A stretch of 64,000 nt of DNA, from positions 1 to 64,000 of the forward strand of contig DWVY01000004.1 in assembly GCA_019119995.1 (NCBI GenBank), given 5' to 3'. Below are positions 1 through 64,000 of this stretch, in pieces. Under the pieces are notes generated by a model that did no database searches, had not been told where the DNA came from, and saw nothing but the letters and a program-made list of their open reading frames with translations. A program made the position numbers and the translations under genes. Each line of letters begins with the position of its first letter. The first letter of the stretch is position 1. Origin of the DNA: Candidatus Mediterraneibacter faecavium. GTDB lineage: Bacteria > Bacillota > Clostridia > Lachnospirales > Lachnospiraceae.

Positions 1-30
1 CAGCTCACAAATGAGGGAAAGGGATTGATT

Positions 31-189
31 ATGCGGATTGCGTTTTATTACAGAAAAGGCAGCACAACTTTTGGCTGTATGCTGCCGGAAGAAAAGGAAC
101 GACTTCATGCTTTTTTTGCCGCCGAACAGAAACGGGAGGCGGCAAAATTCCTATCAAGAAAGCTGGATCATAGGGACAAGAAAAAATAA
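31..189 (+). CDS. possible small protein, unknown
   Basis: Short open frame of 52 codons starting MRIAFYYRKG and ending in a Lys-rich tail, preceded by a purine-rich stretch (GGGAAAGGGA) that could bind ribosomes. I do not recognise it. It lies opposite the decayed 3' side of an integrase remnant, so it may be a small mobile-element gene or chance coding. Confidence 0.25.
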   Translation: MRIAFYYRKGSTTFGCMLPEEKERLHAFFAAEQKREAAKFLSRKLDHRDKKK

Positions 190-214
190 ATATTTTTTTG
201 TCGTGGGCTTGACA

Positions 215-690
215 TAAGGGTGCCGCAGTGTGTGTGGTGTGATCGCGCGCCCGATGATCTTCTTTGATTTTTCCTTCAAGTATTTGCAGTACGAGTCCAC
301 CATCTTCTGCCGCGGCGAAGAGGCGTGTCTGATACCCATGCATGACCCGCTGTTTGAGCATCAGCAGATTGACCTGCTTCGCTACAGCATACAGGTCGTC
401 CTGCATGTAGACGTCTCGTCGGGACTCCAGTGTCTTTGTATCCGTTACCAAGTGATTGACCACATCATATGTTTTTGTCACATGGATCTGACGAGCATTA
501 AAATCAACATCCGATTTCTCGAGGGCGATGAACTCTCCGATCCGAAGACCGGAAAGTAGCAGGAATTCCGTGACAGCGCGCCAGACAGGCTGCTGCATTC
601 CGGCAATCAGCGCTTCGGCTTCCTGGGACTCAAGAAATTTATCCTGAATCTTCTCCTTATGAGACTGCGCTTTGAAGAATTGGAATCATT
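215..690 (-). pseudogene. tyrosine recombinase (integrase) remnant, Tn916-like
   Basis: The reverse strand encodes the core of a conjugative-transposon-type tyrosine recombinase. It includes the catalytic Arg in LLLSGLRIGE and the conserved ITPHTLRH box, which lies in a different reading frame, so a frameshift near position 295 separates the two halves. The frame is closed by a stop upstream of the linker and core start (KEKIQDKFLES), so the N-terminal SAM-like domain is missing. The sequence after TLRHPYV runs into unrelated codons, so the C-terminal catalytic Tyr is missing too. The gene is dead and marks a former integrative element at the left of the window. Confidence 0.75.
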
Positions 691-769
691 GAAACAAGAA
701 ACCACGAGCTCTAAGCATTGCGCAGGGCGTGTATCACCCTTCCATCACTAAAGAAAGGAAGAATGCAAT

Positions 770-844
770 AGGTTTTCAAAAACCTTGATAAATGCAATTG
801 TGCTATGTATAATCAAAGCAGTTGAAACAGGTTTGTTAAAACCT
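770..844 (+). promoter_or_regulatory. promoter flanked by two matching palindromes
   Basis: A strong promoter is readable: -35 TTGATA at 785-790, 17-base spacer, -10 TATAAT at 808-813. Two 16-base palindromes with identical arms, AGGTTT-N4-AAACCT, sit at 770-785 and 829-844, one touching the -35 and one downstream of the start site. This is what a dimeric repressor or restriction-modification controller protein would use. The next gene is a truncated methylase. Confidence 0.6.
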
Positions 845-862
845 TTGAAAGGAGACGATTCT

Positions 863-1300
863 ATGTTACAGGTATTTCGAGATCAGAATACTTGGACTAC
901 AGCATTGTGCTTAGGGTATGTCGAATGGGTAGCACGGACTGTAAACCAGGAAATTGCCTGGCAGGAAAATGACCAAAGCATGCGCCAAACAATAAGGACT
1001 TTGTCTCAGTCATGCGCAGAACCTCACCGGACTTTGTTAAATGATATTATCAATAACACACATGTCAGTCTGGCCTTTCCTTCAATAGAGATAAAAGAAT
1101 CTATCTTGAGGCTGAGCGATACATCTCTTTGTAATTGGCTTACAAAAGATGCCTGGGCAGGCGACATTCCCTATTCTGGTAATGTATTGCTGCCTAAAGA
1201 ATTAGTCGAGCTGGTCATTACCTTATCCAAAGAATGGCATCCGAATACAGCGCTGGATTTATATAGCGGTGACGGTCGTTTCCTAAATGGCATATTCTAA
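863..1300 (+). pseudogene. truncated N-6 adenine DNA methylase-like protein
   Basis: The 145-residue frame starts at an ATG behind AAAGGAG with good spacing. Its end, GDIPYSGNVLLPKELVEL...ALDLYSGDGRFL, resembles the beginning of the SAM-binding fold of type I or IIG DNA methylases, where motif I is D-x-x-x-G-x-G. The frame stops just after motif I, so the NPPY catalytic motif and target-recognition region are absent. The stop lies inside repeated TTCTAACCA units, which suggests a deletion junction. It should be inactive. The family call rests on motif I and the preceding helical N-domain, so it is moderate. Confidence 0.5.
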
Positions 1301-1338
1301 CCACTTTTCTAACCAATAATTAACAAGAATGGTTAGAA
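1295..1338. repeat. TTCTAACCA direct and inverted repeats
   Basis: TTCTAACCA occurs at 1295-1303 and 1307-1315, and its inverse TGGTTAGAA at 1330-1338. The cluster spans the stop codon of the truncated methylase and precedes the next gene remnant. It may be an operator or the scar of a deletion. Confidence 0.5.
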
Positions 1339-1368
1339 TGTGGGTAGAATAATTGGGGAGGAGATAAG

Positions 1369-1879
1369 CTGATTTTTAAGGAAAGCGAAACAGTGGAATT
1401 AAAATCTGTTGTGGTGGATGATATAAAAAAAGAAATTATAGCGTTTGCAAATTGCGAAGGCGGGAAATTATATATCGGTGTTCAGGACGATGGAACGGTT
1501 ATCGGACTGGATGATCCGGACGGAGCTGCCCTGCAGGTCAGCAATATGGTCCGGGATGCGATAAAGCCGGATCTGACGATGTTCTTACATTATGAGACGT
1601 TAAATGAGGACGGAAAGCAGATCGTTGCAGTCGATATCCAGCAGGGAACGGAACGCCCTTATTATATTGCAAAAAAGGGGCTGCGTCCGGAAGGGGTTTA
1701 TGTCCGGAAGGGGTATTCCTCAGTACCGGCGACTAATACGGCAATCCGCCGGATGATCAAGGAAACGGACGGGAATCAGTCAGACAACAACCGGCCGGTT
1801 ATTGAAAAGAATAATTGGTAATGGACAGAGCGTTCAGGAAGGAAAAGGACAGAGTACACATTACCGGATTTCAGAGTAA
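1369..1879 (+). pseudogene. AlbA_2 (Schlafen-like) DNA-binding protein, internally deleted
   Basis: The frame begins with the typical AlbA_2 start (FKESETVELK, then KKEIIAFANCEGGKLYIGV) behind GGGGAGGAG. The expected start Met is replaced by CTG at 1369, and GTG at 1393 is the first standard start codon. The N-terminal AlbA_2 domain is complete to about residue 135. It is then joined out of frame to the last ~28 residues of the same family, a winged-helix tail (GRLLKR...GNGQSVQEGKGQSTHYRISE) that ends at the TAA at 1877. The middle of the protein, including the HATPase_c_4/RecG-like region, is missing. The open part closes early at 1821. It is a deletion plus frameshift pseudogene. The missing middle is represented by the separate fragment at 2754-3286. 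Confidence 0.75.
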
Positions 1880-1893
1880 TTATAGTAATTGGG

Positions 1894-1923
1894 AAAACGA
1901 GGGCATGGTCACCTCGTTTTTTC
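1894..1923 (+). terminator. intrinsic terminator
   Basis: Nine-base-pair stem AAAACGAGG / CCTCGTTTT with a nine-base loop, followed by TTC. It closes the AlbA_2 remnant. A near copy of the same stem occurs at 33171-33198. Confidence 0.7.
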
Positions 1924-2014
1924 TATGGGGTGTGTATGATCCTGTGTGTTGATAAGAATACTTTTTATCTTCTTGGAAACGGCTGTATCATCAATTATTT
2001 TTCAACAATTGTGC

Positions 2015-2043
2015 TTGACAATATGTTGAATACAACATATTAT
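2015..2043 (+). promoter_or_regulatory. promoter with operator palindrome filling its spacer
   Basis: Consensus promoter: -35 TTGACA 2015-2020, exactly 17 bases, -10 TATTAT 2038-2043. The spacer and the start of the -10 form an inverted repeat at 2021-2040 with 8-base arms ATATGTTG and CAACATAT. A repressor bound here would exclude polymerase, as expected for autoregulation by the XRE antitoxin encoded downstream. Confidence 0.8.
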
Positions 2044-2069
2044 GATATTAAAGAGAAAGGAGCATACTA

Positions 2070-2420
2070 ATGTATGAGATAATCCTATATGATACAGAAG
2101 ATGGAAGATGTCCGGTGCGGGAATTTTTAGATTCCCTGGAACCTAAGCTATTGGCAAAAACATTAAGAACGATTGATTTGCTAGAAATAAACGGTCCTTT
2201 GCTGAGAGACCCTTATTCAAAACCACTGGAAAATGGAATATTTGAACTTCGCACCAAGCAGGGATCAGATATTACGAGAGTTCTATATTTCTTTGTCGTA
2301 GGAAAGAAGGCAATACTGACAAATGGATTTGTAAAAAAATCTCAGAAAACACCAAAAGCAGAAAAGGAACTGGCAAAAAAATATAAAGCGGACTATGAAC
2401 GGAGGTATGGAGATGAGTAG
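2070..2420 (+). CDS. HigB-like toxin (RelE superfamily, phage Gp49-like)
   Basis: This 116-residue protein (MYEIILYDTEDGRCPVREFL...) has the compact fold signature of the HigB/Gp49 branch of RelE mRNA interferases. In known members these cut mRNA on the ribosome. Supporting features are the typical PVREFLDSL start, the ENGIFELRTKQGSDITRVLYF core with conserved Glu-Leu-Arg and Arg residues, the TNGFVKKSQKTP block, and a Lys/Arg-rich tail. Length is normal and AAAGGAG precedes the start. The toxin comes before the antitoxin, the usual HigBA order, and overlaps it by eight bases. It appears intact. Confidence 0.85.
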   Translation: MYEIILYDTEDGRCPVREFLDSLEPKLLAKTLRTIDLLEINGPLLRDPYSKPLENGIFELRTKQGSDITRVLYFFVVGKKAILTNGFVKKSQKTPKAEKELAKKYKADYERRYGDE

Positions 2421-2703
2421 TTACAAAGCTTATAAACAAAAAGCATTACAAAATCCGGAAGTAAAAGCGGAATATGACGCATTACAGCCGGAATATGATA
2501 TTATTCAGGCAATGATCGATGCAAGAGTAGAACAGAATATGACTCAGAAAGATTTATCAGCCAGAACAGGAATCACGCAGGCAGATATAAGCCGCATTGA
2601 AAACGGGACGAGAAATCCCAGCCTGAGTATGGTTAAAAAACTTGCACAGGGATTAGGAATGCAGCTGAAACTGGAATTTATTCCAATGCCTACAAAGAAA
2701 TAA
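2413..2703 (+). CDS. HigA-like antitoxin, XRE family
   Basis: This 96-residue helix-turn-helix protein has the HTH at about residues 36-80 (MTQKDLSARTGITQADISRIENG), preceded by a helical part that would contact the toxin. I chose ATG 2413 because GGAGG at 2401-2405 gives it seven bases of spacing. The upstream ATG 2407 is too close. The start overlaps the toxin stop, so translation is probably coupled. It likely neutralises the HigB-like toxin and represses the promoter through the palindrome at 2021-2040. No terminator was seen before the next fragment. Confidence 0.85.
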   Translation: MSSYKAYKQKALQNPEVKAEYDALQPEYDIIQAMIDARVEQNMTQKDLSARTGITQADISRIENGTRNPSLSMVKKLAQGLGMQLKLEFIPMPTKK

Positions 2704-2753
2704 AGATCCTAAGAGATTTCTATCTCGATTTTCCACAAAAAAGGAGCTGACTT

Positions 2754-3286
2754 TTGAATCTGCTTATCCATCGTGAATATTCCTACCGCGCCAGCAGCTT
2801 TGTAAGTCTTTATGCAGACCGGGTCGAGTTTACTTCCATTGGAGGGCTTTTAAGCGGAGTTACCCTGAACGATGTAATGCTGGGGATTTCCGTGTGCCGA
2901 AATGTAAAACTGGCTAATATATTTTACCGTCTGGAGTTGATCGAAGCATACGGAACCGGGATGCGGAAAATAAGGGAGGCTTATGCGGAAACAGGGAAAA
3001 AGCCTGAGATTGAAACTTCTGAAAATGCGTTTAAGATCATACTTCCGAATTTGAATATTCAGACTGAGACGAAGAAGACGGACGTTAACAAGCCGGCAGA
3101 GGAAGATCACGAAGAAATGATCCTTTCTCTGGCGAAAAAGCAGGGTACATTTACAAGAAGGAAGTTCAGGAGAAGCTGGGGATCAGCCAGTCAACATCCG
3201 GGCGGTTATTGAAAAAGATGATCAGCAATGGACAGATCATTCAGGAAGGAAAAGGACGGAGTACACATTACCGGATTTCAGAGTAA
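2754..3286 (+). pseudogene. C-terminal fragment of AlbA_2/RecG-like protein, frameshifted
   Basis: The frame from TTG 2754 encodes the C-terminal half of a RecG-like/HATPase_c_4 regulator: NLLIHREYSYRASSF, then IGGLLSGVTLNDV, SVCRNVKLANIFYRL and EAYGTGMRKI. The AlbA_2 domain is absent. Near 3157 one base is lost. The open frame then ends at 3212, while the true frame continues with KEVQEKLGISQSTSGRLLKK to the stop at 3284-3286. The tail matches the tail of the remnant at 1369-1879 almost base for base. Together the two loci look like products of duplication and deletion of one gene family. Confidence 0.75.
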
Positions 3287-3306
3287 TTTTATCGGAGGCG
3301 ATTGAG

Positions 3307-4179
3307 ATGGAACTGCGCGTGCTGAAATATTTTTTGACAGTAGCGGATGAAGGAAACTTTACAAGGGCTGCAGAGATTCTTCATATTACTCAGCCGACCT
3401 TAAGCCGGCAGCTTATGGAACTGGAAGACGAACTGGGAACGGCGCTGCTGATCCGGGGAAAACGGTCGGTGACATTGACAGACGAAGGATTTCTGTTTAA
3501 GCAGCAGGCGGAAATGATCGTAGAGCTCTCGGACAAGCTGGAACATACATTTAAAGACAAGAAGGATGTCGTCTGCGGAACGATCAGGATCGGCGCGGCA
3601 GAAGCGGTAGGAGGACGGGCGCTGGCTCTTTATATGAAAGAATTCCGTGACAAATACCCGGATGTCCAGTTCGATCTTTATAATGGAATGGCAGATAATA
3701 TCAAGGAGATGCTCGAGCGCGGCCTACTTGACTTGGGACTCGTGCTGGAGCCGATCAATACTGCGAAGTTTGAATATGTGAGGCTTCCCCAGAAAGAAAC
3801 CTGGGGACTCCTCTTGAGGAAGGATCACGAACTTGCAGAAAAAGAAACCATAACCGTGGAGGACATCCGGCAGTATCCTCTGATCATGCCGGGGAGAGAG
3901 AACGCCAAAAACGAGGTCCTTCACTGGATGCAGTGTGAGGAAAAACATCTGAATATTCCGGCTTATTACAATCTTCTTTCCAACGCCGCATTGCTGGTAG
4001 AAGCCGGGATGGGCTGTGCGGTCTGTCTGGACGGCGCACTGTCCATACATGCGGACCCCGCTCTCTGTTTCCGCCGGCTCCTGCCGGAGCATACGACAAG
4101 AAGTGTGATCCTGTGGAAAAAGAATCATCTGTTTTCTCAGGCGGCGTCACTTTTTGTACAGACAATACAGGAATATTAA
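3307..4179 (+). CDS. LysR-family transcriptional regulator
   Basis: The 290-residue length is normal for the family. The winged HTH is at residues 1-60 (LRVLKYFLTVADEGNFTRAAEILHITQPTLSRQLMELEDELG) and the periplasmic-binding-like effector domain spans about 90-290 (CGTIRIGAAEAVGG...). GGAGG stands well before the ATG. It belongs to the CynR/YbhD-like branch that starts MELRVLKYF. LysR targets are often divergent neighbours, but only gene remnants lie upstream. The downstream acetyltransferase is co-oriented, 163 bases away. Effector and target are unknown. Confidence 0.9.
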   Translation: MELRVLKYFLTVADEGNFTRAAEILHITQPTLSRQLMELEDELGTALLIRGKRSVTLTDEGFLFKQQAEMIVELSDKLEHTFKDKKDVVCGTIRIGAAEAVGGRALALYMKEFRDKYPDVQFDLYNGMADNIKEMLERGLLDLGLVLEPINTAKFEYVRLPQKETWGLLLRKDHELAEKETITVEDIRQYPLIMPGRENAKNEVLHWMQCEEKHLNIPAYYNLLSNAALLVEAGMGCAVCLDGALSIHADPALCFRRLLPEHTTRSVILWKKNHLFSQAASLFVQTIQEY

Positions 4180-4342
4180 AAATAGCTGTGGCATCAGTTG
4201 TAACGCTGGTGTCATGGCTGTTTTTAATATACGGAGAACGTATCATTTTTTATAGAAGACAGGTATTAGACAGCGGGAACGGAAGAACTTTATAATGGGG
4301 ATAACAGAAGAGAGAGTCTTGAATGGAAAGAGGTTAAAGGAC

Positions 4343-4954
4343 ATGACAGAATTAGAAAAGAAACAGTCAGGGGAGTTTTATGACACCCGGGATGCACAGA
4401 TCCGTACCGCTCATAACAGGGCAAAAGAATTGATACAGAGATACAACGGCATCCCGGCGTCAGATACAGAACAAAAAGAGAACCTGCTGCGGACCATGCT
4501 GGGCAGTTTCGGGAAAAACTGCCGTGTAAATCAGCCGTTTTACATCGATTACGGAACGAATATTTTTCTTGGAGATAATGCATTCATAAATCTGAACTGT
4601 ACGCTTCTGGATACCGGAGTGATCACAATAGGGGAAAATACGCTGCTGGGACCTGACGTAAAAATATACACGGCAGTCCATGAAACAAAGTGGACAGAAC
4701 GCTTCTGGTTTCGGGGAGATGAGGCGGCTGCGATCAAAACAAGGACAGAACCGGTGCATATCGGGAAATACGTGTGGATCGGCGGCGGGACAGTGATCCT
4801 TCCAGGCGTGACGATCGGAGATTACGCAGTGATCGGGGCCGGAAGCGTAGTAACAAGATCAATACCTGAGAAAGCGGTCGCTTTCGGGAATCCCTGCCGT
4901 GTACATCATTATTTAGAAACTGTCGCAGAGATGGAGGATGGCAAAAGCGGCTGA
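4343..4954 (+). CDS. sugar O-acetyltransferase, maltose acetyltransferase type
   Basis: This 203-residue left-handed beta-helix acetyltransferase has an N-terminal Mac domain (LEKKQSGEFYDTRDAQIRTAHNRA) followed by hexapeptide repeats from about residue 60 to 185 (IGENTLLGPDVKIYTAVHE...IGGGTVILPGVTIGDYAVIGAGSVVTRSIP). The His in YTAVHE is the family's catalytic residue. It should move acetyl from acetyl-CoA to a 6-hydroxyl of a sugar in the cytoplasm. ATG 4343 matches the usual family start and has AGAGG eight bases away. An in-frame ATG at 4295 would add 16 residues. Its 3' end runs directly into a DUF4143 fragment. Confidence 0.85.
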   Translation: MTELEKKQSGEFYDTRDAQIRTAHNRAKELIQRYNGIPASDTEQKENLLRTMLGSFGKNCRVNQPFYIDYGTNIFLGDNAFINLNCTLLDTGVITIGENTLLGPDVKIYTAVHETKWTERFWFRGDEAAAIKTRTEPVHIGKYVWIGGGTVILPGVTIGDYAVIGAGSVVTRSIPEKAVAFGNPCRVHHYLETVAEMEDGKSG

Positions 4955-5447
4955 TCTGGCGACTCTCTTTACGGGACGCTATATAGAGATTCATGTATTT
5001 CCGTTCAGTTTTCAGGAGTTTTGCCGGTATTATGACGGAAACGAAGACAGGGAAAAGCTTTTGGATGAATATTTTATAAACGGAGGACTGGCCGGTTCTT
5101 ACGTATACAGGACGGAAAAGGACCGGATAAACTATATTAAGGAAGTCTATGAAACGATCGTTACAAGAGATCTTGTGCAGAAATATTCTTTGCCGGATAC
5201 GTTGGTTTTACAGAGGCTGAGTGAGTTCCTCATGGATAATATCGGTAATCTTACTTCTCCGAACAGGGTCAGCCAGATCCTGACAGCGAATAAGACAGTC
5301 ACCAATCATGTGACGGTCGGGAGATATATCAAATATTTGTGTAATGCTTTTCTCTTCTACGACATAAAGCGCTATGATATCCGGGGCAGGAAGAAGAAAA
5401 CAACGTGCAATAAAAATAAATGGAGAATACATTTTCCGGATTTCTAA
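4938..5447 (+). pseudogene. DUF4143 ATPase fragment
   Basis: From about 4950 the frame reads DLATLFTGRYIEIHVFPFSFQEF, typical of the middle of AAA_14/DUF4143 ATPases, followed by INGGLAGSYVY and the helical region up to KYLCNAFLFYDIKRYDIRG. The Walker A and B parts are missing and the C-terminal nuclease-like part is replaced by unrelated residues (KKKTTCNKNKW). The frame starts inside the end of the acetyltransferase gene, so it is a fusion scar rather than an expressed gene. A complete member of the same family lies at 31878-33152. Confidence 0.7.
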
Positions 5448-5617
5448 AAACAGGGCAGATAAGGGGCGGATTATATGATTTTCAGCTCCTTAAGCTGCTC
5501 TTTTGTTTTCTATTTTGCATGACAGGTATGTTTTTTGATAATGCCTTCTGAGAATTAAAGATTAAAATAGACCTGTAATATGTTAAGATAGACTCAGTGT
5601 ACGGACTGGAGAATGAT

Positions 5618-7222
5618 ATGAGATTATTAAAGCTGGTAATTGTAGACGACGAACCGATCCTGCTGAAAGGGCTGATCGATACATACGACTGGAAGAGCAT
5701 GGGATTTGAAGTGGCGGGATCTGCCCAGAGCGGGGAACAGGCGCTCCAGGTAATACAGGAGGTGAAGCCCCATGTGGTGCTGACGGATATCCGCATGAAG
5801 CAGATCACGGGGCTGATGGTGATGGAGGAGATCCAGAAGACAGACCTGGAGTGTCTGTTTATCGTGCTGAGCGCGTACCGGGACTTTGACTACGCGCAGC
5901 AGGCGTGCGACCTGGGGGCGTTCGCCTATTTGTTAAAGCCCATTGAGGATGAGAAGCTCCAGGAGACGATGAAGAGCGCGTACCAGTCCTGTATGGAGCG
6001 GATGGAGCACGAAGCAAAGTATGAGAGCTGGGAGCAGCTTCTGGTGAAGGACCGGAACAGCTTCCTGCAGGTGGTCGTCCAGAAGTATGTGCAGAACCGT
6101 ATCCCGCAGGAGAAGATAGAAGAGGTATTCCGGATGCTGGGAGATGTGCCGGGAAATGACGAACGGTTCATCACTGTGTGTGTAGATATTGACCTTGCCT
6201 ACAAGATCACCAATCCTCTGGACTACGAGGCGTCCCGTTTCGCTCTTATCCGGAGGCTTGAGGAAGTGATAGGAGGCAGGTTCTTCTTCTGGAGGGCGGA
6301 AGGCGGCGGGGAAGAAAGCGCGTTTATCATCCGTACAGCAAAGAAAGATGCGGTCCGGACGCTCAAAGAAATGCTGGAGCATGTGAAGAAGGATGAGAAA
6401 AGCCCCGTGGTGGCGGCAATCTCAAAGCCGTATAAAACGATCGCCGGGATACAGCGGAGCTTCGCCGAGGCGCAGCGGCTGTTCGGGATGGCGAGTATAT
6501 CCGGTGCAAGCGCGTTTACCGTATCGGAGGAGGTATCCCCGGCGGAGGATCCGGCTCTGGATATGAACGGACGGGCTGACATGGACAGCCTGATCGCGGG
6601 CGCGGTGCGCAGGAACAGCAAAAAGGAGCTCAAAGAAGCCTTTATCCAGCTTATCTACAGTCTTCCGGATGACGAGGAGCAGCAGTGCAAATATCTGCAC
6701 CGGGTGATGATTCGGACGGAATTTATGCTGCAGGATACCTATGGGCTTACGGAGGATATGAAGGAAAAGTTCCGCAATTACTACTACAATCTTGAGAACC
6801 TGAACGCGGCGAAAGCGGTGGACGTCTGCTACCGGATCCTGTGCGACGCCGTAGAGGCGAGGGAAAAGGAAGCGGCGGAGGACGAGACGGGATATTTTCG
6901 GGAATATATATCAGAGGCGGTGGCTTATATCCAGGAGCATCTGCAGGAAGAGGATCTCTCCATCGTTTCCGTGGCGGCGCACATTTATCTGAATCCGGTG
7001 TATTTCGGCAGAGTGTTCAAGAATACATTTCATATGACATTCAAGAAATACCTGATGGAGAAGAGGATGGAGAAAGCAAGGGAACTGCTGGAGTCGGGAA
7101 GCGGGAGCATCGGGGATATCTGCGACGCAGTGGGGATCCATAATCCTTCTTACTTCTCCCATCTGTTCAAGCAGTATACGGGGAAACTGCCGAGCGAATA
7201 CCGGAAGGAATACGAAACATAA
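5618..7222 (+). CDS. response regulator, YesN/AraC type
   Basis: This 534-residue protein has a REC domain at residues 1-120 with the acidic pair in VIVDDE and phospho-acceptor Asp about 57 (VVLTDIRM). A variable middle follows, then an AraC-type double HTH over the last 100 residues (LSIVSVAAHIYLNPVYFGRVFKN...ICDAVGIHNPSYFSHLFKQYTG). ATG 5618 has CTGGAG eight bases away. The in-frame GTG 5597 lacks a comparable site. It forms an operon with the histidine kinase and a binding protein, and should activate the adjacent sugar importer operon at 10452-13544. Confidence 0.92.
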   Translation: MRLLKLVIVDDEPILLKGLIDTYDWKSMGFEVAGSAQSGEQALQVIQEVKPHVVLTDIRMKQITGLMVMEEIQKTDLECLFIVLSAYRDFDYAQQACDLGAFAYLLKPIEDEKLQETMKSAYQSCMERMEHEAKYESWEQLLVKDRNSFLQVVVQKYVQNRIPQEKIEEVFRMLGDVPGNDERFITVCVDIDLAYKITNPLDYEASRFALIRRLEEVIGGRFFFWRAEGGGEESAFIIRTAKKDAVRTLKEMLEHVKKDEKSPVVAAISKPYKTIAGIQRSFAEAQRLFGMASISGASAFTVSEEVSPAEDPALDMNGRADMDSLIAGAVRRNSKKELKEAFIQLIYSLPDDEEQQCKYLHRVMIRTEFMLQDTYGLTEDMKEKFRNYYYNLENLNAAKAVDVCYRILCDAVEAREKEAAEDETGYFREYISEAVAYIQEHLQEEDLSIVSVAAHIYLNPVYFGRVFKNTFHMTFKKYLMEKRMEKARELLESGSGSIGDICDAVGIHNPSYFSHLFKQYTGKLPSEYRKEYET

Positions 7223-7242
7223 GGAAAAAGGCGGGGAGAACG

Positions 7243-9063
7243 GTGAGAAAGGACGGGAAGAGATCAGGCATACAGAGACGGTATCTGAAGTATACGGCGG
7301 CCCTCCTGGGGCTGGCGCTTCTGCTGTCCAGCCTGGGCGTAGGGCTCAGTGTGCGGGACAGGCTGACGAGATCTATTATAGACAAATATGAGTTTATGAC
7401 CGAGCGGATGGGGCTTGCCCTGGAAAATATGTTCCGCAGGACGGATGAGACGACCGCAGAGTGCATCCTCTACGACGATGTGCAGCAGAGCCTTCGGACA
7501 CAGGGACTGGAGGATGTCAGGCACATCGCCCTGAGCAAGTACTTTGCGTATATCGACCTTGATTATGTGGCGGATTACTGTTACGTGGACAATAAGGGAA
7601 ATGTATACAGCAGGTCTTACTCCGACGTCTCATATGAGGATGTAGAGGAGAGCGGATTCGAGCGGTATCTGGGAGAGGAGTATTCCAGGACAAAGTGGTT
7701 CTGGACGAAGGATACTCTGTTCGGGACTGGAGACGACGCCCTGTTTATCGGAAGATATGTGAGAAGTCTGGAGTATGCCCATGAGCCGGGAATGCTGTTC
7801 TTCAAGATGGAGGATGGATTCTTAAGAGAGATTGCGGGGATCAGCCCGGAGCTGGAAGATGAGGCGGCTGTCGGCATTGTCGGCGGGGAAGGACAGGTAT
7901 GCCTGTCTTTGGCTCCGGGAACTTTCCGCGAGGATGAGAGTGTTCCGAAAGATATCGGGGAGATGGCTGTCAGGGATGCGCGGACTGGAGACGGAGAGGG
8001 TATGTCCGGGATGCTTCTTTCGGGGGAGCGGGTGAAGGGCGGCGTGCTCTCGGCGTACCGGGATGCAAGCAGCGGGCTGACGGTATTCTCCTTTGTGCCG
8101 GACCGGGTGCTGAACCAGGGGATCATCCCCGTCTTTCTTGTGCTGGCGGGGATCTATCTGCTCGTGACCGCGGCCGCCTTTGTCATCAGTATCTATTTCT
8201 CAAAGAGATTTACAAAGCCGATCCGTACGATCCGGGAGGCGATGGCCGGATTCGACGGGACGAATTTCGAGCGGACGATAGAACTGCATACGAACACAGA
8301 GCTGGATGAGATCGGGAACTCTTACAATGAGATGCTGCAGAATATCCGGCGGCTGCTCGATGAGATCAAGGCGCAGGAGAAGGAACTTCGGACAACGGAG
8401 CTGAACATGCTGATCAGCCAGATCAATCCTCATTTCCTCTATAATACACTGGATACGATCTACATGCTTGCGCGGATCAATAAGGAAGAGACGACCATGC
8501 GGATGATCCAGGCGCTGTCAAAATATCTGCGTCTGTCGCTGAGCAAGGGGAGCGAGATCGTGACTGTGGAGGACGAGCTGGAAAATGTCCGCAGCTACAT
8601 AGAGATCCAGCAGATCCGCAATCAGGATCTGTTTACCTGTGAGATCGACTGCCGGGTGGACGCCGCGGGCACATATGTCCTGAAGCTGATCCTGCAGCCC
8701 CTCGTGGAGAATGCGGTGAAGTACGGATTCCAGGATATATTCGAGGGAGGCAGGATCGTCATAACGGTAGAGGAAAAAGAGGGAGATCTGTACCTGAGCG
8801 TGTCGAACAACGGATCTCCCATGGATCCGGCGATGGCGGATAAGATCAACGGCATGAACGACCTGCCTGTGGCGGAGCTCAAAGACTGCTTCCCGGATAA
8901 GCGGCACGGGTACGGCGTGATGAACATCCTGATGCGGCTCCGCCTGAAATACGGAGACAGAGCGGCGTTTTACTGTGAGTCAGGGGAAGATGGAACAGTG
9001 TGTACGATCAGGATCCCCGGCGGGGACATACAGGAGAAAGAGGAGGAACAGCGGGATGGATAA
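7243..9063 (+). CDS. sensor histidine kinase, YesM type
   Basis: This 606-residue membrane kinase has one membrane segment near the N-terminus (LLGLALLLSSLGVGL) and an extracellular sensor region to about 285. A second membrane segment (GIIPVFLVLAGIYLLVTAAAFVISIYF, split here) is followed by HAMP, then the His_kinase box with phospho-His in ISQINPHFLYNTLDT and a HATPase domain (LQPLVENAVKYG...). It starts with GTG behind GGGGAG. It should sense an extracellular sugar signal, perhaps through the lipoprotein encoded next, and phosphorylate the upstream regulator. Confidence 0.92.
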   Translation: MRKDGKRSGIQRRYLKYTAALLGLALLLSSLGVGLSVRDRLTRSIIDKYEFMTERMGLALENMFRRTDETTAECILYDDVQQSLRTQGLEDVRHIALSKYFAYIDLDYVADYCYVDNKGNVYSRSYSDVSYEDVEESGFERYLGEEYSRTKWFWTKDTLFGTGDDALFIGRYVRSLEYAHEPGMLFFKMEDGFLREIAGISPELEDEAAVGIVGGEGQVCLSLAPGTFREDESVPKDIGEMAVRDARTGDGEGMSGMLLSGERVKGGVLSAYRDASSGLTVFSFVPDRVLNQGIIPVFLVLAGIYLLVTAAAFVISIYFSKRFTKPIRTIREAMAGFDGTNFERTIELHTNTELDEIGNSYNEMLQNIRRLLDEIKAQEKELRTTELNMLISQINPHFLYNTLDTIYMLARINKEETTMRMIQALSKYLRLSLSKGSEIVTVEDELENVRSYIEIQQIRNQDLFTCEIDCRVDAAGTYVLKLILQPLVENAVKYGFQDIFEGGRIVITVEEKEGDLYLSVSNNGSPMDPAMADKINGMNDLPVAELKDCFPDKRHGYGVMNILMRLRLKYGDRAAFYCESGEDGTVCTIRIPGGDIQEKEEEQRDG

Positions 9064-10336
9064 AAGGAGAATGACGGCTGCGGGAGCTGCGGCGCTGCTC
9101 CTGGCCCTGACGGCGGCAGGCTGTGCGGGGGCGGATACGGAGACCGTGAGCGGAGACGAAGAAGTGTCCATTCCGATCACTCTGATCGTGGACTCTTCCA
9201 CGGGGATACGCAACGAGGAAAATGTGATCCGCGCATTCAACCAGATGTACGACGGGAAATGGCAGGCGGATGTGGACTGGATCATGGAGACGGAGGAGGA
9301 ATACCGGCAGAACTTAAAGCGCCAGAATGTGACGGATACGCTTCCCGCGGTGATCACGGATCTTCGGATGCTCCCGTCTTTCTACTATATGATGATACAG
9401 GACGGACGGATCGAAGAGCTGTCCGATTATATATACGGGGACGAGGAATGGATGACGATGATCGAGCCTGCGGTGCTTGAGTCGTGCAGCGAGGAGGATG
9501 GGAGCATTTACTTAAGTCCGATCAGCACGGCGGCGTTCTCTTGTTCGGGGATGTACTGGAATGAAGAATTATTCGCACAGGCGGGGATCGGGCGGTTCCC
9601 GGAGACGTGGGAAGAGTTCTGGGACTGCTGCGAGCGTCTTGAGAGCTGCGGGATCACGCCCCTGGCGCTGCACACGGAGGGCACGGGCTGGGCGCCCATG
9701 CTGATCGCCACCGCGGAGACGGCGTCCACAGAGGAAGGCGCGGCGTTCATGCAGGAATTCTATCCGGAAACCTATCAGAACGAGAGCGGGATACATCTTG
9801 CGCAGACGCTGCAGAGATTATTTTCTTATACGACGGAAAATGCGCTCTATTCCGATTTTGACGTTTCTTATGAAAATTTCTTTGCCGGGGAGGCGGCGAT
9901 GATCCCCAACGGATACTGGATGATGGACCAGATCCCGGAAGAATGGCAGGACAAGGTGCGTTTCTCCGCCTTTCCGGAGAATAAGATGATCTCGTCGCCG
10001 GAGACGTTCGGTTGGGCGATCGTATCCGGGTACAGCGAAGAGGTAAAGGAAGGCGCCGCGGCGCTGTTAAAGCTGCGCACGCAGCTGAACATGGAGCAGA
10101 GGGAAGAACTCTTTGCCAAAGACCCTTCCGGGATGATCCCTGCGGAACGGGATTATATCGAAGCATACAGGAAGGATCCCCAGCTCGTGCCGAATTACCA
10201 GGTGAAATGGAATTCCATCCTGCAGGAGGAGACGCTGGGAGAGATCCTGCCGGCCCTTGCGCAGGGCAAGATGACGCCGGAGGAATTCGCGGCCAGAGAA
10301 GATGAGAGCATCCGTATGTTTGAGGAAGAACAGTGA
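9056..10336 (+). CDS. extracellular solute-binding lipoprotein of the two-component operon
   Basis: This 426-residue family 1 sugar-binding protein has a lipoprotein signal (MDKRRMTAAGAAALLLALTA, lipobox TAAGC). The start ATG 9056 overlaps the kinase stop by eight bases, so the two are translationally coupled. Binding-protein landmarks include GMYWNEELFAQAGIGRFPETWEEF and GEAAMIPNGYWMMDQIPEEW. Because it belongs to the regulator/kinase operon and a second binding protein opens the transporter operon, I infer that it serves sensing rather than transport. The ligand is unknown. Confidence 0.88.
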   Translation: MDKRRMTAAGAAALLLALTAAGCAGADTETVSGDEEVSIPITLIVDSSTGIRNEENVIRAFNQMYDGKWQADVDWIMETEEEYRQNLKRQNVTDTLPAVITDLRMLPSFYYMMIQDGRIEELSDYIYGDEEWMTMIEPAVLESCSEEDGSIYLSPISTAAFSCSGMYWNEELFAQAGIGRFPETWEEFWDCCERLESCGITPLALHTEGTGWAPMLIATAETASTEEGAAFMQEFYPETYQNESGIHLAQTLQRLFSYTTENALYSDFDVSYENFFAGEAAMIPNGYWMMDQIPEEWQDKVRFSAFPENKMISSPETFGWAIVSGYSEEVKEGAAALLKLRTQLNMEQREELFAKDPSGMIPAERDYIEAYRKDPQLVPNYQVKWNSILQEETLGEILPALAQGKMTPEEFAAREDESIRMFEEEQ

Positions 10337-10395
10337 TGTATATTTTTTGCTATCCGAGGTTGTGTATTTGTTAACGGCAGGGAGGCCGGGACTGC

Positions 10396-10401
10396 TATAA
10401 T
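10396..10401 (+). promoter_or_regulatory. extended -10 promoter of importer operon 1
   Basis: TGCTATAAT (TATAAT at 10396-10401) is an extended -10 with no recognisable -35 at the right distance, as expected for an activator-dependent promoter. Upstream, TGTATATTTTTT (10337) and TGTGTATTTGTT (10361) may be regulator half-sites, but the match is modest. The same TGCTAWAAT core appears before the second importer operon at 19941. Confidence 0.6.
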
Positions 10402-10451
10402 TCCCTCAAGAACAAGGAAAACAAAAGGTTTTCAGAAAGGTGAGGGATACT

Positions 10452-11753
10452 ATGAAAAAGAAAAAAGTATTATCGATCGTACTGGCAGCAGCGATGATCG
10501 CAGGTCTGACGGCAGGCTGCGGAAGTGATTCCGGTTCCGGAGAAGGCGGTTCGGAAGAGGCGAAAGGAAAGGTGTATTATCTGAACTTCAAGCCTGAGGC
10601 GGATGAGTACTGGCAGGAGCTGGCGGAGACTTATACGGAAGAGACCGGCGTGCCGGTGACCGTGCTGACGGCGGCTTCCGGCGAGTATGAGAAGACGCTG
10701 AAATCCGAGATGGCGAAGACAGACGCCCCGACGCTGTTCCAGGTGAACGGACCGGTCGGCCTGGCAAGTTGGAAGGATTACTGCTATGACCTGTCGGACT
10801 CTGATATCGCAGGAGAGCTGACAGACGACAGTTTCGCCCTGATGGACGGGGACAAGATGGCGGGCATCGCCTACGTGGTCGAGAATTACGGGATCATTTA
10901 CAACAAGGCGCTGCTGGAACAGGCAGGATACACGGCGGACGACATCACAGACTTTGACAGCTTCAAGGAGGTCGTAGAGGACATCACGGCGCGCAAGGAT
11001 GAACTCGGCTTCTCCGCCTTTACATCAGCAGGTATGGACGGATCGTCTGACTGGAGATTCAAGACCCATCTCGCAAACCTTCCGATCTACTATGAATACA
11101 AAGACGAAGGGATCGACACGACAGACGCGATCAAAGGAACCTATCTCGACAACTACCGTCAGATATGGGATCTGTACATAAACAACGCGACCTGCGCTCC
11201 GACCGAGATCTCTACCAAGACGGCGGACGACGCGACGGCTGAGTTCGTGACAGAGGAAGCGGTATTCTACCAGAACGGCACATGGGAATACAACAACATT
11301 GCGGACGTCGGAGACGAGAATCTGGGGATCCTCCCGATCTACATCGGCGTGGAAGGCGAAGAGAACCAGGGTGTGTGCACAGGAACAGAAAACTACTGGT
11401 GCGTAAACTCCAAGGCGTCCGAGGATGATATCCAGGCGACCCTCGACTTCATGAACTGGTGCGTGACGTCTGACGAGGGCGTGGAGGCGATGTGCAGCGA
11501 CATGGGATTTGTGATCCCGTTCCCGGCAAATCTGGAGTCCACCAATACTCTGGTAAATGAAGCGAACAAATACATGGAAGAAGGCAAGACGCCTGTGACA
11601 TGGTGCTTCTCAACAATGCCGTCCGAAGAGTGGAAAAACGGCGTGGGATCAGCCCTGACAGCATACGCCGCAGACCAGACGGACGCGAACTGGGACGCAG
11701 TAGTGAGCGCGTTCGTAGACGGCTGGGCGGCAGAGGCAGCGGCTGCAAAATAA
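10452..11753 (+). CDS. sugar ABC transporter substrate-binding lipoprotein
   Basis: This 433-residue lipoprotein has a Lys-rich start and signal ending at GLTAGC, followed by a Gly/Ser linker and a family 1 solute-binding fold (TLFQVNGPVGLASWKDY, NYGIIYNKALLEQAGY, AVFYQNGTWEYNNI, WCFSTMPSEEW). AAAGGTGAGG precedes ATG 10452. The in-frame GTG 10440 is less likely. It is the first gene of the importer operon and should deliver sugar to the two permeases downstream. The attenuator hairpin at 11805-11840 would favour higher expression of this gene than of the permeases. Ligand is not deducible. Confidence 0.9.
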   Translation: MKKKKVLSIVLAAAMIAGLTAGCGSDSGSGEGGSEEAKGKVYYLNFKPEADEYWQELAETYTEETGVPVTVLTAASGEYEKTLKSEMAKTDAPTLFQVNGPVGLASWKDYCYDLSDSDIAGELTDDSFALMDGDKMAGIAYVVENYGIIYNKALLEQAGYTADDITDFDSFKEVVEDITARKDELGFSAFTSAGMDGSSDWRFKTHLANLPIYYEYKDEGIDTTDAIKGTYLDNYRQIWDLYINNATCAPTEISTKTADDATAEFVTEEAVFYQNGTWEYNNIADVGDENLGILPIYIGVEGEENQGVCTGTENYWCVNSKASEDDIQATLDFMNWCVTSDEGVEAMCSDMGFVIPFPANLESTNTLVNEANKYMEEGKTPVTWCFSTMPSEEWKNGVGSALTAYAADQTDANWDAVVSAFVDGWAAEAAAAK

Positions 11754-11804
11754 GAAACTTTAAGCACTTTCTTTCATTCTACTATATATAAAAATTTACG
11801 GTAT

Positions 11805-11840
11805 AAGCGGCGGGCAGAGACGGTCTGAACGCCGCTTTTT
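11805..11840 (+). terminator. attenuating terminator between binding protein and permease genes
   Basis: Stem AAGCGGCG / CGCCGCTT (11805-11812 with 11830-11837), 17-base loop, then TTT. Its place inside the operon fits partial termination that makes binding protein more abundant than permease. Confidence 0.65.
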
Positions 11841-11858
11841 AAAAGGAGGACGATTATA

Positions 11859-12701
11859 ATGGAAAAAGCGGTAAAACGCTATATGCCGATCTTTGTACTC
11901 CCCACGTTCTTTGCGTTTATCCTTGGATTTATCATTCCGTTTATCATGGGGATCTGGCTGTCGTTCTGTGAGTTTACAACAGTGACGGACGCGAAATTCG
12001 TGGGAATATCGAATTATATTGAAGCGCTTAAAGACACAGTATTCCGGCACTCATTCTGGTACACCTGCCTGTTTGCGGCCGTATCTCTGATCGTGATCAA
12101 TGTCTTTGCGTTCGCGCTGGCAATGGCGCTGACGCAGAAGATGAAGGGAACAAATATCTTCCGGACTATCTTCTTTATGCCGAACCTGATCGGAGGCATC
12201 GTGCTGGGATATATCTGGCAGCTGATCTTCAACGGCATCCTTGCAAAATACCAGACTGCACTCGGGTTAAACGAGTGGTACGGCTTCTGGGGGCTGATCA
12301 TCCTTGTGAGCTGGCAGCAGATCGGATATATGATGATCATCTACATCGCGGGGCTCCAGTCGATCCCGGGAGACGTGATGGAAGCGGCGCAGATCGACGG
12401 CGCGTCCGGGATCCAGAGGCTTTTCCGGGTGACGATCCCCATGATGATGCCGTCCATTACGATCTGTATGTTCCTGTCCATCACCAACGGATTCAAGCTC
12501 TTCGACCAGAACCTGTCGTTGACGGCGGGTGAACCGTCGAAGATGTCAGAGATGATGGCGCTCAATATCTTCAATACCTTCTACGGACGTACCGGCTGGG
12601 AAGGCGTGGGACAGGCGAAGGCGGTTATCTTCTTCGTGATCGTAGTCGGCATCGGTCTGATCCAGCTGCGCGCAACGCGCTCAAAGGAGGTGCAGCAGTA
12701 A
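11859..12701 (+). CDS. sugar ABC transporter permease (MalF/UgpA type)
   Basis: This 280-residue inner-membrane protein has about six transmembrane segments and the cytoplasmic EAA loop EAAQIDGASGIQRLFRVTIP near residues 170-190, which contacts the ATPase. AAAAGGAGGA precedes the ATG. It is followed one base after its stop by the partner permease. No ATPase gene is nearby, so the complex must share an MsmX-like ATPase encoded elsewhere. Confidence 0.92.
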   Translation: MEKAVKRYMPIFVLPTFFAFILGFIIPFIMGIWLSFCEFTTVTDAKFVGISNYIEALKDTVFRHSFWYTCLFAAVSLIVINVFAFALAMALTQKMKGTNIFRTIFFMPNLIGGIVLGYIWQLIFNGILAKYQTALGLNEWYGFWGLIILVSWQQIGYMMIIYIAGLQSIPGDVMEAAQIDGASGIQRLFRVTIPMMMPSITICMFLSITNGFKLFDQNLSLTAGEPSKMSEMMALNIFNTFYGRTGWEGVGQAKAVIFFVIVVGIGLIQLRATRSKEVQQ

Positions 12702-13544
12702 ATGAACGGGAAAAAGAAACAGGCGTTAAGCTTTCTCGGCACAGGAATATTCACGGTCATCGGACTGGTCTATATCGCGCCGATCTTGATCGTGCTTATG
12801 AACTCATTTAAAAAGAAAGTCTATATCAACAAGGAGCCGTTCAAGCTGCCCGTGGAAAAGACGTGGAACAGCATTGAGAATTATGTGACGGCGGTCGACA
12901 AGTACGAACTGCTCAGCGCGGTTGGCTGGACGGTATTCATCACGGTGGGCTCCGTGCTGGTGATCCTTGTGTGCACGTCCATGTGCGCATGGTACATCAC
13001 GAGGGTGAAGACGAAATTTACGAAGGCCCTTTATCTGCTCTGCGTCTTCTCCATGGTCGTGCCGTTCCAGATGGTGATGTTCACACTGTCCCTTGTGGCG
13101 GACCGGACAAGGCTCAACACACCGTGGGGGATCATCATCATTTATCTGGGCTTCGGCGCGGGGCTGGCGGTGTTTATGTTCTGCGGCTTCGTGAAGTCCA
13201 TCCCGCTTGAGATCGAGGAGGCGGCGATGATCGACGGATGTACCCCGCTGCGCACATTCTTCGGCGTGGTGCTCCCGATCATGAAGCCGACGTATATCTC
13301 GGTAGGTATCCTGGAGACGATGTGGATCTGGAACGACTTCCTCCTTCCGTACCTCGTGTTGGACCTGAACAAGTATAAGACAATCTCCATCGCCATCCAG
13401 TATATGAAAGGCAGCTACGGACGCGTGGATATGGGCGCTGTCATGGCGGCGCTGATCCTTGCGGTGATCCCGGTCATCATCTTCTACCTGGCGTGCCAGA
13501 AGCATATCATCAAGGGCGTGGCAGCGGGAGCTGTGAAAGGGTAG
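12702..13544 (+). CDS. sugar ABC transporter permease (MalG/UgpE type)
   Basis: This 280-residue permease has about six membrane segments and the EAA loop EEAAMIDGCTPLRTFFGVVLP. Its C-terminus, KHIIKGVAAGAVKG, is the hallmark of the MalG branch. AAAGGAGG at the end of the preceding gene serves as ribosome site. It pairs with the upstream permease. It is the last gene of importer operon 1, and no clear terminator follows. Confidence 0.92.
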   Translation: MNGKKKQALSFLGTGIFTVIGLVYIAPILIVLMNSFKKKVYINKEPFKLPVEKTWNSIENYVTAVDKYELLSAVGWTVFITVGSVLVILVCTSMCAWYITRVKTKFTKALYLLCVFSMVVPFQMVMFTLSLVADRTRLNTPWGIIIIYLGFGAGLAVFMFCGFVKSIPLEIEEAAMIDGCTPLRTFFGVVLPIMKPTYISVGILETMWIWNDFLLPYLVLDLNKYKTISIAIQYMKGSYGRVDMGAVMAALILAVIPVIIFYLACQKHIIKGVAAGAVKG

Positions 13545-13636
13545 GAACGGACTTTTGTAATTGTCAGGATAAGAATATACAGATGTACAGCTAAACAGCA
13601 ACACAGATGGAAATGATATGAATAAGTCAAATGTGA

Positions 13637-13696
13637 TTGACAAAGAAAATAATCTTAAGTATACTAACGATAAGTAAATGAATAGTTTACTTATCG
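13637..13696 (+). promoter_or_regulatory. AbiE promoter and palindromic operator
   Basis: -35 TTGACA 13637-13642, 17-base spacer, -10 TATACT 13660-13665. Two bases downstream begins a perfect inverted repeat: CGATAAGTAAA at 13668-13678 and TTTACTTATCG at 13686-13696, with a seven-base spacer. It covers the transcription start and fits autorepression by the AbiEi-type antitoxin. Confidence 0.8.
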
Positions 13697-13710
13697 AAAG
13701 GAAAATGATT

Positions 13711-14334
13711 ATGTTATATCATTATCTGAAAGAAAATTATATTCCAGGAGAACCTATTTTTACCGGAGATATTGACATCCCGGGGATGACAGAAGAAAAT
13801 CTCAGATATCATTTAAAGAGACTTACTGACAGCGGAGCCATATGCCGATTTGAGCCGGGAGTATACTATTTCCCCAAAACGGATATTTTTGGCGAGAGGA
13901 TGTCTTTGTCTCCGGATACAGTAGCTGTTCATAAGTATATCATGCGCAGGGGAAGGCGGGTGGGGTACTATTCCGGCTATACATTGGCAAACCGCATGGG
14001 ATTATCCACACAGGTTCCATTTATTCAGGAGATAAGCAGCAATTTTGCTCCGGCATTGGTAAGAAAAATGAAGATTAAAAACAAGCAATACATTATTAGA
14101 AGACCAGTGGTGGAAGTGACAGAAGAAAATGTATCGGTTCTGCAGTTCCTCGACAGTCTGAAAGACATAGAGAAATGTACAGAGATGGAACCGGAAAAAT
14201 GCGGAAAGATTTTGACGGAATTTGCCAGAAAAAATAGCATTACAAAGAAAAAGATCGACCGGTTTATTACCAATTATCCGATTAAGATATATAAAGCGAT
14301 ATATGAAACGGAGGTAGAGTATGTATCTTCATAA
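13711..14334 (+). CDS. AbiEi-type antitoxin / transcriptional regulator (DUF6088-like)
   Basis: This 207-residue protein has an N-terminal winged helix (residues ~10-60, ENLRYHLKRLTDSGAICRFEPGVYYFP) and a C-terminal domain typical of type IV AbiE antitoxins (VAVHKYIMRRGRRVGYYSGYTLANRMGLSTQVP). ATG 13711 has GAAAGGA eight bases upstream. In-frame ATGs at 13678 and 13705 are possible, and 13678 lies inside the operator. Known AbiEi proteins repress their own operon through inverted repeats. The gene is intact, while its toxin partner, overlapping by 14 bases, is broken. Confidence 0.8.
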   Translation: MLYHYLKENYIPGEPIFTGDIDIPGMTEENLRYHLKRLTDSGAICRFEPGVYYFPKTDIFGERMSLSPDTVAVHKYIMRRGRRVGYYSGYTLANRMGLSTQVPFIQEISSNFAPALVRKMKIKNKQYIIRRPVVEVTEENVSVLQFLDSLKDIEKCTEMEPEKCGKILTEFARKNSITKKKIDRFITNYPIKIYKAIYETEVEYVSS

Positions 14335-15087
14335 GGATAGAGAAACGTTTAAGGATATCATGTGATCGATCGTTTTTCAGAAGATATTGATATCACTTTT
14401 AAAGAACATATTGGAGAGAGCAGAAGGAAAAAACTTAAGAACATTGTTTTAAAAGGAATAAGCGAAGAACTGGAAATGCCGATCGCAAACTGGAATGAGA
14501 TCCAGAGCGACAGGGATTATAATGCTTATTTCTTTTCGTATACCTCTGTATTTGAACTGGAAGATGAAAGACTTCCGCAGTATATAAAGTTGGAAACAGC
14601 ATTAGGTTCCTATGCATTTCCGACACAGTCAATGGAGATACATAATTATATTGGAGACTATCTGGAAGAGCGTAATCGGGCAGATCTGGCAAAAGGATTC
14701 TACCTTGACAGATTTTCAATGAATCTGCAGTCATTGGAAAGAACTTATATTGATAAGATATTTGCGCTTTGTGATTATTATATGCAGGGAAAATCAAAGA
14801 GATATTCACGTCATTTGTATGATATTTATAAACTTACTCCTCTCATTGATTTTGATAACAAGTTTGTCTCTTTAGTCAAAGAGGTCAGGGAGCATCGGGC
14901 TCAAATGACAGTATGTCCGTCCGCGAAAGAAGGAGTAGATGTATCCGCTATCATTACAGAGTTTTGTGATAATTCCTTTTATGAGGAAGATTATCAGTCT
15001 ATCACCAGTTATTTTACAGAAGATTTTGTATCTTATGAGGATACCATTAAGAATCTGAGAAAAATCATACAGGATATTTCTTTTTGA
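14321..15087 (+). pseudogene. AbiEii-type nucleotidyltransferase toxin, N-terminally deleted
   Basis: The natural start at 14321 gives MYLHKDRETFKDI and then meets TGA. The frame resumes from about 14362 with IDRFSEDIDITF, which in AbiEii proteins lies some 50-60 residues further on. The missing stretch normally carries the GGTSLSK nucleotide-binding motif, so the toxin should be inactive even though SEDIDI and the helical C-terminal half (DKIFALCDYYMQGKSKRYSRHLYDIYKL) remain. The remaining frame is 241 residues. The deletion junction is at 14360-14366. Confidence 0.8.
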
Positions 15088-15117
15088 CAAGGAGCGTGAT
15101 CTTGTGGCAGCATTCCA

Positions 15118-16371
15118 CTATAGATCCCTGCTCCTCATATCCCATGCGGAATCGAGCGCCTCTGTCATTTCTTCGTAATCCTTCCCGCCGAACATATACT
15201 CGGCAAGGATCCTCTCGGCATCTGTATAAAAGTAGGGCGGCCAGCCGTCGGAGGGATTACCGATATATTTTCCGGCGTCTACATAAGTCATGATATCTTG
15301 CGCAATGCTGCTGTCCGGCATGGGGGCGCCGAGCAGGCCCGAGAATGAGCCGGTGTTCTCGACATAGATCTCTGCGGCTTCCTCGGATGCGAGAAAATCC
15401 AGATAGAGAAGGGCTTCTTTCGGATGTTCTGTATCCGCGCTGACGGAGAGTGAATAATCACAGTAGAAGTTGATCACGTTTTCATCGGGATCGTCCGAGA
15501 CCGGCAGGGGCACCATGCGCAGGGTCGTATTAGAATTATAGTCCTCGATGATCGCGGCAGCCCATGAGCCCTGGACAAGGAGGGCGGCGCGGTTCTGGGC
15601 AAGCATATTGCAGGCGTCCATGTAGCCTCTTTCAAATGCCGTGTCGGTATTTCCGTATGCATATACGTAATCTTTTACCACGTCGCCCACTGTTTTCCAG
15701 CCGGGAGTATCAGAGAAGCTGACTTTGCCTTCATAGCGGAGGCTGTTCCAGTCCGGCTGGTTGGCATAGACGGCATAATAGGCGGGGCGGAAACAGTAGT
15801 GGGCCGTCCACAGATCTTTGAAGCCGAGCGCGAACGTATAGACATTGTTCCGGGAGAGGGTATCGTGTATATCCTCCAGATCGCGCAGTGTCCGCGGGAG
15901 TTCCAGCCCGTATCTGGCGAGCACGGTCTCATTGCAGATGATGCCGGCTCCAGAATATCCCATCGGGAAGAAATATTCGCCCGGGCGGGTCACTGTGTCA
16001 TAGTGGACCGGGCGCATCCGGGAGAGGAATTCCTGGCCGGAGAGGTCGAGCAGCAGCCCGGCGTTGGCCTGGACGGGACTTGCGGTGTAGATGTCAGGCG
16101 TCTCGCCCCGGTTCATGCGTTTCTGGAGCTCCAGGTCAAAGTCCGTGGGGACTTCGTACTCCACGGTGATATCAGGGTATTTCTGGTGGAAAGCCTCCGC
16201 AAGCTTGTGATAAGTCTCGGGGGCTTCCTGTTTATTGTGCATCACATGCAGAACGATCTGCTCTTCTTCGGGAGCGTCGGCTTCCGGTTCGTCGGCAGCC
16301 CACAGACAGCCGGTGACGATCACGGCTGCAGCGGCGGCGGATAGCGCGGCACAGGATAATCTTTTCTTCAT
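15118..16371 (-). CDS. extracellular solute-binding lipoprotein of the second two-component operon
   Basis: This 417-residue protein has a lipoprotein signal (MKKRLSCAALSAAAAAVIVTGC) and a family 1 sugar-binding fold: FHQKYPDITVEYEVPTDF, TPDIYTASPVQANAGLLLDL and MLAQNRAALLVQGSWAAAI. It is the third gene of a leftward operon, 14 bases after the response regulator, mirroring the arrangement in locus 1. The transporter operon has its own binding protein, so I infer this one feeds information to the kinase. The ligand is probably an alpha-glucoside because of the neighbouring glucosidase. Confidence 0.88.
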   Translation of the reverse strand: MKKRLSCAALSAAAAAVIVTGCLWAADEPEADAPEEEQIVLHVMHNKQEAPETYHKLAEAFHQKYPDITVEYEVPTDFDLELQKRMNRGETPDIYTASPVQANAGLLLDLSGQEFLSRMRPVHYDTVTRPGEYFFPMGYSGAGIICNETVLARYGLELPRTLRDLEDIHDTLSRNNVYTFALGFKDLWTAHYCFRPAYYAVYANQPDWNSLRYEGKVSFSDTPGWKTVGDVVKDYVYAYGNTDTAFERGYMDACNMLAQNRAALLVQGSWAAAIIEDYNSNTTLRMVPLPVSDDPDENVINFYCDYSLSVSADTEHPKEALLYLDFLASEEAAEIYVENTGSFSGLLGAPMPDSSIAQDIMTYVDAGKYIGNPSDGWPPYFYTDAERILAEYMFGGKDYEEMTEALDSAWDMRSRDL

Positions 16372-16385
16372 GGTCAGACCTCCGT

Positions 16386-17957
16386 TTATTTTATCTTTTC
16401 AAGCAGGGCAGGCGTGGATTCATAGTATTTCTTAAATGTCTTAGTGAAATAATAGGGATTCTTAAAGCCTACCATCTCGGCGACTTCCTTTATTTTAAAA
16501 GTATCTTTCAGGATAAGCTCTCTGGCTTTTTCCATGCGGATGCGTGTCAGGTAGGAACTGAAGTTTTCTCCGGTCTCGGCTTTGAACAGGCGGCTCAGGT
16601 AGATGTGGTTGATATAATACTTCCTCGCCAGTTCCATCAGGCTGATCTCTTCACTGTAATTGAGCCGGACATATTCCTTGATCTCGGCGACAACATCCTT
16701 GGCTGAGGCGTTTTTCTCATATTTGCATGACTCGGCTATCTTCTGGAAGCAGACCGACAGGAAACTGCGGATCTCCTCTGCCGAGATCATGCCGGAGATA
16801 TACCGGATCGCACCGGACAGCTCGGCAAATGAGAGATTCTTCCCTGCGGCGATCCTCTCCATCGACAATGCCAGCTTGGAAGCGGTATTGCGGTATGAAG
16901 GCAGATAACAGTAGGAATTCCAGCAGCAGGGCAGGAAGAGGTCGGTCATATATTTCTTGAATTCATAGACTGAGCCGGACTTTATGATCCCTGTCAGGAC
17001 AGCCTCATCAATAATGACAGGATCGGCGGGAGCGGGTGAGAGCTGTGCGACGTCTTCATAAAATACAGGGCGTGCGAGCCCGAATTCCGCCAGCTCATAG
17101 TCGAGGCAGGCTGCGGCATGTCTGTAGGAGAGCGGGATCCCCGAATAGCCCTTGACACTGTCGCTGATCCCGGACTTGAGCAGGTAGGGGCACAGTTCCG
17201 CCAGTTTCCTGTAAGTCAGGATGAAGTCAGCTTTGGAGACCGGCGCCTGATCCGTGCCCTGCCACAGAAGGATAAAGTGCTCTCTGCTCCGCTTTGTGCG
17301 GAAGAAGATCCGGTTGTCAGAGCTGACCAGAGGCTCGGTGTTCCTGAACCAGCGCTGCAGCTCGCTGTCAGTGAGCATACCGTCCGTGCCGGTAAACTCT
17401 TTTCTCAGGGCGAAGATCTGCACTGTGAACCATGTATCGCTGAGGGAGAATCCCATCTGTGACAATTCATTTACGATCTTTTGGCTGGTCTCTTCCGGAC
17501 TGCCTGCGGATACGAGCGTGTTTAAGAGCTGCTCTTGAAGGAGAGGGGCGGTCTTCGCCTCGCGCTCCTGGAGCTTCTCTTTCTCCCGGATGCGGAGGAT
17601 GATCTTGTCCAGGACCTTGCATATCTCTTCTGTTTCCACAGGCTTTAAGAGGTATTCGCATACAGAAGCCTGGATCGCCTTTTTCGTATAGGCAAAATCC
17701 GTATAGCCGCTGATGACGATGATCTCACATTCCGCATGGGACGAGATGATATGATCCAGAAGGCTCAGGCCGTCCCCGTCTTTCATGTTCATATCGGTGA
17801 TGACCAGATCGACCGTATTGTTCTTCATAAACTCCACGGCCTGTGAACTGTTGGAAAACTCACCCGCCAGTTCAAGACCGTACCGGTCCCACGGGATCTG
17901 GCGGATCAGCCCTTTGCGCACCCAGTATTCATCTTCACATAAAATTGTCCGGATCAT
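16386..17957 (-). CDS. response regulator, YesN/AraC type
   Basis: This 523-residue protein has a REC domain with ILCEDE and phospho-acceptor Asp about 55 (LVITDMNM), a middle region of about 280 residues, and a C-terminal AraC HTH pair (ISLMELARKYYINHIYLSRLF and IKEVAEMVGFKNPYYFTKTF). Its start lies inside the kinase gene, a 23-base overlap, so translation is coupled. It should activate the divergent malE-type operon, probably through the 22-bp repeats at 19861-19926. Confidence 0.92.
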   Translation of the reverse strand: MIRTILCEDEYWVRKGLIRQIPWDRYGLELAGEFSNSSQAVEFMKNNTVDLVITDMNMKDGDGLSLLDHIISSHAECEIIVISGYTDFAYTKKAIQASVCEYLLKPVETEEICKVLDKIILRIREKEKLQEREAKTAPLLQEQLLNTLVSAGSPEETSQKIVNELSQMGFSLSDTWFTVQIFALRKEFTGTDGMLTDSELQRWFRNTEPLVSSDNRIFFRTKRSREHFILLWQGTDQAPVSKADFILTYRKLAELCPYLLKSGISDSVKGYSGIPLSYRHAAACLDYELAEFGLARPVFYEDVAQLSPAPADPVIIDEAVLTGIIKSGSVYEFKKYMTDLFLPCCWNSYCYLPSYRNTASKLALSMERIAAGKNLSFAELSGAIRYISGMISAEEIRSFLSVCFQKIAESCKYEKNASAKDVVAEIKEYVRLNYSEEISLMELARKYYINHIYLSRLFKAETGENFSSYLTRIRMEKARELILKDTFKIKEVAEMVGFKNPYYFTKTFKKYYESTPALLEKIK

Positions 17958-19785
17958 GTTCTTTATCCCCCTGATGATTGAAATAGAACGGCAGTTTCAG
18001 ACTGATGACAGTTCCGACTTCCGGCTCGCTGTCCACATCCAGCACGGCCTGGCGCTGATAACAGAGTTTCAGACGCGTATACACATTGGCAAGCCCGATA
18101 CTCTGCTGCGAATCGCTGTAAAATCCGGTGGAAGAATCGGAGAGCGAACGCCGCACTTTTGCGAGGACATCCTCCGTCATCCCGGCGCCGTCGTCCGAGA
18201 TCTCGATCACCAGATAAGTACCCTCCTGATATACATGGATGTAGATAAAGAGTTTCTGGTGATCCCCCGTGAAACCGTGCATGACCGCATTTTCCACGAG
18301 GGGCTGCAATGTAAGCTTCAGGAGCGGATACCTGCCGTAGGCTTCACAGGAATCTATGGAATAATCGAGCTGGTTCTTAAACCGGATCTTCTGGATCTCA
18401 AGATAATGGGCGACATGGATGAGCTCATCATCAAGAGTGGTCGTATTTTCTTCCGTTTTAATACTGTATCTCATCATCTTGCCGAGAGAATTCGCCATAA
18501 CGGAGATCTCGGGCAGATGATTGAGAGAAGCGATGCTCGCGATCGACTGCAGGATGTTGTAGAGAAAATGCGGGTTGATCTGGGCCTGGAGCGCTTTCAT
18601 CTGGGCGTCCTGCTGCTTTACCTTGAGCTGGTATTCCTGCTCGATCAGGAGATTGATCCGGTCGAGCATCGTGTTGAAGGTAGCGGAGAGCTCGCCGATC
18701 TCATCGGAAGAGATAACGCTGGCGTGCTGGCGGATATTGCCGCTGCGCACGGATTTCATAGTGCGGGACAGCTCCTCTGCGGGGGCGGAGATCCTTGCGG
18801 ACATGATCCATGTCATGATAAAACCTGCAATGAATACGAGCATGCCCAATATCAGACTGTATACGGTGTAGCCACGGATATCCGCGGTGTATACGGACCA
18901 TGGGATCAGCGAACAGATACTCCATCCGGGATCCTTCATAGTGACAGGTACTGCCATATACTTTTTCCCGTCGAGGGTGATGGGCTGCTCGGATGTACAT
19001 TCTCTGAGAAGCGCGATATTGCCGGTCTGTTCGGTGATGCTCCCGGAAGAATCATGGATGACACGCCCCGTGTCCGTGAGTATGACGGTCTCCATGTCAG
19101 GGTACAGGTTCAGCGAATCCGTGAGCGAGACGAAGTCAGAGAGCTCTACATTAAAGTAGAGGAGCCCCCTGTTCTTATAACCGGTGTCAAAGCTGGCGGT
19201 CTTGCGGACGACAGAGACTACTGTGCGGTTGGCTGAACTGGAGGTGCGCTGGTAGTACAGCTCCTGGTGCGGCGGGATATACGTTTCTGACAGAGAACCT
19301 ACCGTATTCAGCAGACGGGTGTGGAGCCAGAACCATTCGGGGCTCTCTTCCACGGAGAAGTCCCTCTCCATACTCAGTTCTCCCGCAATGCTTGAAATAA
19401 GGATCTTATTGTCCGGCGTCAGGTAGTTGATGCTGTGGATATACCGGGAAGACGCCAGAGGCGCCGTGAGCAGGCTGTCGACATCGTAATAAAGTTCATA
19501 GATTTCCAGAGGCGTGCTGTCAGAGCGTGCATTATAGAGTTCGGAGAAATTTGAGCTTGCCACAATGGAGAGATAAGCCCGGTCTATCTCGTCGAAGATA
19601 TCCTGAAAATCGCTGTCGGCAAGTGTTTTTAACTGTTGGTTCAGCATCTGAAGGTTTTTCCGGCTGGAGCTTCTGGCAAGAAAAAAACTGACCAACAGTG
19701 CGATCCCCAGAAGGAGAAAGACCTGAAAAGTAAAAATGATCAGCAGTTTTGTGCGAAGTTTCTTTATCCTCCGAAATAATTTCAC
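17935..19785 (-). CDS. sensor histidine kinase, YesM type
   Basis: This 616-residue membrane kinase has a first membrane segment at residues 13-34 (LLIIFTFQVFLLLGIALLV) and an extracellular sensor to about 290. The second segment (VYSLILGMLVFIAGFIMTWI) is followed by HAMP, then the His box in LQAQINPHFLYNILQSI and HATPase (LQPLVENAVMHGF, DDGAGM). It is the first gene of the leftward kinase-regulator-binding protein operon, divergent from the malE operon. It probably senses sugar together with the lipoprotein at 15118-16371. Confidence 0.92.
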   Translation of the reverse strand: MKLFRRIKKLRTKLLIIFTFQVFLLLGIALLVSFFLARSSSRKNLQMLNQQLKTLADSDFQDIFDEIDRAYLSIVASSNFSELYNARSDSTPLEIYELYYDVDSLLTAPLASSRYIHSINYLTPDNKILISSIAGELSMERDFSVEESPEWFWLHTRLLNTVGSLSETYIPPHQELYYQRTSSSANRTVVSVVRKTASFDTGYKNRGLLYFNVELSDFVSLTDSLNLYPDMETVILTDTGRVIHDSSGSITEQTGNIALLRECTSEQPITLDGKKYMAVPVTMKDPGWSICSLIPWSVYTADIRGYTVYSLILGMLVFIAGFIMTWIMSARISAPAEELSRTMKSVRSGNIRQHASVISSDEIGELSATFNTMLDRINLLIEQEYQLKVKQQDAQMKALQAQINPHFLYNILQSIASIASLNHLPEISVMANSLGKMMRYSIKTEENTTTLDDELIHVAHYLEIQKIRFKNQLDYSIDSCEAYGRYPLLKLTLQPLVENAVMHGFTGDHQKLFIYIHVYQEGTYLVIEISDDGAGMTEDVLAKVRRSLSDSSTGFYSDSQQSIGLANVYTRLKLCYQRQAVLDVDSEPEVGTVISLKLPFYFNHQGDKEHDPDNFM

Positions 19786-19860
19786 GGGCTTCAGTCCTCT
19801 CTTTTACGTGCGGCGGGCGGCGCCGCTTAAATTAAGGAAATTTTATCATCTGATAATTTA

Positions 19861-19926
19861 AAGTTCAATAATTTCACCCGGGAAGTTTATTTTTTTCACA
19901 GGATAAGTTTATTTTATTCATTTTCC
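19861..19926. repeat. three tandem 22-bp direct repeats, likely AraC-type operator
   Basis: Units start at 19861, 19883 and 19905 with no gaps. Each begins AAGTT and carries TTCA at positions 13-16. Units 2 and 3 share AAGTTTATTTT. The period equals two helical turns, so a regulator would bind one face of the DNA. The third unit overlaps the -35 region of the extended -10 promoter TGCTAAAAT at 19941-19949. The arrangement fits class II activation by the adjacent AraC-type response regulator. Confidence 0.75.
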
Positions 19927-19940
19927 GGCAGAGGCATGAC

Positions 19941-19949
19941 TGCTAAAAT
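19941..19949 (+). promoter_or_regulatory. extended -10 promoter of malE-type operon
   Basis: TGCTAAAAT, with TAAAAT at 19944-19949, lies 63 bases before the malE start codon. The bases at the -35 spacing (TTTTCC) do not resemble a consensus, so activation by the regulator bound to the 22-bp repeats is expected. Confidence 0.6.
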
Positions 19950-20011
19950 AAGTGGCATCAAACGGGAGAAAGCCGGAAAGGCACTCCCAAAAGGGAAAGG
20001 AGAACTGTGTT

Positions 20012-21250
20012 ATGAAAGCAAAAAGGATTCTTGCACTTGGAATGGCAGCCCTGATGACAGGCGGACTGCTCGCAGGATGCGGAAGTGAGGAGAAGGAAGG
20101 AGGGGCCGCCGCAGGTGACAGCGAAAATGTCAGCCTGAAGGTATGGGCGGATCAGGATATCCTGGAAGTGACCCAGACGATGGTCGATAACTTCATTGCA
20201 GAACATCCGGACAAGAACTATGACATCGAAGTTGTGCTCGGCGACAGCGGAAAGGCTGAGGAAGAGGTAAAGAAAGACCCGGAGGCGGCAGCGGACGTTA
20301 TCGCCCTTCCCCATGACCAGCTCGGCCAGATGGTGGAATCAGGCGTCCTCTACGAGAACACGAAATATGTGGACCGGATCAAGGAAGAGGATACCGAGAC
20401 AGCTTATGAGGCGGCTACATATCAGGGAGCTGTATACGGATATCCGTACCAGGTAGAATCCATGTATCTGGTATACAACAAATCCATGCTCTCAGATGAA
20501 GATGTCAAGACTTTTGAGGGGATCACGGCGAAGGCGCCGATCGGCTTCAACCTTGCCGAAGAGGGAACCAACTATACGATCGCTCCACAGTATCTTGCCA
20601 ACGGCTGCAAGCTCTACGGAGATAGCGGAGAGGATCTCGAGGGAACAACATTTAACAATGAGCAGGGCGTAAACGTTACGAAATGGATCGCATCCCTGAA
20701 AGATAACCCGAACGTGGTGGCATGCAACAGCGAGTCCGTATCACTGCTGAAAGAAGGAAAGATCGCGGCTATGGTTACAGGTCCGTGGGGCAAGAACGAT
20801 ATCATGGACGCACTGGGAGATGACCTTGGGGTCGCGGTATATCCGACCTGTGATTTCGGCGACGGCCCGGTACAGATGCGCGCATTCCAGGGCGTGAAGC
20901 TACTGGCGGTAAATGCAGCGACAGAGTATCCGCTTGACGCGATGGAACTGGCGGACTACTTATCCAACGCAGAGTGCCAGAAGATGAGATTCGACGCGGT
21001 CGGAGCGATCCCGTGCAACAAAGAACTGCGTGACACAGATGAGGTTAAGAACGATCCGATCACGAACGTGGTATCACAGATGACAGAAGACGAGTACACA
21101 GTCCTGATGCCGAAGCTTCCGGAACTGCGCTCTTTCTGGGATCTGCTCGATCCGATCATCATCGACGCATACGGCGGCAACCTGACAGAAGCGGACATGC
21201 AGACAAAGCTTGACGATCTGGTGGCTGATTCCGCAGCAACGGCAGAATAA
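20012..21250 (+). CDS. maltose/maltodextrin-type ABC transporter substrate-binding lipoprotein
   Basis: This 412-residue protein has the lipoprotein signal MKAKRILALGMAALMTGGLL with lipobox LLAGC. The MalE-like fold shows ADVIALPHDQLGQMVESGVL, AVYGYPYQVESMYLVYNKS and GKIAAMVTGPWGKNDIMDALGDDLGVAVYP, which are typical of maltodextrin-binding proteins. AAAGGAG is 9-10 bases from ATG 20012. It is the first gene of an operon with two permeases and an alpha-glucosidase. Probable ligand: maltose, isomaltose or short malto-oligosaccharides. Confidence 0.9.
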   Translation: MKAKRILALGMAALMTGGLLAGCGSEEKEGGAAAGDSENVSLKVWADQDILEVTQTMVDNFIAEHPDKNYDIEVVLGDSGKAEEEVKKDPEAAADVIALPHDQLGQMVESGVLYENTKYVDRIKEEDTETAYEAATYQGAVYGYPYQVESMYLVYNKSMLSDEDVKTFEGITAKAPIGFNLAEEGTNYTIAPQYLANGCKLYGDSGEDLEGTTFNNEQGVNVTKWIASLKDNPNVVACNSESVSLLKEGKIAAMVTGPWGKNDIMDALGDDLGVAVYPTCDFGDGPVQMRAFQGVKLLAVNAATEYPLDAMELADYLSNAECQKMRFDAVGAIPCNKELRDTDEVKNDPITNVVSQMTEDEYTVLMPKLPELRSFWDLLDPIIIDAYGGNLTEADMQTKLDDLVADSAATAE

Positions 21251-21280
21251 CAGAAGCAATCACAATACTAACCTCAATTC

Positions 21281-21308
21281 ATAAGAGCCTGAGCTGTCAG
21301 GCTCTTAT
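21281..21308 (+). other. perfect hairpin between malE-type and malF-type genes
   Basis: Twelve-base-pair perfect stem ATAAGAGCCTGA / TCAGGCTCTTAT with tetraloop GCTG and no U-run. It should protect the upstream mRNA end or attenuate, raising binding protein over permease levels. It sits at the same operon position as the terminator-like hairpin of locus 1. Confidence 0.7.
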
Positions 21309-21337
21309 GTTATAAAATGGAAAAGAGGATCTCATCT

Positions 21338-22696
21338 ATGAAAGTAAAGAAAAATACCTGGTGGAAAAAGTATATAAACGGGTTCCGTGAGGGGGATATC
21401 TCTGTCAGGCTGTCATACCTGATCATGGGATTTGCCAATCTGAGGAACGGACAGATCATCAAAGGTCTTATCTTCCTCCTTGCCGAGATCGGCTTTATCG
21501 CATATATGGTCATGGCGGGAGCATCGTCTATCGTCGGACTGATCACTCTGGGGACACAGGCCCAGGGCTGGGTCATGGACGAAAGCCTCGGCATCAAGGT
21601 CCAGGTGGAAGGAGACAACTCCATGCTCTGCATGATCTACGGGCTTGCCACGATCATGATCATCGCGCTGTTCCTGGTCTTCTATGTGGTAAATACAAGG
21701 AGCGCGGCGGCAGTGTATGAATGCAGAAAGTCAGGAGAGCATATCCGCTCGTTCCGGGAAGATGCGGCCCTTCTCCTGGACAGCAGATTCCATGTGACGC
21801 TCCTTACCGTACCTACGGCAGCAGTCCTGGTCTTTACGGTACTGCCGCTTCTCTATATGATACTTCTCGCATTTACAAGCTATGACCACAATCATCTTCC
21901 TCCGAAGAACCTGTTCGACTGGATCGGACTGTCCAACTTCGGGAAGATGCTGGGAGGAAATATCGCGGGCACATTCTTCCCGCTGCTCGTCTGGACGCTG
22001 ATCTGGGCATTCTTCGCTACATTCAGCAGTTTCCTGGGCGGCGTAGTGCTGGCGCTCCTCATCAACAAGAAAGGGATCAAGTTCAAGAAGTTCTTCCGTA
22101 CGATCTTCGTGACGACAGTCGCCGTACCGCAGTTCGTTTCTCTGCTGATCATGAGAAACATGCTCCACGCGGCAGGGCCGATCAACTCCATGCTCGAGAA
22201 TCTGGGTCTGATCTCCGAGCCGCTTCCGTTCCTTACGGACGCGCTTGCAGCCAAGATCACGGTCATTGCGGTAAATATGTGGGTAGGTATCCCGTTCACG
22301 ATCATGATCGTGACAAGCGTGCTGACTAACCTGCCGGAAGACCAGCTCGAAGCCGCAAGGATAGACGGGGCGAATGCATTCCAGATCTTTCGCAAGATCA
22401 CGCTCCCGCAGATCATCTTCATCATGACGCCTACGCTGATCCAACAGTTTATCGGAAATATCAACAACTTCAATGTTATCTACCTTCTGACCGGCGGAGC
22501 GCCGATGAACAGCAACTACTACGCGGCGGGAGATACGGATCTTCTGGTGACGTGGCTGTACAAACTGACGGTGGAAAAGGCTGACTATAACCTCGCGTCT
22601 ACGATCGGTATCATCACATTCGTGGTGTGCGCGGTGTTCTCACTGATCGCGTATACAAGATCGGCTGCCTATAACAAGGAGGATATGTTCCAATGA
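21338..22696 (+). CDS. maltodextrin-type ABC permease (MalF-like)
   Basis: This 452-residue permease is longer than the common 280-300 because of an N-terminal extension with two extra membrane segments (residues ~35-115). Such extensions are known in MalF-type proteins. The EAA loop reads LEAARIDGANAFQIFRKITLP. AAGAGGAT precedes ATG 21338. ATG 21317 is in frame but lacks a ribosome site. It overlaps the next permease by four bases (ATGA). It forms the importer channel with that permease. Confidence 0.9.
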   Translation: MKVKKNTWWKKYINGFREGDISVRLSYLIMGFANLRNGQIIKGLIFLLAEIGFIAYMVMAGASSIVGLITLGTQAQGWVMDESLGIKVQVEGDNSMLCMIYGLATIMIIALFLVFYVVNTRSAAAVYECRKSGEHIRSFREDAALLLDSRFHVTLLTVPTAAVLVFTVLPLLYMILLAFTSYDHNHLPPKNLFDWIGLSNFGKMLGGNIAGTFFPLLVWTLIWAFFATFSSFLGGVVLALLINKKGIKFKKFFRTIFVTTVAVPQFVSLLIMRNMLHAAGPINSMLENLGLISEPLPFLTDALAAKITVIAVNMWVGIPFTIMIVTSVLTNLPEDQLEAARIDGANAFQIFRKITLPQIIFIMTPTLIQQFIGNINNFNVIYLLTGGAPMNSNYYAAGDTDLLVTWLYKLTVEKADYNLASTIGIITFVVCAVFSLIAYTRSAAYNKEDMFQ

Positions 22697-23532
22697 AAAA
22701 GAAAGCACAGTTTGGAAATGCAATTACATATATTATCCTGATCGTGGTAAGCATCATCTGGATATTCCCGATCATCTGGATCGTACTTACTTCATTCAGG
22801 GGAGAGAGCGGACAGTTTGTATCTTATTTCATCCCGCATGAATTCACTGCCGACAACTATAAAGTGCTGTTTACGAACTCGGACTATCCGTTCTTAAGAT
22901 GGTTCGGCAATACATTTATCGTAGCAGTATTCTCATGTATCATCAGTACATTCCTGACAACGTCTATGGCATATGTGCTGTCAAGGCTGAGGTTCCGGAT
23001 GAGAAAGCCGATCATGAAGATCGCGCTGGTGCTGAATATGTTCCCGGCATTCATGAGCATGATCGCCGTGTACTATATCTTAAAGGCGATGAACCTGACG
23101 CAGAGCCTTGCGGCGCTGGTGCTTGTATATTCGGCGGGATCGGCGCTGACATTCTATGTGTCCAAAGGCTTCTTCGACACGATGCCGAAGGCGCTGGACG
23201 AGTCGGCGCAGATCGACGGCGCGACGAAATTCCAGATATTTACGAAGATCACGTTCCCGTTGGCGAAGCCGATCATTGTCTATACATCCCTGACAGCGTT
23301 CATGTCCCCGTGGATGGACTTTATCTTTTCAAAAGTTATCATGGGAGATAACGTTCAGAACTATACAATTGCCATTGGATTGTATACAATGATGACAAAG
23401 GCAAATGTAAACACAATGTTTACAGTCTTTACCGCCGGATGCGTCATTATCGCGATCCCGATCTCCCTGCTCTTTATCTACATGCAGAAATTCTATGTAG
23501 AGGGCGTCACGAGCGGAGCGGTGAAAGGATAA
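22693..23532 (+). CDS. maltodextrin-type ABC permease (MalG-like)
   Basis: This 279-residue protein has six membrane segments, the EAA loop DESAQIDGATKFQIFTKITFP and the MalG-type C-terminus YVEGVTSGAVKG. Start is coupled to the malF-like stop. No ATPase follows, so the importer relies on a shared ATPase. The next gene, 42 bases downstream, is a GH13 glucosidase that would cleave the imported sugar. Confidence 0.92.
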   Translation: MKKKAQFGNAITYIILIVVSIIWIFPIIWIVLTSFRGESGQFVSYFIPHEFTADNYKVLFTNSDYPFLRWFGNTFIVAVFSCIISTFLTTSMAYVLSRLRFRMRKPIMKIALVLNMFPAFMSMIAVYYILKAMNLTQSLAALVLVYSAGSALTFYVSKGFFDTMPKALDESAQIDGATKFQIFTKITFPLAKPIIVYTSLTAFMSPWMDFIFSKVIMGDNVQNYTIAIGLYTMMTKANVNTMFTVFTAGCVIIAIPISLLFIYMQKFYVEGVTSGAVKG

Positions 23533-23574
23533 GACAAGAAGCCGGACAATAATCAACAAGGAGAATCAGACATA

Positions 23575-25248
23575 ATGCAGAAGAAATGGTGGCACAATGC
23601 GATCGGGTATCAGATCTACCCGAAAAGCTTTCAGGATACGAACGGAGACGGCATCGGGGATATCCCGGGGATCATAGAACATCTTGACGACCTCGAAGAG
23701 CTCGGGATCAATATGATCTGGCTGTGTCCAGTCAACAGATCCCCGATGGCGGATCACGGATATGATATCTCGGATTATGACGAGATCGATCCCATGTTCG
23801 GTACGCTGGACGATATGAAACGTCTGATCAAAGAGGCGGACAAAAGAGGGATCCGGGTGCTGATGGACCTGGTCGTGAACCATACGTCGTCCGAGCACGA
23901 ATGGTTTCAGAAAGCGTTGGAAGACCCGGACGGCAGGTATGGAAAGTATTACATCATCCGCGAGGGAAAGGACGGAAAAGAGCCCAACAACTGGAGATCC
24001 ATCTTCGGCGGGAGCGCCTGGGAGCGGATCGGAGATACGGACAAGTATTATCTGCACCTGTTTACCAAGTGGCAGCCTGACCTGAACTGGGAGAACAGGG
24101 AAGTAAGAGAAGAGATCTATGCGATGATCAACCGGTGGCTCGACATGGGGCTGGGAGGCTTCAGGATAGACGCGATCAGCCACCTCAAAAAAGACTTTAC
24201 CTATGAGAACCTTCCGGCGGACGGCGTGGACGGTTATGTGAACGGATTCCCGTATTTCAGGAATGTAAAAGGAATTGAAACCTTCTTAAATGAGCTGAAG
24301 AAAGAGACGTTCCTGCCGCACGATGCATTTACACTGGCGGAAGCGGACGACGTGGCGCCGGAAGATCTGGAGGACTTTATCGGCGAAGACGGATATTTTT
24401 CAAGTATATTTGACTTCTGCCATACAAGATACCACGTCAATGACCCGAAGTGGAAAGACCGCCCGGTGGAGATGATAAATGACCTGCGTGATGCACTGTT
24501 CCAGAAACAGGAATATGTAAACGGAAGGGGATTCCTCTGTAATTTCCTTGATAACCACGACACATCGAGATCTGCGGAGAGGTTTATCCCGCGGGAGGAC
24601 ATCGGCTATCACAGCATGTCCGCACTGGGAAGCGTCAACTTCTTCTTCCCCGGCATCGTATTTCTGTATCAGGGGCAGGCGACCGGGATGCTGGACTACA
24701 GGAAGAAGAGCATAGATGAGTTCAGGGATCCGACCACGTTCAATATGTACCGGGGCTATCTCCAGGAGGGTATGACGGAGGAACAGGCGCTTGAGAAGCT
24801 CAATGTGGAATCCCGGGAACACGCCAGGACACCTATGCAGTGGAATGCACAGGAAAACGCCGGATTTACGGACGGGACGCCCTGGTTCGCCGTGAATCCG
24901 AATTATAAAACGGTCAATCTGGAAGCAGAGAAAGGGAAAGAAGAATCCCTGTACCACTGGTACCGGAAGATGATCGCCCTGCGGAAATCAGACGAGTACA
25001 GCGAGCTGTTTATCTACGGGAGCCTCACTCCTGTCTATGAGAAGACAGACGGCGTGATCGCCTATGAGAGAGAATATCAGGGCAGATGCGTCCTGGTCAT
25101 CTGTAATCTGAAGGCAGCGCCCCAGGAACTGCCGTTTGGATGGAATGTGAAGAAAATCCTGCTGTCTAATCATAAGGACGTTAATATTGAGAAAGAGAAA
25201 ATCTGCCTGCGGGGATATGAGACCGTTATAGCAGATATTGAGAAATGA
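23575..25248 (+). CDS. alpha-glucosidase, GH13_31 subfamily (MalL-like)
   Basis: This 557-residue cytoplasmic enzyme has the (beta/alpha)8 domain and a small C-terminal beta domain. Catalytic residues visible are the nucleophile Asp in GFRIDAIS, the acid Glu in LAEADDV and the transition-state Asp in DNHDTSR. LMDLVVNHTSSEHEWF is the first conserved region. In this subfamily the residue after the nucleophile tends to be Ala or Thr in alpha-1,4-acting enzymes and Val in alpha-1,6-acting ones. Here it is Ala, so maltose-type activity is my preferred inference. AAGGAG precedes ATG 23575. It is the last gene of the mal operon. Confidence 0.9.
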   Translation: MQKKWWHNAIGYQIYPKSFQDTNGDGIGDIPGIIEHLDDLEELGINMIWLCPVNRSPMADHGYDISDYDEIDPMFGTLDDMKRLIKEADKRGIRVLMDLVVNHTSSEHEWFQKALEDPDGRYGKYYIIREGKDGKEPNNWRSIFGGSAWERIGDTDKYYLHLFTKWQPDLNWENREVREEIYAMINRWLDMGLGGFRIDAISHLKKDFTYENLPADGVDGYVNGFPYFRNVKGIETFLNELKKETFLPHDAFTLAEADDVAPEDLEDFIGEDGYFSSIFDFCHTRYHVNDPKWKDRPVEMINDLRDALFQKQEYVNGRGFLCNFLDNHDTSRSAERFIPREDIGYHSMSALGSVNFFFPGIVFLYQGQATGMLDYRKKSIDEFRDPTTFNMYRGYLQEGMTEEQALEKLNVESREHARTPMQWNAQENAGFTDGTPWFAVNPNYKTVNLEAEKGKEESLYHWYRKMIALRKSDEYSELFIYGSLTPVYEKTDGVIAYEREYQGRCVLVICNLKAAPQELPFGWNVKKILLSNHKDVNIEKEKICLRGYETVIADIEK

Positions 25249-25308
25249 TCCGCGAAGTGTGATCAAGGAATTGTAAATTGACGCTGTGGCATTAATTTAA
25301 TAATAATA

Positions 25309-25366
25309 TTGACTGGGAATACCCAATATGGATATAATATAAATCAGTATATCCATATTGGGTATT
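25309..25366 (+). promoter_or_regulatory. HipA-module promoter inside a perfect 19-bp inverted repeat
   Basis: -35 TTGACT 25309-25314, 18 bases, -10 TATAAT 25333-25338. A perfect inverted repeat covers the promoter core and start site: AATACCCAATATGGATATA at 25318-25336 and its complement at 25348-25366, 11-base spacer. The right arm runs into TTTTT, so the same palindrome could terminate read-through from the mal operon. The XRE protein encoded next is the likely repressor. Confidence 0.8.
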
Positions 25367-25383
25367 TTTCGTGGAGGATGAAC

Positions 25384-25788
25384 ATGTATTACGTGATAAA
25401 AGAACTCAGGGAATCTACAGGATTGACACAGAAGAAGTTTGCCGCGATGTATGGAATACCGCTTAGTACCTTACGCAAGTGGGAACAGGGAGAGGCGTCA
25501 CCGGCTCCGTATGTCGTAAACCTGATCGCAAGGACCTTGCCTGCCACAGACTCCGGACTTAAAAAAATAGCAGGAAAAGACGGGACGGTTTTTTATTACG
25601 ATAAAAATCAAAAGGCAGTTTCGGACGCGCGCGGAAACAAGATCTACATCAGGGAAGATCTGGAAGGGGTAAAAGAACAGAACCTGGTGCTGTATCTGAA
25701 AGATCTGTATGAAAGCTTTTATGAGATACAGGAAAGATTTGAACAAGACTGCCAATATGACAAAAAAGAAGACATTTTGTGGAGCTAG
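25384..25788 (+). CDS. XRE-family regulator, HipB-like partner
   Basis: This 134-residue protein has the HTH at residues 1-50 (LRESTGLTQKKFAAMYGIPLSTLRKWEQGEASPAP, split here), followed by a beta-rich middle (GTVFYYDKNQKAVSD) and an acidic helical tail. ATG 25384 has GGAGG six bases away. ATG 25378 is too close to it. It ends 16 bases before the HipA-like kinase gene. It probably represses the operon through the 19-bp palindrome and may neutralise the kinase. The domain outside the HTH is not one I recognise. Confidence 0.75.
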   Translation: MYYVIKELRESTGLTQKKFAAMYGIPLSTLRKWEQGEASPAPYVVNLIARTLPATDSGLKKIAGKDGTVFYYDKNQKAVSDARGNKIYIREDLEGVKEQNLVLYLKDLYESFYEIQERFEQDCQYDKKEDILWS

Positions 25789-25804
25789 GGAAAGGGGAGA
25801 ATGT

Positions 25805-26998
25805 ATGGCAAGATATGCTAAAGAATATTATCTGATGCATAAAGATATTCCGGTGTGCCTGATGGAAATCTCAGATGACGGAGCATTAGGGCGTGTAAGG
25901 AGAAATGAAGCGGCAGCGGATCATTTCCCATTGGGTGGTCAGATGAATAATATGAAATTTCATGAATGGTGGAGGGATCGGGCGATACCAAAGACAAGAC
26001 ATGGAGCAGAGACTGCGCTTCAAAGACTGGGATATTCATCAACGAATAGTGCCTTAGTTAATAATCTTGCGTTAAGTCTGTCCGACTGTTACTGGATCCG
26101 TCCTCGTGGAGAAAATCTGACATGGAAGGATGTTAATTTATTTACAAATGATTTTGTTGACACGTTTGGAGAACTTACGATTAATCAGGATCATATGATC
26201 GATCTCAGAAAAGAAACCAGATTTAATTGTGCAACCTCACAGGGAGAACTGCAGAAAAAATGGTGTATAGATAAAAATGGACGGCGTTATATGATCAAAG
26301 GTAATTATGGGCAGTCTTATCAACAGAGTCTGAATGAGGTATTTGCAACAAGGCTACATGAACAGCAGAGATTTACTCATTATACCCGGTATTCTCTTGT
26401 CCAGGTACAGACTGACGGAAATATTGAAGGAATAGGATGTATGTGCTATGATTTTTGCAGTGAGAATATCGAGTGCATCAGTGCGTGGGAATTATTGCAG
26501 ACAGTGAAAGTCAGGCAAAATGAATCTTATTACTATCCATTAAAAAATGTATGCCTTGAATTGGGAATGGATGAAGAGGCTTTTACACGTTTTCTCGATT
26601 ATCAGATTATGACAGATTATCTTATAAGCAATACGGACAGACATATGAACAACATTGCAATTATGAGGGATCCGGACACACTGCGACTGTTGGGTTTTGC
26701 TCCGATCTATGATTCGGGTAATTCGATGTTTTATAACACACCTTATGAAAAACTGTCTTATATAAAACTGGACGAGATCAGGACTCATTCGTTTGTAGAG
26801 CGGGAAAACAGGCTGCTTCAATATGTACGGGATCGATTACTTGTGGATATCGATAAAGCAGAGATGGATTTTTCAATTTATGAGATGGATGTTGTGGAAC
26901 GACAGATCAGGATTCCGTTGTTAAAAAAGCTGTATTACAGGAAAATAGAAAACTTAAAATCTTTCCAAAGAGGAAAGGATTTGTGGAAAAAGTACTAA
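25805..26998 (+). CDS. HipA-like Ser/Thr kinase-fold protein
   Basis: This 397-residue protein has the HipA C-terminal catalytic signature DYLISNTDRHMNNIAIM (catalytic Asp/Asn) followed by GFAPIYDSGNSMF (metal-binding Asp). An ATP-side block, RYMIKGNYGQSYQQSLNEVFATRL, sits near residues 160-185. The N-terminal HipA subdomain is not the standard one. The protein instead opens with MARYAKEYYLMHKDIPVCLMEI. AAAGGGGAG precedes the ATG. With its XRE partner it forms a HipBA-like module. Known HipA enzymes phosphorylate aminoacyl-tRNA synthetases, but the target here is unknown. Start TA/defence role is inference. Confidence 0.75.
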   Translation: MARYAKEYYLMHKDIPVCLMEISDDGALGRVRRNEAAADHFPLGGQMNNMKFHEWWRDRAIPKTRHGAETALQRLGYSSTNSALVNNLALSLSDCYWIRPRGENLTWKDVNLFTNDFVDTFGELTINQDHMIDLRKETRFNCATSQGELQKKWCIDKNGRRYMIKGNYGQSYQQSLNEVFATRLHEQQRFTHYTRYSLVQVQTDGNIEGIGCMCYDFCSENIECISAWELLQTVKVRQNESYYYPLKNVCLELGMDEEAFTRFLDYQIMTDYLISNTDRHMNNIAIMRDPDTLRLLGFAPIYDSGNSMFYNTPYEKLSYIKLDEIRTHSFVERENRLLQYVRDRLLVDIDKAEMDFSIYEMDVVERQIRIPLLKKLYYRKIENLKSFQRGKDLWKKY

Positions 26999-27013
26999 AG
27001 GGAGAAATAAATT

Positions 27014-27496
27014 ATGACGAAAAAGAAGCATGTATTTTTCCAGCCGGTCCAGACGGCGGAACAGAGGAGAAAAAGAACCAGAAATATCGTGATAACGGCA
27101 GTGATCCTGGTGATCGCGGCAGTGGCGATCTACTTCGCAATGCCGAAAAATAAGGATCTTTCACAGAGCAGTATCTTCGACCAGGCGGAGATCGAAGCGC
27201 TCGCACGGCAGGCGGTGAACTATATCAATGAAGAGGACTTCGAGGGATTAAAAGCGATGTCTGTCGATGAGATGTCCTCCATTATGAATCAAGAGAGAAT
27301 GGACGAGGCGAAGGCGAGGGTATCGGAAGACTGGGGAGCATTCCAGGAAGTGTCGGACATCACCGCAATGGAAGTGACGCAGCGGGGTGTGACAGCGGCA
27401 GTGGCGTATGTGACAGCAGATTATGAAAATGCAGAGATACACTTTACATTTGCATTTAATGAGGATATGAAGCTGGCGTCCCTGGGAATACAATAA
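27014..27496 (+). CDS. membrane-anchored DUF3887-like protein
   Basis: This 160-residue protein has a basic cytoplasmic start, one membrane helix at about residues 24-43 (NIVITAVILVIAAVAIYFAM) and an extracellular domain (residues ~55-160) with AVNYINEEDFEGLKAM and TFAFNEDMKLASLGI. This resembles the DUF3887 fold that accompanies envelope proteins and hydrolases. GGGAG precedes the ATG. It lies 15 bases after the HipA-like gene and may be co-transcribed, but a functional link is not evident. Confidence 0.65.
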   Translation: MTKKKHVFFQPVQTAEQRRKRTRNIVITAVILVIAAVAIYFAMPKNKDLSQSSIFDQAEIEALARQAVNYINEEDFEGLKAMSVDEMSSIMNQERMDEAKARVSEDWGAFQEVSDITAMEVTQRGVTAAVAYVTADYENAEIHFTFAFNEDMKLASLGIQ

Positions 27497-27628
27497 CGGG
27501 GAACAGTTCAGCCGTCTGATCTCAGCCGCGATATCATGCCGAGACTTCAGCCGCAATTTCAGGAGTACGAAATTGCTCCTGTGTGTGATAGAATAGAAGA
27601 TATCAGGAACAGAAAGGAGACTTTAGTA

Positions 27629-27991
27629 ATGAAGAAAGAAGTACTGGACTATGTAGTGGAGAAAACACATGAGATGATGGAAGCGCATTCCTGCAGCGCG
27701 GAGGCAAAGGCTGCCGGACAGGCGTGGCTGGATGCAGTCGGGACGGAGAACGAAGCGCAGGAGACAGAGAAGTATATCGCAGAGCTTGAAGCGGACATCA
27801 TGCCGATCGACAATCTGATCGCATTCGCAGAGTCAGAGGGCGGGGCACAGGTATTCGGCGCCGAGAAGACGAAGGAAGTAGCGGCCCACGCGAAAGAGAT
27901 CAAGGCAGCGGGCGCAAAATACTGCGACTGCCCGGCATGCGCAGCTGTGGAAGCGATCCTTGCGAAGAAAGCCGATATGCTGGAAGCATAG
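27629..27991 (+). CDS. small acidic conserved protein with CDCPAC motif
   Basis: This 120-residue soluble protein is Ala/Glu-rich and helical, with a Cys cluster near the C-terminus (KYCDCPACAAVEAIL). I recall close relatives in Lachnospiraceae with no established role, sometimes labelled Hsp90-like without real similarity. AAAGGAG precedes ATG 27629. A perfect 8-bp hairpin (27553-27576, GCAATTTC / GAAATTGC) lies in its leader. The Cys motif could bind metal. Function unknown. Confidence 0.6.
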   Translation: MKKEVLDYVVEKTHEMMEAHSCSAEAKAAGQAWLDAVGTENEAQETEKYIAELEADIMPIDNLIAFAESEGGAQVFGAEKTKEVAAHAKEIKAAGAKYCDCPACAAVEAILAKKADMLEA

Positions 27992-28071
27992 AAAACGCTG
28001 TGACCGTCTATACTTTCAGATGGAGGAACGGACGATCATCCGGCAGAATAATATAAGGGAGGCTGTATCCG

Positions 28072-30633
28072 ATGAAAATGAAAATACGTAACAAAGCGGC
28101 ATTTACGGATGAAGTGACGCCGCTGGAAGAAGAAAACGCCCAGGTCTCTTATGAGGCTGCGCTGGAGGGGATCGTGCTCTTGGAAAACGACGGCATACTT
28201 CCGATCGCACCGGGCAAGGTAGCGTTGTACGGAGCGGGGGCAGGCATGACCATCAAAGGAGGGACAGGATCCGGCGAAGTAAATGAGCGCCATGCGGTCT
28301 CGATCCTGGAGGGAATGGAGTCGGCAGGCTTTACCGTGACGACGAAAAACTGGCTCAAGGGATACGAAGAGGAGTACAGGAAGGGCGAGGAAGAATATGC
28401 GGCGGAGTTCCGGCGCAGGATGCTGAAGTTCGATATAGTAAATATGATGGGAACACCATATCAGCATCCGTTCGGATCGCCGGTCACAATCGAAGATATC
28501 CATGATTCTGATACGGATACCTGCATCTATGTAGTGGCACGTCAGGCGGGCGAGAGCGCAGACCGGAAGCTGAAGAACTTCGAGTATTCCCTGTCTGATG
28601 AAGAGAAAGCAAATCTCGCGATGTGCGCGGCGAATTATGAGAAAATGATCGTTGTGATCAACGTGGGCTCTGTGTTTGACATGAGTTTCCTCGATGAGAT
28701 CGCGGGGATCGGCGCGGTAGTGTACTATGGGCAGCAGGGAATGCGGGGAGGCAATGCATTTGCCGATCTGATCTGCGGGAAAGCCACACCGTCAGCAAAG
28801 ACCGTGGACACATGGCCGAAGAAATATGAAGACATCCCGTTCGCTATGGACTACAGCTATCTGAACGGCGATGTGGATCAGGAATATTACAGGGAAGGGA
28901 TTTACGTCGGTTACCGCTATTTTGACAGCTATGACGTAGAGCCGCGTTATCCATTCGGGTACGGCCTTTCCTACACAAGCTTTAAAGTAGAAAAGGAAAC
29001 GGTCACGGCAGATGGCGGCAAGGTGGCAGTCTCGGCAAAAGTGACCAACACCGGCAGCGCATACAGCGGAAAAGAAGTTGTCCAGCTCTATGTGAGCTGC
29101 CCGAAGACCGGCATGGCGAAAGAATACCAGAAGCTGGCGACATTTGCCAAGACAGAAGAGTTGAAGCCGGGAGAGAGCGCAGAGATATCGCTTGCGTTCG
29201 ATCTGGCGGATCTGGCTTCCTACCGCGAGGAAGATGCAGCTTACGTACTGGAAAAGGGCGACTATATCCTGAGACTCGGAACTTCCAGCAGGGATACTTC
29301 CGCAGCGGCGGCACTGATCCTGGACGAAGACATCGTGACAGAGCAGTGTGAGAACATCTGCCCTGTCGTACTCAAGGTAAAAGAAATGGAACCGCCGATG
29401 CTGTCAGACACGGAGGAAGAACAGGATACAGATCTGGAGCGGATCCCGGTGAAAGCGGCGGACATCGCGACGGTCGGACACCTGTATGAAGAGCCGGAGA
29501 TTTATTCCTCTCCGGTGACCGATGCAGTCCTCGACGTCCTGTCGGATGAGGAACTGTGCGACGTGGTGACAGGCGCCGGCGTGACGGGAGGAGGCCCGAA
29601 GTTCTTCGAGGCGCCGGGTTCCGCCGGATATACTACGGGAGAGCTGATCGATAAGGGACTGCCCAATGTCTGCCTGGCGGACGGGCCTGCGGGACTGCGT
29701 CTCCAGAAGATCTCAGCCGTAATGCACAATGGCAGGCTGAAGAGCGTGGAGCCGATGCTCTCGGCGATGAATTATATCCCGGATCTTGCGAAGAAATTCG
29801 TTCTGGGAAATCCGGAAAAACGGCCGTGCGTCTACCAGTTCGCGACGTCATTTCCGACAGGGCTCGCTCTGGCGCAGTCGTGGAATACCGCTCTTGTAGA
29901 GCGTGTCGGCAAAGCAGTGGGAAAAGAAATGGAGAGATACGGCGTGACCTACTGGCTGGCGCCGGGAATGAATATCCACAGAAATCCGCTGTGCGGGCGA
30001 AACTTCGAGTATTACTCGGAGGATCCGCTCCTCTCCGGAAAGATGGCGGCTGCTATGAGTAAAGGCGTACAGTCCAGAAGAGGATGCTACGTGACCGTCA
30101 AACATTTCTGCTGCAACAATCAGGAAGATAACCGGAACCATACGAACGCCAATGTAAATGAGCGGGCGCTCAGGGAGATCTATCTGAGAGGATTCCGGAT
30201 CGCCGTGCAGGAAGGACATGCACAGGCTCTTATGACAAGCTACAACAAGGTCAACGGCACGTATGTGAACAACAGCTATGACCTGCTCACAAAAGTACTG
30301 AGAAATGAGTGGGGATTCGACGGCGTGGTGATGACCGACTGGTTCGCGACAGGAAAGGGCGTGGGCAGCCACAGCGCTGCGATCGAAGCCGGGAACGACC
30401 TGATCATGCCGGGCGGAAAAGGCGCTGCAAAAGAGCTTAAGCAGAAAGTCAGGGACGGTGAACTGGATGTGACGGCACTGAAGAGATGCGCGGCGAATGT
30501 GATCCGGGGGATCACAGGATCGAGGATCTATCAGGCGTATAGGAGAATGTACGGTAACACAATGCCGCACCGGCGGACGGTACGCCGAAGGCAGTACAGA
30601 CCGGCGATACAACGCCGATCATCCCGGCGGTGA
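28072..30633 (+). CDS. beta-glucosidase, GH3 family with permuted domains
   Basis: The frame has 853 codons. Domain order is reversed relative to most GH3 enzymes: GH3 C-domain first (ALEGIVLLENDGILPI), Fn3-like domain next (YPFGYGLSYTSFKVEKE), then the TIM-barrel domain (LPNVCLADGPAGLRL, GRNFEYYSEDPLLSGKM, TVKHFCCNNQEDNR). The nucleophile Asp is in GVVMTDWFA. Such permuted enzymes are known from Butyrivibrio and Ruminococcus. It lacks a signal peptide, so it is cytoplasmic and acts on imported beta-glucosides. The last ~30 residues (from about NTMPHRRTVRRRQ) are out-of-frame reading of a foreign anchor tail, so the native C-terminus has been lost or extended. Activity is probably retained. 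Confidence 0.85.
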   Translation: MKMKIRNKAAFTDEVTPLEEENAQVSYEAALEGIVLLENDGILPIAPGKVALYGAGAGMTIKGGTGSGEVNERHAVSILEGMESAGFTVTTKNWLKGYEEEYRKGEEEYAAEFRRRMLKFDIVNMMGTPYQHPFGSPVTIEDIHDSDTDTCIYVVARQAGESADRKLKNFEYSLSDEEKANLAMCAANYEKMIVVINVGSVFDMSFLDEIAGIGAVVYYGQQGMRGGNAFADLICGKATPSAKTVDTWPKKYEDIPFAMDYSYLNGDVDQEYYREGIYVGYRYFDSYDVEPRYPFGYGLSYTSFKVEKETVTADGGKVAVSAKVTNTGSAYSGKEVVQLYVSCPKTGMAKEYQKLATFAKTEELKPGESAEISLAFDLADLASYREEDAAYVLEKGDYILRLGTSSRDTSAAAALILDEDIVTEQCENICPVVLKVKEMEPPMLSDTEEEQDTDLERIPVKAADIATVGHLYEEPEIYSSPVTDAVLDVLSDEELCDVVTGAGVTGGGPKFFEAPGSAGYTTGELIDKGLPNVCLADGPAGLRLQKISAVMHNGRLKSVEPMLSAMNYIPDLAKKFVLGNPEKRPCVYQFATSFPTGLALAQSWNTALVERVGKAVGKEMERYGVTYWLAPGMNIHRNPLCGRNFEYYSEDPLLSGKMAAAMSKGVQSRRGCYVTVKHFCCNNQEDNRNHTNANVNERALREIYLRGFRIAVQEGHAQALMTSYNKVNGTYVNNSYDLLTKVLRNEWGFDGVVMTDWFATGKGVGSHSAAIEAGNDLIMPGGKGAAKELKQKVRDGELDVTALKRCAANVIRGITGSRIYQAYRRMYGNTMPHRRTVRRRQYRPAIQRRSSRR

Positions 30634-30703
30634 TCGCAGTGATCGCATCACTTGCAGCTATTGCAGCAGTTGTAGTGATCATCATGCGCAGACGCCGCAG
30701 ATA
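30566..30703 (+). pseudogene. remnant of a surface-protein anchor tail (VQTGD type)
   Basis: In the frame other than that of GH3, the codons read APADGTPKAVQTGDTTPIIP, then a hydrophobic segment (AVIAVIASLAAIAAVVVIIM) and RRRR before TAA at about 30703. This is a C-terminal sorting signal of the VQTGD kind. The same design ends the surface protein at 33705-35552. No start or body remains: upstream is GH3 coding sequence. It marks a deletion that fused the GH3 end to a lost surface-protein gene. Confidence 0.7.
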
Positions 30704-30728
30704 ACAGCGGGAGCAAGCTGTAACAATG

Positions 30729-30767
30729 CAGGCGGTCAGAAGAGAATGTTCTTCTGGCCGCCTGTTT
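30729..30767 (+). terminator. intrinsic terminator
   Basis: Fourteen-base-pair stem with one G-T pair (30729-30742 with 30751-30764, core CAGGCGG / CCGCCTG), eight-base loop, then TTT. It ends the GH3/anchor-remnant transcript. Confidence 0.8.
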
Positions 30768-30816
30768 CATAGCGAACAAAATAACTCGATCGAACGATGT
30801 AGATCAGACAGGTAAG

Positions 30817-31638
30817 GTGATAGAAGTGTCAAAAAAGACAGAGCAGAGAGAACAGGTCTCCGGGCGTCTGGCAGTGATCGGCAAAGCGGAGAATCTGACC
30901 GGTCATGTATTCGGACACCTGACCGCTCTGTACAGAACGGAGAATAAAAGGGGCAGGACCTGTTGGATGTGCCGGTGCGACTGCGGCAGGGAAAAAGCTG
31001 TGACCGCGCAGGACTTAAAAGCCGGGAAAGTAAAGAGCTGAGGCTGCCACACACATGATCATGACCACAACAGGATAGATCTGACCGGGAGAAGATTCGG
31101 CAGACTGACAGCAGTCGAGCCGACCGGGCGGAGGAACAGCAAAGGCTCTGTGTACTGGCGGTGTATCTGCGACTGCGGAGGCGAGGCAGAGTATACGGAA
31201 GATATGCTCGTTCACGGCAGATACCTAAGCTGCGGCTGCCTTAAGAAAGAGAACCAGAAGAAGATCGCCGGGCAGCTCCACCGAATCGACGGCACATGCA
31301 TCGAGATACTTGAGAACAGAAAATACCGCAGAGACAATACAAGCGGTTTTCGCGGTGTGTTCCGGCTGAAAAGCGGACGCTACCGGGCGGATATCGGGTT
31401 CAAAGGAAAACGTTTCTATATCGGGACATTTGATAAATACGAGGACGCTGTGGCCGCAAGACTTGATGCAGAGAAGATGATCCATGAGGGATTCATAGAA
31501 GCATATCATAAATGGAAAGAAATGAGAGAAGCCCGGCGGCAGGAAGATCCCGGATGGGAAGAGAGACATCCGTTCGTCTTTGAAGTGAGGAAAGAAAACG
31601 GGAGCCTGGGGGTGTATACCACAGCCGGGAAAAGATGA
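30817..31638 (+). pseudogene. AP2-domain DNA-binding protein interrupted by in-frame TGA
   Basis: Two zinc-ribbon-like repeats (LTGHVFGHLTAL...CWMCRCDCG and LTGRRFGRLTAV...YWRCICDCG...LSCGCL) precede an AP2/ERF domain (SGFRGVFRLKSGRYRADIGFKGKRFYIG). In-frame TGA at 31039-31041 replaces the first Cys of the first SCGC motif. The rest stays in frame to 31638, and 273 residues would result without the stop. Such proteins are common in phage and mobile elements as homing-endonuclease relatives. The second part could start at GTG 31150. GTG 30817 is the chosen start of the first part. Most likely a point-mutation pseudogene. Confidence 0.75.
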
Positions 31639-31735
31639 TATTTTGGTTATTGGAAAGTGAAATAGAATTATACTGCTCGCTGGTCACAGGCGCGAGGACA
31701 TTCCATTATAGAATACTGAATCCTGCATATTACGG

Positions 31736-31825
31736 CAAATTTAAATTGCCATTTTAGATTTGCCATATTGTGCATTGACAGGCAGATGATGTCTGGCTAT
31801 AATAAAATCACACTTTAGATTTGCC
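31736..31825 (+). promoter_or_regulatory. consensus promoter with repeated TTTAGATTTGCC elements
   Basis: -35 TTGACA 31775-31780, 17 bases, -10 TATAAT 31798-31803: a full consensus. TTTAGATTTGCC occurs at 31753-31764 and 31814-31825, flanking the promoter, and a related inverse copy (GGCAAATTTAAATT) lies at about 31735-31748. The bracketing copies suggest looping or cooperative repression. No obvious DNA-binding regulator is encoded next door apart from the ATPase itself. Confidence 0.7.
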
Positions 31826-31877
31826 GAATATTTCCGGTTAAATTGTTTATACTGGCATTAGGAAGGGGGAGAACAAC

Positions 31878-33152
31878 ATGACATATATCAAACGTGCCGC
31901 AGAAGATACGATCGAGCGGCTCTCTGAAATGTTCCCTGTACTGTTAGTGACTGGACCCAGACAGGTGGGAAAGACCACGCTTCTTCAGAAACTCGCAGAA
32001 GTGCAGAGAAGCAAGGGGAAGGAGCGGAAGTATGTAACCCTGGACGATCCTGATGCGAGGTATCTGGCGAAACATGATCCTGCATTGTTTTTGCAGAGAT
32101 ATTCCCCTCCGGTGCTGATCGACGAGATCCAGTACGCAACAGAATTGCTTCCTTATATAAAAATGAGCGTGGACCGTTCCAGGGAAAAAGGCGGATTCTG
32201 GATCACCGGATCACAGGTTTTCCGGCTTATGAATAACGTCAGTGAAAGTCTGGCCGGACGGGTCGGCATTGTGAATTTATTAGGGCTGTCCGATGCGGAG
32301 ATCTACCAAGAGCCAAGTGAACCGTTTCAGACGGAGCCGGAATATTTGATGAACCGATTGAAAGTGAGGACTCCACACGGGTTAAATGAAATCTACAACA
32401 GAATTTTCAAGGGCTCCATGCCGGAACTGTATGCGGATGGAAATATCGATTGGGAGATATATTACCGCTCTTACGTAGATACGTACCTGCAGCGCGACAT
32501 TCGCGATCTTGCACAGGTAGCTGATGAAATGCAGTTTTACAACTTTATGACAGTTGTTGCAGCTCATACTTCAAAGCCTGTGATCTATGAGGAACTTGCA
32601 AACATGGCTGGAGTTTCGTCGCCAACGGCAAAGAAATGGCTCTCCATCCTGGTGTCCTCCCATATCATCGCTCTGGTGCAGCCGTATCACAATAATGCGC
32701 TGAAACGTGTTGTCAAAATGCCTCTTCTTCATTTTTTTGATACCGGATTAGCCGCTTACCTCTTAAAATGGGGCAATCCCGAAGCACTGGAAAAGGGGGC
32801 AATGTCCGGCGCTTTCTTTGAAAGCTATGTGTTTTCAGAAATCTATAAAAGCTATTTAAACGCGGGAAAAGAACCGCCTGTATTCTATTACAGGGACAGA
32901 GATCAAAAAGAAATTGATCTGCTGCTTTATCAAAACGGCGTGCTTTCTCCGATTGAGATCAAGAAAGCAGCGTCCCCAGGAAAGACCGCGATCAAGAATT
33001 TCGATGTGTTAAAGCCTGTGACCAGGGCGGAACATTTCGACGGCCTGGAGTCTCTAAAGGTAGAAATCGGAACAGGAAGCGTGGTCTGCATGGCAAACGA
33101 CTTACTGCCCGTAAATGAAAAGAACTGGTATGTGCCGGTTTGGCTGATCTGA
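31878..33152 (+). CDS. AAA_14/DUF4143 ATPase
   Basis: This 424-residue protein has Walker A GPRQVGKTT at about residue 27-35 and Walker B-like PPVLIDEIQYA. The sensor region ITGSQVF is followed by a winged-helix middle (YEELANMAGVSSPTAKKWLSIL) and a C-terminal DUF4143 nuclease-like domain (FFESYVFSEIYKSY, KEIDLLL, LSPIEIKKA), which resembles the PD-(D/E)XK pattern D...E-x-K. The gene appears intact, has AAGGGGGAG before ATG 31878 and its own consensus promoter. Role of this widespread family is not established. Orphan ATPases of this type are often mobile or defence-associated. Confidence 0.88.
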   Translation: MTYIKRAAEDTIERLSEMFPVLLVTGPRQVGKTTLLQKLAEVQRSKGKERKYVTLDDPDARYLAKHDPALFLQRYSPPVLIDEIQYATELLPYIKMSVDRSREKGGFWITGSQVFRLMNNVSESLAGRVGIVNLLGLSDAEIYQEPSEPFQTEPEYLMNRLKVRTPHGLNEIYNRIFKGSMPELYADGNIDWEIYYRSYVDTYLQRDIRDLAQVADEMQFYNFMTVVAAHTSKPVIYEELANMAGVSSPTAKKWLSILVSSHIIALVQPYHNNALKRVVKMPLLHFFDTGLAAYLLKWGNPEALEKGAMSGAFFESYVFSEIYKSYLNAGKEPPVFYYRDRDQKEIDLLLYQNGVLSPIEIKKAASPGKTAIKNFDVLKPVTRAEHFDGLESLKVEIGTGSVVCMANDLLPVNEKNWYVPVWLI

Positions 33153-33170
33153 GGATGCAGCTATAGAGAG

Positions 33171-33200
33171 AAAACGAGGACGTGACCGCCCTCGTTTTCC
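33171..33200. terminator. intrinsic terminator
   Basis: Nine-base-pair stem AAAACGAGG / CCTCGTTTT with ten-base loop, followed by CCTCGTT. It closes the ATPase gene and its A-rich left side would let it work for the small leftward gene too. Confidence 0.7.
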
Positions 33201-33236
33201 TCGTTAATAATTTCTTTCATCCCCAAAAACAAACCT

Positions 33237-33353
33237 TTATAACTTCTCCAATATTTTACGGATAACCTGTTCGTCCTCCTCTAATTCATCTGCAATCTCC
33301 TTCACAGATTTGCCTTTTGCCAGAGCAATATCCCCGGCCAGTTCATTTTTCAT
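33237..33353 (-). CDS. small HTH-like protein
   Basis: Thirty-eight residues, MKNELAGDIALAKGKSVKEI then ADELEEDEQVIRKILEKL, with a helix-turn-helix-like pattern (KSVKEIADELEEDEQVIRKI). GGAG lies about 13 bases upstream on the reverse strand. It resembles the C-terminal tail of several regulators or nuclease-like transposases, so it may be a remnant rather than a complete gene. It is convergent with the DUF4143 ATPase. Confidence 0.4.
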   Translation of the reverse strand: MKNELAGDIALAKGKSVKEIADELEEDEQVIRKILEKL

Positions 33354-33704
33354 AGGCTTTTTCTTTCTCCATTATATAGGATGTCACTGCAAGTTACAAG
33401 CGGTTGATTTTCGCCCCGGATTACTGAGGCAAAGAACGACCAGAATCTCTGGCGGCATGAGATATGGCGATGAGCCTGCCGCTTAAGATAAAACGAGTCT
33501 ATCATACTGTCTTTCATATTTCAAGTCTGGAAAGTCTGAAAAATTATCAGGAAGGGACTGGAAAAGGCTTCAAATCGTTGATAAGTCACGAAGGCAGCAG
33601 TAAAATAAAACGGACTAAATGGATTTCTCATAAGGGGGAGCAGGCGGTCAAAGTCTGAACTGCATAAGCAGGGAAGAACATTTCAGAACAGAAAGGAAGA
33701 GACT
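33354..33704. other. gap without convincing genes
   Basis: 350 bases between the small leftward gene and the surface-protein start. One short basic open frame (33464-33658) has no recognisable domain and no strong ribosome site. I see no clear promoter or terminator. AGAAAGGAAGAG near the end is the ribosome site of the surface protein. Confidence 0.5.
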
Positions 33705-35552
33705 ATGAAACAAAGAAATCCTGTTACAAAAGAAAGAAGAAAGTCAGGAAGAAAAGTGCTTGCCGCAGTCCTGTCTCTGGCTATGATACTGACGCTGGCG
33801 AATCCGACGACAGTGTTTGCAGCTGAAAAAGACGGCACTGAGTAAAGCGGCGGCTTCTGGCACAATGCAGTCGAGTCCATCGCCGATTTCTTCGGATTCA
33901 GGGATGATGAGACGGATGCCGGGGCGCAGACGCGGGCGGCAACGGCGGATGCGACACGGACAGCCGATGGGGATACGAAAGATGCTTACTCAATCGGTGA
34001 TGGAACATCTACACGTTATAATGGCCGTGTCTGGGTGGATAAGTCGGTAAGTTCGGAAGCGTCGGTCGATTTTGAAGATGCAGGACAGGTAACCAATAAC
34101 TCCGACTTCCTGGTCACCTATTCAGCCTTGGCAACATCAACCAATACCGTGGGACTTACCCCAACCGATACGGTGTTCATTCTTGACCTGTCTGCAAGCA
34201 TGACTTGGGGATTCTCCGGAACCAAGTCGGTAACGGATGAGCACGGCCAGTTTACGATGGAAGCCGGACAGTTCAGCTTCGTGCTGGTGGAAAATGGTCA
34301 GGTTATCCAGACTGTAAAGAATGGTGCACCGGCAGGAAACAGCGCGGCATTTGCGTTCGATCCTATCACTTACACCGAGCCGGAGGCTCACACTTACACG
34401 GTATACGAGGTCGGCGCGGACGGCGGTAATGGTACCGGCGGCACCGATAGCAGCAATATTACATATAGCAAGGAAGCGTACACCGTGACAGTGGTTGTTT
34501 CTCAGGCAGAAGGCGCTGAGGGTGCGCACGGCGGACTGAGCGTTTCCGCTGATGTGCAGAACAAAGATATCGTCTTCACTAATGAGTATATGCCTGCGGA
34601 GGTAACGGTCGGTCCAAGCGGCGACGTGCAGATCGGCGGTACTAAGACGCTCGAAGCTGCCGACGGCAGTCAGCGTGAGATGAAGGAAGGTGAATTTACT
34701 TTCCTGCTGCTTGAAGGAGATCAGGAAGTTGACCGTGTAACCAACGCGGCTGACGGGACATTTGCCTTTAACGATATCACCTATGATAAGGTTGGCACAC
34801 ACTATTATACTGTGAGTGAGATTGGCAGTGGCGCAGGTGGGGTTGACTATGATCCGACTCTCTATTCGGTTGTAGTCGAAGTAACGGAGAACACAGAGAC
34901 TCATGAACTTGAGGCGGAGGTAACCTATTACAATACCGCTGACACGGAGATGCCTGTTGCCGGAATGACATTTATAAATAGGTATGAGGCGTCACCGGCG
35001 TCTGCAAATCTTGGAGTTGTCAAGAAGCTGGATGGTGCAGATCTGAAAGAGGGTCAGTTTACATTTACTCTGACCGGAAGCAGCGGCGCGCCGATGCCGG
35101 AGAAAGATACTGTGACAAATGCGGCAGATGGTTCCGTATTATTTGACACGATCACATTTGATTCTGTCGGAGAGTACGACTACACAATTACCGAAGTAAA
35201 CGATGGACAGGGTGGCATCATCTATGATGAGGATCCTGACAGAACGGTTCATGTAAGTGTGACCGATAATGGTTTGGGAAGCCTTGAAGCCAAAGTGACC
35301 TATGGGGAAGACGGTGCGGTGATTACCAATACCGCGGAAGTAACTCCGCCGTCTGATGATAATAACGGTGGCAAGGACGATGGTAAAAATGACGTCGTCA
35401 ACGGCAGTGATCCGGGAAATACATCTGGCGGACACGAAAATGTCCAGACAGGCGACACTGCACAGTTTATACCTGTAGTGGCTGCGCTGCTGGCGTCACT
35501 GCTGGCGGTCATTGCGATCGCAGTAATCATGATCCGCAGACGCCGTAGATAA
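33705..35552 (+). pseudogene. VWA/pilin-repeat surface protein, broken
   Basis: From ATG 33705 a signal peptide is encoded (KVLAAVLSLAMILTLANP...VFAAE). TAA at codon 47 (33843-33845) interrupts the frame, which then continues without further stops. A VWA domain begins (TDTVFILDLSASMTWGF, MIDAS D-x-S-x-S) but is cut immediately after the first MIDAS box and joined in frame to three FctA/Spy0128-like isopeptide repeats (each ~100 residues, e.g. EGEFTFLLLEGD, EGQFTFTLTGSS). It ends with an Asn/Gly-rich linker, anchor VQTGD, membrane helix and RRRRR. It would have been a wall-anchored adhesin. The stop and the VWA deletion make it non-functional unless 34035-35552 is expressed internally. No sortase gene is in the window. 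Confidence 0.8.
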
Positions 35553-35595
35553 ACGGAGGATCAAGAACAAAAAAGAACAAAAATACACAGAAGTA

Positions 35596-35633
35596 CCGGG
35601 CACTTTTGATTTGAAAGTGCCCGGCATTTTTTT
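35596..35633 (+). terminator. intrinsic terminator
   Basis: Eleven-base-pair perfect stem CCGGGCACTTT / AAAGTGCCCGG with a seven-base loop, followed by CATTTTTTT. A strong rho-independent terminator behind the surface-protein gene. Confidence 0.92.
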
Positions 35634-35719
35634 ACAGTTCTTTTTACTTGTAAAGAAATATAATTGGGCGTAACATATAGTCACAGGCACGAAAGATGGA
35701 AGAGAACGGAGGAGACAAG

Positions 35720-36904
35720 ATGACAAAAAGCACAGGGAGCGGTCCTCAGCTCATGCACAGCGGCAGTATGCGGCGATGTACTGCCGCCGCACTCCTGCTT
35801 GTATCAAGCGCCGCCCTGATGATCCTTTCAGCCAATGTTCCCGCATTTGCCGAGTGGTATTCGGGAGCGGTATACCCGTTGACAGTGAACAGCATCGGGA
35901 GGATCAGCGGGCTGTTCCCGTTCTCTGTCTCGGAGATCGGGATCTATATCCTGCTGACAGCATTCTTTGTGACACTGGTCCGCATGGTCATCAGTCTTGC
36001 GGGAAGCAGGACCGGGCGAGAAAATGTGGCGACTAAGCCGGGCATAGCCGGACAGACTGCGGGAAAGAAGACGGGGGGATCATCTGCCGCTATCTTTGTC
36101 TCGTGGTTCTCCGGAGTTCTCCTGGCAGCGGGGATCCTGGCGTTCCTCTACACAGCCTGCTGCGGGATCAACTATCACAGGAGATCTTTTTCTGAAGAGG
36201 AGGGGATCGTTACATATCAGTACAGTGCGGACGATCTGAAAGAGATCTGTCTCTGGCTAACAGAAGAGGTGAATGTCCGTGCGGATGAGGTGACAAGAGA
36301 TGCGGAGGGACTGCTCGTTCTGGATGCATCAGAGCAGGACGGCGGCGTGGAGGCTATGCGGAAGCTTGCCGGAGAATTTCCATCTCTTGCCGGTTACTAT
36401 CCGAAGCCGAAAGCGCTGATCCTGTCAGAAATACTGTCTTATCAGGGACTGACCGGCATCTATCTGCCGTTTGCCGTGGAGGCAAATTACAACGGGGATA
36501 TGCCGGCTTACGACAAACCGTTCACCGTATGTCACGAACTGTCGCATCTCCGGGGCTTTATGGAAGAGCAGGAGGCGAATTTTATCGCATTTCTCGCGTG
36601 TACCGGATCCGAACGGACGGACTTCCAGTACAGCGGATATCTGTCCGGATGGGTGTACTGTATGAATGCGCTGTACCGGGCGGACTATGAGAGCTGGCAG
36701 GAAGTACGTGGGATGCTGGATGAGAAGGCAGAGCCGGATCTGACGGCGAACAATGCATTCTGGGACAGATATGAGGGAACCATATCCGAGACGGCGGAAC
36801 GGATCAATGACACCTATCTGAAGGCCAACGGACAGGCGGACGGCGTGCAGAGTTATAACAGGATGGTGGATCTGATCGTTGCGTATTTCCATGATATGAT
36901 ATAA
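35720..36904 (+). CDS. DUF3810 membrane protein with HExxH motif
   Basis: This 394-residue protein has three predicted membrane segments in the first 155 residues (AAALLLVSSAALMILSANVP, ISEIGIYILLTAFFVTLVRM region, FVSWFSGVLLAAGILAFLYTA region) followed by a soluble domain. That domain holds CHELSHLRGFMEEQEANFIAFLAC, a HELSH zinc-peptidase-like motif with a downstream Glu. DUF3810 members share this arrangement, and peptidase activity is inferred. GGAGGAG at 35708 supports ATG 35720 rather than ATG 35696. It stands alone between a terminator and an IS-end scar. Confidence 0.85.
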   Translation: MTKSTGSGPQLMHSGSMRRCTAAALLLVSSAALMILSANVPAFAEWYSGAVYPLTVNSIGRISGLFPFSVSEIGIYILLTAFFVTLVRMVISLAGSRTGRENVATKPGIAGQTAGKKTGGSSAAIFVSWFSGVLLAAGILAFLYTACCGINYHRRSFSEEEGIVTYQYSADDLKEICLWLTEEVNVRADEVTRDAEGLLVLDASEQDGGVEAMRKLAGEFPSLAGYYPKPKALILSEILSYQGLTGIYLPFAVEANYNGDMPAYDKPFTVCHELSHLRGFMEEQEANFIAFLACTGSERTDFQYSGYLSGWVYCMNALYRADYESWQEVRGMLDEKAEPDLTANNAFWDRYEGTISETAERINDTYLKANGQADGVQSYNRMVDLIVAYFHDMI

Positions 36905-36971
36905 AGTGATATGATATAAGAGCAGCAAGATATTAAGAAATCAGCGGTGGAAACCGGACCGTGAAAAGAAA

Positions 36972-36988
36972 GGTAGTGTCAAATAAGT
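36972..36988 (+). other. solo 17-base insertion-sequence end
   Basis: GGTAGTGTCAAATAAGT is identical to the first 17 bases of the left end of the IS at 43746. No transposase or second end accompanies it. It is either a footprint of an earlier copy or one partner of an IS-mediated deletion. It lies 24 bases before the lipoprotein start. Confidence 0.7.
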
Positions 36989-37012
36989 AGAGAAAACCAG
37001 GGAGGGAAAAGT

Positions 37013-38407
37013 ATGAGAAAACAAAGGAAGAAAATTATGGCAGTGGGGCTTGCTGGTGCGATGACGGCGGTATTGCTGGCAGGATGCGGTACGAAAGCCA
37101 CGCCGGAGAATCTTCTGCGGGACATGGAGAAGAGTTCTGAAGAAGTGGGATCGACGCTTATGAATTTTAAGATGGATCTGGCTATGTCTTATGATTCGGA
37201 TGATGTGAACTTCGGGATGGACATGGACCTGGAGGTGACGGCGGAGCCGGAGGCATCGCACGGGAAAGGGACGGTCTCTATGGAGATGATGGGGATGGAT
37301 TTCGACATCCCGGCAGAGATGTATTCTGTCATAGAAGATGATGAGTATGTCACCTATACCATGATGGATGATATGTGGACGAGAGAGGTGTCGGATGAAG
37401 ACGACGTGACAGGCGAGGTGGACAGCATGTCTGAGAGCATGGCCGAATATGCAGATCAGTTTACGCTGGCGGAAGAGCTGGCCACAGTCAATGATCAGGA
37501 ATGTTTCGAGCTTACCGGCGAGCTTGACGGAGATATCTTCGGCGAGCTTATGCAGACGGAGCTGATCGGTTCACTTACAGGATACGGCATTGACGAGGAT
37601 CAGCTGTCGGATATGGTATTTCCGTGTACGATAGATATTTACAGGGACAGTATCCTCCCCGCGCGGATATATTTTGAAATGACGGACGCGTTTGCAGCGT
37701 TGCTTCAGGACGCAGGAGTGACTGTGTCGGAATGTTATGTGGACGTGAATTTTATGGAGTATGATTCTGTCGGAGAGATCACGGTGCCGGAGGAGGCGAT
37801 TTCCGGGGCGATGGATATGTCGGATGGTGGACTCAAGCTGCCAGGCGCTGACAGCGAAATGTATGAGAGCGATGTGAAGCCGGCCGGACCGGTGGAGGCA
37901 AGCGATGCGCTCGGGGACAGCTGGGACAGCTATACGGTGCAGATCAATGACACGGTGGTGACACTTCCGTGTACGATCGCAGAACTCGAGGCTGCAGGAG
38001 TGGAGCTGGACAGTGAATATACACCGGAGGACTATGTCGTAAATGCCGGCGAGTATGAACTTGCCTGGTTTGAAGATGCCGGCGGGGACTGCATCATGGT
38101 CAGTATGCTCAATCCGGGATCAGAGCCGGCTGAGATCAAAGACTGCCAGGTGGGATCGATCTCTGCGGACGCCTGGAACCTGACGAACGGAAGTCTGAAA
38201 GTGATCTTCCCGGGCGGGATCCAGGTCGGATCCACAGAGGCGGATCTGCTGGCCGCGTATGGAGAGGCAGATGATTCTTATGAGGATGAAGCATACGGCA
38301 ATTCATACTTCTGGTACGGAGAAGGATCTAATATAAGCAGCTGCAACGCAGGGATCACACCGGACACCGGATTGGTGGAGACGATCAGCATTGACTGTAC
38401 GGGCTGA
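37013..38407 (+). CDS. lipoprotein, DUF6612/LppX-like
   Basis: This 464-residue lipoprotein has a signal with lipobox LLAGC at about residue 24. The first half (ENLLRDMEKSSEEVGSTLMNF...TYTMMDDMWTREV) resembles DUF6612/LppX-like lipoproteins that form a beta-sheet half-barrel. The second half (residues ~300-464) carries a repeated VQINDTVVTLPCTIAELEAAG-type module (split here) found in other Lachnospiraceae lipoproteins. It is very acidic. GGGAGGG precedes the ATG. Function unknown, and it acts outside the membrane. Confidence 0.75.
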   Translation: MRKQRKKIMAVGLAGAMTAVLLAGCGTKATPENLLRDMEKSSEEVGSTLMNFKMDLAMSYDSDDVNFGMDMDLEVTAEPEASHGKGTVSMEMMGMDFDIPAEMYSVIEDDEYVTYTMMDDMWTREVSDEDDVTGEVDSMSESMAEYADQFTLAEELATVNDQECFELTGELDGDIFGELMQTELIGSLTGYGIDEDQLSDMVFPCTIDIYRDSILPARIYFEMTDAFAALLQDAGVTVSECYVDVNFMEYDSVGEITVPEEAISGAMDMSDGGLKLPGADSEMYESDVKPAGPVEASDALGDSWDSYTVQINDTVVTLPCTIAELEAAGVELDSEYTPEDYVVNAGEYELAWFEDAGGDCIMVSMLNPGSEPAEIKDCQVGSISADAWNLTNGSLKVIFPGGIQVGSTEADLLAAYGEADDSYEDEAYGNSYFWYGEGSNISSCNAGITPDTGLVETISIDCTG

Positions 38408-38413
38408 TCGGTC

Positions 38414-38479
38414 AACGAAGAAAAAGGAAAGCATTAAGGTCGGAGCTGCCGGTCTTAATGCTTTCCTTTTTTCTTCGTT
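38414..38479. terminator. bidirectional terminator
   Basis: Very long stem: 38414-38438 pairs with 38454-38479 (AAGGAAAGCATTAAG / CTTAATGCTTTCCTT core), A-rich on the left and T-rich on the right. It serves both the lipoprotein gene and the convergent XRE regulator. Confidence 0.92.
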
Positions 38480-38488
38480 AATATCACT

Positions 38489-39916
38489 TCAGATCAGATC
38501 ATTCAGCAGGGCTTCTGTTTCCTCGGGCGTATAGAACATGTTGTCATCCAGATTCTCGCAGAAGTCATAAAATGTAAAGAGCAGCCCAGGCTCCTCGATA
38601 TTGAGATAGACCGGCTGCCGGGTATAAGGCGATGAAAACATCAGATACCCGTTCTGCTGATTGACAAACAGATACAGTTCATGCTCCGGATTCCCGATCG
38701 ATTCATTCAGCATCCGGTAGTGTCCGCTCCGGCATGACTGGATCAGCTTCCGGATCGGGCTGATCCTGTCATGCATGTCAAATGGAAGGTATACATCCTG
38801 CGGATACTCGCCGATCCTCCCAGTCTCCAAAAAATGTCTGACGCCGTCGTATGAGAAGATACATGCAGTCTTCCCCTGCTCCTGCCAGACATTCATTTCC
38901 TTGATGTACCCTTGAAAACGATCGATAAAAGCCGGGCGGGACGGCGAGTCGATGGTGATGTATTTTTCAGCCATAGGCAGTGTGATAAACGGCGTGAAGC
39001 AGGGCGTCATCTGAAAACAGTAGCCCGGGCCGCATTCCCGGAGAAGACTCTGGGCATAATCCAACTGCTCCGCGACATTGCTGATCTGCTTGAGCAGGAC
39101 GGTCGACGCCTTGCGGTAATCGGCAAACATATCCGAGAGCATCCTGCGCGAAGCGTCAGAACGCATGACATAGCCTCTGTCCAGTCCGGAAGTCAGCAGG
39201 CATACGCATTCAGACGTGATGATCATGTATGGGAACAGCGTAAGCTTTCCGGTCCTGGATGAGATGTCATCATAATAGTAGAAACATTCATAATGCGGGC
39301 AGCTTCCGTACAGTGGCAGGATCTGCTTCAGACAGTTCAGATTATAGTTTTTCTGCGACTGTGTCGTTTCTGAATTATTGTTCAGACAGATGATATGCTC
39401 GATATGTATTGCCCTGTCAGGCTGGCTTCCTGCGTGGATCAGGTCGATCAGGAAGGATGCGTCAGGCTGGATCAGGAGACGGATGTGTCCGTCTGTCTGC
39501 CGGCTCATTTCCGATGATATCATACGGAAGAGAGCCTGTCTGACTTCAGCAGGAGAAGCGAGCAGTGCGGTCTCCTGACCGCTGCCGGGCTGTTCCGCCC
39601 CATATTTAAATGCAGGAAGAGACGCTGTGGAAAGCGTGAATTCCGAAAAGAAATTCATGACATCCCTGCGCTGGTAGTAGTTATCGTAGCCAGTCAGTGT
39701 GATCTGGTACGCCTCTTCCAGCTCCTGCTCCTCGGCAGGCGACAGATGCATGAACCGCGCCATCTTATGGACCATTTCAAGAGAAGTCGGTTTTCTCTTG
39801 CCGTTTATGATCTTATACATATTCGAGCGGTCAAGACCGCAGTATTGTGCCAGTGCATATGTTTTGATATTTTTTCCGTGAACATGCCTGGAAAGAACAT
39901 ATGAAAATTCCGACAT
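38489..39916 (-). CDS. large XRE-type regulator
   Basis: This 475-residue protein has an N-terminal HTH at residues ~15-65 (IKTYALAQYCGLDRSNMYKI and INGKRKPTSLEMVHKMARFM). The remaining 400 residues form a helical/beta domain I do not recognise. It has no metal or nucleotide motif that I can see and no membrane segment. GGGGG lies upstream of the ATG on the reverse strand. It is divergent from the protease-FHA operon with a 280-base spacer, so it may regulate it. Confidence 0.8.
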   Translation of the reverse strand: MSEFSYVLSRHVHGKNIKTYALAQYCGLDRSNMYKIINGKRKPTSLEMVHKMARFMHLSPAEEQELEEAYQITLTGYDNYYQRRDVMNFFSEFTLSTASLPAFKYGAEQPGSGQETALLASPAEVRQALFRMISSEMSRQTDGHIRLLIQPDASFLIDLIHAGSQPDRAIHIEHIICLNNNSETTQSQKNYNLNCLKQILPLYGSCPHYECFYYYDDISSRTGKLTLFPYMIITSECVCLLTSGLDRGYVMRSDASRRMLSDMFADYRKASTVLLKQISNVAEQLDYAQSLLRECGPGYCFQMTPCFTPFITLPMAEKYITIDSPSRPAFIDRFQGYIKEMNVWQEQGKTACIFSYDGVRHFLETGRIGEYPQDVYLPFDMHDRISPIRKLIQSCRSGHYRMLNESIGNPEHELYLFVNQQNGYLMFSSPYTRQPVYLNIEEPGLLFTFYDFCENLDDNMFYTPEETEALLNDLI

Positions 39917-40120
39917 AGTTATCCCCCTTCACAGCAGATATTAAGAAGCCGTTGTCATCCGGGCAGCGGCCGATCGTCCCAAAATACCACGGGGGGTATA
40001 TAAAGGCGAAAAGTCTCCCCCTCCCGATAGGCAAACTAAAACAAACTACATTATATGCAAAAGAGTATAAAAAATCTATAAAATATGTGAAAAAAACGTG
40101 ACCACAAAAGGTGACACATA

Positions 40121-40150
40121 TTGAGGGACAAGGGGGAAAATCCGTAAAAT
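40121..40150 (+). promoter_or_regulatory. probable promoter of the protease-FHA operon
   Basis: -35 TTGAGG 40121-40126, 18 bases, -10 TAAAAT 40145-40150, 46 bases before the start codon. The divergent region 39917-40120 is A-rich with no obvious operator repeats. Confidence 0.5.
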
Positions 40151-40195
40151 AGACACAGAATGACAAAATATTACATTTTACAGGAGGACTTAAGT

Positions 40196-41833
40196 ATGGG
40201 CAAAAAGTTTATCAAAAAACTGCTGGTACTTATGGCGGCAATGTGCATGGTGATAGGGATGGCCTTACCCGTGCAGGCAGCCGAAGGCGATGAAGCCGGC
40301 ACCGCAGTGACAGCAACGACAGAGGATCCGGCGAACGGTATCCTGCAGGTGATGCTCGCTTATGAGGACGACGGAGGACAGAGGACTTACTTTACAGGAG
40401 GGACCTGTTTCCTGATCAATGAAGAATATGTAGTGACTAACAAGCATATCTTTGATCTCGATGTGGTTGATTCCGCGACAGGGCTTACAACGCGTGAAGT
40501 TATCATGGAGACCCTGGGGCTGGATGAACTGCCGGACAATGATCCGCATCTGAAGCTTTTCGTATTTGCGAACCGCGATACAAATGTGGAGGCGACAGTC
40601 CATGAGAATGCGCAGAGCGACGTGCTTGATTTTGCAGCTCTGCAGCTTTCAGAGAAGATCTACGGAAGACAGCCGCTCGTTCTTGGGGACAGCGATGTGA
40701 TCAAGCAGAGAGATAACGTATATGCGTATGGTTTCCCGGCTGATTCGATCTCCAACAAGAACTTCAATACAAAAGACGATGTGTCGATCTCATCAGGAAT
40801 CGTTTCCAAGGTGACTGTGACTGGAAGCGTAGATATCATCGAACATACGGCACAGCTGAACAATGGAAACTCAGGCGGACCGCTTCTCAATGAAGCAGGC
40901 GAAGTCGTAGGTATCAACGAGTTCATCGTAGACCAGAAGAATTACTCGATCCAGATCAATGCGATCAAAGAGATCCTTGATACATGGGGAATCCCGTATA
41001 CGCCAGGCACAGGCGGAAACAACGGCGGTGGTACAGAGCCGGCAGAACTGACAGTAGAAGATCTTCAGGCCAAGATCGATACGGCAAAGGCACTCAGCCT
41101 TGACGGATACACAGAAGAGAGCGTAAAGGCATTCCAGGATGCTATCGCTGAGGCAGAGAGTGTAGCAGCAGGCAGTCCGGATTCCGCGGCGATCGAGTCA
41201 GCGATCGATGCGCTCTCAGCAGCACAGAGCGGACTGGTGAAAGAAGAAGTGCCTGAGCCAGAACCAGAGCCGGCAGGGCCGAACTGGTTCCTGATCGGCG
41301 GCATCATCGCTATCGTAGTGATCGTGATCGTTGTCGTAGTGATCATCATTGTCGTGGTAAACGGCAATAAGAAGAAAAAAGCAAAACAGGTTCCGCCGGT
41401 ACAGCAGAAAGTGACGCCTCCGGTACAGCAGATACAGCCGAACACACCTCCGGTATCTCCGGTACAGCCGGGCGGATATCCGACAATGCCGCAGGACGAC
41501 GGAGCAGGCGAGACGACACTTCTTGGCGGCGGCATGGGCGGCGCTTACCTGATCCGCAAGAAGAACGGCGAGAAGATCCCGATCACATCACAGAACTTTG
41601 CGATCGGTAAAGAGAGACGAAGAGTCAACTACTGCATCTCCGATAATACATCGGTCAGCAGATACCACGTAGTTATCATGAAGAAGGGCTCTGACTACTA
41701 TGCGGCAGATCAGAAGTCCAGCAACTTCACATTTGTAAACGGCGTACAGCTCAGCCCGTATCAGGAGACGTTGTTGACAGACAGGTCTACGCTCAAGCTT
41801 TCGGATGAAGAGTTTGAATTTCATGTATCATAA
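40196..41833 (+). CDS. surface trypsin-like protease with cytoplasmic FHA domain
   Basis: This is a 545-residue protein. A signal peptide (to about AQAA at 29; LLVLMAAMCMVIGMALPVQA) is followed by an HtrA/trypsin-like domain with catalytic His ~84 (VVTNKHIF), Asp ~145 (VLDFAAL) and Ser ~226 (NNGNSGGPL). Next come a FIVAR-like helical repeat (~285-350), a PEPEPEP linker, one membrane helix (~364-388), a Pro/Gln-rich linker and a C-terminal FHA domain (IGKERRRVNYCISDNTSVSRYH...NGV). The motif GETTLL ahead of the FHA resembles the ETT phospho-site of GarA/OdhI. Topology implies a protease outside and a phosphothreonine reader inside. The operon continues with PP2C and kinase genes. ATG 40196 has AGGAGG. 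Confidence 0.88.
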   Translation: MGKKFIKKLLVLMAAMCMVIGMALPVQAAEGDEAGTAVTATTEDPANGILQVMLAYEDDGGQRTYFTGGTCFLINEEYVVTNKHIFDLDVVDSATGLTTREVIMETLGLDELPDNDPHLKLFVFANRDTNVEATVHENAQSDVLDFAALQLSEKIYGRQPLVLGDSDVIKQRDNVYAYGFPADSISNKNFNTKDDVSISSGIVSKVTVTGSVDIIEHTAQLNNGNSGGPLLNEAGEVVGINEFIVDQKNYSIQINAIKEILDTWGIPYTPGTGGNNGGGTEPAELTVEDLQAKIDTAKALSLDGYTEESVKAFQDAIAEAESVAAGSPDSAAIESAIDALSAAQSGLVKEEVPEPEPEPAGPNWFLIGGIIAIVVIVIVVVVIIIVVVNGNKKKKAKQVPPVQQKVTPPVQQIQPNTPPVSPVQPGGYPTMPQDDGAGETTLLGGGMGGAYLIRKKNGEKIPITSQNFAIGKERRRVNYCISDNTSVSRYHVVIMKKGSDYYAADQKSSNFTFVNGVQLSPYQETLLTDRSTLKLSDEEFEFHVS

Positions 41834-41854
41834 CAGATAAACGGGTGGAAAAAG

Positions 41855-42640
41855 ATGGAATTTCTGAGTGCTGTACATACAGATAAAGGGATAAAAAAGA
41901 ATACAAATCAGGATTCTGTCTTGATCAAAGAGGCGATCACGGACCACGGCAAAGTTTTCTTTGCCGCGGTCTGTGACGGTATGGGCGGTCTCGCGAAAGG
42001 CGAGGTCGCCAGTGCCACTCTGGTCAGGGCTTTTTCAGATTGGTTTGAAAACAGATTTCCGGTGTTCCTGTACGAGAAGAGGACTGCGGACGGGATCGAC
42101 CGGATCGAGATGGAAAATGATCTAAACAGGCTGATACTCGATGTGAATTCGAGAATTTCGGCATACGGGCAGCAGTTTCACGCGGCGCTTGGAACGACGG
42201 CGGCGATGATCCTGTTCGCGGAAGGAAGATATTACATATTAAATATCGGGGACTCCAGAGTCTACAGGCTGAAAGGGCAGACCATCAGCCGGCTGACAAA
42301 GGATCAGACATTTGTACAGAAAGAGATCGATATGGGACGGATGACTCCCGAGGAAGCGAAGACGCATCCGCAGAGAAATGTACTGCTCCAGTGCGTCGGG
42401 GCGAGTGAGGTCATTATCCCGGAATTCGAACACGGGACGTATGGACCGGATGAAGTCTATATGATATGTTCGGACGGATTCCGGCACGTGATCACGGAGG
42501 AAGAATTTGTGAAGCTCATGGCTCCCGGCCAGATAAAAGAAGAGAAAGACTTGCAGAACGCTGCGGTCTATTTTACGGAATTGAATAAATCACGTCAGGA
42601 GAAAGACAACATATCCGTCATTCTTCTGAAGACGTGTTAG
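41855..42640 (+). CDS. PP2C-type Ser/Thr protein phosphatase
   Basis: This 261-residue cytoplasmic enzyme shows the full set of PP2C metal motifs: NQDSVLI, VCDGMGGLAKGE, GTTAAMILF, NIGDSRVYRL, MICSDGF and EKDNISVILL. It should remove phosphate from the proteins modified by the neighbouring kinase, including perhaps the FHA protein. It starts 21 bases after the FHA gene and overlaps the kinase's alternative GTG start. Confidence 0.92.
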   Translation: MEFLSAVHTDKGIKKNTNQDSVLIKEAITDHGKVFFAAVCDGMGGLAKGEVASATLVRAFSDWFENRFPVFLYEKRTADGIDRIEMENDLNRLILDVNSRISAYGQQFHAALGTTAAMILFAEGRYYILNIGDSRVYRLKGQTISRLTKDQTFVQKEIDMGRMTPEEAKTHPQRNVLLQCVGASEVIIPEFEHGTYGPDEVYMICSDGFRHVITEEEFVKLMAPGQIKEEKDLQNAAVYFTELNKSRQEKDNISVILLKTC

Positions 42641-42651
42641 AGGATAAATAT

Positions 42652-43767
42652 ATGCTGGAAATAGGATCAATAATCGACGGTAAATATAAAATCTTGAATA
42701 AGATCGGACAGGGCGGTATGAGCGTCGTCTATCTGGCGATGAATGAGAGAGCCAATAAGCAGTGGGCGATCAAAGAGGTCAGAAAAGACGGCACCAAGGA
42801 CTACGAGGTCGTAAAGCAGGGACTGATCGCAGAGACGGACATCCTGAAGCGCCTCAATCATCCGCATCTTCCGAGTATCATCGATGTGATCGACTGTGAC
42901 GATACATTTCTCATCGTCATGGATTATATCGAGGGAAGGACGCTGGATCACTGGCTCAAGAAAGAGGGGGCGCAGCCTCAGGAGCGAGTGGTGGAATGGG
43001 CGAAGCAGATCTGTGATGTGCTGGGATATCTTCATTCCAGAAAACCGCCCATCATATACAGGGACTTAAAACCTTCAAATGTTATGCTCAAGCCGGACGG
43101 AAAGATCAGGATCATAGATTTTGGTACGGCCCGCGAGTTCAAGGAGCAGAGCATCGAGGATACGAAGTGTCTGGGTACGCAGGGCTACGCCGCACCGGAG
43201 CAGTACGGCGGGCACGGACAGACGGACGCAAGGACGGATATCTACAATCTGGGCGCTACGATGTATCACTTACTGACCGGGCATAACCCCAGTCTCCCGC
43301 CCTATGAGATGTATCCGATCCGCCAGTGGAATCCGTCGCTTTCGTCCGGACTCGAGGCGATCGTTACAAAATGTACGCAGCGGAACCCGAACGACAGATA
43401 TCAGTCCTGCGCGGAGCTGATGTATGCGTTGGAGCATTACGACGAGCTGGATATCGAATACAGGAAACAGCAGAAACGCAAATGGGGGGCGTTCCTCGCG
43501 GCATGTTCTCTGACGGCGGTATCGCTGATCGGGTGTCTCGGCTTCAAATTCGCAGAGAATTCGACGATAAAGAACAGTTACGACGGTTATCTCAGGGCAG
43601 CGTCCAACGCCGCCACGCAGGAAGAAAAAGTGGATTATTACCGGGATGCGATCAATCTCGACCCGTCCAGAGGAGATGCATGGCTGAGTCTCCTAGATGT
43701 GTTCATCGATGGAACGGGAACCGGGGACGGCGGTCTCTTTACACAGGTAGTGTCAAATAAGTTATGA
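42652..43767 (+). pseudogene. membrane Ser/Thr protein kinase truncated by an IS
   Basis: The kinase domain is complete (residues ~10-275): glycine loop IGQGGMSVVY, Lys in WAIKEVRK, catalytic YRDLKPSNVML, IIDFGTARE and APEQYGG. A membrane helix follows (WGAFLAACSLTAVSLIGCLGF, ~285-305) and then the start of an extracellular helical part. At 43746 the IS begins, so the last residues VVSNKL come from IS sequence and the rest of the sensor domain is gone. No trace of it lies beyond the IS. ATG 42652 has AGAGGAT. GTG 42634 is possible. The catalytic part may still be made and active, lacking its input domain. Confidence 0.85.
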
Positions 43768-43843
43768 AAAAATGAAGCCTAAAAAATAGGCTCAGATTGA
43801 ACCTTGAAAATCGCAGATATGATGTTTAATGGCAGCTTACGCC

Positions 43844-43967
43844 ACCCTTGACAGCACACAAAAGCAATGCTCTGAACGCCTTATCGACGGCGAAGAACTC
43901 AGGAACAGGCTGGTTTCTCCGTCTGGGTCACAGCATTGTAGCATTGCTTTTATGTGCCATCAAGGGT
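43844..43967. repeat. long imperfect inverted repeat inside the IS
   Basis: Arms of 28 bases, 43844-43871 and 43940-43967 (AAAGCAATGCT / AGCATTGCTTTT core, outer ACCCTTGA / TCAAGGGT), separated by 68 bases. It lies beyond the transposase stop, so it could act as a terminator-like barrier or as a subterminal transposase site. Confidence 0.7.
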
Positions 43968-44010
43968 AAATCCCTCCGGGATGGCTGAGTTGTTATCTCC
44001 GGCTCTGAAT

Positions 44011-45480
44011 CTAGGAACAGACTTCGCTTCCTGCCTGAGACTTTTGCATCTGAAGGATCGTCTGCTGGCCCAGGAAGATGAGCAGCTGCCACTTGCCGGG
44101 CATGTTGTCAGCATTTTCCAGATGTTCTACTTTATTGAGAACACGATAGCTGTTGTGCTGATGTGGCCTGAGGAAGTTATAATAAGCGACCCAGAGGGCA
44201 ACATTGTAGTTGGCACCTTCATAGTTGTCATAGCCGCAGGTGATGCGGTAGGAGGCTTTAAACGTACGGTTGAGACGCTCGATCATCTGTTTGAAAGGGC
44301 GGAACTCCTTGGAGACTTCGTCCTCGTTAGTAAGCCCGATGACCTGGGTGATATCAAAACGGAACTTCTCACCGAATTGATGGAAGAACTGCTGTGCTGC
44401 GAGAGGATAGGCGCTGTACCCATCGGCAATAAAGCGGAAGTTTTCCGGCAGTTCTTTCAACTTGCGGAAAGCCATGCGCATGGCAAGTATACAGGGACCG
44501 ACACTCCGGTTGTCAGAGACCTGATAGCCAAGGATCGAACGGGATACCGCATCCATGATGAACCAGATGTATCCTTTGACCCCGCGGACTTTGATGTAAG
44601 TTTCATCGGCAACGAAGGTGGTTCCGCTTTTATAGTCATAGTTGTCAACGAAAGGCTTGATGACAAGGGCGGCAGTCCTGGCATAGTTGGCAACCTGCTG
44701 GTGGGAGATCCGGATGTTGTAAAGATCTTTGAGAGCCTCAGAGGTCTTGCGCAGGGAGAGTCCGAGATTGACATGGAAAGTCAGGCAGAGCCCCATGACA
44801 TGGGCGTTGTGGCGGCTGAATTTCAACGAAGAAGCATTCTTTGGAAGGGAGTTTAGATCCATGCGGAAGAAATCCACAGTGAATTCACGGTAGATATAAT
44901 GGAGTTTGTATTTATTTTTGCCATATGCCTCCTTGAGATGTTCAGGATCCACTTTTTTAAGGTTGTGGAGATAGTAAGAGCATTTCGGGTTTACACACTT
45001 ATGCAGGATAAAAAATTTCCGGTCCTTTTTGGGGACGAGAGCGTTCCCGCAGTGGGGACAGCGCAGCTTCATGGAGGAGAAACGGTTATCCTGCTGTGAG
45101 AACTTTGCGTCACAGACCTTGCAGGAGAGCTGTCCTTTGGATCCGTTGTTCTTGTAAAGATAGGGCTTTGGAGCCTGACAGCGGGGGCAGGTACAGTCAT
45201 CGGGGATGTCACATTCGGAACGACGGCTGATGGGACGGATCTTCTTTTTGTAACGTTTTTCAAAGTAAGGGATCAGTTCTATGTAAGTCCAGTCCTGGCG
45301 GAAATCCGTGATCAAAGGAAGTTCATCAATCTTGTACTTCTGGTATTTCGGGGAATGGGAGTCATCAAACGCCCACTGCTTGAGTGGGATATATCTGCAG
45401 ATAAAATTTAATAACCAGCAATTCATCTGATAAAGGTATTGAATGATGGTGAGAAGATAAAGTATAATGTCCATGAGCAT
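44011..45480 (-). CDS. IS transposase, DDE_Tnp_IS240-like
   Basis: This 489-residue protein has two zinc-ribbon motifs in the N-terminal half (CTCPRCQAPKPYLY...CKVC and LRCPHCGNAL...CVNPKC), then a helical DNA-binding region, then a DDE core: Asp in FVADETYIKV, Asp in FIADGYSAYP and Glu in QMIERLNRTFK. AGGAG precedes the start on the reverse strand. Met 45474 has better spacing than Met 45480. It is larger than ordinary IS6 transposases because of the zinc-ribbon part. Family beyond this level is uncertain. It appears complete, so the element may still move. Confidence 0.85.
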   Translation of the reverse strand: MLMDIILYLLTIIQYLYQMNCWLLNFICRYIPLKQWAFDDSHSPKYQKYKIDELPLITDFRQDWTYIELIPYFEKRYKKKIRPISRRSECDIPDDCTCPRCQAPKPYLYKNNGSKGQLSCKVCDAKFSQQDNRFSSMKLRCPHCGNALVPKKDRKFFILHKCVNPKCSYYLHNLKKVDPEHLKEAYGKNKYKLHYIYREFTVDFFRMDLNSLPKNASSLKFSRHNAHVMGLCLTFHVNLGLSLRKTSEALKDLYNIRISHQQVANYARTAALVIKPFVDNYDYKSGTTFVADETYIKVRGVKGYIWFIMDAVSRSILGYQVSDNRSVGPCILAMRMAFRKLKELPENFRFIADGYSAYPLAAQQFFHQFGEKFRFDITQVIGLTNEDEVSKEFRPFKQMIERLNRTFKASYRITCGYDNYEGANYNVALWVAYYNFLRPHQHNSYRVLNKVEHLENADNMPGKWQLLIFLGQQTILQMQKSQAGSEVCS

Positions 45481-45645
45481 TGGCTCCTTTCGGGGATGTT
45501 GGTTTGGCGATTGACATTATACCAGAAAAGGGAGGTCAATGCTCTTTTTATTTGCAAACCTCCGAAAATCAAGGTAAAACGTAACTTTTACAATAAAAAA
45601 AGATGTAGTTTTGACACTACCTTTCAGAAAAGGAAGGAAAAATCA

Positions 45646-47316
45646 ATGGATAAAAAATGGTGGAAAGAAAGCGTAGTATATCAGATCTATCCGAGAAGTT
45701 TTAAAGACAGTAACGGGGACGGGATCGGCGATCTGAACGGCATCACGGAGAAGCTGGATTACCTGAAAGAACTGGGGATCGACGTGATCTGGCTCTCCCC
45801 GGTCTACCAGTCGCCCAACGACGACAACGGCTACGACATCAGCGATTACTGCGCGATCATGAAAGAGTTCGGTACAATGGATGACTACGACAGGATGCTC
45901 GCGGAAGCGCATAAGCGGGGCATCCGTATCGTCATGGATCTTGTGGTAAACCACACTTCGGACGAACATAAATGGTTTATCGAGAGCCGCAGCTCAAAGG
46001 AGAATCCGTACAGGGATTACTATATCTGGCGCCCTGCCAAAGACGGAAAGGAACCGAACAACTGGGGCTCCTGCTTCTCAGGCTCCGCATGGGAATATGA
46101 CAGCACGACCGATATGTATTATCTTCACCTCTTCTCGAAAAAGCAGCCGGATCTGAACTGGGATAACCCGAAGGTGAGAAGAGAAGTATTCGACATGATG
46201 AACTGGTGGCTGGACAAGGGCGTGGACGGATTCCGCATGGATGTGATCAGTCTTATCTCCAAGGATCAGACATTTCCGGACGGAGCGCCGGGCATCAACG
46301 GCTACGCAAGCTTCAACGAGCCCGCCAACGGCCCCCATGTCCACGAATATCTTCAGGAGATGCGAAGAGAAGTGCTGGACGGCAGGGATACCCTCACCGT
46401 AGGAGAGTGTTCCGGCGTCACGCTGGAAGAGGCAAAAAAATATGCCCGGAGCGACGGGAAAGAACTGAATATGGTATTCCAGTTCGAACACATGGATGTG
46501 GACGCCGACGGCTCGAATAAATGGTCGGATAAGAAGATGGATCTGCGCGACCTGAAATCAATCCTGACAAAATGGCAGAAAGGACTTGATACCATCGCGT
46601 GGAACAGCCTGTTCTGGGAGAATCACGATCAGCCCCGCTCTGTCTCAAGATTCGGTGACGACGGCGAGTACCGGGAACTGTCCGCCAAAATGCTGGCTAC
46701 CTGTCTCCATATGATGCAGGGGACTCCGTATGTCTATCAGGGCGAGGAGCTCGGCATGACAAATGTTCCGTTCAAAAATATCTCCGACTTCCGCGACCTT
46801 GACAGTATCAACGCTTATCACGAACTGGTCGGACAGGGCGTGTTCACAGAAGAAGAAATGATGAAATACCTGCGGTATAAAAGCCGGGATAACGCCCGCA
46901 CGCCGTTCCAGTGGGATGATACGGAAAATGCAGGCTTTACGACAGGAACACCGTGGATCATGGTGAATCCGAACTACAAAGAGATCAACGCCAAAGACCA
47001 GATGGAAAGAGCGGACTCCGTCTTCCATTATTACCAGAAGCTGATCTGGCTCAGAAAAGAGCATGAGATCATCGTGTACGGAAGTTATGACCTGCTCCTG
47101 CCGGATGATAAAGAACTGTATGTATACACACGTACACTCGGAAGCGAGAAACTGCTCGTTGTGTGCAATTTCTATGGAAATACACGGCCAATGGAACTTC
47201 CGGAAGGATGGACGCAGGAAGGCGCGGAGCTTCTGATCGGAAATTACGGCGATATCTCCTGCAGAGAGAATACGGTAACGGTGCGGCCCTATGAGGCATT
47301 TGTCCTTAAAATATAA
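45646..47316 (+). CDS. oligo-1,6-glucosidase, GH13_31 subfamily
   Basis: This 556-residue cytoplasmic enzyme has the nucleophile Asp in GFRMDVIS, the acid Glu in TVGECSGV and the third Asp in WENHDQPRSVSRFG. The Val after the nucleophile is the residue associated with alpha-1,6 activity in this subfamily, in contrast to Ala in the paralogue at 23575-25248. AAGGAAGG precedes ATG 45646. The IS end lies just 25 bases upstream, so the natural promoter has probably been displaced. It would hydrolyse isomaltose or similar glucans. Confidence 0.92.
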   Translation: MDKKWWKESVVYQIYPRSFKDSNGDGIGDLNGITEKLDYLKELGIDVIWLSPVYQSPNDDNGYDISDYCAIMKEFGTMDDYDRMLAEAHKRGIRIVMDLVVNHTSDEHKWFIESRSSKENPYRDYYIWRPAKDGKEPNNWGSCFSGSAWEYDSTTDMYYLHLFSKKQPDLNWDNPKVRREVFDMMNWWLDKGVDGFRMDVISLISKDQTFPDGAPGINGYASFNEPANGPHVHEYLQEMRREVLDGRDTLTVGECSGVTLEEAKKYARSDGKELNMVFQFEHMDVDADGSNKWSDKKMDLRDLKSILTKWQKGLDTIAWNSLFWENHDQPRSVSRFGDDGEYRELSAKMLATCLHMMQGTPYVYQGEELGMTNVPFKNISDFRDLDSINAYHELVGQGVFTEEEMMKYLRYKSRDNARTPFQWDDTENAGFTTGTPWIMVNPNYKEINAKDQMERADSVFHYYQKLIWLRKEHEIIVYGSYDLLLPDDKELYVYTRTLGSEKLLVVCNFYGNTRPMELPEGWTQEGAELLIGNYGDISCRENTVTVRPYEAFVLKI

Positions 47317-47399
47317 TAGTTTTATTTGTCATAAGCGGCTGATTCGTGTATACTTACACAGGATACTTCCGTAAAAAGCAGCAGAGAACAGGAGGAGCA

Positions 47400-49265
47400 A
47401 TGCGTAAATTAGCCTTAAGTGATGAAATATTATTAAGCATAGAAAAGCCCGCCCGATACATCGGAGGCGAGGTCAATTCTGTAATGAAGGACCAAGATGA
47501 AGTGGACATCCGCTTTGCTATGTGTTTTCCGGACGTCTACGAGATCGGCATGTCCCATCTGGGCATCCAGATCCTCTACGACATGTTCAACCGCAGGGAG
47601 GACACATGGTGCGAACGTGTCTACTCGCCATGGCTTGATATGGACAAGGTCCTGAGAGAAAAGGATATCCCGCTCTTTGCGCTGGAATCCCAGGATCCGG
47701 TGCGGGATTTCGATTTTCTCGGCATTACGATCCAGTTCGAGATGTGCTATACCAATATCCTGCAGATCCTCGACTTAAGCCACATCCCGCTCCATGCGTC
47801 TGACCGGACAGAAGAGGATCCTATCGTGATCGGCGGCGGACCGTGCGCGTACAATCCGGAGCCGCTGGCAGAGTTCTTTGATATCTTCTATATCGGAGAG
47901 GGTGAGACGGTTTACGATGAGCTTCTCGACACATATAAGGAATGGAAGAAGTCCGGCGCATCAAGGAAGGAGTTCCTGCGCCAGGCAGCCCGGATCGAGG
48001 GGCTCTATGTACCGCAGTTTTATGATGTGACATACAACGAAGACGGCACGATCGGATCCTTTGTTCCCAACGATCCCGCGGCTCCTGCGAAAGTGAGGAA
48101 GCAGGTAGTCATGGATGTGACCGATGCTTCTTATCCGATGAAGCCGGTCGTTCCCTATATCAAAGCCACGCAGGACAGAGTCGTGCTTGAGATCCAGAGG
48201 GGATGTATCCGCGGCTGCCGTTTCTGTCAGGCGGGGATGATCTACCGTCCGACCAGAGAGCGCAGTGTGGAGACGCTGAAAGAATACGCGCGTACAATGC
48301 TCAAGAACACGGGGCATGAAGAGATATCCTTAAGTTCTTTAAGCTCCAGCGACTATTCGAAACTGAACGAGCTTGTCACCTTCCTGATCGACGAGTTCAA
48401 GGACAAAGGGATCAACATTTCGCTCCCGTCCCTGCGCATCGACGCATTCTCCCTTGACGTCATGAGCAAGGTGCAGGATGTAAGGAAGAGCAGTCTCACA
48501 TTTGCCCCCGAGGCAGGCTCCCAGCGGATGCGCGATGTGATCAACAAGGGACTTACAGAAGAGGAGATCATAACCGGCGCAGGACAGGCTTTCGAGGGCG
48601 GCTGGACGAAAGTGAAGCTCTATTTCATGCTGGGGCTTCCGACCGAGACGGAAGAAGATATGAAAGAGATCGCCCGGCTTTCCGACCGGGTGGCGCGCAG
48701 GTATTACGAGATCCCGAAGGAGCAGCGGCACGGGAAATGCCAGATCACGGCAAGTTCTTCGTTCTTTGTACCGAAGCCGTTCACGCCGTTCCAGTGGGCA
48801 TCCATGTATACAGCAGAAGAGTACGACCGCAGAGCGCACATCGTAAATGATGAATTCCGCGGACAGCTCAACCGCAAGAGCCTGAAATACAACTGGCACG
48901 ACGCGCAGGTGACTGTTCTTGAAGGCGTCATGGCAAGAGGCGACCGCAGGATCGCGCCTGTGATCGAAGAAGCGTACCGTCTGGGCTGTCTCTTTGACTC
49001 GTGGACAGAGACATTCCGCAATGATCTCTGGATGGAGGCATTTGAGAATACAAATGTGGATATCTCTTTCTACAATCAGCGTGTGCGTGGAAAAGATGAG
49101 ATCTTCCCATGGGATTTTATCGATATCGGTGTGAGCCGCTCTTTCCTCTATCGGGAGTGGGAGCGTGCAATGAATGAGACTGTGACTCCAAACTGCCGGG
49201 AGAAATGTTCCGGCTGCGGGGCAGCAGGTTTCGGAGGAGGTGTCTGCTATGAAGGCAAGAATTAA
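47400..49265 (+). CDS. B12-binding-type radical SAM protein, TIGR03960 family
   Basis: This 621-residue protein has an N-terminal B12-binding-like region (~20-200; FAMCFPDVYEIGMSHLGIQI) followed by a radical SAM core with the cluster motif RGCIRGCRFCQAG (C-x3-C-x2-C) near residue 280, and a Cys-rich tail (CREKCSGCGAAGFGGGVC). GGAGGAG precedes ATG 47400. In Clostridia it forms a fixed set with the next gene, RNase G and L21, suggesting a role in RNA or ribosome modification. Substrate not established. It overlaps the next gene by 17 bases. Confidence 0.9.
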   Translation: MRKLALSDEILLSIEKPARYIGGEVNSVMKDQDEVDIRFAMCFPDVYEIGMSHLGIQILYDMFNRREDTWCERVYSPWLDMDKVLREKDIPLFALESQDPVRDFDFLGITIQFEMCYTNILQILDLSHIPLHASDRTEEDPIVIGGGPCAYNPEPLAEFFDIFYIGEGETVYDELLDTYKEWKKSGASRKEFLRQAARIEGLYVPQFYDVTYNEDGTIGSFVPNDPAAPAKVRKQVVMDVTDASYPMKPVVPYIKATQDRVVLEIQRGCIRGCRFCQAGMIYRPTRERSVETLKEYARTMLKNTGHEEISLSSLSSSDYSKLNELVTFLIDEFKDKGINISLPSLRIDAFSLDVMSKVQDVRKSSLTFAPEAGSQRMRDVINKGLTEEEIITGAGQAFEGGWTKVKLYFMLGLPTETEEDMKEIARLSDRVARRYYEIPKEQRHGKCQITASSSFFVPKPFTPFQWASMYTAEEYDRRAHIVNDEFRGQLNRKSLKYNWHDAQVTVLEGVMARGDRRIAPVIEEAYRLGCLFDSWTETFRNDLWMEAFENTNVDISFYNQRVRGKDEIFPWDFIDIGVSRSFLYREWERAMNETVTPNCREKCSGCGAAGFGGGVCYEGKN

Positions 49266-50052
49266 ATTCAGAAAATACGGTGCCCTGAAGTTTATCGGAC
49301 ACCTTGACGTGATGCGTTACTTCCAGAAAGTGATGCGCAGGGCGGACATCCCCATCGCCTTTACGGGCGGGTTCAGCCCCCACATGATCATGTCTTTCGC
49401 CAGTCCTCTCGGGATCGGTCTTGAGAGCGACGGGGAATACCTGGATATCGAGCTCACAGAACCGATTGCAAGCCGTGAAGCCGTCCGGAGGATGAATGAA
49501 GCCGGCGTGGAGGGCATCGAGGTGCTCAGTCTCCGGCAGATCGCGGAAGAGAAGAAGATGACCGGCATGACGATCCTCGCCGCGGCTGATTATCTGATCA
49601 CCCCGAAGCAGGAGATCCTGCCGGAGAGCGGCTCTGCAGAGGACAGCTCTGCAAACCGTCTCTCCACTGGCTGGAAAGAGCAGTTCCGTGATTTTATGGG
49701 GCAGAGAGAGATCCGCGTCATGAAACAGACAAAGCGGAGCGAACGGGAAGTCGACCTGCGCCCGCTGATCTATGACTGGGAGTTTCGAGGCGGCTCGATC
49801 TTTATCCGTGTTGCCGCAGGAAGTGCCGAGAACTTAAAGCCCGACCTTGTCATGGATACATTCCTGAGATCTGCCGGCTCTGTCTCTGCGAACGCGGAAG
49901 AGACGGATCCGGCAGAGGCAGACTCCGCTGTCTCTCAGTCATTAAACGGACAGTCTTTTACTTACAGGCGCCTTGAAATGTATGCAGATACAGGGAAAGA
50001 CGGCATGAGAAATCTTGTTACACTGGAGTCTCTCGGAGGTGAAATCCATTGA
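49249..50052 (+). CDS. TIGR03936/DUF2344 radical SAM-associated protein
   Basis: This 267-residue protein starts KARIKFRKYGALKFIGHLDV and MRYFQKVMRRADIPIAFTGG, the hallmark of DUF2344. It pairs with the TIGR03960 radical SAM protein, to which it is fused in some species. GGAGGAGG lies within the end of the upstream gene, eight bases before ATG 49249. It overlaps the RNase G start by four bases. The exact chemistry is unknown. Confidence 0.9.
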   Translation: MKARIKFRKYGALKFIGHLDVMRYFQKVMRRADIPIAFTGGFSPHMIMSFASPLGIGLESDGEYLDIELTEPIASREAVRRMNEAGVEGIEVLSLRQIAEEKKMTGMTILAAADYLITPKQEILPESGSAEDSSANRLSTGWKEQFRDFMGQREIRVMKQTKRSEREVDLRPLIYDWEFRGGSIFIRVAAGSAENLKPDLVMDTFLRSAGSVSANAEETDPAEADSAVSQSLNGQSFTYRRLEMYADTGKDGMRNLVTLESLGGEIH

Positions 50053-51239
50053 AACGAAAGCTTCTGATCGAAAAAAGAGACGGCAGAATACGGACTTACT
50101 TTCTTGAAAATGATGATATCGTCGAGATCCACAGTTCTCCCGCATCCGGCGGGGAAGAAGACAGGCACCGGCTGGGGGATATCTACATCGGCAAGGTCAG
50201 CAATATTGTCCCCAACATCGGCGCAGCCTTCATCGAGATCGAGAAGGGCGTAAACTGCTACTACGATATGAAAGACGCAGCTTCCGCCATATTTACACAC
50301 AGATCAGGGAAAAAGCCGTTATGTATCGGCGACGAGCTGGTCGTTCAGATCAGCCGCGAAGCGATCAAGACGAAAGCCCCCACTGTGACAGGCAATCTCA
50401 GCTTTACCGGAAGATATGCCGTGCTGACGCACGGGAACACGCGGATCGGCGTCTCCTCGAAGATCCCGAAGTCTTTAAGAGACACGTATAAGAAAGAACT
50501 GGGCGGCCTTCAGAACGATGAGTTCGGCATCATTGTCCGCACAAATGCAAAGGACGCTCCTTTTGAGGATGTAACAGATGAGATCAGCGCGCTGAAAGAT
50601 GAGTATTACAATCTCATCCGCACGGCTCAGACAAGAGTATGCTTTTCCTGTCTGAAATCCGCTCCGCCGTCATACATAGCGGATCTGAAAAACGTATACA
50701 TGGACGGTATGGAAGCCATCATAGTCGGGGATAAAGATTTGTATACACGTATACGTTTGTTTTTCCAGTCCGAACTTCCTGAGAAAGCAGGGCTTCTGAA
50801 ACTCTATGATGATCCGTCCTTTCCGCTCGATAAGCTTTACGGCACACAGACGATACTCGACAGGGCGCTCATGGAACGGGCATGGCTGAAGACCGGCGGA
50901 TATCTGATCATACAGCCCACGGAAGCGCTGACCGTGATTGACGTCAATTCCGGAAAGAATACATCGAAGAAGGACAGCGAAGAAGGCGCCCTGAAAGTAA
51001 ATCTTGAAGCGGCCAGGGAAGCTGCCCGCCAGATCCGGCTCCGCAATCTGTCCGGGATCATCCTTGTAGATTTTATTAATCAAAAGAGTGAGGAGAACAC
51101 GCAGAAACTGCTGCATGAGTTCAAATACTGTCTGGCGCAGGATCCCATCCAGACTACGCTCGTCGATATGACAGCGCTCGGCCTTGTAGAAGTCACAAGG
51201 AAAAAAATACGGCGCCCTCTGTATGAAGAAGAACGGTAG
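50049..51239 (+). CDS. rng: ribonuclease G/E family protein
   Basis: This 396-residue endoribonuclease has an S1-like N-terminal part (GDIYIGKVSNIVPNIGAAFIEI) and the catalytic DNase I-like subdomain with metal-binding Asp residues in TVIDVNSGKN and ILVDFINQ. It ends soon after EVTRKKIRRPLYEEER, so the zinc-link CPxCxG element that joins dimers in E. coli RNase E/G is absent. TTG is used as start behind GGAGG and is coupled to the upstream stop. It should process or degrade RNA, in line with the L21/L27 genes downstream. Confidence 0.9.
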   Translation: MKRKLLIEKRDGRIRTYFLENDDIVEIHSSPASGGEEDRHRLGDIYIGKVSNIVPNIGAAFIEIEKGVNCYYDMKDAASAIFTHRSGKKPLCIGDELVVQISREAIKTKAPTVTGNLSFTGRYAVLTHGNTRIGVSSKIPKSLRDTYKKELGGLQNDEFGIIVRTNAKDAPFEDVTDEISALKDEYYNLIRTAQTRVCFSCLKSAPPSYIADLKNVYMDGMEAIIVGDKDLYTRIRLFFQSELPEKAGLLKLYDDPSFPLDKLYGTQTILDRALMERAWLKTGGYLIIQPTEALTVIDVNSGKNTSKKDSEEGALKVNLEAAREAARQIRLRNLSGIILVDFINQKSEENTQKLLHEFKYCLAQDPIQTTLVDMTALGLVEVTRKKIRRPLYEEER

Positions 51240-51255
51240 TTTTCACATTTTTCCG

Positions 51256-51284
51256 TTTACAACCGGTAAATACAGCGTTATAAT
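51256..51284 (+). promoter_or_regulatory. promoter of aspartate kinase gene
   Basis: -35 TTTACA 51256-51261, 17 bases, -10 TATAAT 51279-51284. A leader of about 125 bases follows. CCCGCA and TGCGGG in it could pair, but I recognise no riboswitch. Confidence 0.75.
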
Positions 51285-51416
51285 ATGGAGTCGAGAGCGC
51301 CCGCACAGAGACATGCAGATAACATCGTGGTATTTTTCTGCACCGGATGCGGGACGGACTGTTTCGTAATGACAGATTATTATAATGAAGAGACACAATT
51401 GGAGGAAGTGAAAGAA

Positions 51417-52736
51417 ATGAAGAAAGTGGTTAAGTTCGGCGGAAGTTCTCTGGCTAACGCTGATCAGTTTAAAAAGGTCGGCGCTATCATCGGCGGGGAC
51501 GAGTCCAGAAGATATGTGGTGCCGTCGGCTCCCGGAAAGCGCTTTTCCAGCGATATCAAAGTGACAGATATGCTCTATGCCTGCTATGAGGCGGCTGCGG
51601 GCGGCTCAGACTTTACAGAGCAGCTTGATCAGATCAAAGAGCGCTATCAGGAGATCATCGACGGGCTGGATCTTTCCTTTTCACTGGATAAAGATTTTGA
51701 AAAGATCCGCGAAGATTTCAGCAGTCAGGCCGGACAGAATTATGCTGCGTCCCGCGGCGAATTCCTGAACGGAAAAGTAATGGCTGCCTACCTTGGTTTT
51801 GATTTTGTCGATGCGGCGGAGGTTGTCCGTTTCGATGACGACGGATCATTCAATGCGGACGTCACAAACGATCTTCTCTCTGAGAAGCTGAAAGATAAGC
51901 ATACCGCAGTGATCCCGGGATTCTACGGCGCAAAGGCTGACGGGGAGGTTGTGACATTTTCCCGCGGCGGTTCTGATATCACAGGTTCGCTGGTAGCTCT
52001 TGCGGTCGGAGCAGATCTCTATGAGAACTGGACAGACGTATCCGGATTCCTGATCGCAGATCCGAGGATCGTCAAGAACCCGAAATCGATCGAGACGATC
52101 ACCTACAAAGAGCTGCGCGAGCTGTCCTACATGGGAGCCAGCGTACTTCACGAGGATGCGATCTTCCCGGTACGCAAGGCGGGCATCCCGATCAATATCC
52201 GCAATACGAACAAGCCGGAAGACAAAGGTACTCTTATCGTCGAAAGCACATGCCGCAAGCCGAAATACACGATCACAGGTATTGCCGGCACAGACGGCTT
52301 TGCCGCGATCACTGTTGAAAAAGCAATGATGAACTCCGAGGTCGGCTTCTGCCGGAAAGTACTTCAGGTGTTTGAAGATAACGGAGTATCGATCGAACAT
52401 ATGCCGTCCGGCATCGACACAATGTCGATTTTTGTAAACAAAGACTCTTTTGAAGAAAAGGAGCAGAAAATCCTTTCCGATATCAATAAGACTGTAAACC
52501 CGGATCACATCGAGCTTGAATCTGACCTTGCTCTGATCGCTGTCGTAGGTCGCGGAATGAAGTCGACAAGAGGTACTGCCGGAAGGATCTTTTCCGCGCT
52601 GGCTCATGCCCATATCAATGTTAAGATGATCGACCAGGGTTCCAGCGAGCTGAATATCATCATCGGAGTCCGGCACGAAGATTTCAAGGCGGCAATCCGC
52701 GCGCTGTATGAAATTTTTGTCCTTACGCAGATTTAG
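51417..52736 (+). CDS. aspartate kinase
   Basis: This 439-residue enzyme phosphorylates aspartate, the first step to lysine, threonine and methionine. KVVKFGGSSLANADQFKKVG is the kinase start signature, GGSDITGSLVA and ENWTDVSGFLIADPR follow, and two ACT domains occupy about residues 300-439 (KAMMNSEVGFCRKVLQVFED and VGRGMKSTRGTAGRIFSALA) for feedback control. ATG 51417 follows GGAGGAAGTG. It stands as a single gene with its own promoter, inserted between RNase G and rplU. Confidence 0.93.
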   Translation: MKKVVKFGGSSLANADQFKKVGAIIGGDESRRYVVPSAPGKRFSSDIKVTDMLYACYEAAAGGSDFTEQLDQIKERYQEIIDGLDLSFSLDKDFEKIREDFSSQAGQNYAASRGEFLNGKVMAAYLGFDFVDAAEVVRFDDDGSFNADVTNDLLSEKLKDKHTAVIPGFYGAKADGEVVTFSRGGSDITGSLVALAVGADLYENWTDVSGFLIADPRIVKNPKSIETITYKELRELSYMGASVLHEDAIFPVRKAGIPINIRNTNKPEDKGTLIVESTCRKPKYTITGIAGTDGFAAITVEKAMMNSEVGFCRKVLQVFEDNGVSIEHMPSGIDTMSIFVNKDSFEEKEQKILSDINKTVNPDHIELESDLALIAVVGRGMKSTRGTAGRIFSALAHAHINVKMIDQGSSELNIIIGVRHEDFKAAIRALYEIFVLTQI

Positions 52737-52758
52737 GAAAAACGGAGAATATTTAAAA

Positions 52759-53178
52759 ATGAATATCCTGTTCTTTTTAAAACCGAAAAACGAAGTCGCA
52801 TATGTATACGACTACGGCACACTCCGGCAGGTGCTGGAGACAATGGAATATCATAAATATGCCTCCATCCCCATGTTGAACAAGGCAGGGGAGTATGTCG
52901 GAACGATCACGGAAGGCGATCTCCTCTGGGGGATCAAAAGATATACCAACCTGAATCTAAAGGAAGCCGAGAATATCTTTATCCAGGATTTCCCGCGCAA
53001 AGTGGACTATGCTCCGGTTTCCATAGACTCTGATATGGAAGACCTGATCCGCAAATCCATGGATCAGAACTTTGTCCCTGTCATTGACGACCAGAAAAAG
53101 TTCATCGGGATCGTGACCCGGAAGAGCATCATTGAATATTGTTACGAAAAGCTGAAAAATTTGCCGGAAAACTATTGA
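52759..53178 (+). CDS. CBS-domain pair protein
   Basis: This 139-residue protein consists of two CBS motifs: [20 protein letters not shown] with [10 protein letters not shown], and [20 protein letters not shown] with [10 protein letters not shown]. Such stand-alone pairs bind adenine nucleotides or SAM and act as small regulators. It lies 22 bases after the aspartate kinase stop and is likely co-transcribed. CGGAG is the probable ribosome site. Function not established. Confidence 0.85.
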
Positions 53179-53204
53179 CGGCTCAATTTTTCATATGCTA
53201 TACT
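53175..53204 (+). promoter_or_regulatory. rplU operon promoter
   Basis: -35 TTGACG 53175-53180, overlapping the CBS gene stop, 18 bases, extended -10 TGCTATACT with TATACT at 53199-53204. It drives rplU-prp-rpmA. Confidence 0.8.
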
Positions 53205-53290
53205 ACACTAGTATGCCGCACAGCGAGGTTTTCCAAGTTCTGCAAAATCCGCAGACACCGAAGCTGGCGAGTAATGTTTATAGGAGGTGC
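53205..53290 (+). ncRNA. L21 leader RNA
   Basis: The ~85-base leader between the promoter and rplU includes GCCGCACAGCGAGG and CGCAGACACCGAAGCTGGCG, which fit the structured ribosomal protein L21 leader found in many Firmicutes. It would let free L21 repress its own translation or transcription. AGGAGGTG at the 3' side is the ribosome site. Confidence 0.65.
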
Positions 53291-53293
53291 CAT

Positions 53294-53602
53294 ATGTACG
53301 CGATTATAGCAACAGGTGGTAAACAGTACAAAGTAGCTGAAGGCGATATCATTAAAGTAGAGAAGCTTGGTGTAGATGCCGGAGAGACTTACACATTTGA
53401 CCAGGTTCTCGCTGTAAATAATGACAAGCTGGTCGTTGGTAATCCGACTGTTGAAGGTGCAACAGTTACAGCTTCTGTGATCGGCGACGGAAAAGCAAAA
53501 AAAGTTGTCGTTTACAAGTACAAGAGAAAAACCGGCTATCATAAGAAAAATGGTCACAGACAGCAGTATACGGCTGTTAAGATCGACAAGATCAACGCTT
53601 AA
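53294..53602 (+). CDS. rplU: 50S ribosomal protein L21
   Basis: 102 residues, [20 protein letters not shown] at the start and [18 protein letters not shown] near the end, the L21 signature. It binds 23S rRNA in the large subunit. ATG 53294 sits behind AGGAGGTGCC. First gene of the conserved L21-Prp-L27 operon. Confidence 0.97.
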
Positions 53603-53610
53603 TCATCCCT

Positions 53611-53943
53611 ATGATCAAAGCGACCATTTATAAGACCGGCAGGCATGAATATGCGGGATTTGATATCTCAGGACACGCGGAGTATTCTGAATCCGGAAGC
53701 GATATCGTATGTGCGGCAGTTTCCGCCATCGTGATCAATACGATCAATTCGATCGGTCAGTTTACGGATGACAAGACAAGCTGTGTTTCTGATGAAGATT
53801 CAGGTGCGATCGAGTTCCGGTTCGGACAGATCCCCTCGCATGATGCCTCGCTTTTGCTGGATTCCATGGTTCTCGGTCTGGAACAGATAGAGGACAGCAA
53901 CGAATACGAACCATACATTGACATTATTTTCAAGGAGGTGTAA
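53611..53943 (+). CDS. prp: ribosomal-processing cysteine protease Prp
   Basis: 110 residues with the catalytic His in [15 protein letters not shown] and the Cys in [10 protein letters not shown]. Prp removes the N-terminal extension of L27 in Firmicutes. The substrate, encoded immediately downstream, carries the cleavage site. It lies between rplU and rpmA as usual. Confidence 0.95.
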
Positions 53944-53948
53944 GAACC

Positions 53949-54233
53949 ATGATGAAAATGAATCTTCAGTTTTTTGCTCATAAAAAGGGAGTTGGTTCTA
54001 CAAAGAACGGACGTGACTCAGAGGCTAAGAGACTGGGTGCGAAGAGAGCTGACGGACAGTTTGTAAAAGCCGGAAACATTCTCTACAGACAGCGCGGAAC
54101 AAAGATTCACCCGGGTGTGAACGTAGGACGCGGCGGAGATGATACTCTGTTTGCACTGGTAGACGGTGTCGTAAGATACGAGAGAAAAGGAAGAGATAAG
54201 AAACAGGTTTCTATCTATCCGGTAGCTGAGTAA
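53949..54233 (+). CDS. rpmA: 50S ribosomal protein L27 with cleavable N-terminus
   Basis: 94 residues. The extension MMKMNLQFF ends in front of [20 protein letters not shown], matching the Prp cleavage site (LQFF/AHKKG). The mature N-terminus reaches the peptidyl-transferase centre. AAGGAGGTG at the end of prp is the ribosome site. Confidence 0.97.
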
Positions 54234-54242
54234 AACAGTCAG

Positions 54243-54271
54243 GCCCCAGACATTTACAGTCTGGGGCTTTT
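54243..54271 (+). terminator. intrinsic terminator
   Basis: Stem GCCCCAGAC / GTCTGGGGC with seven-base loop, then TTTT. It ends the rplU-prp-rpmA transcript ahead of obgE. Confidence 0.9.
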
Positions 54272-54299
54272 ATCACATTATCAGAGAAAAGGAGACGTT

Positions 54300-55583
54300 A
54301 TGTTCGCTGACAGAGCTAAAATATATATCAGATCCGGCAAGGGCGGCGACGGACACTGCAGCTTCCGAAGAGAGCTGTATGTGCCAAACGGCGGACCGGA
54401 CGGCGGTGACGGCGGCCGCGGCGGCGATCTGATCTTTGAAGTAGACGAAGGACTTAATACCCTGTCCGACTACCGCCACAGACGCAAATACGCGGCCGGA
54501 GACGGTGAACCCGGCGGGAAACGCAGATGCCACGGCAAAGACGGCAAAGATCTCGTTCTGTATGTACCGGAAGGCACCGTCATCAAAGAGGCGGCGTCAG
54601 GAAAAGTAATTGCGGATATGTCAGGAGAGAACCGCCGTCAGGTCGTATTAAAAGGCGGAAAAGGCGGCCTTGGCAATCAGCATTTTGCAACCGCGACCAT
54701 GCAGGTTCCGAAGTATGCGCAGCCCGGACAGCCGGCGCGCGAACTTGAAGTCAACCTTGAGCTCAAGGTGATCGCCGACGTCGGACTGATCGGTTTCCCG
54801 AATGTAGGGAAATCCACCCTCCTTTCCAGAGTGACAAACGCAGAGCCGAAGATTGCCAACTATCACTTTACCACGCTCAGCCCGAACCTCGGCGTCGTAG
54901 ACCTGGACGGTGCAAAGGGATTTGTAATGGCAGACATTCCCGGACTGATTGAAGGAGCTTCCGAAGGAGTCGGACTGGGACATGAATTTCTCCGCCACAT
55001 TGAGCGCACGAAGCTTATGATCCATGTGGTTGACGCCGCCGGGACAGAGGGCAGGGATCCCATCGATGACATCTATAAGATCAATGCGGAGCTTGAGGCT
55101 TACAATCCGGATATCGCGAAACGCCCGCAGGTGATCGCAGCCAACAAGACAGACTTGATCTACGAACCGGACGAAGATCCGGTCGAGCGCCTGAAACAGG
55201 AATTCGAACCGAAGGGCATCCGTGTATTCCCGATCTCCGGAGCTACCGGAAAAGGCGTGTCCGAGCTGCTCTATTATGTAAGCGCACAGCTCGATACCAT
55301 GGACCGCACTCCTGTAGTATTTGAACAGGAGTATTTCCCGGAGGACGAGCTGATCTACGAAGAGCTGCCTTATACAGTGGAGGTAGAAGACGGCATGTAT
55401 GTTGTGGAGGGCCCGAAGATCGAGAAGATGCTCGGTTATACGAATCTGGATTCAGAGAAAGGCTTTGCATTCTTCCAGAAGTTCTTAAAGGAGACCGGCA
55501 TTCTCGACGAACTGGAGGCAAAAGGCATCCAGGAAGGCGATACGGTCAGGATGTACGGCCTGCAGTTTGACTACTATAAATGA
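54300..55583 (+). CDS. obgE: GTPase ObgE/CgtA
   Basis: 427 residues. The Gly-rich Obg fold (GGPDGGDGGRGGDLIF) is followed by a G domain with P-loop FPNVGKSTLLSRV, switch DIPGLIEGASEGVGLG and NKTD, and by the C-terminal OCT domain found in Gram-positive Obg. Essential for 50S maturation and stress signalling. It has AAAGGAG before the ATG and follows a terminator, so it may have its own promoter. Confidence 0.97.
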   Translation: MFADRAKIYIRSGKGGDGHCSFRRELYVPNGGPDGGDGGRGGDLIFEVDEGLNTLSDYRHRRKYAAGDGEPGGKRRCHGKDGKDLVLYVPEGTVIKEAASGKVIADMSGENRRQVVLKGGKGGLGNQHFATATMQVPKYAQPGQPARELEVNLELKVIADVGLIGFPNVGKSTLLSRVTNAEPKIANYHFTTLSPNLGVVDLDGAKGFVMADIPGLIEGASEGVGLGHEFLRHIERTKLMIHVVDAAGTEGRDPIDDIYKINAELEAYNPDIAKRPQVIAANKTDLIYEPDEDPVERLKQEFEPKGIRVFPISGATGKGVSELLYYVSAQLDTMDRTPVVFEQEYFPEDELIYEELPYTVEVEDGMYVVEGPKIEKMLGYTNLDSEKGFAFFQKFLKETGILDELEAKGIQEGDTVRMYGLQFDYYK

Positions 55584-55624
55584 TGCGGTTAATACCGTTA
55601 TTACAGATATAGAAGGAGAAAGTA

Positions 55625-55918
55625 ATGACAACAAAACAGAGAGCTTATTTAAAAAGCCTGGCAATGACAATGGAACCGATCTTCCAGGTCGGCAAATCCA
55701 GCATGACGCCGGGTCTCACAGAAGCGGTCTCAGAGGCGCTCGCAGCCCGGGAACTGATCAAGATCAGCGTGCTCAAGAACTGTGCCGACGATCCCCGCGA
55801 ACTGGCTGAGATCATTGCAGAACGCACGCATTCGCAGATCGTACAGGTCATCGGCAAGAAGATCGTGCTTTACCGCGAGGGAAAAGACGATAAGAAGAAG
55901 ATCGTCCTCCCGCAGTAG
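55625..55918 (+). CDS. yhbY: CRM-domain RNA-binding protein YhbY
   Basis: 97 residues forming one CRM domain (KQRAYLKSLAMTMEPIFQVG and the KISVLKN region). YhbY binds pre-50S particles. AAGGAG lies seven bases before the ATG. It precedes nadD as in other Clostridia. Confidence 0.92.
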   Translation: MTTKQRAYLKSLAMTMEPIFQVGKSSMTPGLTEAVSEALAARELIKISVLKNCADDPRELAEIIAERTHSQIVQVIGKKIVLYREGKDDKKKIVLPQ

Positions 55919-55936
55919 GATAACAGGGTGGATAAT

Positions 55937-56551
55937 ATGAAAATAGGAATCATGGGCGGTACGTTTGATCCGATCCATATCGGACATCTTCTCCTCGGAG
56001 AATTTGCATATGAAAACTTCCGTCTGGATGAAATATGGTTTCTCCCCAACGGGAATCCGCCTCATAAGACGACGGATGAGAGCGGGGTATCTCTAAACGA
56101 CCGCATTGAGATGGTCAGGCTTGCAACGGACGATATCCCTTATTTCCATCTGAATCTCTATGAGGCGACGTCAAAAAAGCATTCGTACACTTACAGTACA
56201 ATGAGAGCGCTGCGCGAAATGTATCCCGGGCATGAGTTTTTCTTCATACTCGGCGCCGATTCGCTGTTTTCCATCGAACAGTGGAAGAACTTCCGCGAGA
56301 TCTTCCCTTCCTGTACGATCCTTGCGGCAATGAGGGACGATAAAGACACAGAGAGTATGCAGACCCAGATCCGCTATCTCAATGAGAAATACGGAGCGGA
56401 TATCCGGCTCCTTCAGGCGCCGCTTGTAGAGATTTCCTCTACTACGATACGCAGAAGGGCAGAGCAGGGGCTTAGCATCCGCTATATGGTGCCTGACATC
56501 GTATCCGAATATATTCAGAGCAATGCGCTCTACAAGCTTAAATCAGAGTAA
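55937..56551 (+). CDS. nadD: nicotinate-nucleotide adenylyltransferase
   Basis: 204 residues from ATG 55937. GIMGGTFDPIHIGHLL holds the (T/H)xGH nucleotidyltransferase motif, and EISSTTIRRR near the end is the SSTxxR motif. The enzyme joins ATP and nicotinate mononucleotide in NAD synthesis. GTG 55928 is an in-frame alternative start. The 3' end carries a 16-base unit repeated three times. Confidence 0.95.
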   Translation: MKIGIMGGTFDPIHIGHLLLGEFAYENFRLDEIWFLPNGNPPHKTTDESGVSLNDRIEMVRLATDDIPYFHLNLYEATSKKHSYTYSTMRALREMYPGHEFFFILGADSLFSIEQWKNFREIFPSCTILAAMRDDKDTESMQTQIRYLNEKYGADIRLLQAPLVEISSTTIRRRAEQGLSIRYMVPDIVSEYIQSNALYKLKSE

Positions 56552-56587
56552 AGTTAAATCAGAGCAAGGTTAAATCAGAGCAAAGGA
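56540..56587 (+). repeat. three tandem 16-base repeats at the end of nadD
   Basis: Units AAATCAGAGTAAAGTT (56540), AAATCAGAGCAAGGTT (56556) and AAATCAGAGCAAAGGA (56572). The first contains the nadD stop. The last supplies the yqeK ribosome site, AAAGGAGG. Confidence 0.85.
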
Positions 56588-56600
56588 GGATCCGACCGTT

Positions 56601-57167
56601 ATGACAGAAGAACTTCTCGAGATCCGCAAAGATCTGTCGAAAAAACTCAAGAAAGAACGTTTTGAACATACGATCGGCGTTATGTATACTGCAGCTTCGC
56701 TTGCAATGCGCTATGGCGCAGACATCCAGAAAGCACTGACAGCAGGACTTCTTCATGACTGCGGGAAATATTGTTCTTCAAAGGATCAGATCAGACTATG
56801 CAGGAAATATGATATCCGGCTCACGGATCCGGAGCTGGAGATGCCTGCGCTCATCCACGCAAAGCTGGGCGCTTATCTCGCCCACCACGAATACAGGGTC
56901 AAAGACCAGGAGATCCTTGATGCGATCACCTGGCATACGACCGGAAGACCGGGTATGACGCTGCTTGAAAAGATCATATATATTGCTGACTATATCGAAC
57001 CGAACCGTAAGATCATTCCCGGACTCGAGGAAATACGCAGTATTGTATTTCAGGATATCGACAGGGCAGTATATCTGTCTGCAAAAAATACCGTCCGGTA
57101 TCTGGATAACGGCGGGAAAGCGGTAGATCCAATGACAATAAGCACCTGTGAATATTATAAGAAATAG
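56601..57167 (+). CDS. yqeK: HD-domain phosphohydrolase YqeK
   Basis: 188 residues with the HD metal site: His in FEHTIGVM and HD in AGLLHDCGKY, with further His in AYLAHHEY and ITWHTTGRPG. YqeK enzymes split diadenosine tetraphosphate symmetrically. It follows nadD and precedes rsfS in the usual Firmicutes order. A CAAAGGAGGATCC ribosome site is built from the repeat. Confidence 0.93.
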   Translation: MTEELLEIRKDLSKKLKKERFEHTIGVMYTAASLAMRYGADIQKALTAGLLHDCGKYCSSKDQIRLCRKYDIRLTDPELEMPALIHAKLGAYLAHHEYRVKDQEILDAITWHTTGRPGMTLLEKIIYIADYIEPNRKIIPGLEEIRSIVFQDIDRAVYLSAKNTVRYLDNGGKAVDPMTISTCEYYKK

Positions 57168-57178
57168 GAAATAAATAA

Positions 57179-57214
57179 AAGTACAGTCCGTAAATCAAGT
57201 ACAGTTTATAAATC
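57179..57214 (+). repeat. 18-base tandem repeat between yqeK and rsfS
   Basis: AAGTACAGTCCGTAAATC at 57179 and AAGTACAGTTTATAAATC at 57197, 15 of 18 positions equal. Like the repeat behind nadD, it fills an intergenic gap of this operon. Confidence 0.75.
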
Positions 57215-57235
57215 ATAGAAGACAGGAGGTATGAA

Positions 57236-57592
57236 ATGAACCAGTCAAAAGAGATGGCGCGCATCGCATACGATGCGCTCAGCGACAAAAAAGGGGAGGA
57301 TATCAAGATCATCGATATCACCGGAGTCTCGGTGCTCGCTGACTACTTCATCATTGCAAACGGAAGCAGCGACAGTCAGGTAAGCGCTCTCGTTGACAAT
57401 GTAGAGGAAGAGCTGCACAAAGCCGGCTATCCCCTCAAGCAGCGTGAAGGCCGGTCAGGTTCGAGCTGGATCCTGCTCGATTTCGGCGACATCATCGTCC
57501 ATGTATTTGACAAGGAGAACCGTCTGTTCTACGACCTGGAAAGGATCTGGAAAGACGGAAGGGATATCACGCTCGAAGAACTTTCCGAATAA
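57236..57592 (+). CDS. rsfS: ribosome silencing factor RsfS
   Basis: 118 residues of the RsfS/Iojap family (ISVLADYFIIANGSS-type core: VLADYFIIANGSSDSQVSAL and WILLDFGDIIVHVF). It binds L14 and blocks subunit joining when nutrients are scarce. CAGGAGGT precedes the ATG. Confidence 0.95.
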   Translation: MNQSKEMARIAYDALSDKKGEDIKIIDITGVSVLADYFIIANGSSDSQVSALVDNVEEELHKAGYPLKQREGRSGSSWILLDFGDIIVHVFDKENRLFYDLERIWKDGRDITLEELSE

Positions 57593-57639
57593 CCCCGGAA
57601 CGGATAATCCCGAATTCAAAACACATCCGAAGCAGCATA

Positions 57640-57683
57640 AAAGCGGCAACCTGTAGAATCTTCAAACTACAGACTGCCGCTTT
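57640..57683. terminator. bidirectional terminator between rsfS and lexA
   Basis: Outer stem AAAGCGGCA / TGCCGCTTT and inner CTGTAG / CTACAG separated by AC/AC mismatches, ten-base loop. It serves two convergent genes. Confidence 0.85.
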
Positions 57684-57716
57684 CAATCTTTCGCAGTCAC
57701 CCGATCCGGGATCGTA

Positions 57717-58334
57717 TTATTTAAAAAGCCTGATCACACCGATCACTTTTCCAAGGATAGATACTTCCTTTACGATGATCGGATCCATGAAATCATTCTC
57801 CGGCTGAAGACGGTAGACGCCTTCTTCCTTATAGAATGTCTTTACCGTCGCGCTGTCGTCTACAAGCGCGACTACCATATCACCGTTAGAAGCGGTATGA
57901 TCTTCCTCGACAAGAACCATATCTCCGTCAAGGATCCCTGCATTGATCATGCTTTCCCCTTTTACCTTCAGCATAAACGTCTGCTTGTTCGGCATATGCT
58001 CGATCGGGATAGGGAAGTAGTCCTCGATATTTTCCTGAGCCAGGATCGGCTGGCCCGCGGCAACCTGACCGATAATAGGAACATTGACCATCTCGCGCCT
58101 CGTGAGGTTAAAATTGTCGTCCAGGATCTCGATCGCTCTCGGTTTCGTCGGATCCCGTCTTATGTATCCGTTCTTCTCAAGTGTCTCAAGATGGGAATGA
58201 ACAGAAGAAGTGGACTTCAGATTCACCGCTTCGCATATCTCGCGGACTGCCGGCGGAAATCCCCTCTGTAAGATCTGCATCTTGATATATTCTAATATTT
58301 CCTGCTGTTTTTTACTTATCTTTCCCTTAGCCAT
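57717..58334 (-). CDS. lexA: SOS repressor LexA
   Basis: 205 residues: winged HTH (residues 1-70, [20 protein letters not shown] and [17 protein letters not shown]), then a self-cleaving S24 domain. The cleavage bond lies in VAAGQPIL, with catalytic Ser in [11 protein letters not shown] and Lys in [10 protein letters not shown]. It represses DNA-damage genes and itself. GGAGG precedes the ATG on the reverse strand. The divergent YneA-like gene shares the control region. Confidence 0.97.
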
Positions 58335-58360
58335 AACTTCCTCCGATAATTTTACTACTT

Positions 58361-58481
58361 ATTATACTACCACAGCAAATCCGAAAAAGCAAACATTTGT
58401 TGCGAAAATATGTTCGATATTTTTCTTGACAAACAGATGTTCGTAGGCTATAATATCAAATATAGAACAGTTGTTTGCATG
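58361..58481. promoter_or_regulatory. divergent SOS control region with LexA boxes
   Basis: Rightward promoter: TTGACA 58426-58431, 17 bases, TATAAT 58449-58454. The leftward -10 TATAAT is the complement of 58361-58366. The best LexA box is CGAAAATATGTTCG at 58403-58416 (one mismatch to CGAACATATGTTCG). CAAACAGATGTTCG at 58430-58443 lies inside the rightward spacer. Weaker box-like sites lie at 58390-58403 and around 58465-58478. Confidence 0.85.
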
Positions 58482-58583
58482 AACAGGTATTCGATTTAAA
58501 GTATACTTGTATACAATTTGGTTCATGCAGTAAAAATGAGTAATGAGAGTATTGATTTCAACGAATGAAAAGGGGTTTTTGAG

Positions 58584-58922
58584 ATGAAAAAGAGAGTATC
58601 ACGCAATTCCGTAAGAAGACGTTTCAGAAAGATTTTTACAGGCGTCATATTGATGCTGGCGATCTGTGTATCATTCGGTGCATTTCTTGTATCTGCACAT
58701 GAGAAAACAGCTGCGGATGACACTGTCTACAAATATTACAAGAGTATCGAGATCCAGCCGGGGGATACGCTCTGGGCGATCGCTGAAGACACTATGACGG
58801 CTGAATACGATTCTGTTGCAGAATATGTACAGGTGCTCAAAGACATGAATAACCTTGATTCAGATCGTATACAGGCTGGTCAGGATCTGATCATTGCCTA
58901 TAATGATTCCGTATTATATTGA
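58584..58922 (+). CDS. YneA-like SOS cell-division suppressor, LysM protein
   Basis: 112 residues: basic N-terminus, one membrane/signal segment (FTGVILMLAICVSFGAFLVS) and a C-terminal LysM domain (IQPGDTLWAIAEDTM...LDSDRIQAGQDLIIAY). The position divergent from lexA with LexA boxes in between matches YneA of Bacillus, which blocks division during the SOS response. AAAAGGGG precedes the ATG. Function is assigned by domain and context rather than sequence identity. Confidence 0.85.
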   Translation: MKKRVSRNSVRRRFRKIFTGVILMLAICVSFGAFLVSAHEKTAADDTVYKYYKSIEIQPGDTLWAIAEDTMTAEYDSVAEYVQVLKDMNNLDSDRIQAGQDLIIAYNDSVLY

Positions 58923-59120
58923 TCGTAATATCATGACTGTGATTACACGCTGTAATTACATGATCGTGTAATTATATTGACGGTATCAATATACATCCCT
59001 ATGTATTGATATATATTATACACCCACTTAAGGCCGGAGCAGTACGGAAGAAGTCTGATCCGGCCTCTTATCCACACATTTCCATCTATACGGCAAATAC
59101 CGATTTTTCCAAAAGATGTA
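58923..59120. other. AT-rich intergenic region with palindromes and a hairpin
   Basis: It contains several inverted repeats (TAATTACA / TGTAATTA around 58953-58974, TATCAATA / TATTGATA around 58984-59011) and a GC hairpin AGGCCGGA / TCCGGCCT at 59031-59066 with no good T-run. I see no coding sequence. The palindromes might be protein sites or weak terminators. Confidence 0.5.
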
Positions 59121-59149
59121 TGGACAAAAAGAGACATCCCGGCTATAAT
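59121..59149 (+). promoter_or_regulatory. promoter of the Xer-type recombinase gene
   Basis: -35 TGGACA 59121-59126, 17 bases, -10 TATAAT 59144-59149, about 75 bases ahead of the start codon. Confidence 0.75.
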
Positions 59150-59223
59150 TAGTCTGTAAATGGATAAAACACTTTCTATATCCATCAAGTCAATCTGATC
59201 ATCAGCTAAGGGGTAAATCATTA

Positions 59224-60303
59224 ATGGGGACTACAAAAAATACAGAAATATCAAAAACTTATCATGAACAGAAATATATTGACAATACGTTACGGCTCAG
59301 GTCGATCCTTCAGACATTGCCGCCGTTCGCAAAAGATTATTTCCGCGCGGTCGAACCGACTACGTCGGCGAGGACACGAATTTCTTATGCATACGATATC
59401 CGCGTTTTCTTTCATTTTCTAATGGAAAATAATCCTGTATACAAAAACTATACGGTCGACCAGTTTACGCTGCAGGATCTGGAACGTCTGGAGCCTGTAG
59501 ATATCGAGGAATATCAGGAATATCTTAAGGTGTATGAAAACGACGAAAAGAAACAGATCACGAATACGGAAAAAGGACTTGCGCGCAAGATGTCTGCTCT
59601 TCGAAGTTTCTACGGTTATTTCTACAAACGGCAGGCGATCAGCAAGAATCCGACGCTGCTTGTGGATATGCCGAAACTGCACGACAAGGCGATCATCCGT
59701 CTCGATACCGATGAAGTGGCTAAACTTCTCGATTATGTAGACCACGGCGGAGACAATCTTACCGGTCAGCGCAAAGTATATTATGAAAAGACAAAGAACC
59801 GTGACCTTGCGATACTGACCCTTCTTCTCGGGACGGGCATCCGTGTATCCGAGTGCGTGGGGCTGGATATACAGGACGTCGATTTCAAGAACAACGGGAT
59901 CAAAGTGACGCGCAAAGGCGGGAATGAAATGGTTGTCTACTTTGGTGAAGAAGTTGAAAACGCCCTCAAGACCTATATGTATACGACACGTAAGACTACT
60001 ATCCCGCTCCCCGGCCACGAGAACGCTCTTTTTCTCTCCACCCAGAGAAAACGTATGGGCGTGCAGGCTGTCGAGAATATGGTCAGGAAATACGCCCGCG
60101 AGGTGACCCCGAATAAGAAGATCACCCCCCATAAGCTTCGCAGCACTTACGGTACGGCGCTCTATAAGGAGACAGGTGATATTTACCTCGTTGCGGATGT
60201 TCTAGGCCACAAGGACGTAAATACGACCAAAAAGCACTATGCGGCAATCGATGAGAACCGCAGACGGAAAGCCGCCGGAGCCGTCAAACTCCGGGAGATA
60301 TGA
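59224..60303 (+). CDS. tyrosine recombinase, Xer type
   Basis: 359 residues. An N-terminal SAM-like core-binding domain (~30-150) is followed by a catalytic domain with Arg in GTGIRVSECVGL, the HxxR box HKLRSTYG, His in LGHKDVNTT and the Tyr nucleophile in KKHYAAIDE, all intact. It sits in a housekeeping context with no element around it, so it may be the chromosome-dimer resolvase (XerC/D-like) rather than a transposon integrase. Its length, longer than the usual ~300, comes from the N-terminus. Exact role not settled. Confidence 0.88.
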   Translation: MGTTKNTEISKTYHEQKYIDNTLRLRSILQTLPPFAKDYFRAVEPTTSARTRISYAYDIRVFFHFLMENNPVYKNYTVDQFTLQDLERLEPVDIEEYQEYLKVYENDEKKQITNTEKGLARKMSALRSFYGYFYKRQAISKNPTLLVDMPKLHDKAIIRLDTDEVAKLLDYVDHGGDNLTGQRKVYYEKTKNRDLAILTLLLGTGIRVSECVGLDIQDVDFKNNGIKVTRKGGNEMVVYFGEEVENALKTYMYTTRKTTIPLPGHENALFLSTQRKRMGVQAVENMVRKYAREVTPNKKITPHKLRSTYGTALYKETGDIYLVADVLGHKDVNTTKKHYAAIDENRRRKAAGAVKLREI

Positions 60304-60425
60304 TCAAAAGCTCGTTTTATCTTACGGCAGTCTGACTCGTTTCATACTCACACCTCTTGTAATTCTGTCTTTTGATCAGTATAATATAAAAATGTGTATC
60401 AAAAGAGAAAGGATCCGACAAAATT

Positions 60426-61172
60426 ATGCAGTTACAGCGTTTATTAAGCTATACAAGAAAGGCCGTCGATGAATATGATATGATACAGGAAGGCGACCAT
60501 ATCGCAGTAGGGATATCCGGCGGGAAGGACAGCCTGACGCTCTTATATGCTCTCCACGGCCTTCGGCGCTTTTATCCGAAGAAATTCGAGCTCAGCGCCA
60601 TAACAGTGGATCTTGGGTTTGAAGACTTTGATCTCTCTCCGATCCAGTCACTCTGCAGTGAAATGCAGGTTCCTTATAAGATTGTTAAATCTGAAATCTA
60701 TGACATTCTTTTCAACATACGTAAAGAAAGCAACCCATGCTCTCTCTGTGCCAAGATGAGAAAAGGAGCTCTCAATCAGGCGATCAAGGAAATGGGCTGC
60801 AATAAAGTCGCATATGCTCATCACAAAGATGATATTATCGAGACAATGCTCCTCTCCCTGATCTTTGAAGGACGGTTTCATTCATTTTCGCCGAGAACTT
60901 ATCTGGACCGGATGGATCTTACCGTGATCCGTCCGCTCATGTTCGTCGACGAAATGGATGTCATCGGTTTTAAAAACAAATATAATCTCCCGGTAGTAAA
61001 GAGCAAATGTCCGGTTGACGGCTACACAAAGCGTCAGTATGCGAAAGAGCTGCTGAAACAGCTCAATACAGAGCATCCCGGTGCCAGAGAGCGGATGTTC
61101 CACGCGATCCTGTCCGGAAATCTGACCGGCTGGCCAAAACGCCAGATACATAACCGCACAAAGAATAACTGA
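60426..61172 (+). CDS. TtcA-like tRNA thiolation ATPase
   Basis: 248 residues of the PP-loop superfamily: SGGKDSLTLL is the ATP-pyrophosphatase loop, and two Cys pairs (CSLC at ~98-101 and Cys ~190) resemble the TtcA Fe-S site. TtcA makes 2-thiocytidine in tRNA, and relatives include TilS and archaeal NcsA. VAYAHHKDDIIETMLLSLIF is typical of the TtcA branch. The ATG follows AAAGGATCC at modest spacing. Confidence 0.85.
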   Translation: MQLQRLLSYTRKAVDEYDMIQEGDHIAVGISGGKDSLTLLYALHGLRRFYPKKFELSAITVDLGFEDFDLSPIQSLCSEMQVPYKIVKSEIYDILFNIRKESNPCSLCAKMRKGALNQAIKEMGCNKVAYAHHKDDIIETMLLSLIFEGRFHSFSPRTYLDRMDLTVIRPLMFVDEMDVIGFKNKYNLPVVKSKCPVDGYTKRQYAKELLKQLNTEHPGARERMFHAILSGNLTGWPKRQIHNRTKNN

Positions 61173-61187
61173 ACCATGAGAAATCAA

Positions 61188-61226
61188 TCTCCCGGCAGAA
61201 CAGGTATCTGCCGGGAGATGTTTTAT
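61188..61226. terminator. intrinsic terminator
   Basis: Perfect 13-base-pair stem ATCTCCCGGCAGA / TCTGCCGGGAGAT with seven-base loop, then GTTTTATT. It ends the TtcA-like gene and faces the leftward kinase-like gene. Confidence 0.92.
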
Positions 61227-61271
61227 TCGCTCACGGATCTAATATCCCGTTGCCTGCAGCGGGATGGTTCA

Positions 61272-61919
61272 TTATACAAATCGTTTCTCTTTACTGATGC
61301 TCTCTTTCAGCTGAACATAATCAATGATCGCCTTTGCTGTTCCCTCGATCCCCAGTTCCGAGCTGGTCAGACAGAGTTCATAGCTTTCCGCATCCGACCA
61401 TTTCTTATTTGTATAGTAATTATAATAACTGGAGCGCTTCTTATCTGTTTTCTGGATCATATCCTTTGCTTTTGCATCCGTGAGATCATAGATACGGGCG
61501 ATCCTTCTGATACGCGCCTCAAGATCAGCATGGATAAATACACTTACAACATTCGGATAGGACTCCAATGCATAGTCTGCACAGCGTCCGACAAGGATGC
61601 ATGGTCCTTCATCCGCTATCTTCTTGATCGCATCGAACTGTGCGAGGAATACTTTATGGTTGATCGGCATATCCGTATAGGTGTTTCCGGAATAGCCCAT
61701 AGAATATGTATCCATCACAAGCGAATACAGAAAACTGTTTGTCGGCTTCTCGTCATGAGTCTCGAATATTTCCTCGCATATACCGCTTTCCTTAGCAGCT
61801 CGCGCCAGCATTTCTTTATCATACAGCTTAATGTCAAAAGCTTCGGCGACTTTATATCCGATCTCTCTCCCCGCGCTTCCGAATTCACGTCCTATTGTAA
61901 TGATGGTATTTGTTTTCAT
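61272..61919 (-). CDS. cytidylate kinase-like protein
   Basis: 215 residues with a P-loop-like start IGREFGSAGREIGYKVAE (GREFGSGG-type instead of the classic Cmk loop) and the core LVGRCADYALE and FIHADLEARIRRI. These proteins are cytidylate-kinase-like NMP kinases common in Clostridia, often beside cmk paralogues. ATG 61919 has AAGGAG ten bases away. The upstream GTG 61928 is too close to it. Substrate unproven. Confidence 0.85.
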   Translation of the reverse strand: MKTNTIITIGREFGSAGREIGYKVAEAFDIKLYDKEMLARAAKESGICEEIFETHDEKPTNSFLYSLVMDTYSMGYSGNTYTDMPINHKVFLAQFDAIKKIADEGPCILVGRCADYALESYPNVVSVFIHADLEARIRRIARIYDLTDAKAKDMIQKTDKKRSSYYNYYTNKKWSDAESYELCLTSSELGIEGTAKAIIDYVQLKESISKEKRFV

Positions 61920-62031
61920 TTGGGCCACTCTCCTTTACGTCATTTAATTGTGATTTTGCATAAAAATCTTTCTGCAAAACACATTTTATATGACTATTAT
62001 AACCATGATCCAACCGTATTACAATGAAAAT

Positions 62032-62946
62032 TTACAAATTTCTTCGAAGTCTCTGCAGGAGATCAGAGAAATATCCCGGCAGCGGAGCGTCAAATTCCAT
62101 ATATTCGCCGGTTGCCGGATGTGTAATGCCGAGTATCTTTGCATGAAGCGTCTGTCCCTGCAGCTTATATGGACATTTTGCAGGCCCATATACAGGATCC
62201 CCCAGGATCGGATGGCCGATGCTGGACATGTGGACGCGGATCTGATGTGTGCGCCCGGTCTCGAGTTCGCACTCTATATATGTGTAATCTCCAAAGCGTT
62301 CCAGGACTTTATAATGTGTGACCGCGTGCCTTCCGTTTGGTGCTTTCGTACTCATCTTTTTCCGGTCTACGGGATGTCTTCCGATCGGAGCGTTCACAGT
62401 ACCTGTATCTTCTTTTATATTTCCATGCACGATCGCATGATACCGCCTTGTTATGGAATGCTCCTTCAATTCTTCTGCAAGTATCTGATGTGCATGATCA
62501 TTTTTGCATATCAGAAGGGAGCCTGTCGTATCCATATCGATCCTGTGTACGATCCCCGGACGCAGGACTCCATTGATGCCGGAAAGGCGTCCTTTGCAGT
62601 GATACATCACCGCATTCACAAGCGTATGGCTGTAATGCCCCGGAGCCGGATGTACGACCATGCCTTTCGGCTTGTTCACGACAAGGATATCATCGTCTTC
62701 ATAGAGGATGTCGAGAGGAATATCCTCCGGCAGGATATCAGGGTTCTCCGGCTCCGGGATACAAACCTGTATCTCATCGCCCTCAGTCACCTTATAATTG
62801 GCTTTCACAGGTTTGCCGTTTACACGGATATCCCCGTCTTTTAAAAGTTTCTGTAAATAAGAACGGGAAAGGTTCTCAAGATCTTTACTCAAAAATCTGT
62901 CGATCCTTTCCCCTGAATCCCGGGCTGTAAGGTTTATAACATCCAT
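62032..62946 (-). CDS. 23S rRNA pseudouridine synthase RluD-type
   Basis: 304 residues: N-terminal S4 domain (RIDRFLSKDLENLSRSYLQK) and catalytic domain with the motif Asp in GIVHRIDMDTTGSLL (HRxD). RluD-type enzymes modify 23S rRNA helix 69. It follows lspA nine bases downstream on the reverse strand, a common Firmicutes order. Confidence 0.93.
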   Translation of the reverse strand: MDVINLTARDSGERIDRFLSKDLENLSRSYLQKLLKDGDIRVNGKPVKANYKVTEGDEIQVCIPEPENPDILPEDIPLDILYEDDDILVVNKPKGMVVHPAPGHYSHTLVNAVMYHCKGRLSGINGVLRPGIVHRIDMDTTGSLLICKNDHAHQILAEELKEHSITRRYHAIVHGNIKEDTGTVNAPIGRHPVDRKKMSTKAPNGRHAVTHYKVLERFGDYTYIECELETGRTHQIRVHMSSIGHPILGDPVYGPAKCPYKLQGQTLHAKILGITHPATGEYMEFDAPLPGYFSDLLQRLRRNL

Positions 62947-62955
62947 TCTGTCAGA

Positions 62956-63474
62956 TCATCCTTTCTTTCTGCTGAGGAAGTTAAAATCATTCTCGTCTCT
63001 GTAATAGAAAAGGATAAGAAGCGCAAAAGCTATACACGCGATCACGACATAACAGTCTGCGACATTGAAGATCGGAAAATCGATCAGACTGAAATAGAAG
63101 AAATCGACCACGTAATTCAGCCTGATGCGGTCGATCATATTTCCGATCGCTCCCGCGCATAAAAGGACGGCACATACCCTTAATGGAAAATATCTGCGTG
63201 TGCAGGGCATTCTGGTATAGAGATAAAAAATAATGATACATATCGCAACAGCCCCTGCAACAAAAGCGTACTGCATATTCTGCATCATCCCGAACGCAGC
63301 GCCGCGGTTCTCAAGATACTGTAGTTCAAACACGCCGTCGATGATCACTTTCGCAGGTTTACCTTTCAGATACAATACTGCAAGATATTTGGTGATCTGG
63401 TCTGTAATAACTGCCCCTGCGATACCAAGCAGCGCGATAAGATATCGTTTGATTCCTGTATTTTGCTGATCCAT
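62956..63474 (-). CDS. lspA: signal peptidase II
   Basis: 172 residues with four membrane segments and the catalytic Asp pair in GNMIDRIRLNYVVDFF and FNVADCYV. It removes signal peptides of prolipoproteins, such as the five lipoproteins in this window. The start MDQQNTGIKRYL is followed by the first helix. Confidence 0.95.
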   Translation of the reverse strand: MDQQNTGIKRYLIALLGIAGAVITDQITKYLAVLYLKGKPAKVIIDGVFELQYLENRGAAFGMMQNMQYAFVAGAVAICIIIFYLYTRMPCTRRYFPLRVCAVLLCAGAIGNMIDRIRLNYVVDFFYFSLIDFPIFNVADCYVVIACIAFALLILFYYRDENDFNFLSRKKG

Positions 63475-63480
63475 TATAAT

Positions 63481-63545
63481 TGTCCATCCTCACTCTGTCG
63501 TCGTTAAGCATGCTTCACCGTCGTCGTGAGCATGCCACTCTGTTG
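63481..63545. repeat. short direct repeats between ylmH and lspA
   Basis: GTCGTCGTTAAGCATGC (from 63498) and GTCGTCGTGAGCATGC (from about 63521) are repeated, flanked by CACTCTGT(C/T)GT units. The stretch looks like a local duplication in the lspA leader. Confidence 0.6.
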
Positions 63546-63547
63546 TC

Positions 63548-64000
63548 CTATATGTATCTTGCTATCACGACATTGATCCTGTTTTTGCGCGTTCTGGCCC
63601 CCGCATATTCATATCGGAATCTGCCCATTCCACGCACAGATATGATATCCCCCTCCTGAGGCTGATATCCATTGCTTGTGATAAGCTTTCCATTCACATA
63701 TACCTTTGCGCCGCTGATCAGACCGGAAAGTTTGCTCCTGGATTGAGAAAATGCCAGCGACAGCAGACTGTCGAGCCGGACAGAAGCAACTGTCCCCCGT
63801 ATTTCTTCCACTTTCGGAGTATAGCTTACGTCTGAAAGCGGAACCTGGCATACCCGGACCGATGTATGTCTGATCCTTGACAGCTCACTGCATATAAATT
63901 CCGCAATATCATCGTGGACGAACATAAGAGCGCCGTCCTCCCCGGGCAGTATATCCCCGGTCCTGGACCGCTCAATCCCCAGATTTAAGACAGCGCCCAG
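63548..64000 (-). CDS. RNA-binding protein YlmH, partial
   Basis: The frame continues past the window end. The visible part begins LGAVLNLGIERSRTGDILPG and reaches an S4 domain at the C-terminus (VRLDSLLSLAFSQSRSKLSG then GDIISVRGMGRF). YlmH lies in the division cluster before divIVA and lspA in Firmicutes and binds nucleic acid, probably at the ribosome. The N-terminus is outside the window. Confidence 0.88.
   Translation of the reverse strand: MGAVLNLGIERSRTGDILPGEDGALMFVHDDIAEFICSELSRIRHTSVRVCQVPLSDVSYTPKVEEIRGTVASVRLDSLLSLAFSQSRSKLSGLISGAKVYVNGKLITSNGYQPQEGDIISVRGMGRFRYEYAGARTRKNRINVVIARYI

Follow-up and report, generated by a model that had tools for sequence, protein, structure and literature searches.

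The 2024 description of subtypes of the type VII secretion system (T7SS), among them T7SSe, T7SSj and T7SSf, includes variants equipped with kinases, phosphatases and FHA proteins, with their phospho-control left open (Garrett, Higginson and Palmer 2024, PMC11217815). T7SSe comprises a membrane Ser/Thr kinase (TseD), a PPM phosphatase (TseF), a giant envelope protein (TseI), a single-TM protein with a short unstructured cytoplasmic part (TseH/K), a DUF6382-FHA protein (TseJ), YukD (TseB), EssC (TseC) and LXG substrates, and the loci studied here resemble it in these parts. That T7SS subtypes might be controlled by phosphorylation is already discussed in the same paper, together with a parallel to the T6SS Thr-phosphorylation pathway, which, as cited there for A. 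tumefaciens, would work alike through a membrane kinase, an FHA protein and phospho-docking on a membrane component of the secretion system (PMC11217815). This likeness is one of function; the machine is another one, and motif arrays and a predicted extracellular protease-like domain are found in our loci. The components of the T6SS pathway are PpkA, PppA and Fha.

OdhI has a phospho-Thr near its FHA domain and a kinase and a phosphatase as partners (PMC9769921). In contrast to OdhI and GarA, which are small cytoplasmic FHA proteins with an N-terminal phospho-Thr, the protein considered here is a 545-aa membrane protein with a presumably exported trypsin domain; in its family the motif occurs in tandem and again in trans, and its second Thr is free. 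The GarA switch is of the OdhI kind, and the letters ETT surround the phospho-Thr of both. Bifidobacterium PFNA clusters likewise encode a Ser/Thr kinase and a surface protein with FN3, joined in some species by PP2C and FHA (PMC8430577). We rejected this family; its core AAA-ATPase, DUF58 and transglutaminase were absent among the proteins scanned here. Trypsin-like peptidases, FHA domains and PP2C are also mentioned for conflict systems, but in differing architectures (PMC7159879).

The initial annotation knew of no described system composed like the present operon; this does not hold, as kinase, phosphatase and FHA protein are described T7SSe/T7SSj parts (PMC11217815). Compared with T7SSe, our loci add a trypsin-TM-FHA protein, which is not named in the text of that paper, as well as a second kinase, a TPR protein and a TadZ/ParA-like ATPase (among the subtypes, TsfV belongs to T7SSf). 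T7SSe has two WXG100 proteins (TseA, TseA2) and two small single-TM proteins (TseH, TseK); in our loci, a small single-TM protein encoded downstream of the kinase and a 4-TM protein were seen. Arrays of a Thr motif go unmentioned in the subtype results and discussion of that paper. In the open-licence PMC literature, we found no paper joining trypsin-like, FHA, PP2C and type VII secretion, and none on Lachnospiraceae type VII secretion with EssC and FHA; matches to 'ETTVL' were unrelated by title.

Genes of the window and the end of the operon

The window, a stretch of 64,000 nucleotides from Candidatus Mediterraneibacter faecavium (genome G000), contains the following features.

38489..39916, minus strand: divergent XRE-type regulator, 475 aa (HTH_26, 1.8e-5, above its cut-off)
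40196..41833, plus strand: trypsin-TM-FHA protein, 545 aa (Pfam matches, triad, motif)
41507..41524, plus strand: GETTLL, a T-x-[VL]-L motif ahead of FHA (motif comparison)
41855..42640, plus strand: PP2C/PPM phosphatase, TseF-like, 261 aa (PP2C_2 PF13672, 2.1e-12)
42634..43749, plus strand: membrane Ser/Thr kinase, TseD-like, truncated (Pkinase PF00069, 6.9e-51; ORF to 43767)
43746..45621, minus strand: IS element with ends GGTAGTGTC (IS6-like transposase 44011-45480; multicopy)
45622..49265, plus strand: amylase-like and radical-SAM genes, not part of the system (TTTCAGAA flank, C27/G300:C43 synteny)

The gene at 40196-41833, which likely starts at the ATG at 40196 and not at that at 40160, encodes a signal peptide, an HtrA-like S1 trypsin domain, FIVAR-like helices, a TM helix, a linker with one GETTLL and an FHA domain, in this order. 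The trypsin-like domain with full triad, the membrane helix, the FHA domain and the GETTLL site ahead of it, all claimed in the initial annotation, were recovered: Trypsin_2 (PF13365) matched at 1e-22 and FHA (PF00498) at 9.4e-11, and the triad residues of relatives align with H96, D157 and S238 (counting from ATG 40160). The FIVAR-like repeat was seen as a weak match but stayed below threshold (25.7 versus 29.2 bits). Since a single hydrophobic helix precedes a KKKKAK stretch, the trypsin and FIVAR parts are predicted to lie outside and the FHA domain inside. HtrA chains were the best PDB matches of the S1 domain (1l1j, 5.7e-19). The protein departs from HtrA/DegP in that TM and FHA take the place of PDZ, for which profile searches gave no match up to E 0.1, and in the loss of the triad in sister proteins; HtrA models scored far under cut-off (48.9 versus 416 bits). 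An AlphaFold2 model from a 4-row alignment (window, L034-L036) was set aside (pLDDT 39.9).

The phosphatase scored 170.9 bits against NF033484, under the cut-off of 230. In the kinase, likely starting at ATG 42652, we read AIK, YRDLKPSN, DFG and APE, the active-site residues expected of an active Ser/Thr kinase. NF033483 (PASTA kinase PknB/Stk1) covers only residues 10-273 (224.9 versus 450 bits), and a profile search found no PASTA repeats in the intact L034 kinase. The PP2C and membrane kinase announced downstream are thus present, but the kinase is truncated: its ORF counts 377 aa versus 574-582 aa in L034-L036. The 3' end initially placed at 43767 is an artefact of the insertion, as nucleotide homology to L034 and L035 ends at 43750 and the last codons are IS sequence. 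The break falls after codon 372 of ~582, leaving the kinase domain, a TM helix at about residue 284 and ~70 residues beyond it, and only residues 1-372 were found at this identity in G000. A kinase naturally short outside the membrane was ruled out, the gene being cut by the IS. The divergent XRE regulator was borne out as well; phmmer placed its homologues next to trypsin-FHA in 7/14 loci of the window's group, divergent in the window, L034, L035, L036 and L040 and on the same strand in L043 and L135.

The 8 bp to the right of the IS (TTTCAGAA) recur as the 8 bp that flank, on its left, a further copy of the IS lying at the end of contig C27. This C27 flank shares 89% identity with the DNA that directly precedes the radical-SAM gene (window 47346) in the relative G300 (L074; G300:C43). 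Because of this shared flank and the synteny, the kinase-IS-amylase join is most likely an assembly chimera, and the DNA right of the IS probably belongs elsewhere in the genome, beside C27. The single-TM and giant proteins that follow the kinase in relatives were not found in G000, although searches conducted alike detected them in 3/3 control genomes. Given this and the truncated kinase, the operon copy in G000 is probably defective. For readers of genomes this is a warning: a multicopy IS produced a likely chimeric contig and a false operon 3' end.

Relatives and the type VII secretion context

Among 397 genomes of the family, at least 20 had matches covering both domains at E <= 1e-20, with partial cover in some (G102, G129). 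Among the matches listed, a kinase lies within 1.1 kb of trypsin-FHA in 15 of 19 assessable genomes (G202, on a 4.5 kb contig, is omitted). The predicted linkage of FHA protein and kinase is kept in these 15, while no kinase lies that close in G207, G143, G070 and G129. In all 14 loci of the window's own group 1 the order is trypsin-FHA, PP2C (0-44 bp after) and kinase.

The H-D-S triad is intact in 14/14 group-1 proteins and gone in 10/10 group-2 proteins, which retain the motif; the four groups had been defined by manual sorting for triad and motif, from which these counts in part result. In a tree calculated without the linker, group 1 forms one clade (83/91), group 4 stands apart (100/99) and group 2 is weakly one clade (65/62). 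All 14 sister proteins outside group 1 in the same 28-member clade lack H-D-S, which leaves the proposed tie to surface proteolysis weak. What appears to be new is a trypsin-FHA component that keeps the triad throughout its own clade, its nearest sisters having lost it.

In relatives, genes for a single-TM, a 4-TM and a giant surface protein come next in the operon, and after these a second kinase, DUF6382-FHA, a TadZ-like ATPase, YukD, EssC and LXG genes. The nearest relative, G300, has an EssC of 1507 aa (L080), YukD (4e-10), LXG (1.5e-23), YwqH-like and DUF4176 proteins, a ParA-type ATPase, an FHA protein (FHA 9.4e-16; DUF6382 sub-threshold, 21.3 versus 26.7 bits) and a giant protein recognised by phmmer similarity. 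In G755 (L135), YukD and the counterparts of TseD, TseF, TseI and TseJ were all identified by similarity. Pfam found Ig-like domains in the L037, L044 and L058 giants and none in the scanned part of the L034 giant. WXG100 candidates are a 104-aa ORF without Pfam match and a YwqH-like 171-aa protein in G300, and a sub-threshold match in L051. While TseC keeps the pThr-binding residues of its FHA (PMC11217815), the EssC of the window's lineage does not: FHA domains are present in the G000 EssC, yet S-R-x-H is absent from the N-termini in G000 and G300. L061 reads SRYH, L082 SRNH, and L057-L059 retain only S and H.

EssC is on the same contig in 8/14 group-1 and 7/10 group-2 loci, and on contig C54 in G000. 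With moderate confidence, we propose that the operon forms the front, regulatory portion of a type VII secretion locus that is T7SSe-like. It is very improbable that we are dealing with a general membrane phospho-cassette that is not dedicated to secretion and for which T7SS is one of several contexts. Such a cassette would account for the order DUF6382-FHA, PP2C, kinase, single-TM beside a prepilin-peptidase gene in two loci, L132 and L048, the latter of which also has a TadZ-like gene, and for a TraG-like P-loop gene downstream in G102/L060; however, pilus-type and T4SS-like contexts are surface machines too and would widen the main model without contradicting it, and the EssC counts in group 1 speak against it.

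The trypsin-FHA protein could also be a structural translocon part, functionally like the membrane-anchored mycosin of T7SSa, with FHA serving phospho-independent assembly as in EssC-EssB of T7SSb, where the FHA domains of EssC are devoid of phosphate-binding residues and interact with the EssB pseudokinase (PMC10765036). The 14 sisters, which retain the fold without the catalytic residues, would fit, as would the seven group-2 loci with EssC nearby, five of which have no kinase in the fetched stretch. (Against the main proposal, six of the ten group-2 proteins carry the motif without a kinase in the fetched sequence, namely L047, L049, L128, L129, L130 and L139, and only L130 has PP2C.) But S-R-x-H of the FHA domain is conserved in 24/24 group-1 and group-2 proteins and the motif is Thr-only, as fits pThr recognition, and an active-looking kinase and PP2C adjoin in 14/14 group-1 loci; we regard a purely structural role as unlikely.

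A threonine motif in linkers and tails

E-T-x-[V/L]-L precedes the FHA domain in 25/40 trypsin-FHA linkers. Conservation of the Thr, on which the initial annotation depended, holds in the two nearest groups (14/14 and 10/10, a trait used in sorting) but not in the rest (1/16), and concerns the first Thr, the second being free. The window protein has a single copy, GETTLL; 13/14 group-1 proteins have two. This motif, defined first on the FHA linkers, was afterwards met in the tail of the single-TM protein (20/21; not in L046), and its occurrence in both places appears to be new. A relaxed version, [EDGASNQ]T.[VLI][LM], broadened once the tails were known, occurs 57 times in 21 tails (2.7 shuffled) and 43 times in all 40 linkers (1.8 shuffled), with no Ser version in either (2.1 and 2.1 expected). 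In total, there are 100 copies with Thr and none with Ser, ~22 times the shuffled expectation.

The tail copies often form arrays. At least two motifs within 30 aa were found in 15/20 small-TM proteins versus 4/748 controls, three of these four being small-TM proteins again (among the controls are two duplicates, L081_1 and L083_0, and a further small-TM protein, L138_4). At least two motifs coincide with an STK1-type kinase within 4 kb (21/29 versus 5/80, Fisher p ~1e-11, kinship not corrected), and no association was seen with any kinase within 6 kb (28/46 versus 32/63, p = 0.33); both tests omit L081, L082 and L083 (overlaps) and L090 (4.5 kb contig). A small single-TM protein follows the kinase in 20/24 STK1-type loci; among the next three genes, none was found in the window, L039, L040 and L138. 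These four loci, the lack of association with any kinase within 6 kb, and the FHA proteins of L054 and L055, which stand beside an STK1-type kinase without linker motif, count against the main proposal. A held-out class-level set, chosen by FHA matches, consists mostly of loci with a DUF6382-FHA protein and no kinase match, so that the tail could be assessed only in L144, the one locus of 20 with the full arrangement, where it carries one copy and no array.

These data bear on the reading closest to the initial annotation, namely self-contained surface protease signalling, in which the kinase phosphorylates ETT, FHA closes on it and the outer protease is controlled, secretion being only a neighbour. 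A Thr ahead of FHA recalls the Thr14 switch of OdhI (PMC9769921), and the triad intact throughout group 1 is joined by dN/dS values of 0.03-0.13 for the trypsin-FHA gene versus L034-L036 (dS is saturated for L036). Yet the arrays lie in trans on a separate single-TM protein, the triad is lost in the motif-keeping group 2, itself weakly one clade, and EssC shares the contig in 8/14 group-1 and 7/10 group-2 loci. We judge this reading quite unlikely; the initial observation was partly confirmed, its interpretation partly supported.

A possible phospho-switch

Somewhat more probable than its negation, in our estimate, is a kinase/FHA/PP2C switch that docks secretion components on pThr sites in a T7SSe-like locus. 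The TseD-like membrane kinase may sense something at the surface through its extracellular C-terminal domain. Its targets would be the E-T-x-[V/L]-L motifs, phosphorylated at their first Thr, in the trypsin-TM-FHA linker and in the cytoplasmic tail, often with arrays, of the single-TM protein encoded after it. The resulting pThr sites, which have Leu at +3 and of which no Ser versions were seen, would be recognised by FHA domains; FHA-bearing membrane components would thereby dock on the tail or, as in GarA/OdhI, close onto the linker that they carry themselves. Docking may gate assembly or firing of the EssC machine, and PP2C would reset it. A role as sensor or scaffold, with proteolysis optional, is probable for the exported HtrA-like domain, whose triad persists in the window's clade and is missing from the sisters.

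The motif points to particular threonines and partners; its predictions are Thr rather than Ser, Leu at +3, and docking that is multivalent and takes place on a single small membrane protein. Added to this is a membrane protease-fold/FHA component that recalls the T7SSa mycosin. For the Lachnospiraceae, we tentatively suggest, at rather less than even confidence, a phospho-code in which tail arrays of E-T-x-[V/L]-L, phosphorylated by the adjoining kinase, would recruit trypsin-FHA and DUF6382-FHA proteins; valency would set T7SS assembly, the same cassette would operate on pilus-type and T4SS-like loci, and trypsin-FHA would couple an outer protease-fold sensor to the switch.

Operon genes and the insertion sequence in the kinase

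The initial annotation had described this operon as encoding trypsin-like, FIVAR-like, transmembrane (TM), FHA, PP2C and kinase domains next to a divergent XRE regulator, and all of these were recovered, FIVAR below threshold. The kinase, however, is broken at its 3' end: its homology to L034 and L035, two loci from relatives, stops at 43750, and an insertion sequence (IS) takes over from 43746.

Features of the operon and its flanks
38489-39916, divergent from the trypsin-FHA gene: XRE-type regulator, 475 aa
40196-41833: trypsin-FHA protein; signal peptide, Trypsin_2 (1e-22), sub-threshold FIVAR match, one TM helix, FHA (9.4e-11)
3' of the trypsin-FHA gene: PP2C and Ser/Thr kinase, from domain search
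43746-45621: multicopy IS, 1876 bp, IS6-like transposase

Profile comparison with solved structures identified the S1 domain as HtrA-like, and the usual catalytic residues can be read in the kinase. Between window genes and L034-L036, dN/dS was 0.02-0.13 in seven of nine pairs, the seven for which dS could be estimated (saturated in one), which indicates past purifying selection on the operon genes in this lineage. About 400 of the 475 residues of the XRE regulator have no Pfam match; the type VII secretion locus in L058 has a homologue at its far end.

Five other contigs of this genome (C27, C51, C7, C54 and C56) terminate in IS ends, and C47 carries a second full copy (91% identity). An identical 8 bp sequence lies directly left of the C27 IS end and directly right of the IS in the window; the flank match of the C47 copy is only 3 bp. 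DNA upstream of the radical-SAM gene in the nearest relative, G300, shares 89% identity with the flank on C27. Because of this shared flank and synteny we assign the window beyond 45.62 kb to a place beside C27; the contig is probably chimeric at the IS join. C54 starts at the IS right end, with YukD and EssC immediately after it; precisely from the IS edge onwards, its sequence matches G300 at 96.65% identity. The simplest reading of the true order is kinase-IS-YukD-EssC, with loss of the intervening stretch, which by coordinate arithmetic measures about 14 kb in G300; alternatively, two IS copies may enclose a stretch that was not assembled. In the genome (2.84 Mb, 90% complete) only kinase residues 1-372 were found, plus a distant 34% match, and neither the single-TM nor the giant protein encoded downstream in relatives was detected, although the same queries matched three of three relatives, the giant protein down to 31% identity.

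An amylase-like gene (45439-47316) precedes the radical-SAM gene (47346-49265). It had no close DNA match beside the radical-SAM gene in three relatives searched, and it may be an acquisition of this genome, placed between the genes of C27 and the radical-SAM gene.

A T7SSe-like locus in relatives

In G300 the trypsin-FHA gene is followed by genes for PP2C, kinase, a single-TM protein, a 4-TM protein, the giant protein, a second kinase, a TPR protein, an FHA protein (weak DUF6382 match), a ParA/TadZ-like ATPase, YukD, EssC, a 104-aa ORF, DUF4176, YwqH-like, DUF5344-like and LXG proteins. G755 (L135, L136) has a comparable arrangement spanning about 30 kb, and the same front part is joined to an EssC in G210, G148, G058, G188, G227 and G719. 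The T7SSe subtype of Garrett et al. 2024 (PMC11217815) comprises TseA, A2, B, C, H and K, and further TseD (kinase), TseF (phosphatase), TseI (giant Ig-like) and TseJ (DUF6382-FHA). We call the present locus T7SSe-like, an assignment based on gene content: the EssC FHA in the lineage of the window lacks the pThr-binding residues, which are among the T7SSe features. For the WXG100 pair (TseA, A2), G300 offers the 104-aa ORF, which has no Pfam match, and the 171-aa YwqH-like protein, and L051 a sub-threshold WXG100 match; for the TseH/TseK pair, one small single-TM protein follows the kinase in 20 of 24 kinase loci. It differs in its trypsin-FHA component: the main text of PMC11217815 does not contain 'trypsin', and 'protease' occurs there twice, at least once with reference to mycosin.

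Proteins matching both profile halves occur in at least 20 of 397 sampled genomes of the family and, in a class-wide sample of 391, in at least six further members of it plus G565, which belongs to another family; G691, of the same genus, gave no match at E <= 1e-20 among the matches listed. Of the 20 family genomes listed, 19 could be assessed, and 15 of these have a kinase no more than 1.1 kb away.

Catalytic triad and threonine motif

We collected 40 trypsin-FHA proteins and sorted them by hand into four groups. Fourteen (window, L034-L044, L134, L135) have the H-D-S triad, a motif in the linker ahead of the FHA domain, and adjoining PP2C and kinase genes. Ten, group 2 (L047, L049, L051, two in L052, L128, L129, L130, L138, L139), keep the motif without the triad; seven have an EssC nearby, and four have a kinase within 1 kb. 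Two of these ten have His-Asp-Cys in place of His-Asp-Ser (L051, 8483-9970; L138, 9567-11186), possibly making them cysteine proteases of the S1 fold. Four (L045, L050, L087, L090) have neither triad nor tandem motif, L050 retaining one copy. The remaining twelve lack the motif; the triad is intact in eleven, and kinase or phosphatase genes occur in the fetched stretch for ten.

In a tree built without the linker these twelve stand apart (100/99) from the other 28 (100/99), within which the group of 14 forms one clade (83/91) and the group of ten, weakly, another (65/62). Among the 28, then, one clade has an intact triad and the 14 remaining proteins all lack it; the motif is shared by 24. Proteolysis is not conserved throughout the system. 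The absence of the triad from these sister proteins makes the proposed tie between phosphorylation state and surface proteolysis weak.

The motif reads E-T-x-[V/L]-L. Its first Thr is kept, the second position is free (T, S, M, E, A, D, V and others), and +3 is Leu, replaced by Met in 4 of the 57 copies from tails. FHA domains are selective for pThr as against pSer and for the residue at +3. The Thr version occurs 57 times in 21 cytoplasmic tails of the single-TM proteins encoded after the kinase (2.7 in shuffled sequence) and 43 times in 40 linkers (1.8 shuffled), whereas the Ser version is absent from both sets (2.1 shuffled in each). Tails carry up to six copies; L051 has five at 7-residue spacing. 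Two copies within 30 aa are found in 15 of 20 small-TM proteins versus 4 of 748 others, three of these four being again small-TM proteins. L048 and L132 encode a motif-bearing DUF6382-FHA protein in place of trypsin-FHA, with a prepilin-peptidase gene nearby, and in L054 and L055 the motif is in the single-TM tail and not in the FHA protein.

A kinase/PP2C/FHA/single-TM cassette recurs in L048, L132 and L046/L060, with a TadZ-like gene near the L048 copy and a TraG-like gene near that of L060. The L146 kinase (1484-3682, minus strand) has three T-x-V-L motifs in the stretch before its TM helix.

A candidate phospho-switch

This anatomy suggests a switch in which the kinase would phosphorylate the first Thr of the motif, and FHA proteins would then dock either on the single-TM tail or on the linker that they carry themselves. 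PP2C would undo the phosphorylation, and the resulting state would govern how the secretion machine assembles or how active it is. Two systems come closest as precedents: the threonine-phosphorylation pathway of the T6SS, which PMC11217815 cites, and the Thr14 switch of OdhI described in PMC9769921. Against such a switch, six of ten group-2 loci with a motif-bearing protein have no kinase in the fetched stretch, the motif is not associated with kinases when all kinases are counted, and one held-out locus only was informative. Of the linked phospho-signalling system first envisaged, a candidate switch motif stands and the stand-alone new system does not: the trypsin-FHA protein is a new component, with a concrete candidate switch motif, inside a known kind of machine.
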